Source of the DNA: Lysobacterales bacterium
GTDB lineage: Bacteria; Pseudomonadota; Gammaproteobacteria; Xanthomonadales; SZUA-36
DNA length: 36,701 nt
NCBI GenBank assembly: GCA_013042835.1
Contig: JABDPJ010000226.1
Span: 1-36,701, forward strand
Direction: 5' to 3'
The notes below the pieces were generated by a model. That model made no database searches. It was not told the origin of the DNA and saw only the letters and a list, made by a program, of their open reading frames with translations. Shown piece by piece: positions 1-36,701 of this stretch (positions within the stretch are counted from its first letter, which is position 1; each line of letters starts with the position of its first letter). Made by a program: the position numbers and the translations under genes.

Positions 1-128
1 TCAGACTGGGTTTGGTCCATTTGCCAGGCAAGGGAAATGCGCTGCTTTCAACGGGCAGCGCTTTAATGTATTCGTTAAAGGAGACCTGGACCAACCATGG
101 AGCTGGTCAGACTAATGTGAAACACAGG

Positions 129-174
129 TTTTACATTTTGGCGCCACTACCCCAAGAGCGGCGCCACGTAAAAT
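129..174 (-). terminator. Hairpin downstream of the cytochrome c gene
   Basis: Perfect arms TGGCGCC (139-145) and GGCGCCA (160-166) enclose a 14-nt loop. Outside them TTTTAC (129-134) can pair with GTAAAA (168-173) across a small internal loop. It starts about 10 bp after the cytochrome c stop codon on the minus strand, where a terminator or 3'-stabilising stem would sit. There is no clear U-tract on the minus strand, so termination is inferred from position and structure only. Confidence 0.4.
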
Positions 175-182
175 CCTACTGG

Positions 183-509
183 CTATTTCGGCATGGACGC
201 CCAATAAGCCGCCAGGTCCTGCAGATCCTGGTCTTTCAGATCTTCGGTATACAGGTGCATCATGCCGTCGAGGTTCTTGGTTTTGCCACTGTGAAAACCC
301 CTCAACCTTTTCAGGATGTAGGATTCCTTGAGCCCCGCAATCGGTGGGGTTTCAAAATTACCCTTCCCATCCATACCATGGCATTCAATACAGTCGGTTG
401 TCAGGTCCCCGCCCCGGTCGATGTCACCCTTGGCCTCGGCGTTGGCAACCATCATGACCGACATCAGCAAGCCAGCTGTGGCGGCAACCACTGATTTTAC
501 GTTTAACAT
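183..509 (-). CDS. Secreted mono-haem cytochrome c (c4/c553-like)
   Basis: A 108-aa periplasmic electron carrier. A signal peptide (about residues 1-25, ending ANAEA) precedes the single haem-binding motif CIECH (40-44). The downstream 'DGMMHLY' (about 81-87) supplies candidate Met axial ligands. The spacing and the 'LAAYWASMPK' C-terminus are typical of small class I cytochromes of the c4/c553 type. The ORF track opens at a GTG at 533, but the ATG at 509 has AGGAGA seven bases upstream and starts cleanly at the signal peptide, so I chose it. It stands alone on the minus strand with a stem-loop after the stop codon. The redox partner cannot be told from the neighbours. Class is confident, exact role unknown. 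Confidence 0.88.
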   Translation of the reverse strand: MLNVKSVVAATAGLLMSVMMVANAEAKGDIDRGGDLTTDCIECHGMDGKGNFETPPIAGLKESYILKRLRGFHSGKTKNLDGMMHLYTEDLKDQDLQDLAAYWASMPK

Positions 510-715
510 ATTTAGTCTCCTGTCAATTGGCACAACTGTACCCTGTCTGCCCCATTCTACCGTAAATTCTGCCGGTTTCCCTTAGCATATCCTAAATTTT
601 CAACACGGCAAAACCTGTATATTCCGGAATCGAAGCCGCGGATGAAGATATGCCGGGCAGGTTTCTTAAACAGCGTTATTGGCTCTGCTGTACATAACAT
701 CGAACAGGTCGGTTT
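510..715. other. Intergenic region between cytochrome c and the DUF21-CBS gene
   Basis: About 206 bp between two minus-strand genes. It should carry the cytochrome c promoter. Apart from the Shine-Dalgarno at 516-521 I see no convincing promoter, operator or RNA gene. Confidence 0.4.
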
Positions 716-1804
716 TCAGTCTTCTTCAGATGATCCTTCCGGCTCATCTACAAGGCCGATACGCCGGGCCCTCATCTCCCAATTTTTTCGCGCCAGCGCC
801 TGCATGTCGATCGTATTATCCGACTCGTCGGTAATCTCCATGCCAAGCAGGGTTTCCATGACGTCTTCCATGGTCACAATACCGGCCATGCCGCCGTATT
901 CATCCACCACCAAAACGATATGTTCACGTTTGCCGAGAAAGTGGTTGAACAAATCTGAAATTGGAATGCTTTCATGCAGTACGGTGATATTTCGTTTGAT
1001 GGACCCAAGGGGCTGGTCACCCCTGCCGTGTATCAGGCTCTCCAACAATTCCGCCTTGAGGAAATAACCTGAAACATGTTCCTTGTCCTCATCCTCATAC
1101 AGCGGGATTCTGGAAAAAGGTAATTCACCGGCCGTCTTGTAGAACTCCTTGATGGTCTGGTGCTCGGAGGCTAACCGAACCACGGTCCGTGGCGTCATGA
1201 TGTCCCTGGCCTGCACCTTTATCATCTGCAACAGGTTGCCAATGATCTCGGAGTCCTGTGGCTCGACCACACCCTCAGTAACGCCAATCTCAGCCATGGC
1301 CAAAAATTCCGAGCGTGAAAACACACTTTGCGATTTGTCTTTTTTCAAGGTCCTGGTGATGACCTGGCTCATCCAGACCAGCGGGTAAAGCACAAAGATG
1401 ATGACATTGAGCGAAGCCACGGTGAATGGCACGAGTCTTTGCCATTGATTAGCGCCGAGAGTCTTGGGAATGATTTCTGAAAGGATCAGGATACCGAGGA
1501 TCATGGTAACTGGCACCACCACACCGGTAACCAGCGGACTGGTATCCGCCCAGATCTTGGTCGCCTGCTCTCCCACACCGATGGCGCCCGCCGTATGCGC
1601 GATGGTATTGAGCGTCAGGATGGCAGCCAGTGGCCGGTCAATATTGGCTTTGAAAGCTTCCAATTGCTGGCCAAGACGCCCGCCCTGCTGCAGTTTGAGT
1701 TGCGTATATGAAGGCGTGATGCTTAGTAAAACCGCTTCCAGCAACGAGCACAGAAACGAAACCAGAATGGCCAACAGGAAAAATGTGATCAGTAAGTTAT
1801 ACAT
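716..1804 (-). CDS. CNNM/CorC-family membrane protein (DUF21 + CBS pair)
   Basis: 362 aa. The N-terminal half is a DUF21/CNNM transmembrane domain with three to four hydrophobic segments (about residues 1-25, 55-80, 90-112, 125-148) and the family signature 'SEIIPKTLGANQ' (about 109-120). A tandem CBS pair follows (about 195-325, with 'DIMTPRTVV' and 'VVDEYGGMAGIVTMEDV'). The protein ends soon after the second CBS with an acidic tail and lacks the C-terminal CorC_HlyC domain common in longer relatives. Family members are linked to Mg2+/Co2+ efflux or resistance and are often misnamed hemolysins. The start is the ATG at 1804; the Shine-Dalgarno is weak. The small membrane protein gene lies 64 bp upstream on the same strand and may be co-transcribed. 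Confidence 0.9.
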   Translation of the reverse strand: MYNLLITFFLLAILVSFLCSLLEAVLLSITPSYTQLKLQQGGRLGQQLEAFKANIDRPLAAILTLNTIAHTAGAIGVGEQATKIWADTSPLVTGVVVPVTMILGILILSEIIPKTLGANQWQRLVPFTVASLNVIIFVLYPLVWMSQVITRTLKKDKSQSVFSRSEFLAMAEIGVTEGVVEPQDSEIIGNLLQMIKVQARDIMTPRTVVRLASEHQTIKEFYKTAGELPFSRIPLYEDEDKEHVSGYFLKAELLESLIHGRGDQPLGSIKRNITVLHESIPISDLFNHFLGKREHIVLVVDEYGGMAGIVTMEDVMETLLGMEITDESDNTIDMQALARKNWEMRARRIGLVDEPEGSSEED

Positions 1805-1868
1805 CTGTCCGTATTTAAACCGATTTTAAAATCGCCCGCCACCAGTGCCGCCGCTTACTTCTTGTTCA

Positions 1869-2207
1869 CTACTTGCCGGAGTAGCGCTTTTTCAAAGCGC
1901 TGCTGATGAACATGAGGCTGGAAAGTGCAGTAAACAGGGCCACGGCACCGAGGATAATGGCCATACGCATCCAATCCTCGCCCTGACCAATGCGGAACCG
2001 GGCAGTGGCCACCAGGGTGAGCACCCACTCCAGGGCGCCCAGTAGCAGGATCGCCTGTATGATCCAGGGCACCCAGAACTTTTTCAGAAACAGCAAAAGG
2101 GGTAATAACAACACGATCACGACAATGATTGTCTGACCTGCGCGCAGGAAATGTGCAGCGATTAGCAGAATGCTGATGAATACGGGTAACAATCTCAAAA
2201 AGTTCAT
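1869..2207 (-). CDS. Small multi-span membrane protein, unknown function
   Basis: 112 aa with about four predicted membrane segments (roughly residues 3-20, 24-42, 45-66 and 82-103). It has no Cys and no catalytic motif, and ends in the basic tail KKRYSGK. The start ATG at 2207 has AAGGAA about eight bases upstream. It lies between thpR and the DUF21-CBS gene on the same strand. I do not recognise the family. It could be a small integral membrane partner of its neighbour, but nothing in the sequence proves that. Confidence 0.7.
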   Translation of the reverse strand: MNFLRLLPVFISILLIAAHFLRAGQTIIVVIVLLLPLLLFLKKFWVPWIIQAILLLGALEWVLTLVATARFRIGQGEDWMRMAIILGAVALFTALSSLMFISSALKKRYSGK

Positions 2208-2251
2208 TGAAACGTTCCTTCTTATTTGGGCAACGCGATGAATCGCCTTAA

Positions 2252-2803
2252 TTACGATTCAGCTGCATTGCTCAACATTGTTTCCTCTAATGTAGAGTAA
2301 ATGCTGCCGGATGCAGTCAATGAACTTTGATAAAGCCAGACTCGGTCGACTGCAAGATTCAATTCTGTTGCGTGTAAAAAACTGGTGTTTAACTGTTGTT
2401 TACGTCTTATCCTTGCCAACGTGACATGTGGCCGAAACTTTTTGCTGTCAAAGTCAAATCCAACGTTTCCTAAAAATCGGCGCGTAAGCTGAAAAATATG
2501 ATCCATGGCTGTGTCGGGTTCGCCTGTCAAGGCGATAATTCCGGATGCCGCCCCGGGAAATCGCGCGAGTCTGGAAAACCGGTATTTAAATTGCGAGCAC
2601 CCCTGATATGCCTGCTCAAATTGCCGGCGCAGGATTTCAACTTTCAGGTCCGGAATGTTGCCTATAAAAGCCAGCGTCAGGTGACGGTTGGTTTCAGCAA
2701 CCCAACGCAAATTTGGGTTGGAATTTTTGATCGGTCCTGATAGTTCGTTGATCTTCTTTTGCAAGTGTTTGTCGACGGGAATGCCAATAAACACCCTCTG
2801 CAT
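2252..2803 (-). CDS. thpR: RNA 2',3'-cyclic phosphodiesterase (2H/LigT family)
   Basis: 183 aa. A 2H phosphoesterase with both signature tetrads: HLTLAFIG in the N-terminal half and HVTLARI in the C-terminal half. The two HxT motifs form the active site that opens 2',3'-cyclic phosphates on RNA ends. The N-terminus 'RVFIGIPVD' matches the usual ThpR opening strand. The ORF track starts at 2848, inside the stop region of the upstream gene. The ATG at 2803 gives the canonical length and start, so I chose it. It follows the unknown 88-aa gene by only 19 bp, so the two are probably one transcript. Confidence 0.9.
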   Translation of the reverse strand: MQRVFIGIPVDKHLQKKINELSGPIKNSNPNLRWVAETNRHLTLAFIGNIPDLKVEILRRQFEQAYQGCSQFKYRFSRLARFPGAASGIIALTGEPDTAMDHIFQLTRRFLGNVGFDFDSKKFRPHVTLARIRRKQQLNTSFLHATELNLAVDRVWLYQSSLTASGSIYSTLEETMLSNAAES

Positions 2804-2822
2804 GCCGGCGCGGACAACCAGT

Positions 2823-3089
2823 TCAGAATTCCCCCAGTGTTTTCTCAATCCAGGTTTTCATAACCTCGAGTGTATTTGCGTAATCATCGATATCACCACG
2901 CACTTCAAGACTGATAATCTGATAATCATCTCCGCCAAACGTACAAAAATTGCGAATTCTCAGTTCAGGAGGTGAGTTCTTGATTTTGTAAAAATTCTGT
3001 CTACGTCGCCACTTTAACTTCAACTTGGAATATTGTTCGGCATTCAGGGGAAAATCCACCCAGAACGATCTCATTTTAGGACTATACAT
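2823..3089 (-). CDS. Small soluble protein, unknown function
   Basis: 88 aa, rich in aromatic and basic residues, with no signal peptide or membrane segment. The ATG at 3089 has AAGGAA about ten bases upstream. The track start at 3131 is a TTG without a ribosome site, so I used 3089. The product has alternating hydrophobic stretches ('FCTFGGDDYQIISLEVRGD') and a C-terminal amphipathic helix, consistent with a small alpha/beta fold. It lies directly upstream of thpR on the same strand. I do not recognise the family. Confidence 0.6.
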   Translation of the reverse strand: MYSPKMRSFWVDFPLNAEQYSKLKLKWRRRQNFYKIKNSPPELRIRNFCTFGGDDYQIISLEVRGDIDDYANTLEVMKTWIEKTLGEF

Positions 3090-3238
3090 ACTTGTCGTTT
3101 CCTTATTAGTGGTGACCAAGCGGAACCACAACCCACACGTCTTCCCTGTCAGAACTGCTTTTCAATGCCGAATGTTAACCCATATGGCAACAGCACATGG
3201 TCGGGATTATCATTCCAAAGCCTGATTCACCCTTTCCC

Positions 3239-3280
3239 TTGATCTGGATCAGCTTAAACGAACCATCGCAGTAATAGACT
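3239..3280 (+). promoter_or_regulatory. FNR/ANR-like site with class II-spaced -10 (PAS-LuxR gene)
   Basis: TTGATCTGGATCAG (3239-3252) matches the FNR consensus TTGAT-N4-ATCAA in nine of ten defined positions. A -10-like TAGACT (3275-3280) lies where it should if the site is centred about 41.5 bp before the start of transcription, the class II arrangement. The regulator gene starts at 3373. Confidence 0.6.
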
Positions 3281-3372
3281 TAAACTAGCAGTAGAGTCGA
3301 TATTTGTTTAAGTTAGGACTGGTCAAGTTTAAAAACACTGAGCTTCATGGTCACAGCGTCTGGGAGGACACC

Positions 3373-3966
3373 ATGGACATTCAGATCGACAACTTCAAAA
3401 CCGGAGATCCCGCTTTTGCAGTTAACCTCCGCGGCGTTATTGCCTACTGGAATTCGGCCGCCGAACAGTCTCTCGGCCACACTAGCGACGAGGCCGTTGG
3501 CAGCAAGTGCTGGCAACTTTTACGCGGGCAGGACTCCAATGGCAACCGCTATTGCGCCAAGCACTGCCCGGTGCGGGAAATGGCCAGCCAGCGTGAGCCG
3601 ATACATAGCTTTCTTTGCTCTTTTGTTTCAGCATCCAGCAAACCCAGAAAGTATTCAGTTAGCTGCCTGAATGTCGACAACGACAGTGGTGATAAGTTGT
3701 TGTTGCATATTTGCCAGCCTGCAAACAAACGTCCTGAAACCGTGACCTACCAGGTTCCAATCGATGAGCATGCCGAACCGCTTTCACAACGAGAAGCTGA
3801 AGTCCTTTCGTTGCTAGCCGATGAGGTAAGCACCCAGGATATTGCTGACAGGATGGATATAAGCATCCGCACGGTACGCACACACATTCAACACCTGATG
3901 TACAAGCTGCGGGTACACAAACGCCATGATGCGATCCATGTCGCCCGGCAGCTAAAACTGATTTAG
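3373..3966 (+). CDS. PAS-LuxR transcriptional regulator with Cys-containing PAS
   Basis: 197 aa. The N-terminal PAS domain (about 8-115) has 'GVIAYWNSAAEQSLG' and three cysteines in a C46-x14-C61-x3-C65-P arrangement. The C-terminal LuxR/FixJ helix-turn-helix (about 136-197) shows 'LSQREAEVLSLLADEVSTQDIA' and 'SIRTVRTHIQHL'. There is no receiver domain, so this is a one-component sensor-regulator. The PAS cysteines could bind a metal, Fe-S cluster or haem, or act as thiol switches; that is inference. The start at 3373 has GGGAGG five to nine bases upstream, better than the track TTG at 3304. An FNR-like site lies upstream. The next gene, 141 bp downstream on the same strand, is the SAH hydrolase. 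Confidence 0.85.
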   Translation: MDIQIDNFKTGDPAFAVNLRGVIAYWNSAAEQSLGHTSDEAVGSKCWQLLRGQDSNGNRYCAKHCPVREMASQREPIHSFLCSFVSASSKPRKYSVSCLNVDNDSGDKLLLHICQPANKRPETVTYQVPIDEHAEPLSQREAEVLSLLADEVSTQDIADRMDISIRTVRTHIQHLMYKLRVHKRHDAIHVARQLKLI

Positions 3967-4107
3967 ATTGCTTGTCATCGTTAATCAACCGTACGAACCG
4001 GCAGCAACATCGGTGCCCGAAAAATTCTGTGCAGAAAGCATTACACTGTGCGTGTACTGACCAAAGGATGTCCCCACCACTAGCAACACAAGCCGGTAGA
4101 AAGAACC

Positions 4108-5319
4108 ATGCAGCCGAACATCGCAAGATCACCAGAAAAAGCCGCCGAGGGTCAACAGAAAATAGACTGGGTACGCCGCAATATGCCCATTCTGCGGCAA
4201 CTGGAAGCCGAGTTCAGCCACCAGCAACCGTTCGCCGGTAAACGGTTGCTGGTCAGTGTTCACCTGGAGGCCAAGACAGCCTACCTGGCCCTCGTATTGG
4301 CCGCTGGTGGCGCCAGGGTCGCCGTTACCGGCAGTAACCCCGATTCCACCAAGGATGATGTGGTCGCGGCGCTGGATGCGCTCGGACTGCACGTCTATGC
4401 CAAACACGGTGCCACGCTGGACGAGATGAACGTCTTCATGAATATGGCGCTGGATATCCAACCCCACGTGGTCATCGATGATGGCGGCGATATCGTTGAG
4501 CTTTTGCACGGCGAGCGCAGCGACTTGTGCGCGAATGTCGCTGGCGCCTGCGAGGAGACCACCACGGGTGTATTAAGGGCCAAGGCAAGGGCACAGGCGA
4601 GTGAACTCAACTTTCCGGTCATGCTGATTAACGAGGCGCGCTGCAAATACCTCTTCGATAACGTCCATGGCACCGGGCAATCAGTCTGGGACGCGGTCAT
4701 GCGCAGCACCAACCTGGTGCTGGCGGGCAAGACCGTCTCGATCATCGGCTTTGGCTGGTGCGGACGTGGCTGCGCTTTGCGGGCCAGTGGCCTCGGCGCC
4801 AATGTCATCGTTTGTGAAATTGACGCAGTCAAGGCTGCGGACGCCGCCATGAATGGATACCAGGTGATGCCTCTGCTGGAGGCCTGCGGCAAGTCGGATA
4901 TCGTTCTGACCGTCACGGGCGTACGCAACACCCTATCGCGAAAACACTTCGAGGCCATGAAAGATGGCGCATTAATCGCCAATGCCGGGCATTTCAGGCA
5001 TGAAGTCGACGTTGACGCCCTGCATGATCTCACGGTCAAGAAGCTCGCAGTCAGGGAAAACGTCGAAGGTTTCAAAACCTCCGCCGGCGCCTGGCTCTAT
5101 TTGCTGGGTGATGGCAACATCGTCAACATAGCCTGTGCGGATGGCCATCCGGCAGAAATCATGGATACCAGCTTTGCCCTGCAGGCTTTGAACGCACGCT
5201 ACCTTATCGAGCACGGCGACGCGCTCAGAGCGGACGTTTACAAGGTGCCGGAAGAAATTGACCAACAAGTGGCATCGATGAAACTGACCGCAATGCAGGT
5301 AAGCATCGACAAGGCTTGA
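4108..5319 (+). CDS. ahcY: S-adenosyl-L-homocysteine hydrolase, archaeal/Thermotoga-like
   Basis: 403 aa. It hydrolyses SAH to homocysteine and a nucleoside with a tightly bound NAD. Conserved features: 'HLEAKTAYL' near the N-terminus, DDGGD (124-128), EETTTGV (149-155), the N175...K180...FDN substrate and catalytic motif (here NEARCKYLFDN), the NAD loop GFGWCGRG (214-221) and HPAEIMD near the end. Two things are unusual for a proteobacterium. The protein lacks the insertion of classical bacterial AhcY, and it has no C-terminal Lys/Tyr tail; it ends at 'VSIDKA'. The N-terminal substrate loop reads NPDSTKDD where many relatives have STQD. The layout matches short archaeal and Thermotoga enzymes, some of which use S-inosyl-homocysteine. 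It sits alone after the PAS-LuxR gene. Confidence 0.85.
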   Translation: MQPNIARSPEKAAEGQQKIDWVRRNMPILRQLEAEFSHQQPFAGKRLLVSVHLEAKTAYLALVLAAGGARVAVTGSNPDSTKDDVVAALDALGLHVYAKHGATLDEMNVFMNMALDIQPHVVIDDGGDIVELLHGERSDLCANVAGACEETTTGVLRAKARAQASELNFPVMLINEARCKYLFDNVHGTGQSVWDAVMRSTNLVLAGKTVSIIGFGWCGRGCALRASGLGANVIVCEIDAVKAADAAMNGYQVMPLLEACGKSDIVLTVTGVRNTLSRKHFEAMKDGALIANAGHFRHEVDVDALHDLTVKKLAVRENVEGFKTSAGAWLYLLGDGNIVNIACADGHPAEIMDTSFALQALNARYLIEHGDALRADVYKVPEEIDQQVASMKLTAMQVSIDKA

Positions 5320-5378
5320 TGAACCCCAACGAGCGGGGAACATACAAATTCTGTAGCAACTGCCTTATCACGCAAAGG

Positions 5379-5411
5379 CCCCGCCGCGCCGCGTCAAGCG
5401 GTACAGCGGGG
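5379..5411. terminator. Candidate bidirectional terminator hairpin
   Basis: CCCCGC (5379-5384) can pair with GCGGGG (5406-5411), with an inner CCGC/GCGG stem. It lies between the convergent SAH hydrolase and MFS genes, where a shared terminator is expected. There is no clear T-run on either side. Confidence 0.35.
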
Positions 5412-5437
5412 TATGACATAGTCAGTTTAGGTGCAGA

Positions 5438-6718
5438 TCAGATTCCTGCAACCGGATGGCTTGGCGGCAAGTGGGTTTTGTCCTTTCTCTTGCGCTTGCC
5501 TTTGCTCATCGCCTGGTTAACCAATGCCAGCACGGCACCGCATACCATCAGGAAAGAGGCGATATAGAAAGCCATGTCTTCCTTACCGGTAATATCTTTA
5601 ACCATGCCGGCGATGCGCGGCAGGATCAGTCCGCCGACACCCCAGGCAGTGAACATGACGCCGTAATTGAGGCCGAATGACCTGAGACCGAAATTGTCCT
5701 TGGTTGCTGACGGGAACAGCGTCAGGTTGGCCCCGTAGCAAGCGCCGATAAACAACACTGCAACCATTAACGCGAGGGCGTTGTTACCAAAATACAAGGG
5801 CACCAGCACCATCACGCTTTGCAATAGGAATGCAAAGAACAATGTCATTTGTCGGCCGATCTTATCGGAAACCACCCCTGCCAGGACGCGTCCGCCGGCG
5901 TTGCCGACTGACAACACCACGACCGCGTAGAAAGCAGCCTCACCGAGCGATGCCTTGGCCATGCTGGCAGCCGAGCCGATGACCAGCAAGCCGGCAGCAG
6001 CGCCAAATACGTACATGGTCCAGAACATCCAGAAAGTGGACGTGCGGATCATCTGGTGCCAGTCCATATCGACCGGCGGTTTGGCGGCAGCTATGTGTGT
6101 TGGCCGCAAATGGGCTTTCGGATCGACCGGTTTGTAGTCGGCGGGCGGATTACGTAACAATTGCGCGAGACTTACCACGATGATGAGAAACGCGATGCCA
6201 AAGATGATCATGGTTTTTGATACGCCATAAGCACCCAGCAACGCTTGTGCCGTCGGTGCGATATAAACCGACGCAAGGCCAAAACCGGCAACCACCAGGC
6301 CCGCAATCAGGCCGGTTTGAGATGCCGGAAACCACTTGACCGCGGCCGGTGTTGCCGCCGCATAACCAAAACCGATACCAATCCCGCCAAATATGCCAAA
6401 ACCAACGACGAAACCCAGGTAACTGGAACCTGCCAGCCCGGCTATGATGCAACCGAGCGCGACTGAAATGCCGCCTATCGTAGCGACCCAGCGCGGGCCG
6501 ATTCTATCCTGCAGGCGTCCTGCCGGGATCATGGCAAGGGCGAACACGAAACAGGCGATCGCATAAGGATCTGATTTTTGGGCTGCGGTCCATCCCCATT
6601 CAATGGGAATTGCCGCTTTGATGACTGACCAGGTGTAGAGAACTCCGAGGGCGAGATTGATTCCGGTACCCGCAAAAGTTACTCGCCATCCTTTATTGGG
6701 TGATATTGACTGTGTCAT
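5438..6718 (-). CDS. MFS transporter, OxlT (oxalate/formate antiporter)-like
   Basis: 426 aa, about 12 membrane segments. N-terminal 'GVLYTWSVIKAAIP', the loop 'AGRLQDRIGPRW' after TM2 and 'GGIGIGFGYAAATPAAVKWFP' match the OxlT branch of the major facilitator superfamily. Its members exchange small carboxylates such as oxalate, formate and pyruvate. The second half carries 'GVVSDKIGRQMT'. The start at 6718 has AAGGAG about nine bases upstream, so the 20-residue extension in the ORF track is not used. The tail is very basic (KGKRKRKDK). It is divergent from malic enzyme, which suggests a C4-dicarboxylate or pyruvate substrate. The family is certain and the substrate inferred. Confidence 0.88.
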   Translation of the reverse strand: MTQSISPNKGWRVTFAGTGINLALGVLYTWSVIKAAIPIEWGWTAAQKSDPYAIACFVFALAMIPAGRLQDRIGPRWVATIGGISVALGCIIAGLAGSSYLGFVVGFGIFGGIGIGFGYAAATPAAVKWFPASQTGLIAGLVVAGFGLASVYIAPTAQALLGAYGVSKTMIIFGIAFLIIVVSLAQLLRNPPADYKPVDPKAHLRPTHIAAAKPPVDMDWHQMIRTSTFWMFWTMYVFGAAAGLLVIGSAASMAKASLGEAAFYAVVVLSVGNAGGRVLAGVVSDKIGRQMTLFFAFLLQSVMVLVPLYFGNNALALMVAVLFIGACYGANLTLFPSATKDNFGLRSFGLNYGVMFTAWGVGGLILPRIAGMVKDITGKEDMAFYIASFLMVCGAVLALVNQAMSKGKRKRKDKTHLPPSHPVAGI

Positions 6719-7169
6719 TCGGACCGACTCCTTCGTATCTGTCAAGGCAAAAAGCCATGAACTTTTCAGAAAACTCAACAGACCTTGAATTCCCGTTTGG
6801 GCGTCCTGAATCCGTGAGTTTTATCGATTTCAGCGAATGATTGATATTCCAGGCATACTCCTATCTGATTCCAATATTAAAAAACTTGTATCCTATTGTT
6901 TACAAACGATTAAAATACAAAGTAAAACCTTGTTTGGAGACGACAATTTTAACATCTATTCAACCACTTAGCCTGCTTTGCTAAACGCTTTAGGAGCCTT
7001 TGTTGACACAGGTCAATTCAGAGCGCTTCTGTTCCATTATTCATTCTGACGCGTCAACTAAAATGGTATTATTGGATTTCACCGGGACGTGGCGGTTTAT
7101 CGTGCCCGCCCGTTTGCCAGGTTCGGATTTTGAGCAAACCAACGCTTGCTAATTTCACAGGAAACCACC
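6719..7169. other. Divergent promoter region between MFS and malic enzyme genes
   Basis: 451 bp without a credible gene. It is AT-rich around 6860-6960. It holds an FNR-like palindrome at 7003-7016 and a possible promoter TTCTGA (7044-7049), 17-bp spacer, TATTAT (7067-7072) pointing to malic enzyme. No RNA gene was recognised. Confidence 0.5.
7003..7016 (+). promoter_or_regulatory. FNR/CRP-family palindrome TTGAC-N4-GTCAA
   Basis: TTGACACAGGTCAA is a perfect inverted repeat with the half-site spacing of FNR boxes and a C/G change at the fifth position of each half. It is about 150 bp before malic enzyme and 285 bp before the MFS gene. No strong -10 lies at class II spacing. Relative to the TATTAT at 7067 its centre would be near -70, a class I position. 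Confidence 0.45.
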
Positions 7170-8813
7170 ATGAACGACTCTGAACTTTCCCCGATGCACC
7201 GCGGTGTAAAAATTCTCCATGATCCCATTCGAAACAAGGGCACCGCGTTCACTGAAGCGGACCGGAAGGTCCTGAACCTGACCGGATTGTTACCGCCACG
7301 CGTCCATTCCGCGGCGGAACAGGAATTGCGTGTACTGGGCAATATCCGCGATAAACCCACCGACCTGGCACGTTACCTTTACCTGATATCGCTGCAGGAT
7401 CGCAACGAGACGCTCTTCTATCGCGTGGTCATGAATAACATTGAAGAGATGATGCCGTTGATTTACACGCCGACCGTCGGTGCGGCATGCCAGGAATTCC
7501 AGCATATTTACCGTCGGCCACGGGGCTTTTACATCTCGTCGCGGGAACGTGGTCATGTGAAGGAAGTGCTGCAAAACTGGCCACATAAAAATGCCCGCAT
7601 CATCGTCATAACCGATGGCGAAAGAATCCTCGGCCTGGGTGATCTCGGGGCCGATGGCATGGGTATCCCCATCGGCAAATTGTCGCTGTATACCGCCTGC
7701 GCAGGATTTCACCCGACAGAGTGCCTGCCGGTCATGCTGGACGTGGGCACGAACAATGAAGCCCTGTTGAATGACCCGCTTTACAACGGTCTGGAGCAAC
7801 ACCGCGAACGCGGAGAAGCATATGATGCCCTGCTGGACGAATTTATCCAGGCGGCACGGGAGACCTTCCCGGGCGTGCTGATCCAGTTCGAAGACTTCGG
7901 CAACACCAATGCTTTCCGTCTGCTGGACAAGTACCGTAACAAGATCAATTGCTTTAACGATGATATCCAGGGAACGGGTGCGGTGGCCATGGCCGGCATT
8001 ATCGGTGCGTTACGCATCACGGGTGAAAAACTGGCTGATCAGCGACTGTTGTTCCTCGGCGCGGGCGAAGCCGGGATCGGCACTGCCGATACCTTTGTCG
8101 CCGCGCTGGTTGAGGAGGGTATGAAGGTTGAGGAAGCTCGCAAGCAGTGTTGCTTCTTCGACACCCAGGGCCTGCTCACTTCAAAACGTGAAAAGATCGC
8201 CGATCACAAGCAGCGCTTTGCGAGGGACCTTCCGCAAATGGACGACTTCCTCGAAGTCGTGAAAATATGGAAACCCACGGCGATTCTGGGACTCTCTGGC
8301 CAGCCCGGAAGCTTCCCCAGGGAAGTGATCGAAACCATGGCCAAGATCAACAAGCGCCCGATCATCTTTGCGCTGTCCAATCCGACCTCGAAAGCGGAAT
8401 GTACAGCCGAGGAAGCTTATCGCTGGAGCAAGGGCCGGGCCATCTTCGCCAGTGGCAGTCCCTTCGATGCCGTCAAGCTCGGCAACAAAACTCTCGTGCC
8501 GGGCCAGGGAAATAACGTCTACATTTTTCCCGGTGTGGGCCTCGGAGCTGTCGTGAGCCGCAGCAGCCGGGTCACCGACGCCATGTTTCTTGCCGCGACT
8601 CACGCCCTGGCCAACCTGGTCAGTGAGTCAGACCTTGCCTTGGGATGTGTTTACCCACCGCTTTCCCGGATTCGCGAAGTATCGGCAAAGATTGCATACG
8701 AGGTCGCCCGAATTGCCTTTGATACGGGTCTTGCCCAATGTGAAGAACCTGAAGACCTGATGGCTGATATACGCTCCCGCATGTACCAGCCCATCTACCC
8801 GCATTACGCCTGA
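7170..8813 (+). CDS. maeA: NAD-dependent malic enzyme (large, MaeA/SfcA type)
   Basis: 547 aa. Converts malate to pyruvate and CO2 with reduction of NAD(P). Motifs in order: 'YTPTVGAACQEF', 'GLGDLGADGMGIPIGKL', the metal-binding 'FEDFGNTNAFRLL' and 'FNDDIQGTGAVAMAG', the dinucleotide fold 'FLGAGEAGIGTAD', and 'FALSNPTSKAECTAEEAY'. Length and motifs match the large bacterial and eukaryotic malic enzymes rather than the MaeB-phosphotransacetylase fusions. The start at 7170 follows CAGGAAACCACC; the track start at 7146 has no ribosome site. An FNR-like box lies upstream and a strong hairpin follows the stop. The enzyme could feed pyruvate to the 2-oxoacid network encoded at 22.9-32.5 kb. Confidence 0.94.
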   Translation: MNDSELSPMHRGVKILHDPIRNKGTAFTEADRKVLNLTGLLPPRVHSAAEQELRVLGNIRDKPTDLARYLYLISLQDRNETLFYRVVMNNIEEMMPLIYTPTVGAACQEFQHIYRRPRGFYISSRERGHVKEVLQNWPHKNARIIVITDGERILGLGDLGADGMGIPIGKLSLYTACAGFHPTECLPVMLDVGTNNEALLNDPLYNGLEQHRERGEAYDALLDEFIQAARETFPGVLIQFEDFGNTNAFRLLDKYRNKINCFNDDIQGTGAVAMAGIIGALRITGEKLADQRLLFLGAGEAGIGTADTFVAALVEEGMKVEEARKQCCFFDTQGLLTSKREKIADHKQRFARDLPQMDDFLEVVKIWKPTAILGLSGQPGSFPREVIETMAKINKRPIIFALSNPTSKAECTAEEAYRWSKGRAIFASGSPFDAVKLGNKTLVPGQGNNVYIFPGVGLGAVVSRSSRVTDAMFLAATHALANLVSESDLALGCVYPPLSRIREVSAKIAYEVARIAFDTGLAQCEEPEDLMADIRSRMYQPIYPHYA

Positions 8814-8828
8814 CTCGGCAAGCAAACT

Positions 8829-8854
8829 CCCGGTCATCGAAACCGATGGCCGGG
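8829..8854 (+). terminator. Terminator-like hairpin after malic enzyme
   Basis: CCCGGTCATCG (8829-8839) pairs with CGATGGCCGGG (8844-8854) around an AAAC loop. This gives an 11-bp stem with one G-U pair, 15 bases after the malic enzyme stop. A TTTTT run lies about 20 bases later. The site is between convergent genes. Confidence 0.6.
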
Positions 8855-8889
8855 TTCAAACCCAGAGAGTTCGTTTTTGATGCCTGGTA

Positions 8890-9891
8890 TCAGGGCCGCA
8901 CGCTGTTAAGCCCGACAAAACTGCCGCCGTTGTCCTCAGCCAGTTTTCTCATCAACGCCGCGTAACGTACGGCATTGATGGACAGGCGGCTGCCGCCAAA
9001 CTGCACCGGAAACCCCACGGTATGGATACGCACCCGGCGATTACCGGAACTGTCGGCACGGTTGAGCCGCTCCACCGTGTCGACCACGGCCTGGATGGAA
9101 CCGCTGGCAAAATCATCTCCAAGGACGTAGAGGCTGATTTTCTTGTCCTTCGAGTAAAAACGTCGTATGGCGGCCTCGATGCCCTCCACCGGGCTGGAAT
9201 TGGAAAAGGGGAACCAACTCGAGAGCCGCCTGACAATGGCCTCACGGCGGGCTGGCGTATCGGGAATCCACTGTCCCCTGTACTGCGAGTACATGTAGTC
9301 ACCCATGTCGTTCATGACCTGGATACCCTTGACGCGTGGATAAATTTCAAGGATTTCCTGAACTTTTCTCAACACCATGCTCCAGGCGCCCTGTCCCATG
9401 GAACCGGAAGTGTCAATGATGAACATGATATATTCGCTGTCCACAGGAACCCCGCCAATCGGGCTGTCCGGCGTCCGCCGGACGCTCAGACCAGACAGCC
9501 GTTTGACCTCCTCACTGAGGGTTTGCTGAGCCACCGCCAACTGGTTTTCAATGATGGTCTGCGCCTCGTGCTCATTGCGCGTGGCGTCGTGTTCCCCGCG
9601 CACCAGTGACAGATCGCCTTTGAGGCGTGCCAGTTTTTCCCGGTGCCGGGAAAGCTGCTCCTGTTGCTCCGTCAGGTCGCGGTTCAACACGGTGGTTTCA
9701 CCACGGATACGGTAAATTTCAAGCTCCAGCCGCTGAACCAGCCCGGTGAGGTCGACCGCCAGCTTTTCGATCACGCGAGGTTCGGATATCTGGATGATGA
9801 CCAGCAGCAGGATAATCGCGCCAAAACCACAGGAGACCACGTCGAGAAATGACATGTTGAAAATATCCACCTCACGACGGCGCTTGCTCAC
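8890..9891 (-). CDS. VWA-domain protein with TolR/ExbD-like anchor (second of pair)
   Basis: 333 aa. A basic N-terminus (MSKRRRE) leads into one membrane span carrying 'SFLDVVSCGFGAIILLL', with Asp17 placed like the proton-carrying Asp of TolR/ExbD ('LLDVLLVLL'). A coiled coil follows (about 45-135), then a periplasmic VWA domain (about 150-330). The MIDAS starts with DTSGS (160-164); Ser replaces the usual Thr in 'SNSSPVEG', and 'LGDDFASGS' carries the later Asp. It overlaps the stop of the first VWA gene by 4 bp (ATGA) and is the last gene of the eight-gene operon. I infer that it pairs with the TolQ/MotA-like protein as a plug or stator subunit, possibly as a heterodimer with the other VWA protein. 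Confidence 0.85.
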   Translation of the reverse strand: MSKRRREVDIFNMSFLDVVSCGFGAIILLLVIIQISEPRVIEKLAVDLTGLVQRLELEIYRIRGETTVLNRDLTEQQEQLSRHREKLARLKGDLSLVRGEHDATRNEHEAQTIIENQLAVAQQTLSEEVKRLSGLSVRRTPDSPIGGVPVDSEYIMFIIDTSGSMGQGAWSMVLRKVQEILEIYPRVKGIQVMNDMGDYMYSQYRGQWIPDTPARREAIVRRLSSWFPFSNSSPVEGIEAAIRRFYSKDKKISLYVLGDDFASGSIQAVVDTVERLNRADSSGNRRVRIHTVGFPVQFGGSRLSINAVRYAALMRKLAEDNGGSFVGLNSVRP

Positions 9892-10979
9892 GGCCAGTCC
9901 CTCGACGGCGTCAGGAAAGAACCGCTGCTTTGAATCGCCAGTTGCCAGAATGCGGCTGCAGCCCAGGCGTCCCCTTCCATCGGCAGCAGAATGGTATTGA
10001 CCGGGATTTTCGCATCCAGCACACGGACCGCCTTTTCGAAGTGGTCAAGCCGTTTGTCCGACGATACCGTCGTTGACAGGGGTTTGCTGCGCCCCTGGGT
10101 GGGCAGGCCGTCAGTAATCAACAGGATGTTATCCGGTCTCGGCTGCAGTGCCTTGACCACCGAAAATGCATGATAAAGACTCGTTCCACCGGCCGGGGCG
10201 AGCTCACGTAAGGCATTGACGGCGCCATCCACGTCGGTACGGGTGGAAGCCTGCAGCCACTTGCCATCGGAACCTGCAAGCGCCGGCCTGGCTGCGGTGT
10301 TAAAAGTGTAAAGCTGGAACTGCGACGTGGCAGGCAGGTTGCTGACCAGCCAATCCGCAGTTTTCAGAGCCCGCTGCCACTTGGGTGCGTTCTTGCGGCT
10401 GGCGTCACTCATGTTGCGGCGCCGGATGATATTGATGATGGTCTCATCCAGCATGCTCGCGGATGCGTCCATCAGGATCAGGATGCGCTCTCCGCCCATC
10501 TTCAGGCCGGTCAGGTACTGGCGGTCACCTTCACCCTTGAACTCGCGTACTTTTTCACCGGCATCGCGGTCGGCAGGCGCCACCGCACCGAGGCGTTTCT
10601 TCTGCTCATCCAGTGACTTCAGGTCGGTGCTCAACTGGTTGATGTGTGCGCGATTTGCCAAGGTCTCCCTGGACATCTGCGCAATTTCAATCTCGAGGTC
10701 TTCGATCGTATTGATGACGCGTTCCGACTGGCCCTGCATCAGGACAATTTCCTTCTCGGTGGCCTGCAGGCTGTTGCGCGCCTCAACCAGGTCCTCTTCA
10801 CCGATGAGTACCTCCTTTTCAAGGCGCACGGTTTCCGCACGCAGATCTGTGAATACCTCGTTGCGTGTTTTTACCGTGTCATGATTGAGAATCAGCACCA
10901 GCAATACCACGGCGCCGAAACCGCAGAACATGATGTCGAGAAAAGACAGTGAAAAGGGTGTGACTTTGCGGCGTGGCAT
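9888..10979 (-). CDS. VWA-domain protein with TolR/ExbD-like anchor (first of pair)
   Basis: 363 aa. Starts MPRRK, then one membrane span containing 'SFLDIMFCGFGAVVLLVLIL' with Asp15 in the TolR/ExbD position. A long coiled coil spans about 38-130. The VWA domain (about 160-355) has a complete MIDAS: DASAS (171-175), Thr266 in 'GGTSLYHAF' and Asp290 in 'LLITDGLPT'. The complete MIDAS predicts Mg2+-dependent ligand binding in the periplasm, while the partner VWA is slightly altered. The gene begins 17 bp after the TolQ-like gene and overlaps the next by 4 bp. The N-terminal block is nearly the same as in the second VWA protein, which suggests an old duplication. Function unknown. Confidence 0.86.
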   Translation of the reverse strand: MPRRKVTPFSLSFLDIMFCGFGAVVLLVLILNHDTVKTRNEVFTDLRAETVRLEKEVLIGEEDLVEARNSLQATEKEIVLMQGQSERVINTIEDLEIEIAQMSRETLANRAHINQLSTDLKSLDEQKKRLGAVAPADRDAGEKVREFKGEGDRQYLTGLKMGGERILILMDASASMLDETIINIIRRRNMSDASRKNAPKWQRALKTADWLVSNLPATSQFQLYTFNTAARPALAGSDGKWLQASTRTDVDGAVNALRELAPAGGTSLYHAFSVVKALQPRPDNILLITDGLPTQGRSKPLSTTVSSDKRLDHFEKAVRVLDAKIPVNTILLPMEGDAWAAAAFWQLAIQSSGSFLTPSRDWP

Positions 10980-10996
10980 GACAGTGCTTGGATTAC

Positions 10997-11791
10997 CTAG
11001 CTTTTCAGTCGACGGATCAGCCAGCTGTCGACGTAGCGCTCGCTATCGAGCACCAGGCGCTCCTGCATCAGCTGGACCTGGTGCACAAAGAACATCAGCA
11101 CAATGCTGATCACCAGGGCAATGAAGGTCGAGTTGAATGCAACACCGAGGCTTGCGGTCACCCCGGTGATGTCACCCTCAACCGCGCGGTGGGCCTGCCC
11201 CAGCGCGTTGCCAATGCCGCGCACTGTGCCGATAAAACCGACCGACGGAATGGCCCAGGCGATATAGCGGATAATCGACAACTCTGATTCCATCCGTTCA
11301 CCTTCAGATTCACAGACGTCGCGGGCCGCCGTGGAAACGTCCTGGACATTGCGGGTCGCGCCAAAGCGCTCGATTGCGGTCAGCAGCGCCCGTGGCAATA
11401 ACCATCCCTCGGCCTGGCCCGGCAATGCCGCCACCCGTTTTGCGATTTCGCGGGTATCCTCCGGCCCGATGGGTAATCCCCCGGGTAACTGCAGCAGGTC
11501 TTCACCAAGCAGCTTCTGTTGCCGGTACACCTCCCTGCCCTTGTAACCGAGTATGGAGAAAGCCCACAGCATCAGCACGAAGCAGGTCTCCTGCTCAAAA
11601 TCCTTAATAACGACAAAGAAGGAGCGCTGTGGAACGTAGTCGGGATCAGCCTGTACATAAGCAGTTTCCTGCTCGATAAAATCACGCGCCTGGGGGCGTA
11701 CCAGAGTGACGTAGACGGCGTGCACCACGATAAAAGCGATGAGCAGTGAAAAAACATGGAAGACCAGTTCTGTGGGAAAGTTTTTCTTCAT
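10997..11791 (-). CDS. MotA/TolQ/ExbB-family proton channel protein
   Basis: 264 aa. Membrane segments lie at about 10-31, 67-83, 174-192 and 212-237. The last two form the MotA_ExbB core, with 'AIPSVGFIGTVRGIGNALG' and 'GVTASLGVAFNSTFIALVIS'. These match the TolQ/ExbB pore helices that use the proton motive force. The periplasmic loop (about 32-66) is longer than in TolQ. The next two genes carry TolR/ExbD-like anchors, so the three are predicted to form one inner-membrane motor. ATG at 11791; the previous gene ends 9 bp away. The channel assignment is strong; what it powers is unknown. Confidence 0.9.
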   Translation of the reverse strand: MKKNFPTELVFHVFSLLIAFIVVHAVYVTLVRPQARDFIEQETAYVQADPDYVPQRSFFVVIKDFEQETCFVLMLWAFSILGYKGREVYRQQKLLGEDLLQLPGGLPIGPEDTREIAKRVAALPGQAEGWLLPRALLTAIERFGATRNVQDVSTAARDVCESEGERMESELSIIRYIAWAIPSVGFIGTVRGIGNALGQAHRAVEGDITGVTASLGVAFNSTFIALVISIVLMFFVHQVQLMQERLVLDSERYVDSWLIRRLKS

Positions 11792-11800
11792 TTTTTGCCG

Positions 11801-12091
11801 CTAAATGTCGATGGGGAACGCTACTGCGCTGTCGGCTCCAATTTGCTCGGAGGGTTTGAATTCCTTGACCGTATCAGTCCCGGCCTCACCGGCGTCTTGC
11901 TGTTTTTTGGCGGCATCGGACTTTTCATCCACAGGCGCTTGCTTGACCGCCTCCGGTGGAGCCTGGACCTGCTCAGGGTTTTGATTGTCGGCACCGGTCA
12001 GCACCGGCATCAGGAAGACTGTCAGGAGCAATGCCAGCGCTGAGGGCAGTAACAGGAAAGGCCTGGCGTATTTGGGTTTATTTGTCTGCAT
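11801..12091 (-). CDS. Small single-span protein with Pro/Glu/Gln-rich tail
   Basis: 96 aa. One membrane helix (about 11-32) is followed by a disordered periplasmic stretch rich in Pro, Glu, Gln, Lys and Ala, ending in the more ordered 'GADSAVAFPIDI'. The ATG at 12091 has AGGA about eight bases upstream; the track's TTG at 12100 is less likely. It overlaps the end of the PEGA/FGE gene by 14 bp and precedes the TolQ-like gene by 9 bp, so it is translationally coupled in the operon. The flexible linker with a short C-terminal motif suggests a tether or peptide ligand. I do not recognise the family. Confidence 0.65.
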   Translation of the reverse strand: MQTNKPKYARPFLLLPSALALLLTVFLMPVLTGADNQNPEQVQAPPEAVKQAPVDEKSDAAKKQQDAGEAGTDTVKEFKPSEQIGADSAVAFPIDI

Positions 12092-14486
12092 ATCGTGCAA
12101 TCCTGAAGCCTAGGTTGTCACGCGGCCCGCGACTGTAATCGCGGTAACTTAAGCGCAACTCGGTAATACTGCCATCTCGCCAACTGGATCCGCGTACGAC
12201 ATGGTGGTCGCCAACAGCGGGGCCGGCGGGATCCGTCACCAGCCTGTCTGACTGGCCCGGGTAGACCGCATAAAAATCATTGGTCCATTCAGCCACGTTG
12301 CCGCCAAGGTCATGGAAACCCTCCGGTTGCGCGCTGAAACTGCCCACCGGCGCGGAACTGCGGTAACCATCATTATAGCCCTTCACGATGTTTGCCAAGG
12401 TGTCAGCAATCTGCGCATCTGCAAAATTACCCGTAACGGCCTTGGGCGGGTAACCCTCACCCCACGGATAGCGCGCCGCGCCGCTGCGGCCTGAGACGCG
12501 TGCTGCGTACACCCACTCCGCTTCTGTCGGCAGGCGGTAGCCATTGGTTGCAGACGGCAGCGCCTCCATGCGGCCATCCTTTTCACCATAAGCCGGATTC
12601 AGCTTATCCTGCTCGCTCAGCCAGTTGCAGTATCGCGCGGCATCATCCCAACTGACATTGACCACTGGCTGCCGGTCACCGTCAAGTGACACTCCCTCCG
12701 CGGTACCGGACCGGTGCTTACTGTCAAAGCGCCGGAATTCGGCATTGCTCACCTCCCGGCTTGACAGGTAATACGGCCGGGTGAGTTCGACCAGGCGCTG
12801 GCTTTCGTTGGCGCGCCGGCCGGCTTCGCGCCTCGAGGCCCCCATTTGAAACGTTCCAGACGGTTCCAGCAATCGCATTTCCTGCCCGCCGGCGGTCTTT
12901 AACACGGCCGGCCGCGCCTCTTCCTTGACCTGCACCACGGTGTTCAACGCCACATCAACGTTCTGGCTGGTCGCAGTTCGCGGAGTCACCGTCACAGTTT
13001 GCGGCACGTAACCCGGTTTGCTGAACACCAGTTCATGCGGGCGCGTGGTCAGCCTTAAACGCTGGGTGCCGCTGCCGGAACGTTTACCATCCACCGTCAG
13101 ACTCGCATCTGCTGGTATTGAACTCGCGAACACGATGCCGTATTCCGGGGTCAGGTCCACCTGCAGTTCCTTGCGTTCATCCGGCTCGAGGCTGATGGTC
13201 CGTCTGGCAACGCCGTAACCCGGCTTGTTCAATATAAGTTCATGTGGCGTGCCGGAAGCCAGCGTAACGGCGACCGGCGTAGTGCCATGGAAATTGCCGC
13301 CGATGCTCACGGTGGCGCCTTGTGGCCGCGTCTCCAGGGCGAGCGTGCCATCGTTCGGTTCCAGGATGATTCTGTCCAGCTCGACCGGGGTGCCGGCCAC
13401 GAAACTTGCAAGCATGCGCCGGGATTTGAAGCCGGCAAGAGACAGTTCGATTTCCCGCTGACCCTGGATGATCTCCGTGACCAGCGGCGTTTGGCCCACC
13501 GGCTCGCCATCTATATTGACCTGCGCAGTCTCCGGTTCGCTTGTTATAAAAACCTCTGCCCACGCCGGTTGCAGTGCAAGTTGCAGCGCCTGGAGCTCGC
13601 CAAACCCGGCTATTTCCAGCTCCCGGCTCTCGGCCAGGTAACGATCGGTTTCTATCAACAACTCGTAGGTTCCCCGCTGCAGGGAAATGATGTTGTCGCG
13701 CTCAACCGGCAGCTCTGCATCAGCCACAGAGACCCTGACCGGCACGGATGGATCAACCATGATCTGCAAACGACCCGGCAATTCCTCCAACTCAAAATCG
13801 AAAGCCCGGAAACCGCCGGATGACACTTCAAAGCTTTGCCGCAAAGGCTGGTAACCGGCCAGCTCAGCCTCGACGGTATAGGTGCCCGGAACGACCAGCA
13901 TCCTCGACCCGAACGAAACCGCGGGCGGAAATCCGCTGACGGACTGGTCATCTGGCTCAGGGTTGATATTTATGGCCACCGGCGTGGCGAAGATGACAAA
14001 CACGGCGATCAGCGCCAGCAGGCTAAAAAGCGCGAGCAACAGGTAGCGAAGCCTGCGCCGCTTGACGGCTGGCATCGGGTTTGAATTAACCGGGATTACC
14101 CTGGTCGTCTCATCTTCCTCAGGGTCTGGCGGCGGCTCGGCCGGTGGTTGCAATTCCAGTTCGTCACGGCTGTCCCCGACCTTGATGAATACCTGGTCGC
14201 CCTTGATGTCCCACTTCAGAAGCCAGTCGCCCAGTTGCACCCTGTCACCGGATTTCAGCCAGGCGGAGGTATCGATGAACTCATGGTTGTGGAACAACTC
14301 GACATCCGCGTCAGCCGGCTGCAGATAGGCATGGCCATCGGCAAGGGCAATATGAGCCACGACCGTCCCGGCGGGAAGACCCGGCAGGCTGATGTCCGCT
14401 CCGGCACCGCCGATGGCCAGCGGAAAGTCCGCCGCTTCAACACGCCGGACACCGCTCACAGTGTCGATAAAGAAGACCCGCCTCAT
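12078..14486 (-). CDS. FHA-like / PEGA-repeat / FGE (SUMF1)-like membrane protein
   Basis: 802 aa. Domains in order: an FHA-like cytoplasmic N-terminus (1-105, 'DRVQLGDWLLKWDI'), an acidic Pro-rich linker, KRRR then one membrane helix (147-167), about five PEGA-type repeats (about 170-510, each ending like 'ELVFSKPGYVPQTVTV'), and a formylglycine-generating-enzyme fold (about 535-800; 'GTFQMGAS', 'YRLPTEAEWVYAAR', 'LGGNVAEWTNDFY', 'VVRGSSW', 'NLGFRIAR'). The cysteines needed for FGE catalysis are absent: the 'RxRC' region reads LSYRDYSRG. It is therefore probably a binding or structural module. The gene overlaps the TPR gene by 4 bp. Positive residues before the helix place PEGA and FGE parts in the periplasm and the FHA-like part in the cytoplasm. 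Confidence 0.85.
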   Translation of the reverse strand: MRRVFFIDTVSGVRRVEAADFPLAIGGAGADISLPGLPAGTVVAHIALADGHAYLQPADADVELFHNHEFIDTSAWLKSGDRVQLGDWLLKWDIKGDQVFIKVGDSRDELELQPPAEPPPDPEEDETTRVIPVNSNPMPAVKRRRLRYLLLALFSLLALIAVFVIFATPVAININPEPDDQSVSGFPPAVSFGSRMLVVPGTYTVEAELAGYQPLRQSFEVSSGGFRAFDFELEELPGRLQIMVDPSVPVRVSVADAELPVERDNIISLQRGTYELLIETDRYLAESRELEIAGFGELQALQLALQPAWAEVFITSEPETAQVNIDGEPVGQTPLVTEIIQGQREIELSLAGFKSRRMLASFVAGTPVELDRIILEPNDGTLALETRPQGATVSIGGNFHGTTPVAVTLASGTPHELILNKPGYGVARRTISLEPDERKELQVDLTPEYGIVFASSIPADASLTVDGKRSGSGTQRLRLTTRPHELVFSKPGYVPQTVTVTPRTATSQNVDVALNTVVQVKEEARPAVLKTAGGQEMRLLEPSGTFQMGASRREAGRRANESQRLVELTRPYYLSSREVSNAEFRRFDSKHRSGTAEGVSLDGDRQPVVNVSWDDAARYCNWLSEQDKLNPAYGEKDGRMEALPSATNGYRLPTEAEWVYAARVSGRSGAARYPWGEGYPPKAVTGNFADAQIADTLANIVKGYNDGYRSSAPVGSFSAQPEGFHDLGGNVAEWTNDFYAVYPGQSDRLVTDPAGPAVGDHHVVRGSSWRDGSITELRLSYRDYSRGPRDNLGFRIARYADK

Positions 14487-15955
14487 ATCGGTTCCTCACA
14501 GCGGATAACCAGGACCGGCTGGTTCGAGCCGGGTTTGAGCGTAACCGTGCGGCGCACGTCACGGTAACCGGGCCTTGAGCCGATAATCGTGTAAGTGCCC
14601 GGCAGCAACTCCAGTTGCTGACTGGTGAACTGTCCGAGGCGGCCGATATGATAGATCAGAACCTGGGTCAGGCCATCAGATTTCAGCGTGATGTTTAACG
14701 GTATCCGGGCGTCGGCAAGCAGGCGCTTCAGGCGGCTGATCTTATCCGCAAGCAGGGGTTCCGAGACCGGTGCGGCGCCGGCCGCAGCAATTAACTCTTC
14801 TGCATTTAGCCTCGGTTCATCTGCAAACAACCGTTCCGGCCGCTCGAGATAGTGGTCGAATTGCCCGTGCAGGCGCACCCTGTCTTCCGCGAAGGCCTTG
14901 CCCTGGCTGGCAAAACCGGCCTGGGGCACTTTGGCCAGCACCTCCCGGTAGGTAGCGGCCGCCCCGCTCCAGTCTTCCTCGCGCTGCTGGCCAGCCGCCT
15001 TTTCGCGCTGGCCGTCCAGCCACAACCTCTGCCGGGTCTGCGCCAGCTGTTGCCGCGTGTTGCGCACCGCCTCGTCACCGGGCTTGAGGCCAGCAGCCTG
15101 GTTCAATGCCACCTCGGCTGCACTTATCCGCTCCTGATCCAACGCACTGAGTGCACGGCTCATTGCCTCCCGGAATGCGAGCTCCGTGATCTGATCACTG
15201 ACGCTATTCAGCGCTGATTCTGCCGGCCCATAGAATTCATCCAGCGCAAGCGCTTGCTGGAAAGCGTCCCGGGCGCCTGACAGGTCGCCGACGGACAGGG
15301 CCAACTCACCAGCCTCCATCCGGTTCAAAACGTCAGGCCGGGCCGTTGCGCGCTGCAAGCCGGCCAATGCGTCTTCATTGTCCGCTTCAATGGACAGGGC
15401 AAGCTCAAAATATGTCCCGGCTGCGCTGCTGTCACCGGCCTGCAGGGCCTGCCAACCCGAATTCAATGCAATCTGAAGGCGCTGCCCACGCTCAGACTCA
15501 AGCAAAACCAGCAGCGTTTTTGCACCTGACAGTACCTCGGCAGACTCGGCAAACCGGCGTTGTCCGAACAGTTCGTTACCGCTGGCTGAAGCGTCCAGTG
15601 CCCGGCTCCATTCCGGTTCGCCCCAGACCGGTGCATTGGCCAGTTCGAGACGGGCCTGAAGACGGAGAAAATCCTGCAGGGACTGCTCCGCGTCTGCCCG
15701 GGCATTCGCCGCCTGCTGTGCCTGCTGTTGAGGCGATACAGCCGCGACCGCCCCGGCCGCGTCCTGGCCAGCTCCGTCACGATCAGTGGACACCATTTTT
15801 GGCAATACCAGCAAGACGGCCAAACCGAGAGTAATGACAACTGCCAGCGCAGCCCAGATTAGGCCACGTCCACCTGTCCTGTCCGCAACGACCACATCGT
15901 CAGCGCCAGGAGGCCGAGACTCGAAACCGGGTTGACCTTGCTTGGGCGGTTCCAT
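14483..15955 (-). CDS. Membrane-anchored TPR-like protein with C-terminal PEGA domain
   Basis: 490 aa. A short cytoplasmic Pro-rich N-terminus, one membrane span (about 32-53), an Ala/Gln-rich linker, then a helical repeat region (about 90-345) with TPR-like units such as 'GDLSGARDAFQQALALDEFYG' and 'DSSAAGTYFELALSIEADNEDAL'. The C-terminus is a PEGA domain ('LLPGTYTIIGSRPGYRDVRRTV'), like those in the next gene. The ATG at 15955 with GGA five bases upstream is preferred to the TTG at 15964. It begins 13 bp after the lipoprotein gene and overlaps the next gene by 4 bp. Probable periplasmic scaffold that binds its PEGA/FGE partner or the cell wall; this is inferred. Confidence 0.8.
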   Translation of the reverse strand: MEPPKQGQPGFESRPPGADDVVVADRTGGRGLIWAALAVVITLGLAVLLVLPKMVSTDRDGAGQDAAGAVAAVSPQQQAQQAANARADAEQSLQDFLRLQARLELANAPVWGEPEWSRALDASASGNELFGQRRFAESAEVLSGAKTLLVLLESERGQRLQIALNSGWQALQAGDSSAAGTYFELALSIEADNEDALAGLQRATARPDVLNRMEAGELALSVGDLSGARDAFQQALALDEFYGPAESALNSVSDQITELAFREAMSRALSALDQERISAAEVALNQAAGLKPGDEAVRNTRQQLAQTRQRLWLDGQREKAAGQQREEDWSGAAATYREVLAKVPQAGFASQGKAFAEDRVRLHGQFDHYLERPERLFADEPRLNAEELIAAAGAAPVSEPLLADKISRLKRLLADARIPLNITLKSDGLTQVLIYHIGRLGQFTSQQLELLPGTYTIIGSRPGYRDVRRTVTLKPGSNQPVLVIRCEEPI

Positions 15956-15968
15956 GGGATCCAACAGC

Positions 15969-17165
15969 CTATTCGGCGACGGGTGGCAGACCGGTTTCTG
16001 TTGCGTAAATCTGCCTCATCAGTACTCGCCATTGTTCGTACTGGGCTTCGGCAGAGCCCGTCAATTCAATAGTCTCACCCTCGATCTCGAACACCAGTGG
16101 CCGGGTTTCGGACGAAAACGAAAGGCCCAGTTCCTCGATGGATTCGCGGTGTATGACTGCTTCAGAGCGCTTGTCCACACCCGACTTGATTGCCGCGGCG
16201 CCACCCAGAACCATGACATCGCTCAGTGTATCGAGCGCGGGGTCATAACCGTCACCCGCTGCAGCGACAAAAACTGCGCCGACGATCGACGCTACGCCCA
16301 GCAGGGTCCGGTTCAACGCGGCTTTCTCGAGCGCTCTTTGTTTCTCTGATTCATCACTGCGCGCCTTGCGCCACTCGGTATAGGGCTCCCGCATCTCGCG
16401 ATGGAAGTTATCAAAATGGCCATTCAGCGTATCGATCATCATCAGGTCGCGTTCCTTGATAGCCAGCACACGGCCATACATCGGATCATTCGAACTCGGC
16501 AGGTGAACAATGTCGAATTGACCCTCTTCATTGATGTCCAGGTAGCCCGAGAATGCATCGGGAGCAATGTTCGCAGCAAAGCGCAACTCTTCTATCCTGC
16601 GAATGGCCGTAATATCCTCGGGCGTTAAAGTCCTCAAAAACCTGGCAAGATCGTTGGCGACCGTGTTGTAGAGTGGTTGAAACGCGTCCCCGAAAAGCGG
16701 ATTGGCGCGGTAGAAAGAAGCCTCGACGCCATCGCGGTACTGCCTGGTGAACCATTGTCGGCCGCTTGCATCCCGGGCTGATATTTCAAGATCCAACTGC
16801 TCACCATTGGAGGCGATAATCCCGCCCGAGACCAGCAGTTCACCGCCACCGATGTCCCGTGGCACCACGCGCACTGCGCCCCAGTAGCCGGTTTTCTCCA
16901 TGGTGGCGCGCAATTCTTCCGGCATATAACGGGCCTCTGCCTCGCGGATGTCCATGGACAGGCCATTCGCCTTTTTCTCATTTTTTGGCAAAACGCCGGG
17001 GTCGAACACTTCAATCGATACATTGAGTAAGCGGTTCTCGGGAATTTCCGCCGCAGCCTTGTCAAGCGGCACGGCTTCTTCAATATTTCGACGCGGGCCC
17101 GTGCTGCTGCAGGCGATCAACAGTGATAACGACAGGATCGTCAATAAAAGAAAAAAATGTTTCAT
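15969..17165 (-). CDS. Outer-membrane lipoprotein of the VWA/TolQ-like operon
   Basis: 398 aa. A type II signal peptide 'LSLLIAC' gives a lipidated Cys19 followed by SS, so outer-membrane targeting is expected. The mature part has a first domain with beta-rich segments ('GELLVSGGIIASNGEQLDLEISA') and a later helical part with a charged 'REMREPYTEWRKARSDESEKQR' stretch. A hydrophobic segment follows (about 287-303, 'LLGVASIVGAVFVAAAG'). The overall pattern resembles lipoproteins in trans-envelope machines, but I recognise no named family. It follows the first operon gene by 10 bp and precedes the TPR-PEGA gene by 13 bp. It would be the outer-membrane end of the complex. Confidence 0.8.
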   Translation of the reverse strand: MKHFFLLLTILSLSLLIACSSTGPRRNIEEAVPLDKAAAEIPENRLLNVSIEVFDPGVLPKNEKKANGLSMDIREAEARYMPEELRATMEKTGYWGAVRVVPRDIGGGELLVSGGIIASNGEQLDLEISARDASGRQWFTRQYRDGVEASFYRANPLFGDAFQPLYNTVANDLARFLRTLTPEDITAIRRIEELRFAANIAPDAFSGYLDINEEGQFDIVHLPSSNDPMYGRVLAIKERDLMMIDTLNGHFDNFHREMREPYTEWRKARSDESEKQRALEKAALNRTLLGVASIVGAVFVAAAGDGYDPALDTLSDVMVLGGAAAIKSGVDKRSEAVIHRESIEELGLSFSSETRPLVFEIEGETIELTGSAEAQYEQWRVLMRQIYATETGLPPVAE

Positions 17166-17175
17166 GTGAGGTTTC

Positions 17176-18036
17176 TCAGCGAGTGCCCTGTTTGTACTTT
17201 CTATACTCTTCCCAGAGTTTTGCCTTCAGCTCGGGATCGGTTTCCTTTTCAGCCGCCTCGCGCAGCTGGCGGGCCACGACATCGTCATCGCTGCCGTCGG
17301 GAATATCCGCGGGCTGATCCTGGTCGTTGCCGGTATCGCCGGAGCCACTGCTGCTGTCGGACGGCCCTCCCGCGACCGCCCCCCCGGCATTGGCGCCGGT
17401 GCGGTCGCCGGTCGCAGTTTCACCTGAATCCCGGCTTTCGCCTTGTTCTGCGCCTTCGGTACCGTCGGCGTTCTCACCGGCACCCTCTGCGCCGGCACCC
17501 CCGCTTCCATCTCCGGACTCGCCGGATCCGGCGCCTCCGCCATCACCGGAATCTGAATTGTAGTTCGGCGTGTCTGCCTTGATCCGTTCCTGTTCCCGCA
17601 AAAGTTTTTCGTCGTAATCACCCAGGCCCTTGGCCAACTTCTCGTCTAGCGCTGCCACCTGCTCCTGCAGCGTCAGCTCCGACTGGGTGGCGATGTCTGC
17701 TGATTGCGTCACCGGCGGCAGGATGACCGGACATGGCAGGTCCTCTGGAAAAGGAGAACCTGACAGCATTACTGCCTGGCAATCTTCGAATACCCGCCGC
17801 TGCAACCTGGCGACGTAGGCCGCATAGTCGGCCGCCTGCGTTCCACTGAGCCCGTAAAGCTCCCGCTGCGTGCGATAGTCATCCTCCGCTGCCTGTAAAG
17901 CTGCATAATCGAGCCTCAGCTGCTCAACTGATTCCTCGGTAGCCGTCCAGGCAATGATGACCATCAACGACGCCGGCAGGATAACCAGCGAATTAAAGAG
18001 CCGCAGCGCGCTTTTCAATTTTTGGGACATAGGCAT
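17176..18036 (-). CDS. Single-span coiled-coil protein with Gly/Asp/Ser-rich region
   Basis: 286 aa from the ATG at 18036; a start at 18030 is equally possible. One membrane helix (about 14-31) is followed by a helical coiled-coil region with two cysteines (C86, C102), then about 90 residues rich in Gly, Asp, Ser, Glu and Thr (about 160-252), then a short charged helical tail ('AEKETDPELKAKLWEEYRKYK'). The ORF track extends to 18195, but that part has no membrane or helical pattern and no ribosome site. It is the first gene of the operon; the lipoprotein gene starts 10 bp later. Probably a periplasm-spanning linker; no family recognised. Confidence 0.7.
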   Translation of the reverse strand: MPMSQKLKSALRLFNSLVILPASLMVIIAWTATEESVEQLRLDYAALQAAEDDYRTQRELYGLSGTQAADYAAYVARLQRRVFEDCQAVMLSGSPFPEDLPCPVILPPVTQSADIATQSELTLQEQVAALDEKLAKGLGDYDEKLLREQERIKADTPNYNSDSGDGGGAGSGESGDGSGGAGAEGAGENADGTEGAEQGESRDSGETATGDRTGANAGGAVAGGPSDSSSGSGDTGNDQDQPADIPDGSDDDVVARQLREAAEKETDPELKAKLWEEYRKYKQGTR

Positions 18037-18388
18037 TTTACCGGGTGAATCGCATTCTTCCATTCTGATTATAGCGCCAGTGATTTGCCCCAGTTGTGAA
18101 CAATTGCAACAACTCCCGGCATGGTCAGCAGCGGGGCAAATCCGCAAAACGGGCAGTTTAACGAAGGAATATACACGCCGCGAGTGAATTTGCACTGAAC
18201 AGCGCCGTTGGTACGCTTGTCGACAGCAATGAATTCAAGCGTTTATTGAGTTATTTGACCTACATCATACAGCTTCACCTGCGAATGTGTTTTCCTAGGT
18301 ATGGACGCTCTTAAAGTTCAGTGCTGCAAATCCGCTTCACGATAAACACCTGCAACCCACCGAGCGTGCCTTACGTGGAGATATGGAA
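18037..18388. other. Divergent region between the envelope operon and secreted-protein gene
   Basis: 352 bp without a credible gene. It should contain promoters for both sides. The only clear element is the FNR-like palindrome at 18255-18268. Confidence 0.4.
18255..18268 (+). promoter_or_regulatory. FNR/ANR-like site upstream of the small secreted protein
   Basis: TTGACCTACATCAT matches TTGAT-N4-ATCAA in eight of ten positions. At class II spacing towards the plus-strand gene the hexamer is TTTCCT (18291-18296), a weak -10. Towards the minus-strand operon the corresponding hexamer is poorer. If functional it more likely serves the plus-strand gene. Confidence 0.4.
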
Positions 18389-18730
18389 ATGAACAGAAAG
18401 TCCCTGATAGTCATGGTCGCAAGCCTGGTCCTGGCCAATGCCAGTGCTGCATTGGCTTGTGAGTACAAAGCGGGCGAAACTAAATTCGCAGATTACGCAA
18501 TCTGCAGGTACGGCGAAGATAGTGTCCAGATCGTCAAAATGCCTGAAAACTCCGTCTGGGAAAACTGTATTTACTACCTGGAGGCATTCCGGCCTCCAAA
18601 ACTGCTGGCGGTTACCAAGACCAAGAATGGCAAAGAAGTGGTCAGTATCAATAACCGGGCCCAGATCGGTAATCCATGTTACCTGACAAAGAAGTACTGT
18701 GATGCCGCGTTGGACGCTTTAGATCAGTAA
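18389..18730 (+). CDS. Small secreted Cys-rich protein, unknown function
   Basis: 113 aa. The signal peptide (about 1-23, 'LVLANASAALA') leaves a mature protein of about 90 residues with five cysteines (CEYK, ICRY, ENCIYY, NPCYL, KYC), suggesting disulfides. The start at 18389 is chosen over 18383 because GTGGAG (18375-18380) is eight bases from the former and only two from the latter. No family recognised. It stands alone between a divergent FNR-like promoter region and the GST gene. It could be a periplasmic binding or inhibitor protein; there is no evidence beyond export. Confidence 0.7.
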   Translation: MNRKSLIVMVASLVLANASAALACEYKAGETKFADYAICRYGEDSVQIVKMPENSVWENCIYYLEAFRPPKLLAVTKTKNGKEVVSINNRAQIGNPCYLTKKYCDAALDALDQ

Positions 18731-18786
18731 CAGGGCCAGCAACAGTTCACCTGCGACCCGTCCGTCCCGTTACGGGTTGAAATCAA

Positions 18787-18812
18787 GCGCACCGGTGCCG
18801 TGCCAGGTGCGC
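18787..18812 (+). terminator. Hairpin between the secreted protein and GST genes
   Basis: GCGCACC (18787-18793) and GGTGCGC (18806-18812) form a 7-bp GC-rich stem 57 bases after the stop at 18730. No T-run follows, so termination is only suggested. Confidence 0.3.
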
Positions 18813-18862
18813 CGACCGGTCACCAGCCTTAGCTGCCCTGGCTAACCAGAGCATTTACTTAA

Positions 18863-19570
18863 ATGGGAGATCAAACCTTGCTCACCCTGTACATTGCCAA
18901 CAAGAACTATTCGTCCTGGTCCTTACGCCCCTGGGTTCTGATGCAGGTACTGGGCATTCCTTTTAGCGAGAAACTGGTGCCATTGGAGGCCGGTTCCTGC
19001 TGGGACAAGTACCGCACTTTCAGCCCCAATGGCCTGGTGCCCTGCCTGCACGATGGCGCTCTAGTGGTATGGGAGTCCCTGGCGATCGTCGAGTACCTCG
19101 CCGAACGGCACGACGGCGTTTGGCCGCAAAACACTGCGGCACGCGCCTGGGCGCGCTCCGCGGCAGCTGAAATGCATGCAGGTTTTGCACCGCTGCGCAA
19201 TGAATGCGGCATGAATTGTGGTCTGCGGGTGCTGCTGAATTCAATTTCTCCCGCGCTGCAGGGCAATCTCGACCGGCTGGACGAGTTGTGGACCGCAGGG
19301 CTGGAACATTTTAACGGACCCTATCTGGCGGGTGACTCCTTCACTGCGGTCGATGCCTTTTATGCGCCCGTTGCGTTCCGCATCCAGACCTACGGCCTGC
19401 CGTTGGGTGAGGCCGCCGCCGCTTATTCCCGGCGCCTGCTGAACATGGACGCCATGCGCGAATGGTACGCGGCGGCACTGCTCGAAAAGTGGCGTGATCC
19501 CGATCACGAAAAAGATGTCAGGGTGTCCGGGGAAGTCACCGAGGACCTGCGCGCGCGCCCTCAAGACTAA
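18863..19570 (+). CDS. Glutathione S-transferase family protein
   Basis: 235 aa. The N-terminal thioredoxin-like domain begins 'LTLYIANKNYSSWSLRPWVLMQ', the pattern of a common proteobacterial GST group, with the SSWS serines near the glutathione thiol. 'GLVPCLHDG' has the cis-Pro and 'VWESLAIVEYLAER' the glutathione-binding Ser. The C-terminal helical domain follows (about 90-215). The ATG at 18863 is used here. A TTG at 18878, eight bases after GGGAG and giving MLTLYIANK, has the better ribosome site and may be the true start. Its substrate is unknown. The next gene is convergent and only 12 bp away. Confidence 0.9.
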   Translation: MGDQTLLTLYIANKNYSSWSLRPWVLMQVLGIPFSEKLVPLEAGSCWDKYRTFSPNGLVPCLHDGALVVWESLAIVEYLAERHDGVWPQNTAARAWARSAAAEMHAGFAPLRNECGMNCGLRVLLNSISPALQGNLDRLDELWTAGLEHFNGPYLAGDSFTAVDAFYAPVAFRIQTYGLPLGEAAAAYSRRLLNMDAMREWYAAALLEKWRDPDHEKDVRVSGEVTEDLRARPQD

Positions 19571-19582
19571 TTCACAAACCGC

Positions 19583-20482
19583 TCAGGCTTCCGGTTTGCG
19601 GGCCAGGATCCGCCAGCGCACCGAGCCCGACTCGTTGGGAGTGCCCGGTGCATCCTGGACGGGTTGCCCCTGGCCCGGCGGCGCAAACGTGTCCAGTTTA
19701 AAACCACTGTTTTCGAACAGGCTGCGAATCTCCTGCGCCGTGCGGATCAGGTAGGTCCAGTGAAAACGGCCGTAATCCACGGCCAATTGCCGTGCCAGTC
19801 GCGGCTCGACAGCATGGCTCTGAAACAAGGCTTCTGCCCTGCGCTGGGTGCGGTCCGCCAAAGCCTCCACCTCGGCATCCGAGTACCTGATGATCGGCTG
19901 CCGGTCTTCGGTCCTTGCCCTCTGTGCCGTTAACACGGCACCACCCGGCCGCAGGTTTAACCACCACCTGTCAACCAGCCGCTTGCGCTCGGATTCATTG
20001 AAAAAACACAGGAAAGAATGCGTGCAGATCAGGTCAAACCTCTCAGCAGGCTGGTGGAGCAGGACATTTTCCTTGATGACCTCCACGTCGATTCCAAACC
20101 GCTCTGCGTACCAGCCATTGAGACGTAGCGGGGTCCCGCACAGATCCACCACGGTGACCCGCATATCCTGCAGATATGGCCCGGCAGCGGCCGCGACCCT
20201 CGCCAACAGGGCGTAATCCGCCGCACCTGAAATCAGTATACGCCTCGTACCCGCTTCTATCAGGCGGGACAGCGCGGGCAGGAAAAAGTCGTCATCCGAG
20301 AGTATCGAGTGGAATACACCCAGGTAACGCAACATCTGCCAGGAACCGTGGTACCAGCCGCATCCCGGCTGTTCCCCGTCACCCTGGTCACATTCATGCC
20401 GGGACCACGCCAGGGCGAGCGGCGCACTGTCCTGCAGGGGTTCCCTGGCCACCATTGGTGGGGTGATTTCAGGCCCGTGCAT
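19583..20482 (-). CDS. Class I SAM-dependent methyltransferase
   Basis: 299 aa. A Rossmann-type methyltransferase: motif I-like 'RILISGAADYALLARVAAAAGP', 'MRVTVVDLCGTPL' with the acidic residue for the SAM ribose, 'FDLICTHSFLCFF' (motif IV region) and 'LRPGGAVLTAQ' (motif VI-like). The motif I glycine pattern is looser than usual. The N-terminal 'WYHGSWQMLRYLG' may shape the substrate site. The gene overlaps the end of the Mur-ligase-like gene by 14 bp, so the two are translationally coupled. I infer that it methylates the product or substrate of that ligase. The acceptor is unknown. Confidence 0.85.
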   Translation of the reverse strand: MHGPEITPPMVAREPLQDSAPLALAWSRHECDQGDGEQPGCGWYHGSWQMLRYLGVFHSILSDDDFFLPALSRLIEAGTRRILISGAADYALLARVAAAAGPYLQDMRVTVVDLCGTPLRLNGWYAERFGIDVEVIKENVLLHQPAERFDLICTHSFLCFFNESERKRLVDRWWLNLRPGGAVLTAQRARTEDRQPIIRYSDAEVEALADRTQRRAEALFQSHAVEPRLARQLAVDYGRFHWTYLIRTAQEIRSLFENSGFKLDTFAPPGQGQPVQDAPGTPNESGSVRWRILARKPEA

Positions 20483-22748
20483 CTTGCTTCAGCGCGGACT
20501 GAGTGGCCACAAAACGTTGGTGCAAAGTCTGGAATTCCTTGCGGCTGGAAGGCAGTACCACGAGGTCCGAAGCGTCCGCCATATCAAGAATTCTCTCGAT
20601 GGCCTTACCGGCATGGGGTACCACGTCGATCGCGGTTTCCGCCACTCCCGCGGCCATCAGTGCCGCCTGCAAAATCCCAGGTACCTCCTGCGGTGCCCTG
20701 CCGCGGGTGTTGGGATATGACCGGCAGACATAGTGATCGAATTTACCCGCTGCGACCCTGGCCATCTCGGCAATGGTTCCGTCAGTCCGGTCGCCGGCGC
20801 AGGCGATCAACAGCAGGCGCCGGCCCTCTACGTCCAGGCCACTGGTGAACTCCGCCAGTCGCGCCAGTCCGTCGGGGTTATGGGCAAAATCCATTACCGC
20901 GCTGTATGGCAGGTCATGGTAAAGATTCAGTCGCCCGGGGGTATGCTCGAAACCCATCCTGAAGGACTCCATGGCAGTGCACAGGTGAGTTGTGGAAACA
21001 CCGAGCAGATAACCCGCCATCATCGCCGCAAGCGCATTCTCAAGGTTGAATCGGGCGGCGCCGCCAAAGGTGCAGGGCATGGCTGAAACGGCCAGCAATA
21101 CCTGCCTCTGGCCGCCGTTGTAAAGAACCACGTGGTCCTCGCCGTCGTGCTGTTCGACCACGCAGAAAAGGTCCTGCCCGGTGCCATGTTCAGCCAGCTC
21201 ATCCCTGTTCCTGGTCGACGAATACAGGCCTGTCCTGGATGCCGTCATGAATGGAATCATCGACAGGCAATGCGGGTCATCGGCATTTAACACGGCACCG
21301 TCCTGCGCCCTTTCCAGCAGGCTGCGTTTGATTTCAACCATTTCCTCGATGGTCTCAATTTCCCCTTCTGCGAGGTGCTCCTCGGTGACATTCAGGCAGA
21401 TGGCAACATTGCAATGTTGGAAAGCAAACCCGCGTATGGCCATGCCCCGGTGGTGAGCTTCAAGTACGGCGGCATCCACCAGCTTGCTTCCCAGTACCCT
21501 GGCGTGGCCGATAAAAGCGCTCGCGTCACCATGTGAGACGGGCTTGTTATCAAGAAATATACCATCCGTGTTAACCAGCCCCGAGCGGTAGCCTGCTGAC
21601 TGCAAAATGCAGTTCAACATGTGGGTGGTCGTGGTCTTGCCATTGGTCCCTGTTACCGCAACCACCGGAATCTGAGCGCGCGCGGCGTCAGGAAAGAGGC
21701 CTTCGACGAGGTCTCCCGCGACGGCATCGAGCAACCCCGGTTCCCCGTCGCATGGACTGAGAAGTTCATATAAATCCGGGGCAATCTCGAAATCGACCAC
21801 GGCCGCGTCCGCCTGCGCCATCGGCAGGCTGATATCAGTTGCCCGCAGCGTGACGACCAGGGGTGGAAATGCCAGCTTTCTGCTGATAGTGCGTACACAT
21901 TCAATGAACTGCTCGTGAACGTTTTCGGCCAGTTGCCTGCTGCTGCCGGCAGCGTCTGCCAGGGCTGTTACCCTGCCATTGACAACCAGCAGATGGAACA
22001 GGCTGGAAGCCCCGTTTTCCCGCACCTCATCCTGGAGCAGTGGAAACCCCGTTTCCCTGATGAATGCGGCACGTTGATCAGCGTTTCTGAGCAGTGCTTT
22101 CAACTGATCGTCAGCCCTGTCGAGATAGAATGTTCCGTCCAGGATCCTGGTACCTGTGCCGTGGCCAAGACTGAGCAGGCCATTCCGGCGCACCCGGAAC
22201 GCGAAACTCATCTTGCCCGTCAATGGTTCGCGTTCAAGCTGCATGCAGGGAATGTTTCGTTGCCGTGCCGCCCTGATTATGGCTGCGGTTTCGAAAGGCA
22301 GAGCACGTTCCCTGGCAAATCCGCAAAACACGCGATATTGCTGAGCCGGGTTGTGCATGTTTCCCGTGAAAATTCCGACCGCTATTTTAACCGCCGCCAT
22401 GCCGACTTCGGAGTGCTCATGCTCCACGAGGGCGATGCATCGCTTCTTTTCCGAATCACAGGACACGTCAACATAGTCCACCCGGTGGCCATTCTTACGC
22501 TGTAACAAAAGCGCTGTTTGCGCCAGCAGGGAAGCGTACCATTCCATCCGCTGTTCAGGCAGGGGCAACAGTGGAAAGGCCTCCCCCTCAGCCAGGATGC
22601 CGGCGCCAAGCAGTTTCCGCCTGATATCTTCAGGCCGTCCGGGAAATCCGGAACCCGGGTCGTCGGCAAAATCCAGCCGAACTTCCACCACGCGCTTATC
22701 GGCGCGTCTGCTGGGACCAAAAAAGGGAAAAAACAGGATTCGGGGCAT
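20469..22748 (-). CDS. Cyanophycin-synthetase-like Mur ligase lacking the ATP-grasp core
   Basis: 759 aa. The C-terminal half is a Mur ligase of the CphA type: P-loop 'VVAVTGTNGKTTTT' (about 362-375), 'AAVLEAHHRGM', 'NVTEEHL', 'VLNADDPHC', then the third domain with 'DFAHNPDGL' and a terminal 'LPSSRKEFQTLHQRF'. The N-terminal half resembles CphA in 'GLLSLGHGTGTRI', 'LLVVNGRVTAL', 'DISLPMAQ' and 'FEIAPDL'. About 110 residues that normally hold the ATP-grasp nucleotide loop are missing between 'FPLLQDEV' and 'LLVVNG', and the metal-binding ExN is DFE. Only one ATP site should work. The start at 22748 has AAGG about eight bases upstream. It probably forms an amide or peptide bond on an amino-acid-like substrate; not a normal cyanophycin synthetase. 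Confidence 0.82.
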   Translation of the reverse strand: MPRILFFPFFGPSRRADKRVVEVRLDFADDPGSGFPGRPEDIRRKLLGAGILAEGEAFPLLPLPEQRMEWYASLLAQTALLLQRKNGHRVDYVDVSCDSEKKRCIALVEHEHSEVGMAAVKIAVGIFTGNMHNPAQQYRVFCGFARERALPFETAAIIRAARQRNIPCMQLEREPLTGKMSFAFRVRRNGLLSLGHGTGTRILDGTFYLDRADDQLKALLRNADQRAAFIRETGFPLLQDEVRENGASSLFHLLVVNGRVTALADAAGSSRQLAENVHEQFIECVRTISRKLAFPPLVVTLRATDISLPMAQADAAVVDFEIAPDLYELLSPCDGEPGLLDAVAGDLVEGLFPDAARAQIPVVAVTGTNGKTTTTHMLNCILQSAGYRSGLVNTDGIFLDNKPVSHGDASAFIGHARVLGSKLVDAAVLEAHHRGMAIRGFAFQHCNVAICLNVTEEHLAEGEIETIEEMVEIKRSLLERAQDGAVLNADDPHCLSMIPFMTASRTGLYSSTRNRDELAEHGTGQDLFCVVEQHDGEDHVVLYNGGQRQVLLAVSAMPCTFGGAARFNLENALAAMMAGYLLGVSTTHLCTAMESFRMGFEHTPGRLNLYHDLPYSAVMDFAHNPDGLARLAEFTSGLDVEGRRLLLIACAGDRTDGTIAEMARVAAGKFDHYVCRSYPNTRGRAPQEVPGILQAALMAAGVAETAIDVVPHAGKAIERILDMADASDLVVLPSSRKEFQTLHQRFVATQSALKQDARA

Positions 22749-22859
22749 GTCGGCTACCTTAATCAAAATCCTGCACAGTATGCAACCATGGACGACGCGG
22801 GCCGGCAGCCCGCCAGCACGGCGTCAGCAGTCGCTGACTCCGGCCATCGAAGCACCCGA

Positions 22860-23777
22860 TCAGGTGACCGCGGCGGTGACGGGACTGTCCTTCGCCGGAA
22901 ATACGGTAGCCATACCGTCCAGGTAGCGCCATTGTGCGTCGATATGGGCATTCAATGCATCGGGGTCACCCCAGATCTGCCTGAAACGGCGCTGCTGCTC
23001 GATATAAGAATCCACGGCCATATTGTCGGGCCGCTGGTTGATCCGGTAACGGCAGCCATCAAATATTTCATAGAGTGGAAACAGGCCGCTACGCACGGCG
23101 ATTTCAACCAACTCGGTGCTCTGATCAGGCTCCGATTTCCAACCGGTCGGACACGGCGACAGCATCAGCAGGAAACGAAAACCCTTGATCGATCTTGCAT
23201 ACCTGATCTTGCGCAGGAAATCCTCGCGGTGACTGATAGACAGGGTTGCGGCATAAGGTACCCTGTGGGCGGCCATAATGGCCATGATGTCCTTCTTGCG
23301 CTCACCTTTGCCCGCAGGTGTGGTGGCGGTTACAGCACCGATCGGAGTCGCACCACTGCGCTGACCGCCGGTATTGCCATAAATCTCGTTGTCGTAGCAG
23401 ATATAGATGATATCTTCATTGCGCTCCGCGGCGGCTGACAAGGTCGCCAGGCCAATATCGTAGGTGCCGCCATCTCCTGCCCAGCAGATCACGGGATTGT
23501 CTATATCATTCATCTTCGCGACCGCGCTGATACCGGTTGCGACGGCCGGCGAACTGGCAAACGTAGTGGCCGTGGTCGGGACACCGTAACCGCTGGTCGG
23601 GAATGCCCCGGCGGTGACGATTCCGCAGCATGACGGGATGACCAGCACCGGCTGTTCGTCGCCCAGCGCCTCGTCCAGCCACTGCAGGCCGATCGACATG
23701 CCACATCCGGCGCAATTGGTATTGCCCGGTCTTAACAGGTGGTTTTCATAAGGTTTAGAGGGTGTGGTCGCAGTCAT
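22860..23777 (-). CDS. 2-oxoacid:acceptor oxidoreductase, beta (TPP) subunit
   Basis: 305 aa. The catalytic thiamine-diphosphate subunit of the pyruvate/2-oxoacid:ferredoxin oxidoreductase family. 'NTNCAGCGMS' and later cysteines ('SCCG', 'PCPTGW') provide the [4Fe-4S] ligands. 'CWAGDGGTYDIGLATL' and 'YDNEIYGNTGGQRSG' form the TPP-Mg2+ motif. It overlaps the alpha-subunit gene by 4 bp (ATGA) with GGAAGG upstream. The family includes pyruvate, 2-oxobutyrate, 2-oxoisovalerate and 2-oxoglutarate enzymes; this sequence is nearest in pattern to PorB, but substrate cannot be fixed by eye. The next gene downstream is the Mur-ligase-like gene 111 bp away. Confidence 0.92.
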   Translation of the reverse strand: MTATTPSKPYENHLLRPGNTNCAGCGMSIGLQWLDEALGDEQPVLVIPSCCGIVTAGAFPTSGYGVPTTATTFASSPAVATGISAVAKMNDIDNPVICWAGDGGTYDIGLATLSAAAERNEDIIYICYDNEIYGNTGGQRSGATPIGAVTATTPAGKGERKKDIMAIMAAHRVPYAATLSISHREDFLRKIRYARSIKGFRFLLMLSPCPTGWKSEPDQSTELVEIAVRSGLFPLYEIFDGCRYRINQRPDNMAVDSYIEQQRRFRQIWGDPDALNAHIDAQWRYLDGMATVFPAKDSPVTAAVT

Positions 23778-24946
23778 GCTGTATCATCCTTCCATTCCGG
23801 ATCAGAGGCCGTCGTTCGCTCGCTCATGTCATCAATAATCGCATTGATATTTTCCGGCGTTACGTCGCCGCCGCCCAGGCCAACCAGGTAATCCTGCAAC
23901 AACATATCCGGATCATGGCTGAGCGTGGCAGCGACTTCCTGCCAGAAAATTCCACCGGAACCCGGAGAATGGTTGCGGTCAAGCACCGCTACGCGTTTGG
24001 CCGGACCAATAGCTTCCAGCAATTCCTTGCGCGGAAACGGCCTGAATAACTTGGACCGTATCATGCCTATTTTTTCGCCTTTTTTGCGCCGCTCGATGAC
24101 CACGTTGCGCAGTGTGCGCGCCATCGTGTTGCAGGCAATGAAGATGGTTTCGGCGTCCTCCGTCTCAAAGGCTTCGAGCGCCCCTGCCGGTCGCCGGCCG
24201 AAGATTTTCTCAAACTCGTCACGCGCCTCTTCCAGCACCGTCATGGCATTCTCCATCGAGTGCTGTATCTCCCAGCGATGGTGCTCTGTTTCGCTGGGCC
24301 AGGTCATGCCGCCGAAGGTCGATGGATGGTCGTGTTTGAGCTTGTGCGGAATAACGCACTCCGGCAGAAAGGCATCGACCTGTTCCTGGGTTGGCTCATC
24401 GACTACCATCTGCGTATGTGAAGTGACAAACCCGTCCATGGCGACGATGACCGGCAACATCACCCGTTTGTCTTCCGCAACGCGGAAGGCCATCAATACG
24501 GTATCCTGCAAATCCTGGTGGCTATCGCAATAGAACTGCATCCAGGCCGCGTCGCGCATCATCAGGCTGTCGCCCTGGTCTACCCAGATGTTCCAGGGCG
24601 GGCCCAGCGTGCGATTGACAGCGATCATGACGGTAGGCAGCCGGTAGTAACCGGCCGCAAAGATATTTTCGGTCATGTACGCCAGCCCGTTGGAAGAACT
24701 GGCGGTAAAGGTCCGCGCCCCGGACAAGGCCGCACCAATACAGACACCCATCGCACTATGCTCCGATTCAACCAGCACAATCCGGCCTTTGCTGAACGGG
24801 AAACCGGAAAGGTATTCGATAATCTCGGTTTGCGGCGTAATCGGATAAGCGCCGGCGCAACAACCCCTGGCGTTCCGATTGGCCTCGCCCGCGAGTGCAA
24901 GGGCATGGCCTGCAGCATGGTTACCGGTGGCAAGTGATCTGCTCAT
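23774..24946 (-). CDS. 2-oxoacid:acceptor oxidoreductase, alpha subunit
   Basis: 390 aa. A PorA-type subunit with 'GAYPITPQTEIIEYL' near the N-terminus, 'LVESEHSAMGVCIGAALSGARTFTASSSNGL', the Pyr-domain core 'NRTLGPPWNIWVDQGD', and a C-terminal domain with 'GEKIGMIRSKLFRPFP' and 'VAVLDRNHSPGSGG'. It supplies half of the TPP site and the CoA-binding region. ATG at 24946 with AAGGAGG nine bases upstream. The gamma-fusion gene ends 18 bp upstream and the beta gene overlaps by 4 bp, so the three form one unit. Substrate range as for the beta subunit. Confidence 0.92.
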   Translation of the reverse strand: MSRSLATGNHAAGHALALAGEANRNARGCCAGAYPITPQTEIIEYLSGFPFSKGRIVLVESEHSAMGVCIGAALSGARTFTASSSNGLAYMTENIFAAGYYRLPTVMIAVNRTLGPPWNIWVDQGDSLMMRDAAWMQFYCDSHQDLQDTVLMAFRVAEDKRVMLPVIVAMDGFVTSHTQMVVDEPTQEQVDAFLPECVIPHKLKHDHPSTFGGMTWPSETEHHRWEIQHSMENAMTVLEEARDEFEKIFGRRPAGALEAFETEDAETIFIACNTMARTLRNVVIERRKKGEKIGMIRSKLFRPFPRKELLEAIGPAKRVAVLDRNHSPGSGGIFWQEVAATLSHDPDMLLQDYLVGLGGGDVTPENINAIIDDMSERTTASDPEWKDDTA

Positions 24947-24964
24947 GAAAAGCCTCCTTCGGGC

Positions 24965-27187
24965 TTATAGGTTCGTCATGTATATGGCGCCGCGCGGGCA
25001 GGCGGTCATGCAGACGCCGCAACCCTTACAATACTCGAGGTCAAAGTAATAACCCTCTTCTTCACTGCCTTGCCTGAGAATGCCCTCGGGGCAGTACTCA
25101 AGACAGCGGTCACAGGAATTACAGACACCACAGCTTAGACAACGCAGTGCTTCACCGACCGCCCCCGTGCCATCGGGCCCGGCCTGGAAGCCCAGGTGAA
25201 CCTCATCGAAGCAGCGCCGCCTTTCAGCCGGGCTGAGCGTATTGACCTTCTCGGGTGGCAAGTGCTCAAAACGCTGGAACTTGATCGCTTCAGCGCTGGC
25301 AACGGGTTCTTCCGGTGGCGGAAACAGGTCTTCGCCCGACAGCGTGCGATGGATATGCCTGGCGGCCCTGACGCCGCAACCGATCGCGGCTGAGACCGTA
25401 CCGGCGTTGGTCGCAAAATCACCGCCCATGAAAAACGGTGCGCCACTTAAACCAAGCAGTGCTTCGCCTTCCTTGATCACGGATCCCTCGGGCAGAATGG
25501 AAATGTCATGGGACTGCCCCAGTGCCAGGATCACGAGGTCGCAACGCAAGTTGAAACGGGCTTCCGGACTGGTATCGGCGACCGGCCTCGGTCTGCCACT
25601 GGCATCCGGCGGGCCAAGCACCATACCCTGGCAGGTCAACAGGGGCCCCTCATCAGAGTCGGTCAGGCTTACCGGTGCAACGAGTTCATCAAGGATGATT
25701 CCCTCTTCCAGCGCCTGTTCAATCTCTTCATGGATTGCCGGCATCTCGCTGCGGGTCCGGCGGTAGACTACACGCACCTCGCTGGCACCGATCCGCAGCG
25801 CGGAACGGGCGGCGTCCATGGCAGTATTGCCTCCGCCGATGACGATGACGCGCTGGCCATCCAGGCGTTGGTTGCCCTGGCGTACCTGCTCGAGAAAATG
25901 CAATCCCTGTACCGGCTCTGCCGATGCACTATTACCGAGGTCCAGGTCACTCACATTCTGCAATCCGGTGGCCACAAAGACCGCCTGGTATTCGCGGCTC
26001 AGGCGCAACATGTCTTCGCGCCTCAGCTGGCAACCCGTATGCGGTGCAATATCGTATTGCAGGATGTAGTCAATTTCTTCATCCAGCACGTCGCGCGGCA
26101 GGCGGTAGGCCGGAATACCGGTGCGCATGACACCACCCAGTTCGTCACCTGCCTCGTATAGCGATACCGGATAACCCAGTTTTGCCAGCTGGTAAGCCGT
26201 GCTGAGCCCTGCCGGTCCGGAACCCACCACCGCGACTTTCTCTTGCCTCGATGAGCGGTTGGGTGCAGTCCGCACGCCAAGTTCAGCTGCGGCACGTTCA
26301 ATTTCCCTGACGTTTACCGACGTGTCGTATTCCGCCCGGTTGCAGGTTTCCATGCACGGCGCGGGACAGACGCGGCCGCAGATGGCAGGCAGCGGCGATG
26401 TTTCGAGTATGATCCCGAGTGCCTTGTCATAGTTTTCCTTGCCGACTGCCGCCACGAACCCCTGCACGTCATTACCGGCGGGACAGACGTGGTTGCAGGG
26501 CGGCGTCAACTGGCGCCGCTCAGGTTTTCGCGTGGCCCAGCTGCCGGTCTTGATTTTTGGCATTCCACCGACGTCGTCATCGAACAAATCGGCAACCCTG
26601 GGCTTGCTGGTTACCTCAGGCGGCTTGACAATTTCGCCCGGAATTTTTTGGGAACGCACCATTTTGTAGGCTTCCCGGGCACAGGTTTTGTTGGTTCCGG
26701 CAAAGTTCAAATGCTCGAGGCCGGCCAGCAAATCCATCAGTGACAGATCCAGTACACGCGCCACTGCGCCCGCCATCGTGGTGTTGACGATCGGCACGGT
26801 GCGGGTACCAAGTCCGTTGGAAACGGCGATACTGGTTGCATCGATCGTCGCCACTTCGCGGCCGGGAAAAAGCTCCTTGTAATCCGTATTGTCATCAGGG
26901 GTATTGACAATAATGGAGCCGCCGTTCTTCAGGGTGGCGTCCATACCCGGCACGATCAGTGTGCGATCCAGCACAATGAGATAATCGGGATTCTGAACCT
27001 GGTTGTGGTTGGTTATTTCGTTATCATCTACGCGGGCAAAGGCCTGAATCGGTGCACCTGAACGCTCAGCAGCATAGACACCGAAGGCCTGCACATACTT
27101 GCCCTTGAGAAAATAAGCCGAGGCAATAATCTTGGCGAGCGTAACGCCGCCCTGCCCTCCACGCCCACAAATTGTAATTTCCATCAT
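24965..27187 (-). CDS. Fusion: oxidoreductase gamma subunit + GltD-like NAD(P)H diaphorase + ferredoxin
   Basis: 740 aa from the ATG at 27187 (27202 also possible). Three parts in one chain. The gamma subunit (about 1-175) begins 'MEITICGRGGQGGVTLAKII'. The GltD/DPYD-like part (about 225-620) has the cysteines 'PPCNHVCPAGNDVQ' and 'CGRVCPAPCMETC', the FAD fold 'VAVVGSGPAGLSTAYQLAKLGY' and the NAD(P) fold 'VIVIGGGNTAMDAARSALR'. The terminal di-cluster ferredoxin (about 675-740) has 'CLSCGVCNSCDRC' and 'CKGCGVCMTACP'. It should pass electrons from the TPP subunits through Fe-S and FAD to or from NAD(P). These parts are usually separate proteins. The gene opens the porGAB-like transcript with an FNR-like site upstream. 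Confidence 0.9.
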   Translation of the reverse strand: MMEITICGRGGQGGVTLAKIIASAYFLKGKYVQAFGVYAAERSGAPIQAFARVDDNEITNHNQVQNPDYLIVLDRTLIVPGMDATLKNGGSIIVNTPDDNTDYKELFPGREVATIDATSIAVSNGLGTRTVPIVNTTMAGAVARVLDLSLMDLLAGLEHLNFAGTNKTCAREAYKMVRSQKIPGEIVKPPEVTSKPRVADLFDDDVGGMPKIKTGSWATRKPERRQLTPPCNHVCPAGNDVQGFVAAVGKENYDKALGIILETSPLPAICGRVCPAPCMETCNRAEYDTSVNVREIERAAAELGVRTAPNRSSRQEKVAVVGSGPAGLSTAYQLAKLGYPVSLYEAGDELGGVMRTGIPAYRLPRDVLDEEIDYILQYDIAPHTGCQLRREDMLRLSREYQAVFVATGLQNVSDLDLGNSASAEPVQGLHFLEQVRQGNQRLDGQRVIVIGGGNTAMDAARSALRIGASEVRVVYRRTRSEMPAIHEEIEQALEEGIILDELVAPVSLTDSDEGPLLTCQGMVLGPPDASGRPRPVADTSPEARFNLRCDLVILALGQSHDISILPEGSVIKEGEALLGLSGAPFFMGGDFATNAGTVSAAIGCGVRAARHIHRTLSGEDLFPPPEEPVASAEAIKFQRFEHLPPEKVNTLSPAERRRCFDEVHLGFQAGPDGTGAVGEALRCLSCGVCNSCDRCLEYCPEGILRQGSEEEGYYFDLEYCKGCGVCMTACPRGAIYMTNL

Positions 27188-27278
27188 CGTGGCAGTTTCC
27201 ATCCTGTTTTCTATGTTCGAATTAGAATGTAACCAGAAAAACTCCGGGCTCGTAACGCTAAAAATCACCCTCAGTGGA

Positions 27279-27320
27279 ACGATACACCCACCGGCTTAGA
27301 CAGGCCTTGACGTTAATCAA
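27279..27320 (-). promoter_or_regulatory. FNR/ANR-like site with class II-spaced -10 (oxidoreductase genes)
   Basis: TTGACGTTAATCAA (27307-27320) matches TTGAT-N4-ATCAA in nine of ten positions and is extended by flanking C and G. On the minus strand a -10-like TATCGT occupies 27284-27279, the position expected if the site is centred near -41.5. It lies about 120 bp before the gamma-diaphorase fusion gene. Confidence 0.6.
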
Positions 27321-27387
27321 GTACAAAGCGTTTAAGCTTGAACAGCCAATCGCCGTTTATGCGTCAAAGACCCGTCAGCACAGGTAT

Positions 27388-27415
27388 CCGCGCCTCGGCT
27401 TTAAGCCAGGCGCGG
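27388..27415 (-). terminator. Stem-loop after the LeuD-like gene
   Basis: CCGCGCC (27388-27394) pairs with GGCGCGG (27409-27415), with an inner GGCTT/AAGCC stem. It lies 19 bases past the LeuD-like stop on the minus strand. There is no U-tract, so it may be a weak terminator or an mRNA-processing stem. Confidence 0.45.
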
Positions 27416-27433
27416 GTGGTTCCGGGCGATTAG

Positions 27434-27943
27434 TTACAGGGCCTGGCCTGCTCGCTCCAGCATTAATTTTCGCGTGTACGGAATCAGCCCGCCTGCGTCG
27501 ATAATCGCCTGGCGCGCTGCGGGCAATGGTTGAATGTCGAACGATTCACCGGAAGCCAGGTTCCAGACCTTGTTTTCCCTCACCTCGAGTTCATCTCCTT
27601 CGGCAGCATTGATGTCCGGACAGATGATCATTTGCAGGCCCACGTTAATCGAGTTTTGCAGGAATATGCGTGCAAAATTCCGCGCCACGACAGTGATGTC
27701 ATAGCCCTTGATGCAGGAGGCGGCCTGCTCGCGTGAGGAACCGCAACCAAAGTTGTCCCCGGCGACGATGAAGCTGCCCGCCGGCACGCCGCCTTCATTG
27801 AGCAACTGGTTGAACGCCTTGTCATCGGCGAATGCAAACTGCGGTGTCTCAGTTGGCAATACCGTTGCCATGAATCGGCCCGGGTAGATGATATCGGTCG
27901 AAATATCGTTGGCCAGTTTAAGTACGACTTTGCCCTTGGACAT
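27434..27943 (-). CDS. LeuD-like (3-isopropylmalate dehydratase/homoaconitase) small subunit
   Basis: 169 aa. The swivel-domain subunit of an aconitase-family hydro-lyase: 'NDISTDIIYPGRF' near the N-terminus (substrate-recognition loop), the signature 'GDNFGCGSSREQAA' and 'ARIFLQNSINVGLQ'. The short length is that of archaeal-type IPMI/homoaconitase small subunits. The ATG at 27943 has GGGAGG about ten bases upstream and follows the LeuC-like stop by 1 bp. The pair interconverts hydroxy-diacids such as 2- and 3-isopropylmalate, citramalate and 3-methylmalate, or homo(iso)citrate. Context makes leucine synthesis unlikely because no LeuA is present. Confidence 0.88.
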   Translation of the reverse strand: MSKGKVVLKLANDISTDIIYPGRFMATVLPTETPQFAFADDKAFNQLLNEGGVPAGSFIVAGDNFGCGSSREQAASCIKGYDITVVARNFARIFLQNSINVGLQMIICPDINAAEGDELEVRENKVWNLASGESFDIQPLPAARQAIIDAGGLIPYTRKLMLERAGQAL

Positions 27944-27944
27944 A

Positions 27945-29234
27945 TCAGTTCACCTCCCTCGGATCGGTAATAACGCCGCTCAGGGCGCTGGCCGCCGCAA
28001 CTGCCGGTGAGCAAAGGAATACCTCTGCACCGGGATTGCCCATGCGGCCCTTGAAATTGCGATTGGTGGTGGCCAGGGCGACTTCATCGTCGCCAAGGGC
28101 ACCCTGGTGAATGCCGAGACAGGGCCCGCAACCGGGGTTGCAAACCACCGCACCAGCCTTGATCAGGTCGCCGAGATATCCCGCATCCATCGCATCGGTG
28201 TAGATGCGCCATGAGGCAGGAAATACCAGCAGGCGCGTACCTTCTGCCACCTGCTTGCCCCTGAGGGTGCGGGCCACGATTTCGATGTCATCCAGGCGGC
28301 CGTTGGTGCAGGAGCCGACAACGATCTGGTTGATCTTCTTACCCTTGACACCATCGATCGGCTTGACGTTGTCGACCGTGTGCGGACAGGCAATTTGCGG
28401 GCCAAGCTGCGCGGCATCAATCTCAACCACGCGGTCATACTCAGCATCGGTATCCGCAGCCAGCAGCTCGAGCTCGCCTTCAACTCCCGCCTCGTCACGC
28501 AGGTAACGCACCGTTTCCTCATCCGGTGGCACAACGCCGGCAGTCGCACCTGCCTCAACCGACATGTTGCAGAGCACCAGGCGGCCGGAGGTCGGCAGGT
28601 TGCTAATCGTCTCACCATGGAATTCAATAACCTTGAAGTTCGCTCCTTCGGCGCTGAGGGTGCCAATCACGTGCAGTATCAGATCCTTGGCGTAAACACC
28701 GTCGGGCAACTGCCCGTTGACCACGACCTTGATCGTGCCGGGCACCTCCACGTTCAGAATACTACCGAGCGCCCAGACTGCGGCCATCTCCGTCGCGCCG
28801 ATACCGAATGCAAAGGCGCCAAGGGCACCGTGCGTCGTTGTATGGCTGTCAGTGCCCACCAGTATCTGGCCGGGGCGGACATAGCCATTTTCGGGTAATA
28901 TCTGGTGGCAGATTCCACCCACGTCACCGCGCACATCGTGAAACTTGGAAATACCCTGCTGTTGGACAAAGCCGCGGGTTTTCTTGTGGTTGGTCGCGGT
29001 TTTTGACGATTCCGCCGGCACGCGATGGTCAAAGATGATCGCGATCCGGTCCGGGTCCCAGACGCTCGGCTCCCGGCTGGTGCCCCGGTAGATTTCATTG
29101 AACTGGTTGATGACCAGTGCCGCATTCTCGTGTGACATTGCGAGATGCACCGGCAACTCGAGAATATCACCGGTCGCAACCGAGTCCTTGTCACAGGCAC
29201 GGGCCAGCAATTTCTGTACGTACGTCATAGCCAT
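27945..29234 (-). CDS. LeuC-like (3-isopropylmalate dehydratase/homoaconitase) large subunit
   Basis: 429 aa. An aconitase-family large subunit with 'GQILVGTDSHTTTHGALGAFAFGIGATEMA' and the [4Fe-4S] ligands in 'VVGSCTNGRLDD' and 'CNPGCGPCLG'. At about 430 residues it is the short archaeal-type class, not the roughly 466-residue LeuC of the enteric leucine pathway. It should dehydrate and rehydrate a 2-hydroxy-diacid. The ATG at 29234 has AAGGAG seven bases upstream. A 13-bp tandem repeat separates it from the CoA-transferase gene. The oxygen-sensitive cluster fits with FNR-type control of the region. Confidence 0.9.
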   Translation of the reverse strand: MAMTYVQKLLARACDKDSVATGDILELPVHLAMSHENAALVINQFNEIYRGTSREPSVWDPDRIAIIFDHRVPAESSKTATNHKKTRGFVQQQGISKFHDVRGDVGGICHQILPENGYVRPGQILVGTDSHTTTHGALGAFAFGIGATEMAAVWALGSILNVEVPGTIKVVVNGQLPDGVYAKDLILHVIGTLSAEGANFKVIEFHGETISNLPTSGRLVLCNMSVEAGATAGVVPPDEETVRYLRDEAGVEGELELLAADTDAEYDRVVEIDAAQLGPQIACPHTVDNVKPIDGVKGKKINQIVVGSCTNGRLDDIEIVARTLRGKQVAEGTRLLVFPASWRIYTDAMDAGYLGDLIKAGAVVCNPGCGPCLGIHQGALGDDEVALATTNRNFKGRMGNPGAEVFLCSPAVAAASALSGVITDPREVN

Positions 29235-29260
29235 AACAATCTCCTTTTCAGGTGCCTGTC

Positions 29261-29298
29261 AAATTACGTTTCCAAATTACGTTTCCAAATTACGTTTC
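29261..29298. repeat. Three tandem copies of a 13-bp unit
   Basis: AAATTACGTTTCC occurs at 29261-29273 and 29274-29286, and a 12-bp copy at 29287-29298. The last copy covers the CoA-transferase stop codon region. The rest lies in the 62-bp gap before the LeuC-like gene. Confidence 0.9.
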
Positions 29299-30496
29299 AA
29301 ATAACATTTTTCGCCTTCAATTCGGCCACTTCATCCGCACTGACGCCAATATCCGTCAGGATCTGTGCAGTATGTTCCGAAAGCCTTGGCGGCGGAGAAG
29401 TGATATCCCCGGGCGTTTGTTCAAATTTCGCGGTCAGGTTAAACAGCGGAATCGTCCCGACGCCCTCGACTTCCACATCTTTGAGGGTTTCGCGGTGTTT
29501 GACCTGCGGTTGGTTCAGTGCATCCTCCAGGCTCAGGATCGCGCCGCTCGGCACACCGTTGCTGTTCAACAGGTCGACCCACTCCATGGTGCCGCGCGCG
29601 GCGAGTTTAGCCTCCAGCAGGGGGGTCAGCGCCTTGCGGTTCTGCTTGCGGATATCCCGTTTCTGGAAACGCTCATCGGTTTTAAGCTCTTCCAGTCCGA
29701 GGACGTCACAGACCGCCTCCCATTGCTCCTGTTTGTTGGCCGCAATATTGATATGACCGTCACCGGTGCGGAACACACCGGACGGCGCCGCGGTGAAATT
29801 ATCGTTGCCCATGGGTACCGGTTGCTTATTTGCAATCAGAAGGTTGGCCGCCACCCAGCCCATCAGGGGCATGATGGAGTCGAGCATGGCGACGTCGATA
29901 AATTGACCTTCGCCGCTGCGCTCGCGGTGGTAAAGCGCCGCCATGATCGCGAAGGCGGCATTCAGGCCACCTACCGTGTCACAGACCGGAAAGCCGGTGC
30001 GCAGCGGGTTAAGCCTGTCATCACCGTTGACAGACATTTCCCCGCTGAGACCCTGGATAATCTGGTCATAAGCCGGTTTTTTGGCATCGGGCCCGGTCTG
30101 GCCAAAACCGGAAATTGCGCAGTAGATCAGGCCCGGGTTGATGTCCTTAAGGACCGCGTAGCTCAGGCCGAGGCGCTCCATCACACCGGGCCGGAAATTC
30201 TCAACCAGCACGTCGGCGTCCTTGACCAGTTTTCTGAAAATCTCCTTGCCCTCGGGAGTCTTGGTATTGAGCGTAATCGACTTCTTATTGGCGTTCTGCG
30301 CAAGAAAACTCGTCCCCATGAGTTGCTCATTCAACTCGGTCATGGTTCCCAGTTTTCGCGCCAGGTCGCCACTGCCGGGGCGCTCGACCTTGATGACCTC
30401 GGCACCCATGAGCGCCAGGTGTAATGTCGCGAAAGGTCCAGCCAGCACGTTCGTCAGGTCGAGGACCCGGACACCTTGCATAATTTGCTTGCTCAT
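29297..30496 (-). CDS. Class III (CaiB/BaiF, Frc-like) CoA-transferase
   Basis: 399 aa. Moves CoA between carboxylic acids. 'GVRVLDLTNVLAGPFATLHLALMGAEVIKVE' is the family N-terminus. Asp144 in 'PAYDQIIQGLSG' is the candidate catalytic aspartate that forms the acyl anhydride. 'RSGEGQFIDVAMLDS' and 'NGVPSGAILSLEDAL' are further family blocks. The ATG at 30496 has AAGGAGG eight bases upstream. The HMG-CoA-lyase-like gene ends within the same few bases (30493), so the pair is coupled. This pairing recalls succinyl-CoA:(R)-citramalate CoA-transferase plus (R)-citramalyl-CoA lyase of Chloroflexus. Acid substrate inferred, not proven. Confidence 0.9.
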   Translation of the reverse strand: MSKQIMQGVRVLDLTNVLAGPFATLHLALMGAEVIKVERPGSGDLARKLGTMTELNEQLMGTSFLAQNANKKSITLNTKTPEGKEIFRKLVKDADVLVENFRPGVMERLGLSYAVLKDINPGLIYCAISGFGQTGPDAKKPAYDQIIQGLSGEMSVNGDDRLNPLRTGFPVCDTVGGLNAAFAIMAALYHRERSGEGQFIDVAMLDSIMPLMGWVAANLLIANKQPVPMGNDNFTAAPSGVFRTGDGHINIAANKQEQWEAVCDVLGLEELKTDERFQKRDIRKQNRKALTPLLEAKLAARGTMEWVDLLNSNGVPSGAILSLEDALNQPQVKHRETLKDVEVEGVGTIPLFNLTAKFEQTPGDITSPPPRLSEHTAQILTDIGVSADEVAELKAKNVI

Positions 30497-31404
30497 GCTG
30501 CCTCCTTGCTACGCAGTGCGCCGGTTTTGTACACGCATCCCGGCATTTCACGCGCGAAGAAACCCGCGACATCACCCGCCACGCTGATCAGGCGGTCCAC
30601 GTCTATATCTTCCCGCAGACCCTGCAACTGCAAAGCGTTGACAAAGTCCTCGGTAGCGACATTTCCCGCTGCGACCTTGGTAAACGGACAACCGCCGAGA
30701 CCGGCAAAAGAGGTTTCGAAAGATGTGACGCCAACCCGCAATGCGGCCATGATATTAGCCATGCCAAGGCCATAGGTGTTATGGAAATGACTGGTGCACT
30801 CAACCTGTGGATCGAGTGCAAGCACGGCGGAAAACAGCCGCTCAACCTGCGCCGGATGGGCGTGGCCGGCCGTATCGGCCAGGCTGATGTTGTACAGGCC
30901 CGCCTCCACGTAGGCCGACGCCATTTCCAGCACGCGTTCCTCGGCGATCGGGCCTTCAAACCCGCAACCAAAAGCGGATTGCACTGAAACCTGTACCTTC
31001 TTGCCGGCCTGCAGGACCTCCTGACCGGCGCCAATGATCCGCCGGGTGGCATCCATGCTGGGCATGCGGGTATTTTTCAGGCTGTGGGTCTCACTGGCGG
31101 AAGCGCCGAGGCAAAACATCTCCACCCCGCACTCCATGCCGCGCTCCACACCCCTTTCATTCAGGGCGAGTCCGGCCAGGGTGACCTCAGACCGCTTGTC
31201 GGCGACCAGTCGTTTGACCAGTTCGTCGGTGTCGGCCATTTGCGGCACCTTCACCGGGTGGACGAAGGAACCCACCTGCACAATATCAACGCCGGATTCC
31301 ATCGTGCGGCGAATCCAGTCCTCCTTGGTATCCGTCGGAACGACCTGCCGCTCCATCTGCAGCCCGTCGCGCGGGCCCACTTCGTGGACGACGATATGTT
31401 TCAT
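30493..31404 (-). CDS. HMG-CoA lyase-like acyl-CoA lyase (DRE-TIM metallolyase)
   Basis: 303 aa TIM-barrel lyase. Conserved: 'VGPRDGLQ' with Arg12, Asp177 in 'ISLADTAG', the metal histidines His206 and His208 in 'SHFHNTYG', and Cys239 in the lid loop 'GLGGCPF'. The glutamate of the HMG-CoA lyase 'IEVTSF' motif is Gln43 here (VQVGSF), which may change substrate. Relatives cleave HMG-CoA to acetyl-CoA and acetoacetate, or citramalyl-CoA to acetyl-CoA and pyruvate. No leucine-degradation genes are nearby. The CoA-transferase, LeuCD-like and dehydrogenase neighbours favour a citramalyl-CoA- or citryl-CoA-type substrate. ATG at 31404 with GGAG seven to eight bases upstream. Confidence 0.88.
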   Translation of the reverse strand: MKHIVVHEVGPRDGLQMERQVVPTDTKEDWIRRTMESGVDIVQVGSFVHPVKVPQMADTDELVKRLVADKRSEVTLAGLALNERGVERGMECGVEMFCLGASASETHSLKNTRMPSMDATRRIIGAGQEVLQAGKKVQVSVQSAFGCGFEGPIAEERVLEMASAYVEAGLYNISLADTAGHAHPAQVERLFSAVLALDPQVECTSHFHNTYGLGMANIMAALRVGVTSFETSFAGLGGCPFTKVAAGNVATEDFVNALQLQGLREDIDVDRLISVAGDVAGFFAREMPGCVYKTGALRSKEAA

Positions 31405-31416
31405 AGTGATCTCCGT

Positions 31417-32538
31417 TTACAGTTTACCCGCAATGGCTTCGGCCATCTCGAGGGTGGTCGCCGAACCGCCCATATCGTAGGTGCGCACTGCACCTTCCTG
31501 GATAACCGCGGCAACGGCGTCCTCGATACGCTTTGCAGCATCCGCCTCTCCCAGCCAGTCGAGCATCATCTTGGCCGTCAGAATGGTCGCGATGGGATTG
31601 ACCTTGTACATGCCGGAATATTTGGGCGCCGAACCGTGGGTGGGTTCGAAAACGGCCAGTTTTTCACCGATATTTCCTGAACAACCGAATCCCAATCCCC
31701 CAACCATTTGCGCACACAGGTCGGAAACAACGTCACCATAGAGGTTGGGCGCCACCAGCACTTCGTAGTTGAATGGATTTTTCAGTAGCCACATCGTGAT
31801 GGCATCGATGTTGGCATCGTCCATGGCGATGTCCGGGAAATCCCTGGCAACCTCGCGGGCCGTTTCCAGGAACAGGCCATCGGTAGCGCGCACGACATTG
31901 GCCTTGTGGACAACGGTCACTTTTTTGCGACCGAATTTACGCGCGTACTCGAAAGCCGCACGGATAATCCGCTCGGAGCCCTTGCGGGTATTGATCTTGC
32001 AGGAAACTGCGTACTCATCGCCGGACAGGCCGTCGAAAGCCTGGAACGCAGGCGCAAGATCGGACAGCACTTCACTGAGCTGTTCCGGCACAGGGTTGAA
32101 TTCAACGCCCGCATAGAGATCCTCGGTGTTTTCACGGAAGATCACCAGGTCAATACCCTCCTGGAAATTGAGCGGGTTTTCAGGGTAGGCCTTGCAGGGC
32201 CGCAGGCAGACATACAGGTCAAAAAGTTGACGCATGCGAACGATGGGTGACCGGTACTTCAGACCCTTGCCCTGGAGCTCGGGCACCAGTTCTTTTTCAG
32301 TCTCCTTCACGGGCTTGGAGGTAATGGCTCCAAACATGGCAGCATCGACATCATTGAGCAGGTCTATGGTTCTTTGCGGAAAGGCATCACCCTCGGTGCG
32401 CCAGAATTCCCAACCAATATCACCGTGGATATACTCCGCATCAAGGCCAACACGATCGAGCACGATACGTGCCGCTTCCATCACTTCCACGCCAACGCCA
32501 TCGCCGGGCAGCCAGGCGATCCTGTACTTGCTGTCCAT
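31417..32538 (-). CDS. Isocitrate/isopropylmalate-family beta-decarboxylating dehydrogenase
   Basis: 373 aa. Oxidatively decarboxylates a 2-hydroxy-3-carboxy acid, or runs in reverse. Family blocks: 'LPGDGVGVEV', 'SPIVRMRQLFDLYVCLRP', 'DLVIFRENTEDLYAG', 'VVHKANV', 'APNLYGDVVSDL' and 'THGSAPKYSG'. Ser97 and Arg103/Arg113 match the isocitrate-binding residues of E. coli Icd, but Ile99 stands where Icd has Asn. 'APKYSG' carries the Lys-Tyr pair linked to NADP use in Icd. So the cofactor is probably NADP and the substrate need not be isocitrate. First gene of the cluster; ATG at 32538 with GGAGG nine bases upstream and an FNR-like site about 125 bp before the start. Confidence 0.9.
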   Translation of the reverse strand: MDSKYRIAWLPGDGVGVEVMEAARIVLDRVGLDAEYIHGDIGWEFWRTEGDAFPQRTIDLLNDVDAAMFGAITSKPVKETEKELVPELQGKGLKYRSPIVRMRQLFDLYVCLRPCKAYPENPLNFQEGIDLVIFRENTEDLYAGVEFNPVPEQLSEVLSDLAPAFQAFDGLSGDEYAVSCKINTRKGSERIIRAAFEYARKFGRKKVTVVHKANVVRATDGLFLETAREVARDFPDIAMDDANIDAITMWLLKNPFNYEVLVAPNLYGDVVSDLCAQMVGGLGFGCSGNIGEKLAVFEPTHGSAPKYSGMYKVNPIATILTAKMMLDWLGEADAAKRIEDAVAAVIQEGAVRTYDMGGSATTLEMAEAIAGKL

Positions 32539-32633
32539 ACCATGAACCTCCGTTACATTTGATGCCCGTCAACGCCCGACGGGCAGGGCGCAAAAACCCA
32601 TTTCGATCGAACCCGGAAACGGATTCAGGGATG

Positions 32634-32675
32634 AGGTTACTCCCCTTGAATTGACTCGTAATTGACTATGATCAA
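32634..32675 (-). promoter_or_regulatory. FNR/ANR-like site with class II-spaced -10 (dehydrogenase operon)
   Basis: TTGACTATGATCAA (32662-32675) matches TTGAT-N4-ATCAA in nine of ten positions. On the minus strand a weaker -10, TAACCT (32639-32634), lies at the spacing expected for a site centred near -41.5. It is upstream of the dehydrogenase-to-LeuD transcript. Confidence 0.55.
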
Positions 32676-32716
32676 TTGAAAGATCGAAAAAATGCGGTGC
32701 GGAAATGCGGATTATC

Positions 32717-32746
32717 AGCGCTGGCTGCAGGTTGCCTGCCAGCGCT
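32717..32746 (-). terminator. Stem-loop after the glycosyltransferase-like gene
   Basis: AGCGCTGGC (32717-32725) pairs with GCCAGCGCT (32738-32746); the loop can fold further through CAGG/CCTG. It lies 46 bases past the stop of the GT-like gene on the minus strand. No U-tract is present. Confidence 0.4.
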
Positions 32747-32792
32747 TGATGACCAACTTCACCCGTTGCTGCATTTCTGACCTGAGATGGTT

Positions 32793-34136
32793 TCAATCAA
32801 GCTGCAGTCTTAACCGCAATTGCCCGTGAAAAGTGTCGAGGCCGGTATCATCGTCGAGCAGCTGTTGGAAGACCCTGTGCTTGATGAGCATGGCGTATGG
32901 CATGGTCGGCAGATACGAATCACGCAGGAAATGAATCAGTTTGAGTGTACGAAACGCATCGAACCAGGTATGCATCTGGCGCATAAACTGAGCGGAACTT
33001 TTGCCCTGTCTGAAGGCATGCTCAAGCGCCCGTTCCGTCCTGATCGCCCGCAGACCTGCCAGCAAATGCTGCCGGCCATGACTGTCGATATGAACGCCGG
33101 GATGATCGGTAAAGGTACTCGAGCTGAGCGAACTGGACTGTGACTGCCAGATGCCTGGAAGACACTGCAACCAGTACTTGAGGAGCTCAAATACGGTCGG
33201 ATCGTAAAATTGGAAATCAGTTACCGGGTCAGCCAGGGTATTGATTTTGTTGACCGCCGCGCCGGTGCCGAACGGCACACGGTCCGAGTAGCGTGCTTCG
33301 ATTTCAATCGGCTCGCAATCAGGGCCCGGCGTGGTTTCAAACACGGTTCCGACCTTGGCCAGCTTGTTGAGCAGGTAAAAATCCTCTCCGGCCTCGCGCT
33401 TGGGAAAGCCCCGCACCTTTGCGTAATGGGGTGCACTGACGGCCATCGTGCTGCCTATCGTGTGAAAGGCGTAAGGCGAACCGGCAAATTTCATCCCGGC
33501 GACGTAATAACGCAGTGAAAGCTCGTAAAGCTGCGTTGCGAGGATAACGGCCGCATTCTCAGCCCTGTCCGGATCGTCACCGTGCCGGTAGGGATAGACC
33601 AGCGCGGCATATTGCGAACCCGGGTCCTGCAGTGCGTTGCTGAATCTGAAATAAGTGTCCGGCAACTCGACATCCGCATCACTGCAGTGAATCCAACGGG
33701 AACGGATATTGCCCTGGTAAATCAACCGGGTTGCCAGGTCGGCGCCAATCTTGCGGGCCAGCCCGACACCGCTTCCCGCAGGCAGCCTGAGACCCGCGGA
33801 GAAACGGTCCACAAGCAGGATATCCCGCGGCACCCGCGCATCGTGCAACAGGCTCAGGCCGGTTTCCGGCGCCGATTGCCACACGGGTTTCAGACCGTCC
33901 TGCACCGCGGCCGCGAGCGCCTCGTTTGCTTGTGACACCGTCCGGTTTGCGGCTATGGATTCATTGATAATCAGGATAAGCAGGCTGCGTCCACCGCAAG
34001 GCGGCACTGCGCGAAGAAAATCGGCGCACTCATTACAGGCCGGAACCACCAGGACATTCTCCCAGCGTCTGCCTGTAAAGGCCGCATCAAGCTGCCCGGT
34101 TTCCGGTTCGGCGTAATGCTGCAGGTATTTTTCCAT
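32793..34136 (-). CDS. Glycosyltransferase family 2-like protein
   Basis: 447 aa, no signal peptide or clear membrane span. It opens with a GT-A-like nucleotide-binding fold ('NVLVVPACNE' near 28-37, 'LLILIINES'). A metal-binding DxD-type motif lies in 'IHCSDADVELP', and 'KREAGEDFYLLNKLAKVG' carries the ED motif of inverting GT2 enzymes. The long C-terminal part ('LLKYWLQCLPGIW', then a helical region) is not a known domain to me. It is 25 bp downstream of the MiaE-like gene on the same strand, so probably co-transcribed. Donor and acceptor unknown. Confidence 0.72.
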   Translation of the reverse strand: MEKYLQHYAEPETGQLDAAFTGRRWENVLVVPACNECADFLRAVPPCGGRSLLILIINESIAANRTVSQANEALAAAVQDGLKPVWQSAPETGLSLLHDARVPRDILLVDRFSAGLRLPAGSGVGLARKIGADLATRLIYQGNIRSRWIHCSDADVELPDTYFRFSNALQDPGSQYAALVYPYRHGDDPDRAENAAVILATQLYELSLRYYVAGMKFAGSPYAFHTIGSTMAVSAPHYAKVRGFPKREAGEDFYLLNKLAKVGTVFETTPGPDCEPIEIEARYSDRVPFGTGAAVNKINTLADPVTDFQFYDPTVFELLKYWLQCLPGIWQSQSSSLSSSTFTDHPGVHIDSHGRQHLLAGLRAIRTERALEHAFRQGKSSAQFMRQMHTWFDAFRTLKLIHFLRDSYLPTMPYAMLIKHRVFQQLLDDDTGLDTFHGQLRLRLQLD

Positions 34137-34161
34137 GCTGGTTTACCTGCTGAAAACGACC

Positions 34162-34734
34162 TTAATGCAACGCAAGGCGCAGCGGTAAACCAGCGACAAT
34201 TTCAGCTTCCGCCTGCAAAAGCTCATCCAGGCGCGTCCGCACTTCTGCGGCATCGAAATACGTTTCAGCCAATTGCAGGAACAGGTCCTCATGCGCCTGT
34301 TCCGAGCGCGTAATCGCAGCATAGAACCGCCTCAGGTCGCCGTCCGGCAAAGCCTCTGCGATCAAACCGAAACGTTCCGCACCGCGGGCTTCTATGATGC
34401 CGGCTATCAGCAATCGATCCAGCAGGTAGACCGACTCCCCCTGCCGGGCTTGGCGGCGCAGGGCATTGACGTAAGGGTCTTTTTCGTCGGGCAACAGGGT
34501 CAGGCCGCGCGCTTGCATGATTTTTACCACTGACCTGAAATGGCTCAGCTCTTCCAGCGCGAGGTCGATCATCGCGCTGACAAGTTCGGGCTTGTCCGGG
34601 TAATGAACCACCATCGTCATGGCCATGCTGGAGGCCTTTTTCTCTGCGGCAGCGTGATCAGGCAGGAAGACATCGATTGCGGACGCAATGTTTTTCGCCC
34701 ACTCCTCCGGCGTTTTGAATTTCAGCTCTGGCAT
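34162..34734 (-). CDS. miaE: tRNA-(ms2io6A)-hydroxylase-like di-iron protein
   Basis: 190 aa, ferritin-like four-helix bundle with two sets of di-iron ligands: Glu31 ('DHAAAEKKASS'), Glu62-x2-His65 ('EELSHF'), Glu115 ('IIEARGAERF') and Glu145-x2-His148 ('SEQAH'). These motifs and the length match MiaE, which hydroxylates ms2i6A at tRNA position 37 using O2. Relatives in the broader family may act on other substrates. The ATG at 34734 has no strong Shine-Dalgarno. The GT-like gene follows by 25 bp. Confidence 0.85.
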   Translation of the reverse strand: MPELKFKTPEEWAKNIASAIDVFLPDHAAAEKKASSMAMTMVVHYPDKPELVSAMIDLALEELSHFRSVVKIMQARGLTLLPDEKDPYVNALRRQARQGESVYLLDRLLIAGIIEARGAERFGLIAEALPDGDLRRFYAAITRSEQAHEDLFLQLAETYFDAAEVRTRLDELLQAEAEIVAGLPLRLALH

Positions 34735-34805
34735 AGGGACATCACCGTTGAAGATTTGAGGACGGATAACAGGCCTGCATCTACAGCTTGCTGCGCTGGT
34801 CCAGG

Positions 34806-35231
34806 CTACCTGGATTTCCAGATATCATCACGGCCGGCGAGGTCATAAAGCGCCTCGGCATAGCCGATCAGCTTGCTTGTATAGGCTTCCATGTTGCCAT
34901 CGGAGTCCTTGGCCGGCGCCTTGTTTTTCGCCACCTGCAGCAAGCGGTCCGCATCCATTTGCCATTTCAATGCAAAGTGCCTGGCGGCAGCCTGTGCGTT
35001 CGCAGCCAGGGACCCCGGAATATGGTCAGTGACTGCATTATCGCCGGCAATCGTCCAGATGAATTGGCTCTTGTTACTCGCGTCCCAGACCTTTGCGATC
35101 AATAGGTTGCCGGGTGAACCCCAGATCGGAGCGGCTTCCACTGCCGCGCCCCTGATGGCGCCGGTTTTGATCATTTCCCGGACCACGTTATCGAGAAGCG
35201 GTTTAAACCACGCTTGTTTTTCCTTCATCAT
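34806..35231 (-). CDS. DUF4826-like small cytoplasmic protein
   Basis: 141 aa, soluble, with no signal peptide. 'AWFKPLLDNVVREMI', 'KVWDASNKSQFIWTIAGDNAVTDHI', 'ARHFALKWQMDADRL' and 'LIGYAEALYDLAGRDDIW' give a mixed alpha/beta pattern that I associate with DUF4826, a family of unknown function common in gammaproteobacteria. The start at 35231 (or the adjacent ATG at 35228) has AGGAA upstream. The track extension to 35402 is not convincing. It lies 71 bp upstream of the miaE-like gene on the same strand. Confidence 0.68.
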   Translation of the reverse strand: MMKEKQAWFKPLLDNVVREMIKTGAIRGAAVEAAPIWGSPGNLLIAKVWDASNKSQFIWTIAGDNAVTDHIPGSLAANAQAAARHFALKWQMDADRLLQVAKNKAPAKDSDGNMEAYTSKLIGYAEALYDLAGRDDIWKSR

Positions 35232-35520
35232 GTTGTTCCTGTCAATCGTTGCTCTGTGAGCGTTGCTCACCTGGCGCAATAATAACCTGAATCCCGAAGT
35301 GCGGCACGGTTGGTCAATGAAAACCGGCGTATCGACAGGTGGGTTGGCCTGGTTGAGCGTGTATCCTGCGCGATGACAACAGAAAGCTTGCATTAAGGAC
35401 AACTCACGCTATCAATCCATAGCGAAGCCGGTTTATGCTTTCGCGAAAGCTTTAACGCAACGTGCAATGTCCAACCAGGCCATAAAAAGGAATGCGTGCA
35501 GATTTCGCGACAGGCTCAGA
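35232..35520. other. Divergent region between DUF4826-like and NAT genes
   Basis: 289 bp, presumably holding both promoters. It contains a perfect 14-bp palindrome GCTTTCGCGAAAGC (35437-35450), 71 bp before the N-acetyltransferase start, which could be an operator. Nothing else was recognised. Confidence 0.4.
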
Positions 35521-36351
35521 ATGAAAATAACCAACAAACGCTCCATACTTGCTGATCAATACCTCGTGCTGCTGGGGTTGCAGAGAAGAGAACCTGACCT
35601 TGAGTTCCTCAACAGTATCATTCGGGCCCACGTTGCCCGCTTTGCATTTGCCAGCGTCGGACCTCTGCTCGGAGATGAGCTGCCGCTGGATTTCGAATCA
35701 CTGTACCGGCGAATCATCGTGGATCGGCGCGGCGGGTACTGTTTTGAGCAGAACGGTTTACTGTTTGAATTGCTGGAGGAGTTCGGCTTTGCTGTCAACC
35801 TGTACCTCGGTCGGGTTATCTATAACCAGGACATTCATCCCGGCCTGACACACAGGATTACCCTCGTTGACATCAATGGCGAACATTATGTCGCCGATGT
35901 TGGCTTTGGGCCGCTGGGGCCCGCCAGCGCCGTGAACCTGTCGGGCCAGAGGTCTGTCGACGGCTTGCGGATATTCCGCGTCGCTGAACGCGACCCCGGG
36001 ATCTTTCATATGCAGACGCTGAAGGATGGAGATTTTTATTCGCTTTACAAGTTCGAACTGGCACGTTACGGACAGGCAGATTGCGAGGTGGGTCACTTCT
36101 ATTCACACAAGCACCCGGCCGCCAGTTTTGTCAACCACCTGGTGGTTTCAAAAATCATGGAAACTGAGGTGCTATCACTCCGTAACCGGGAATTAACCGT
36201 GATTCAGAAATCCGGAGACCTGAAGCGTTCGCTCGATAGCAGCGAAGATATGAGAAAAGTTCTGAACCGGAAATTTGGCCTTGAGGTCAATAAGGCCGAA
36301 TGTGAACAGCTGTTCAAAAAGGCGTCTGAATCAATGACCGTTGAGGCCTGA
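35521..36351 (+). CDS. Arylamine N-acetyltransferase family protein
   Basis: 276 aa. Acetyl-CoA-dependent acyltransferase with the full Cys-His-Asp triad: Cys74 in 'RGGYCFEQN', His111 in 'LTHRITLV' and Asp126 in 'VADVGFG'. The usual N-terminal 'IPFEN' is 'FAFAS' here, so substrate preference may differ. I chose the ATG at 35521 (AGG about seven bases upstream) because the family fold starts there. The track start at 35467 would add 18 basic residues without a ribosome site. It stands alone, divergent from the DUF4826-like gene, and is followed at once by a tandem repeat array. Confidence 0.88.
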   Translation: MKITNKRSILADQYLVLLGLQRREPDLEFLNSIIRAHVARFAFASVGPLLGDELPLDFESLYRRIIVDRRGGYCFEQNGLLFELLEEFGFAVNLYLGRVIYNQDIHPGLTHRITLVDINGEHYVADVGFGPLGPASAVNLSGQRSVDGLRIFRVAERDPGIFHMQTLKDGDFYSLYKFELARYGQADCEVGHFYSHKHPAASFVNHLVVSKIMETEVLSLRNRELTVIQKSGDLKRSLDSSEDMRKVLNRKFGLEVNKAECEQLFKKASESMTVEA

Positions 36352-36364
36352 TTGGCGAAATCCC

Positions 36365-36484
36365 GGGGTGAATCCCGGGGTGAATTCCGGGGTGAATTCC
36401 GGGGTGAATCCCGGGGTGAATTCCGGGGTGAATCCCGGGGTGAATTCCGGGGTGAGTCCCGGGGTGAATTCCGGGGTAAATCCA
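36365..36484. repeat. Array of ten 12-bp units GGGGTGAATYCC
   Basis: Ten near-identical 12-bp units, mostly GGGGTGAATTCC and GGGGTGAATCCC, with one GGGGTGAGTCCC and a final GGGGTAAATCCA. A partial unit precedes them at about 36357. The array begins 13 bp after the NAT stop and runs straight into the palindrome. The open frame 36341-36529 translates this repeat (VNPGVNSG) and is not a gene. Confidence 0.93.
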
Positions 36485-36511
36485 GGGGTCAGAGCAAATT
36501 ACTCTGACCCC
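36485..36511. repeat. Perfect palindrome GGGGTCAGAG-N7-CTCTGACCCC (REP-like)
   Basis: A 10-bp inverted repeat around the loop CAAATTA. The first five bases of the left arm equal the start of the 12-bp units next to it. Its form is that of extragenic REP-like palindromes seen in many proteobacteria, some spread by RAYT transposases. It could also act as a terminator for the NAT gene. Confidence 0.75.
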
Positions 36512-36564
36512 ATTACTCCGTCATTTTAGTTTACGGCCAGCTGACCAGGTACCCGTAACGGGTA

Positions 36565-36701
36565 TCAGGCTTTTCGCCTTATCACCATGAATGCGAATAA
36601 TCCGAGCAATCCTGCCAGCAGCACGAGGCTCCAGTTCGTCAAAACCGGCACCGGTTTCGATTGAACCGGAGCGGCGAATTCAATGGCGCTCATCTGGAAA
36701 A
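36565..36701 (-). CDS. C-terminal end of a surface protein with IPTL-CTERM-like sorting tail (partial)
   Basis: A minus-strand frame, open to the window edge and missing from the ORF track because it is cut off. It encodes 45 residues ending 'PVPVLTNWSLVLLAGLLGLFAFMVIRRKA'. A Pro-rich motif, an aromatic, one hydrophobic helix and a basic tail match the IPTL/PEP-CTERM class of exosortase- or rhombosortase-like sorting signals, nearest to IPTL (IPTLSEWGL...RRR). The full protein should be exported and attached or processed at the envelope. Its main domain lies outside the window. Stop codon at 36565-36567. Confidence 0.7.
   Translation of the reverse strand, partial: FQMSAIEFAAPVQSKPVPVLTNWSLVLLAGLLGLFAFMVIRRKA

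Follow-up and report, generated by a model that had tools for sequence, protein, structure and literature searches.

A paired-VWA operon with a TolQ-like ring gene in a Lysobacterales genome: a member of the predicted TPH-vWA motor class

The TPH-vWA family is a predicted motor class described by Williams-Jones et al. 2025 (PMC12204202, section 8; Fig. 4c,d). In this family, membrane-tethered vWA proteins are encoded as heterologous pairs next to a tolQ-like gene, with no tolR/exbD; their transpore helix carries a conserved Asp, and AF3 models set both Asp residues inside a Thr ring (PMC12204202). Idiomarina loihiensis serves as the example organism. The same paper also describes a TonB/TolA-like vWA family, whose span contains a His as part of an SHLS motif and which co-occurs with tolR-like genes. 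The TPH-vWA class has so far been a prediction (2025): a literature search beyond this paper returned nothing further on the operon, and no experiment on any class member was found.

Here we analyzed a stretch of 36,701 nucleotides (the window) from a Lysobacterales bacterium (GCA_013042835.1, contig JABDPJ010000226.1), in which two adjacent genes encode membrane-anchored VWA proteins. Matched on the features described in PMC12204202, the locus belongs to the TPH-vWA class. Since Williams-Jones et al. already predict such motors, this is membership of a known class. An earlier note on this DNA held that a heterodimeric plug carrying two different VWA heads would be a novelty for the motor class; section 8 of their paper already describes such a plug.

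The two VWA proteins and their membrane Asp

The pair comprises the following features, the two genes overlapping by 4 nt:

9888-10979, minus strand: VWA1, 363 aa; predicted N-in transpore helix with Asp15, helical stalk of ~100 residues, C-terminal VWA head
10887-10946, minus strand: VWA1 membrane span, residues 12-31, SFLDIMFCGFGAVVLLVLIL; Asp15 codon at 10935-10937
10455-10469, minus strand: VWA1 MIDAS DASAS (D171-S175)
8890-9891, minus strand: VWA2, 333 aa, GTG start; predicted transpore helix with Asp17, helical stalk of ~100 residues, VWA head
9793-9852, minus strand: VWA2 membrane span, residues 14-33, SFLDVVSCGFGAIILLLVII; Asp17 codon at 9841-9843
9400-9414, minus strand: VWA2 MIDAS DTSGS (D160-S164)

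Re-reading of the two genes reproduced exactly the coordinates given in the earlier note and its placement of both Asp residues in a shared SFLD-x3-CGFGA motif, with Asp15 in the VWA1 anchor SFLDIMFCGFGAVVLL and Asp17 in the VWA2 anchor SFLDVVSCGFGAIILL. Both proteins have a basic N-terminus followed by one span, in which the Asp is the single charged residue; the strongest hydrophobic segments are residues 13-31 of VWA1 (Kyte-Doolittle 2.68) and 15-33 of VWA2 (2.66). A search with VWA1 recovered VWA2 (E 3.4e-8, residues 3-134), and the SFLD-x3-CGFGA likeness of the anchors goes beyond chance. The basic N-terminus suggests an N-in topology, in which the Asp of both VWA1 and VWA2 would lie close to where the single span leaves the cytoplasm.

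The proposal of the earlier note turned on conservation of the Asp among homologs, and the residue proved invariant, being present in 89/89 distinct VWA1 spans and 90/90 distinct VWA2 spans. In these spans, Cys+4, Gly+7, and Ala+8 relative to the Asp are conserved at 96-100%, and no second charged residue was found from -6 to +16; a conserved His of the SHLS type was likewise not seen among the relatives' spans. The genome-collection scan, in which at least 565 of the 591 candidate stretches listed had VWA1 matches, is biased for VWA1 because its query was a peptide pattern that contains the Asp. Free of this bias are VWA2 in the genome-collection loci, a search of 61 genomes, and a class-wide search of 274 genomes. 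VWA1 matches were obtained in 24 of the 61 genomes, counting the source genome and one genome (G014) that matched solely via a diverged second-system pair, and VWA2-profile matches in 20 of the 274. In the class-wide sample, which is independent of the motif, the Asp is present in every VWA1 and VWA2 span inspected of the window-type system (system I). Weak span matches in three genomes (G073, G174, and G265) were set aside as probable chance. One contig titled as a Klebsiella pneumoniae MAG (L114) also has the system; it groups with an uncultured gammaproteobacterium (L107) and is probably a mislabelled bin. At two further loci (L158 4085-5098 and L159 7972-8985), the first ATG/GTG/TTG of the VWA1 frame falls within the span, and VWA1 may have a non-standard start codon there.

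AF2 models and Foldseek matches both support a VWA fold for the two heads. The models place long helices ahead of the heads, with moderate confidence for the helices and low confidence near the spans (pLDDT <50 at VWA1 residues 1-37 and VWA2 residues 1-14). Together with the lack of a PF02472 match, this agrees with the description of the periplasmic domain in the earlier note as VWA instead of the TolR fold. That note had also assigned a full MIDAS to the first head and a modified one to the second. In VWA1, D171, S173, S175, T266, and D290 are each invariant (21 sequences). "Modified" is also correct for VWA2, if mildly so, because DxSxS (D160, S162, S164) and D259 are kept and a Ser (S232/S233) replaces the expected Thr. 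Of the two proteins, VWA1 alone passes the Pfam threshold for PF13519 (VWA_2). Neither VWA1 nor VWA2 has a Pfam match to an OmpA-type peptidoglycan-binding domain. PDB sequence searches with the TolQ-like protein, VWA1, VWA2, and the span profiles gave no meaningful relative; the matches were a chance one to a coiled coil and one to importin-5 at E 1.

Ring gene, operon partners, and a second system

The remaining genes of the operon are as follows:

10997-11791, minus strand: TolQ/ExbB/MotA-like ring protein, 264 aa; PF01618 at 1.4e-14; pore threonines T189 (GTV) and T222 (FNST)
11801-12100, minus strand: small protein, 99 aa, one N-terminal hydrophobic segment; same operon as VWA1 and VWA2
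12078-14486, minus strand: 802 aa; FHA-like cytoplasmic domain, TM (149-167), PEGA repeats, FGE/SUMF1-fold domain
14483-15964, minus strand: TM-anchored protein, 493 aa; TPR-like repeats, plus a weak PEGA match at the C-terminus
15969-17165, minus strand: predicted lipoprotein, 398 aa; lipobox LLIAC-S, identified by eye; kept in the operon
17176-18195, minus strand: exported protein; has a low-complexity linker and, at the C-terminus, the conserved helix DDVVARQLREAA..ETDPEL..KLWEEYRKYK; translation probably starts at the ATG near 18030

The ring protein scores 54.4 bits against PF01618 (cut-off 22.9) and aligns by hhalign with the TolQ/ExbB proteins of the same genome (92.9%, E 3.6e-7). Its pore threonine motifs recur in 90/92 (GTV) and 87/92 (FNST) relatives, the search pattern giving no match in the rest. 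It also gave weak ZorA matches, with no membership of the ZorA/ZorB families. PADLOC matches are weak coiled-coil or ring matches and give no reason to assign the locus to a known defence system. No TolR/ExbD gene (PF02472) was matched in the operon at E <= 1. PF01618 matches eight genes in the genome; six of them lie away from VWA pairs and have an ExbD gene within about 0.7 kb, whereas the two that adjoin VWA pairs have none. An orphan ExbD gene (L163 1477-1881, on C298) could in principle serve the putative motor in trans; the stretch read around it contains no ring gene. It is flanked by a glmS-like gene and a gene with a TIR-type-like start, both named by eye.

This trans-envelope operon of 8-9 genes (lipoprotein, TPR, FHA-like/PEGA/FGE-fold, and an optional FHA gene) is conserved, and so, strongly, is its order: the exported low-complexity gene, then lipoprotein, TPR, FGE-fold, TolQ-like, VWA1, and VWA2. 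The LLIAC-S lipobox makes an outer-membrane site probable for the lipoprotein. Against TIGR03525 (GldK), the FGE-fold protein scores 107.6 bits, far under the curated cut-off of 350. Its FGE-fold domain may be non-catalytic, because the segment VRGSSWRDGSITELRLSYRDY, read by eye, is without Cys; non-catalytic FGE-fold domains are also known from GldK/GldJ.

In about half of the relatives, TolQ and VWA1 are separated by an additional gene (for example, L043 7246-8517, L103 8580-10001, and L115 8632-10014), which is absent in the window, where 17 nt separate TolQ (10997) from VWA1 (10979). The N-terminal part of the extra protein was read by eye as ASKHA-like, with no Pfam support, and the C-terminus of the L103 protein is a Pfam FHA domain (3.8e-12). 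At loci that lack the extra gene and have an intact FGE-fold gene with a normal start, the membrane span of the FGE-fold protein lies at about residue 127-165, which leaves room for an N-terminal domain; this domain and the FHA-type C-terminus found in the extra proteins match at 91.8%.

A second, diverged VWA pair was found in the same genome (L156, on C201; 5668-14400). It lies beside a TolQ gene and keeps the Asp, with spans of the form SAIDLFASA[LM]GAF, and its second head has lost the MIDAS (DMNKY). The coordinates on that contig are:

5668-6597: VWA-a
6594-7532: VWA-b
7659-8105: FHA
8127-8873: TolQ-like
8834-10381: FHA protein
10372-12822: Ser/Thr kinase plus FGE-fold
12838-14400: low-complexity protein with repeated VSQNAMEF motifs

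A putative two-subunit plug and competing readings

We consider it probable that VWA1 and VWA2 are the two subunits of the plug (stalk) in a proton-driven 5:2 motor, with the adjacent TolQ-like protein as its ring. A TolR/ExbD-like role of the Asp is well supported by its position, conservation, and context: the Asp is invariant, the topology would be N-in, the ring has both pore threonines, and the operon has no ExbD. The earlier note's comparison of the Asp with that of TolR and ExbD thus stands on context. Homology of the spans, in contrast, is not statistically significant: a profile-profile comparison with TolR/ExbD set Asp on Asp with a probability of 1.6% and E 0.03 over 13 columns.

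In such a motor, the N-terminal spans of VWA1 and VWA2 would occupy the lumen of the TolQ-like pentamer, where Asp15 and Asp17 would be protonated in alternation against T189 and T222 of the ring, turning the plug. The helices of ~100 residues (some 15 nm long, taking 1.5 A per residue) would act as a periplasmic shaft that bears two different VWA heads toward the peptidoglycan or outer membrane, and the heads might pull on or bind partners, of which the operon lipoprotein and the PEGA/TPR/FGE-fold proteins are likely ones. The machine would probably be regulated by the cytoplasmic FHA-like domain, carried here by the FGE-fold protein or, in relatives, by the extra FHA-bearing protein. Rotation, partner coupling, and regulation are proposed by analogy with established 5:2 motor biology.

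Solved plugs of the TolR/ExbD/MotB type are homodimers, and two motor populations, one of a ring with two VWA1 and another of a ring with two VWA2, could be envisaged on that model. An unrooted tree lends this some weight by splitting the pair of the second system (system II) from the system-I pair, each as a pair, and the pairing may therefore have arisen twice. We nevertheless regard homodimeric plugs as unlikely: nearly all relatives have the VWA1 and VWA2 genes side by side, mostly overlapping, and a single ring gene, the paired clades persist over four phyla, and a full-MIDAS head is accompanied by an altered head in both systems (window and C201). In the tree, VWA1 and VWA2 form two separate supported clades, spanning Pseudomonadota, Acidobacteriota, Thermodesulfobacteriota, and Myxococcota. 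The spacing from the VWA1 stop to the VWA2 Asp codon is 45-59 nt in 79 of 97 loci (the tightest main distance class), so the two genes overlap or abut. The distance from Asp to MIDAS is also near constant (142-156 in VWA1 and 136-145 in VWA2; n=97 each). The separate clades across four phyla, the mostly overlapping or abutting genes, and this near-fixed distance favour, but do not prove, a heterodimeric plug of one VWA1 and one VWA2.

Two further readings would take the VWA proteins out of the ring. They might be TonB/TolA-like transducers, the true plug being an ExbD/TolR protein encoded elsewhere, for which the orphan ExbD gene on C298 and the existence of another vWA family of that type (PMC12204202) could be cited. 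That family, however, has the SHLS His and tolR-like genes, whereas the proteins here have an invariant Asp and no conserved His, and an ExbD-family gene is absent from the operon; we consider this reading improbable. It appears highly improbable that they are a motor-independent membrane-anchored pair like BatA/BatB, with a structural Asp and the TolQ gene as a bystander: wherever a locus extends upstream of VWA1, a TolQ-like gene is nearly always there, and the second diverged pair (C201) is likewise beside one. BatB and an aerotolerance-related protein are among the Foldseek VWA matches (3ibs, 4jdu), which would speak for such a pair, but they stand amid many generic VWA matches.

Beyond the two-subunit plug in a ring, we raise, tentatively and with more doubt than confidence, the reading that the locus encodes a phospho-regulated, trans-envelope rotary machine in a class of its own. 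Its plug would be an asymmetric, obligate pair of VWA1 and VWA2 (a head with full MIDAS and an altered one) turned by the TolQ-like ring, with cytoplasmic gating by FHA-bearing parts and a pull on the outer-membrane lipoprotein via the PEGA/FGE-fold proteins.

Significance and comparison with known systems

If the motor reading is true, heads of a metal-binding type would replace the usual periplasmic domains on a proton-driven ring, and each plug would combine two different subunits. The locus and its relatives add a defined operon, the residues D15, D17, T189, and T222, partner genes missing from the published account, and cultured carriers, by which the class prediction becomes testable. 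Among the cultured carriers are Pseudohalioglobus lutimaris (L125), P. sediminis (L122), Pseudohongiella sp. O18 (L132), and Geothermobacter hydrogeniphilus (L091). Also beyond that account are the conservation of the 8-9-gene operon and, within this one genome, the second system with its kinase and FHA links. The text of PMC12204202 contains none of the terms formylglycine, PEGA, kinase, sulfatase, and GldK, and its one "FHA" match is FhaC; the wider operon thus appears undescribed in the main text of that paper.

With the TPH-vWA family, the locus shares membrane-tethered VWA proteins in heterologous pairs, the adjacent tolQ-like gene, the absence of tolR/exbD, the span Asp, and the lack of the SHLS His; FGE-fold, PEGA, FHA, and kinase partners go unmentioned in the paper text (PMC12204202). 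Like TolQR/ExbBD, it has a PF01618 ring with GTV and a second pore Thr, and N-in single-span partners with one membrane Asp, but a ~100-residue helix and VWA head take the place of the TolR/ExbD fold, PF02472 is absent, and there are two plug genes. In GldKLMN (the T9SS/gliding motor), a ring gene also adjoins an FGE-fold partner and a long periplasmic shaft is present; here, in contrast, the FGE-fold protein is anchored in the inner membrane and is no lipoprotein, its GldK score is below the cut-off, and the plug heads are VWA. MotAB/ZorAB share the ring-plus-plug motor logic, and the ring protein gave weak ZorA matches, whereas the VWA proteins have no OmpA-type peptidoglycan-binding match and the locus has no ZorA/ZorB membership.
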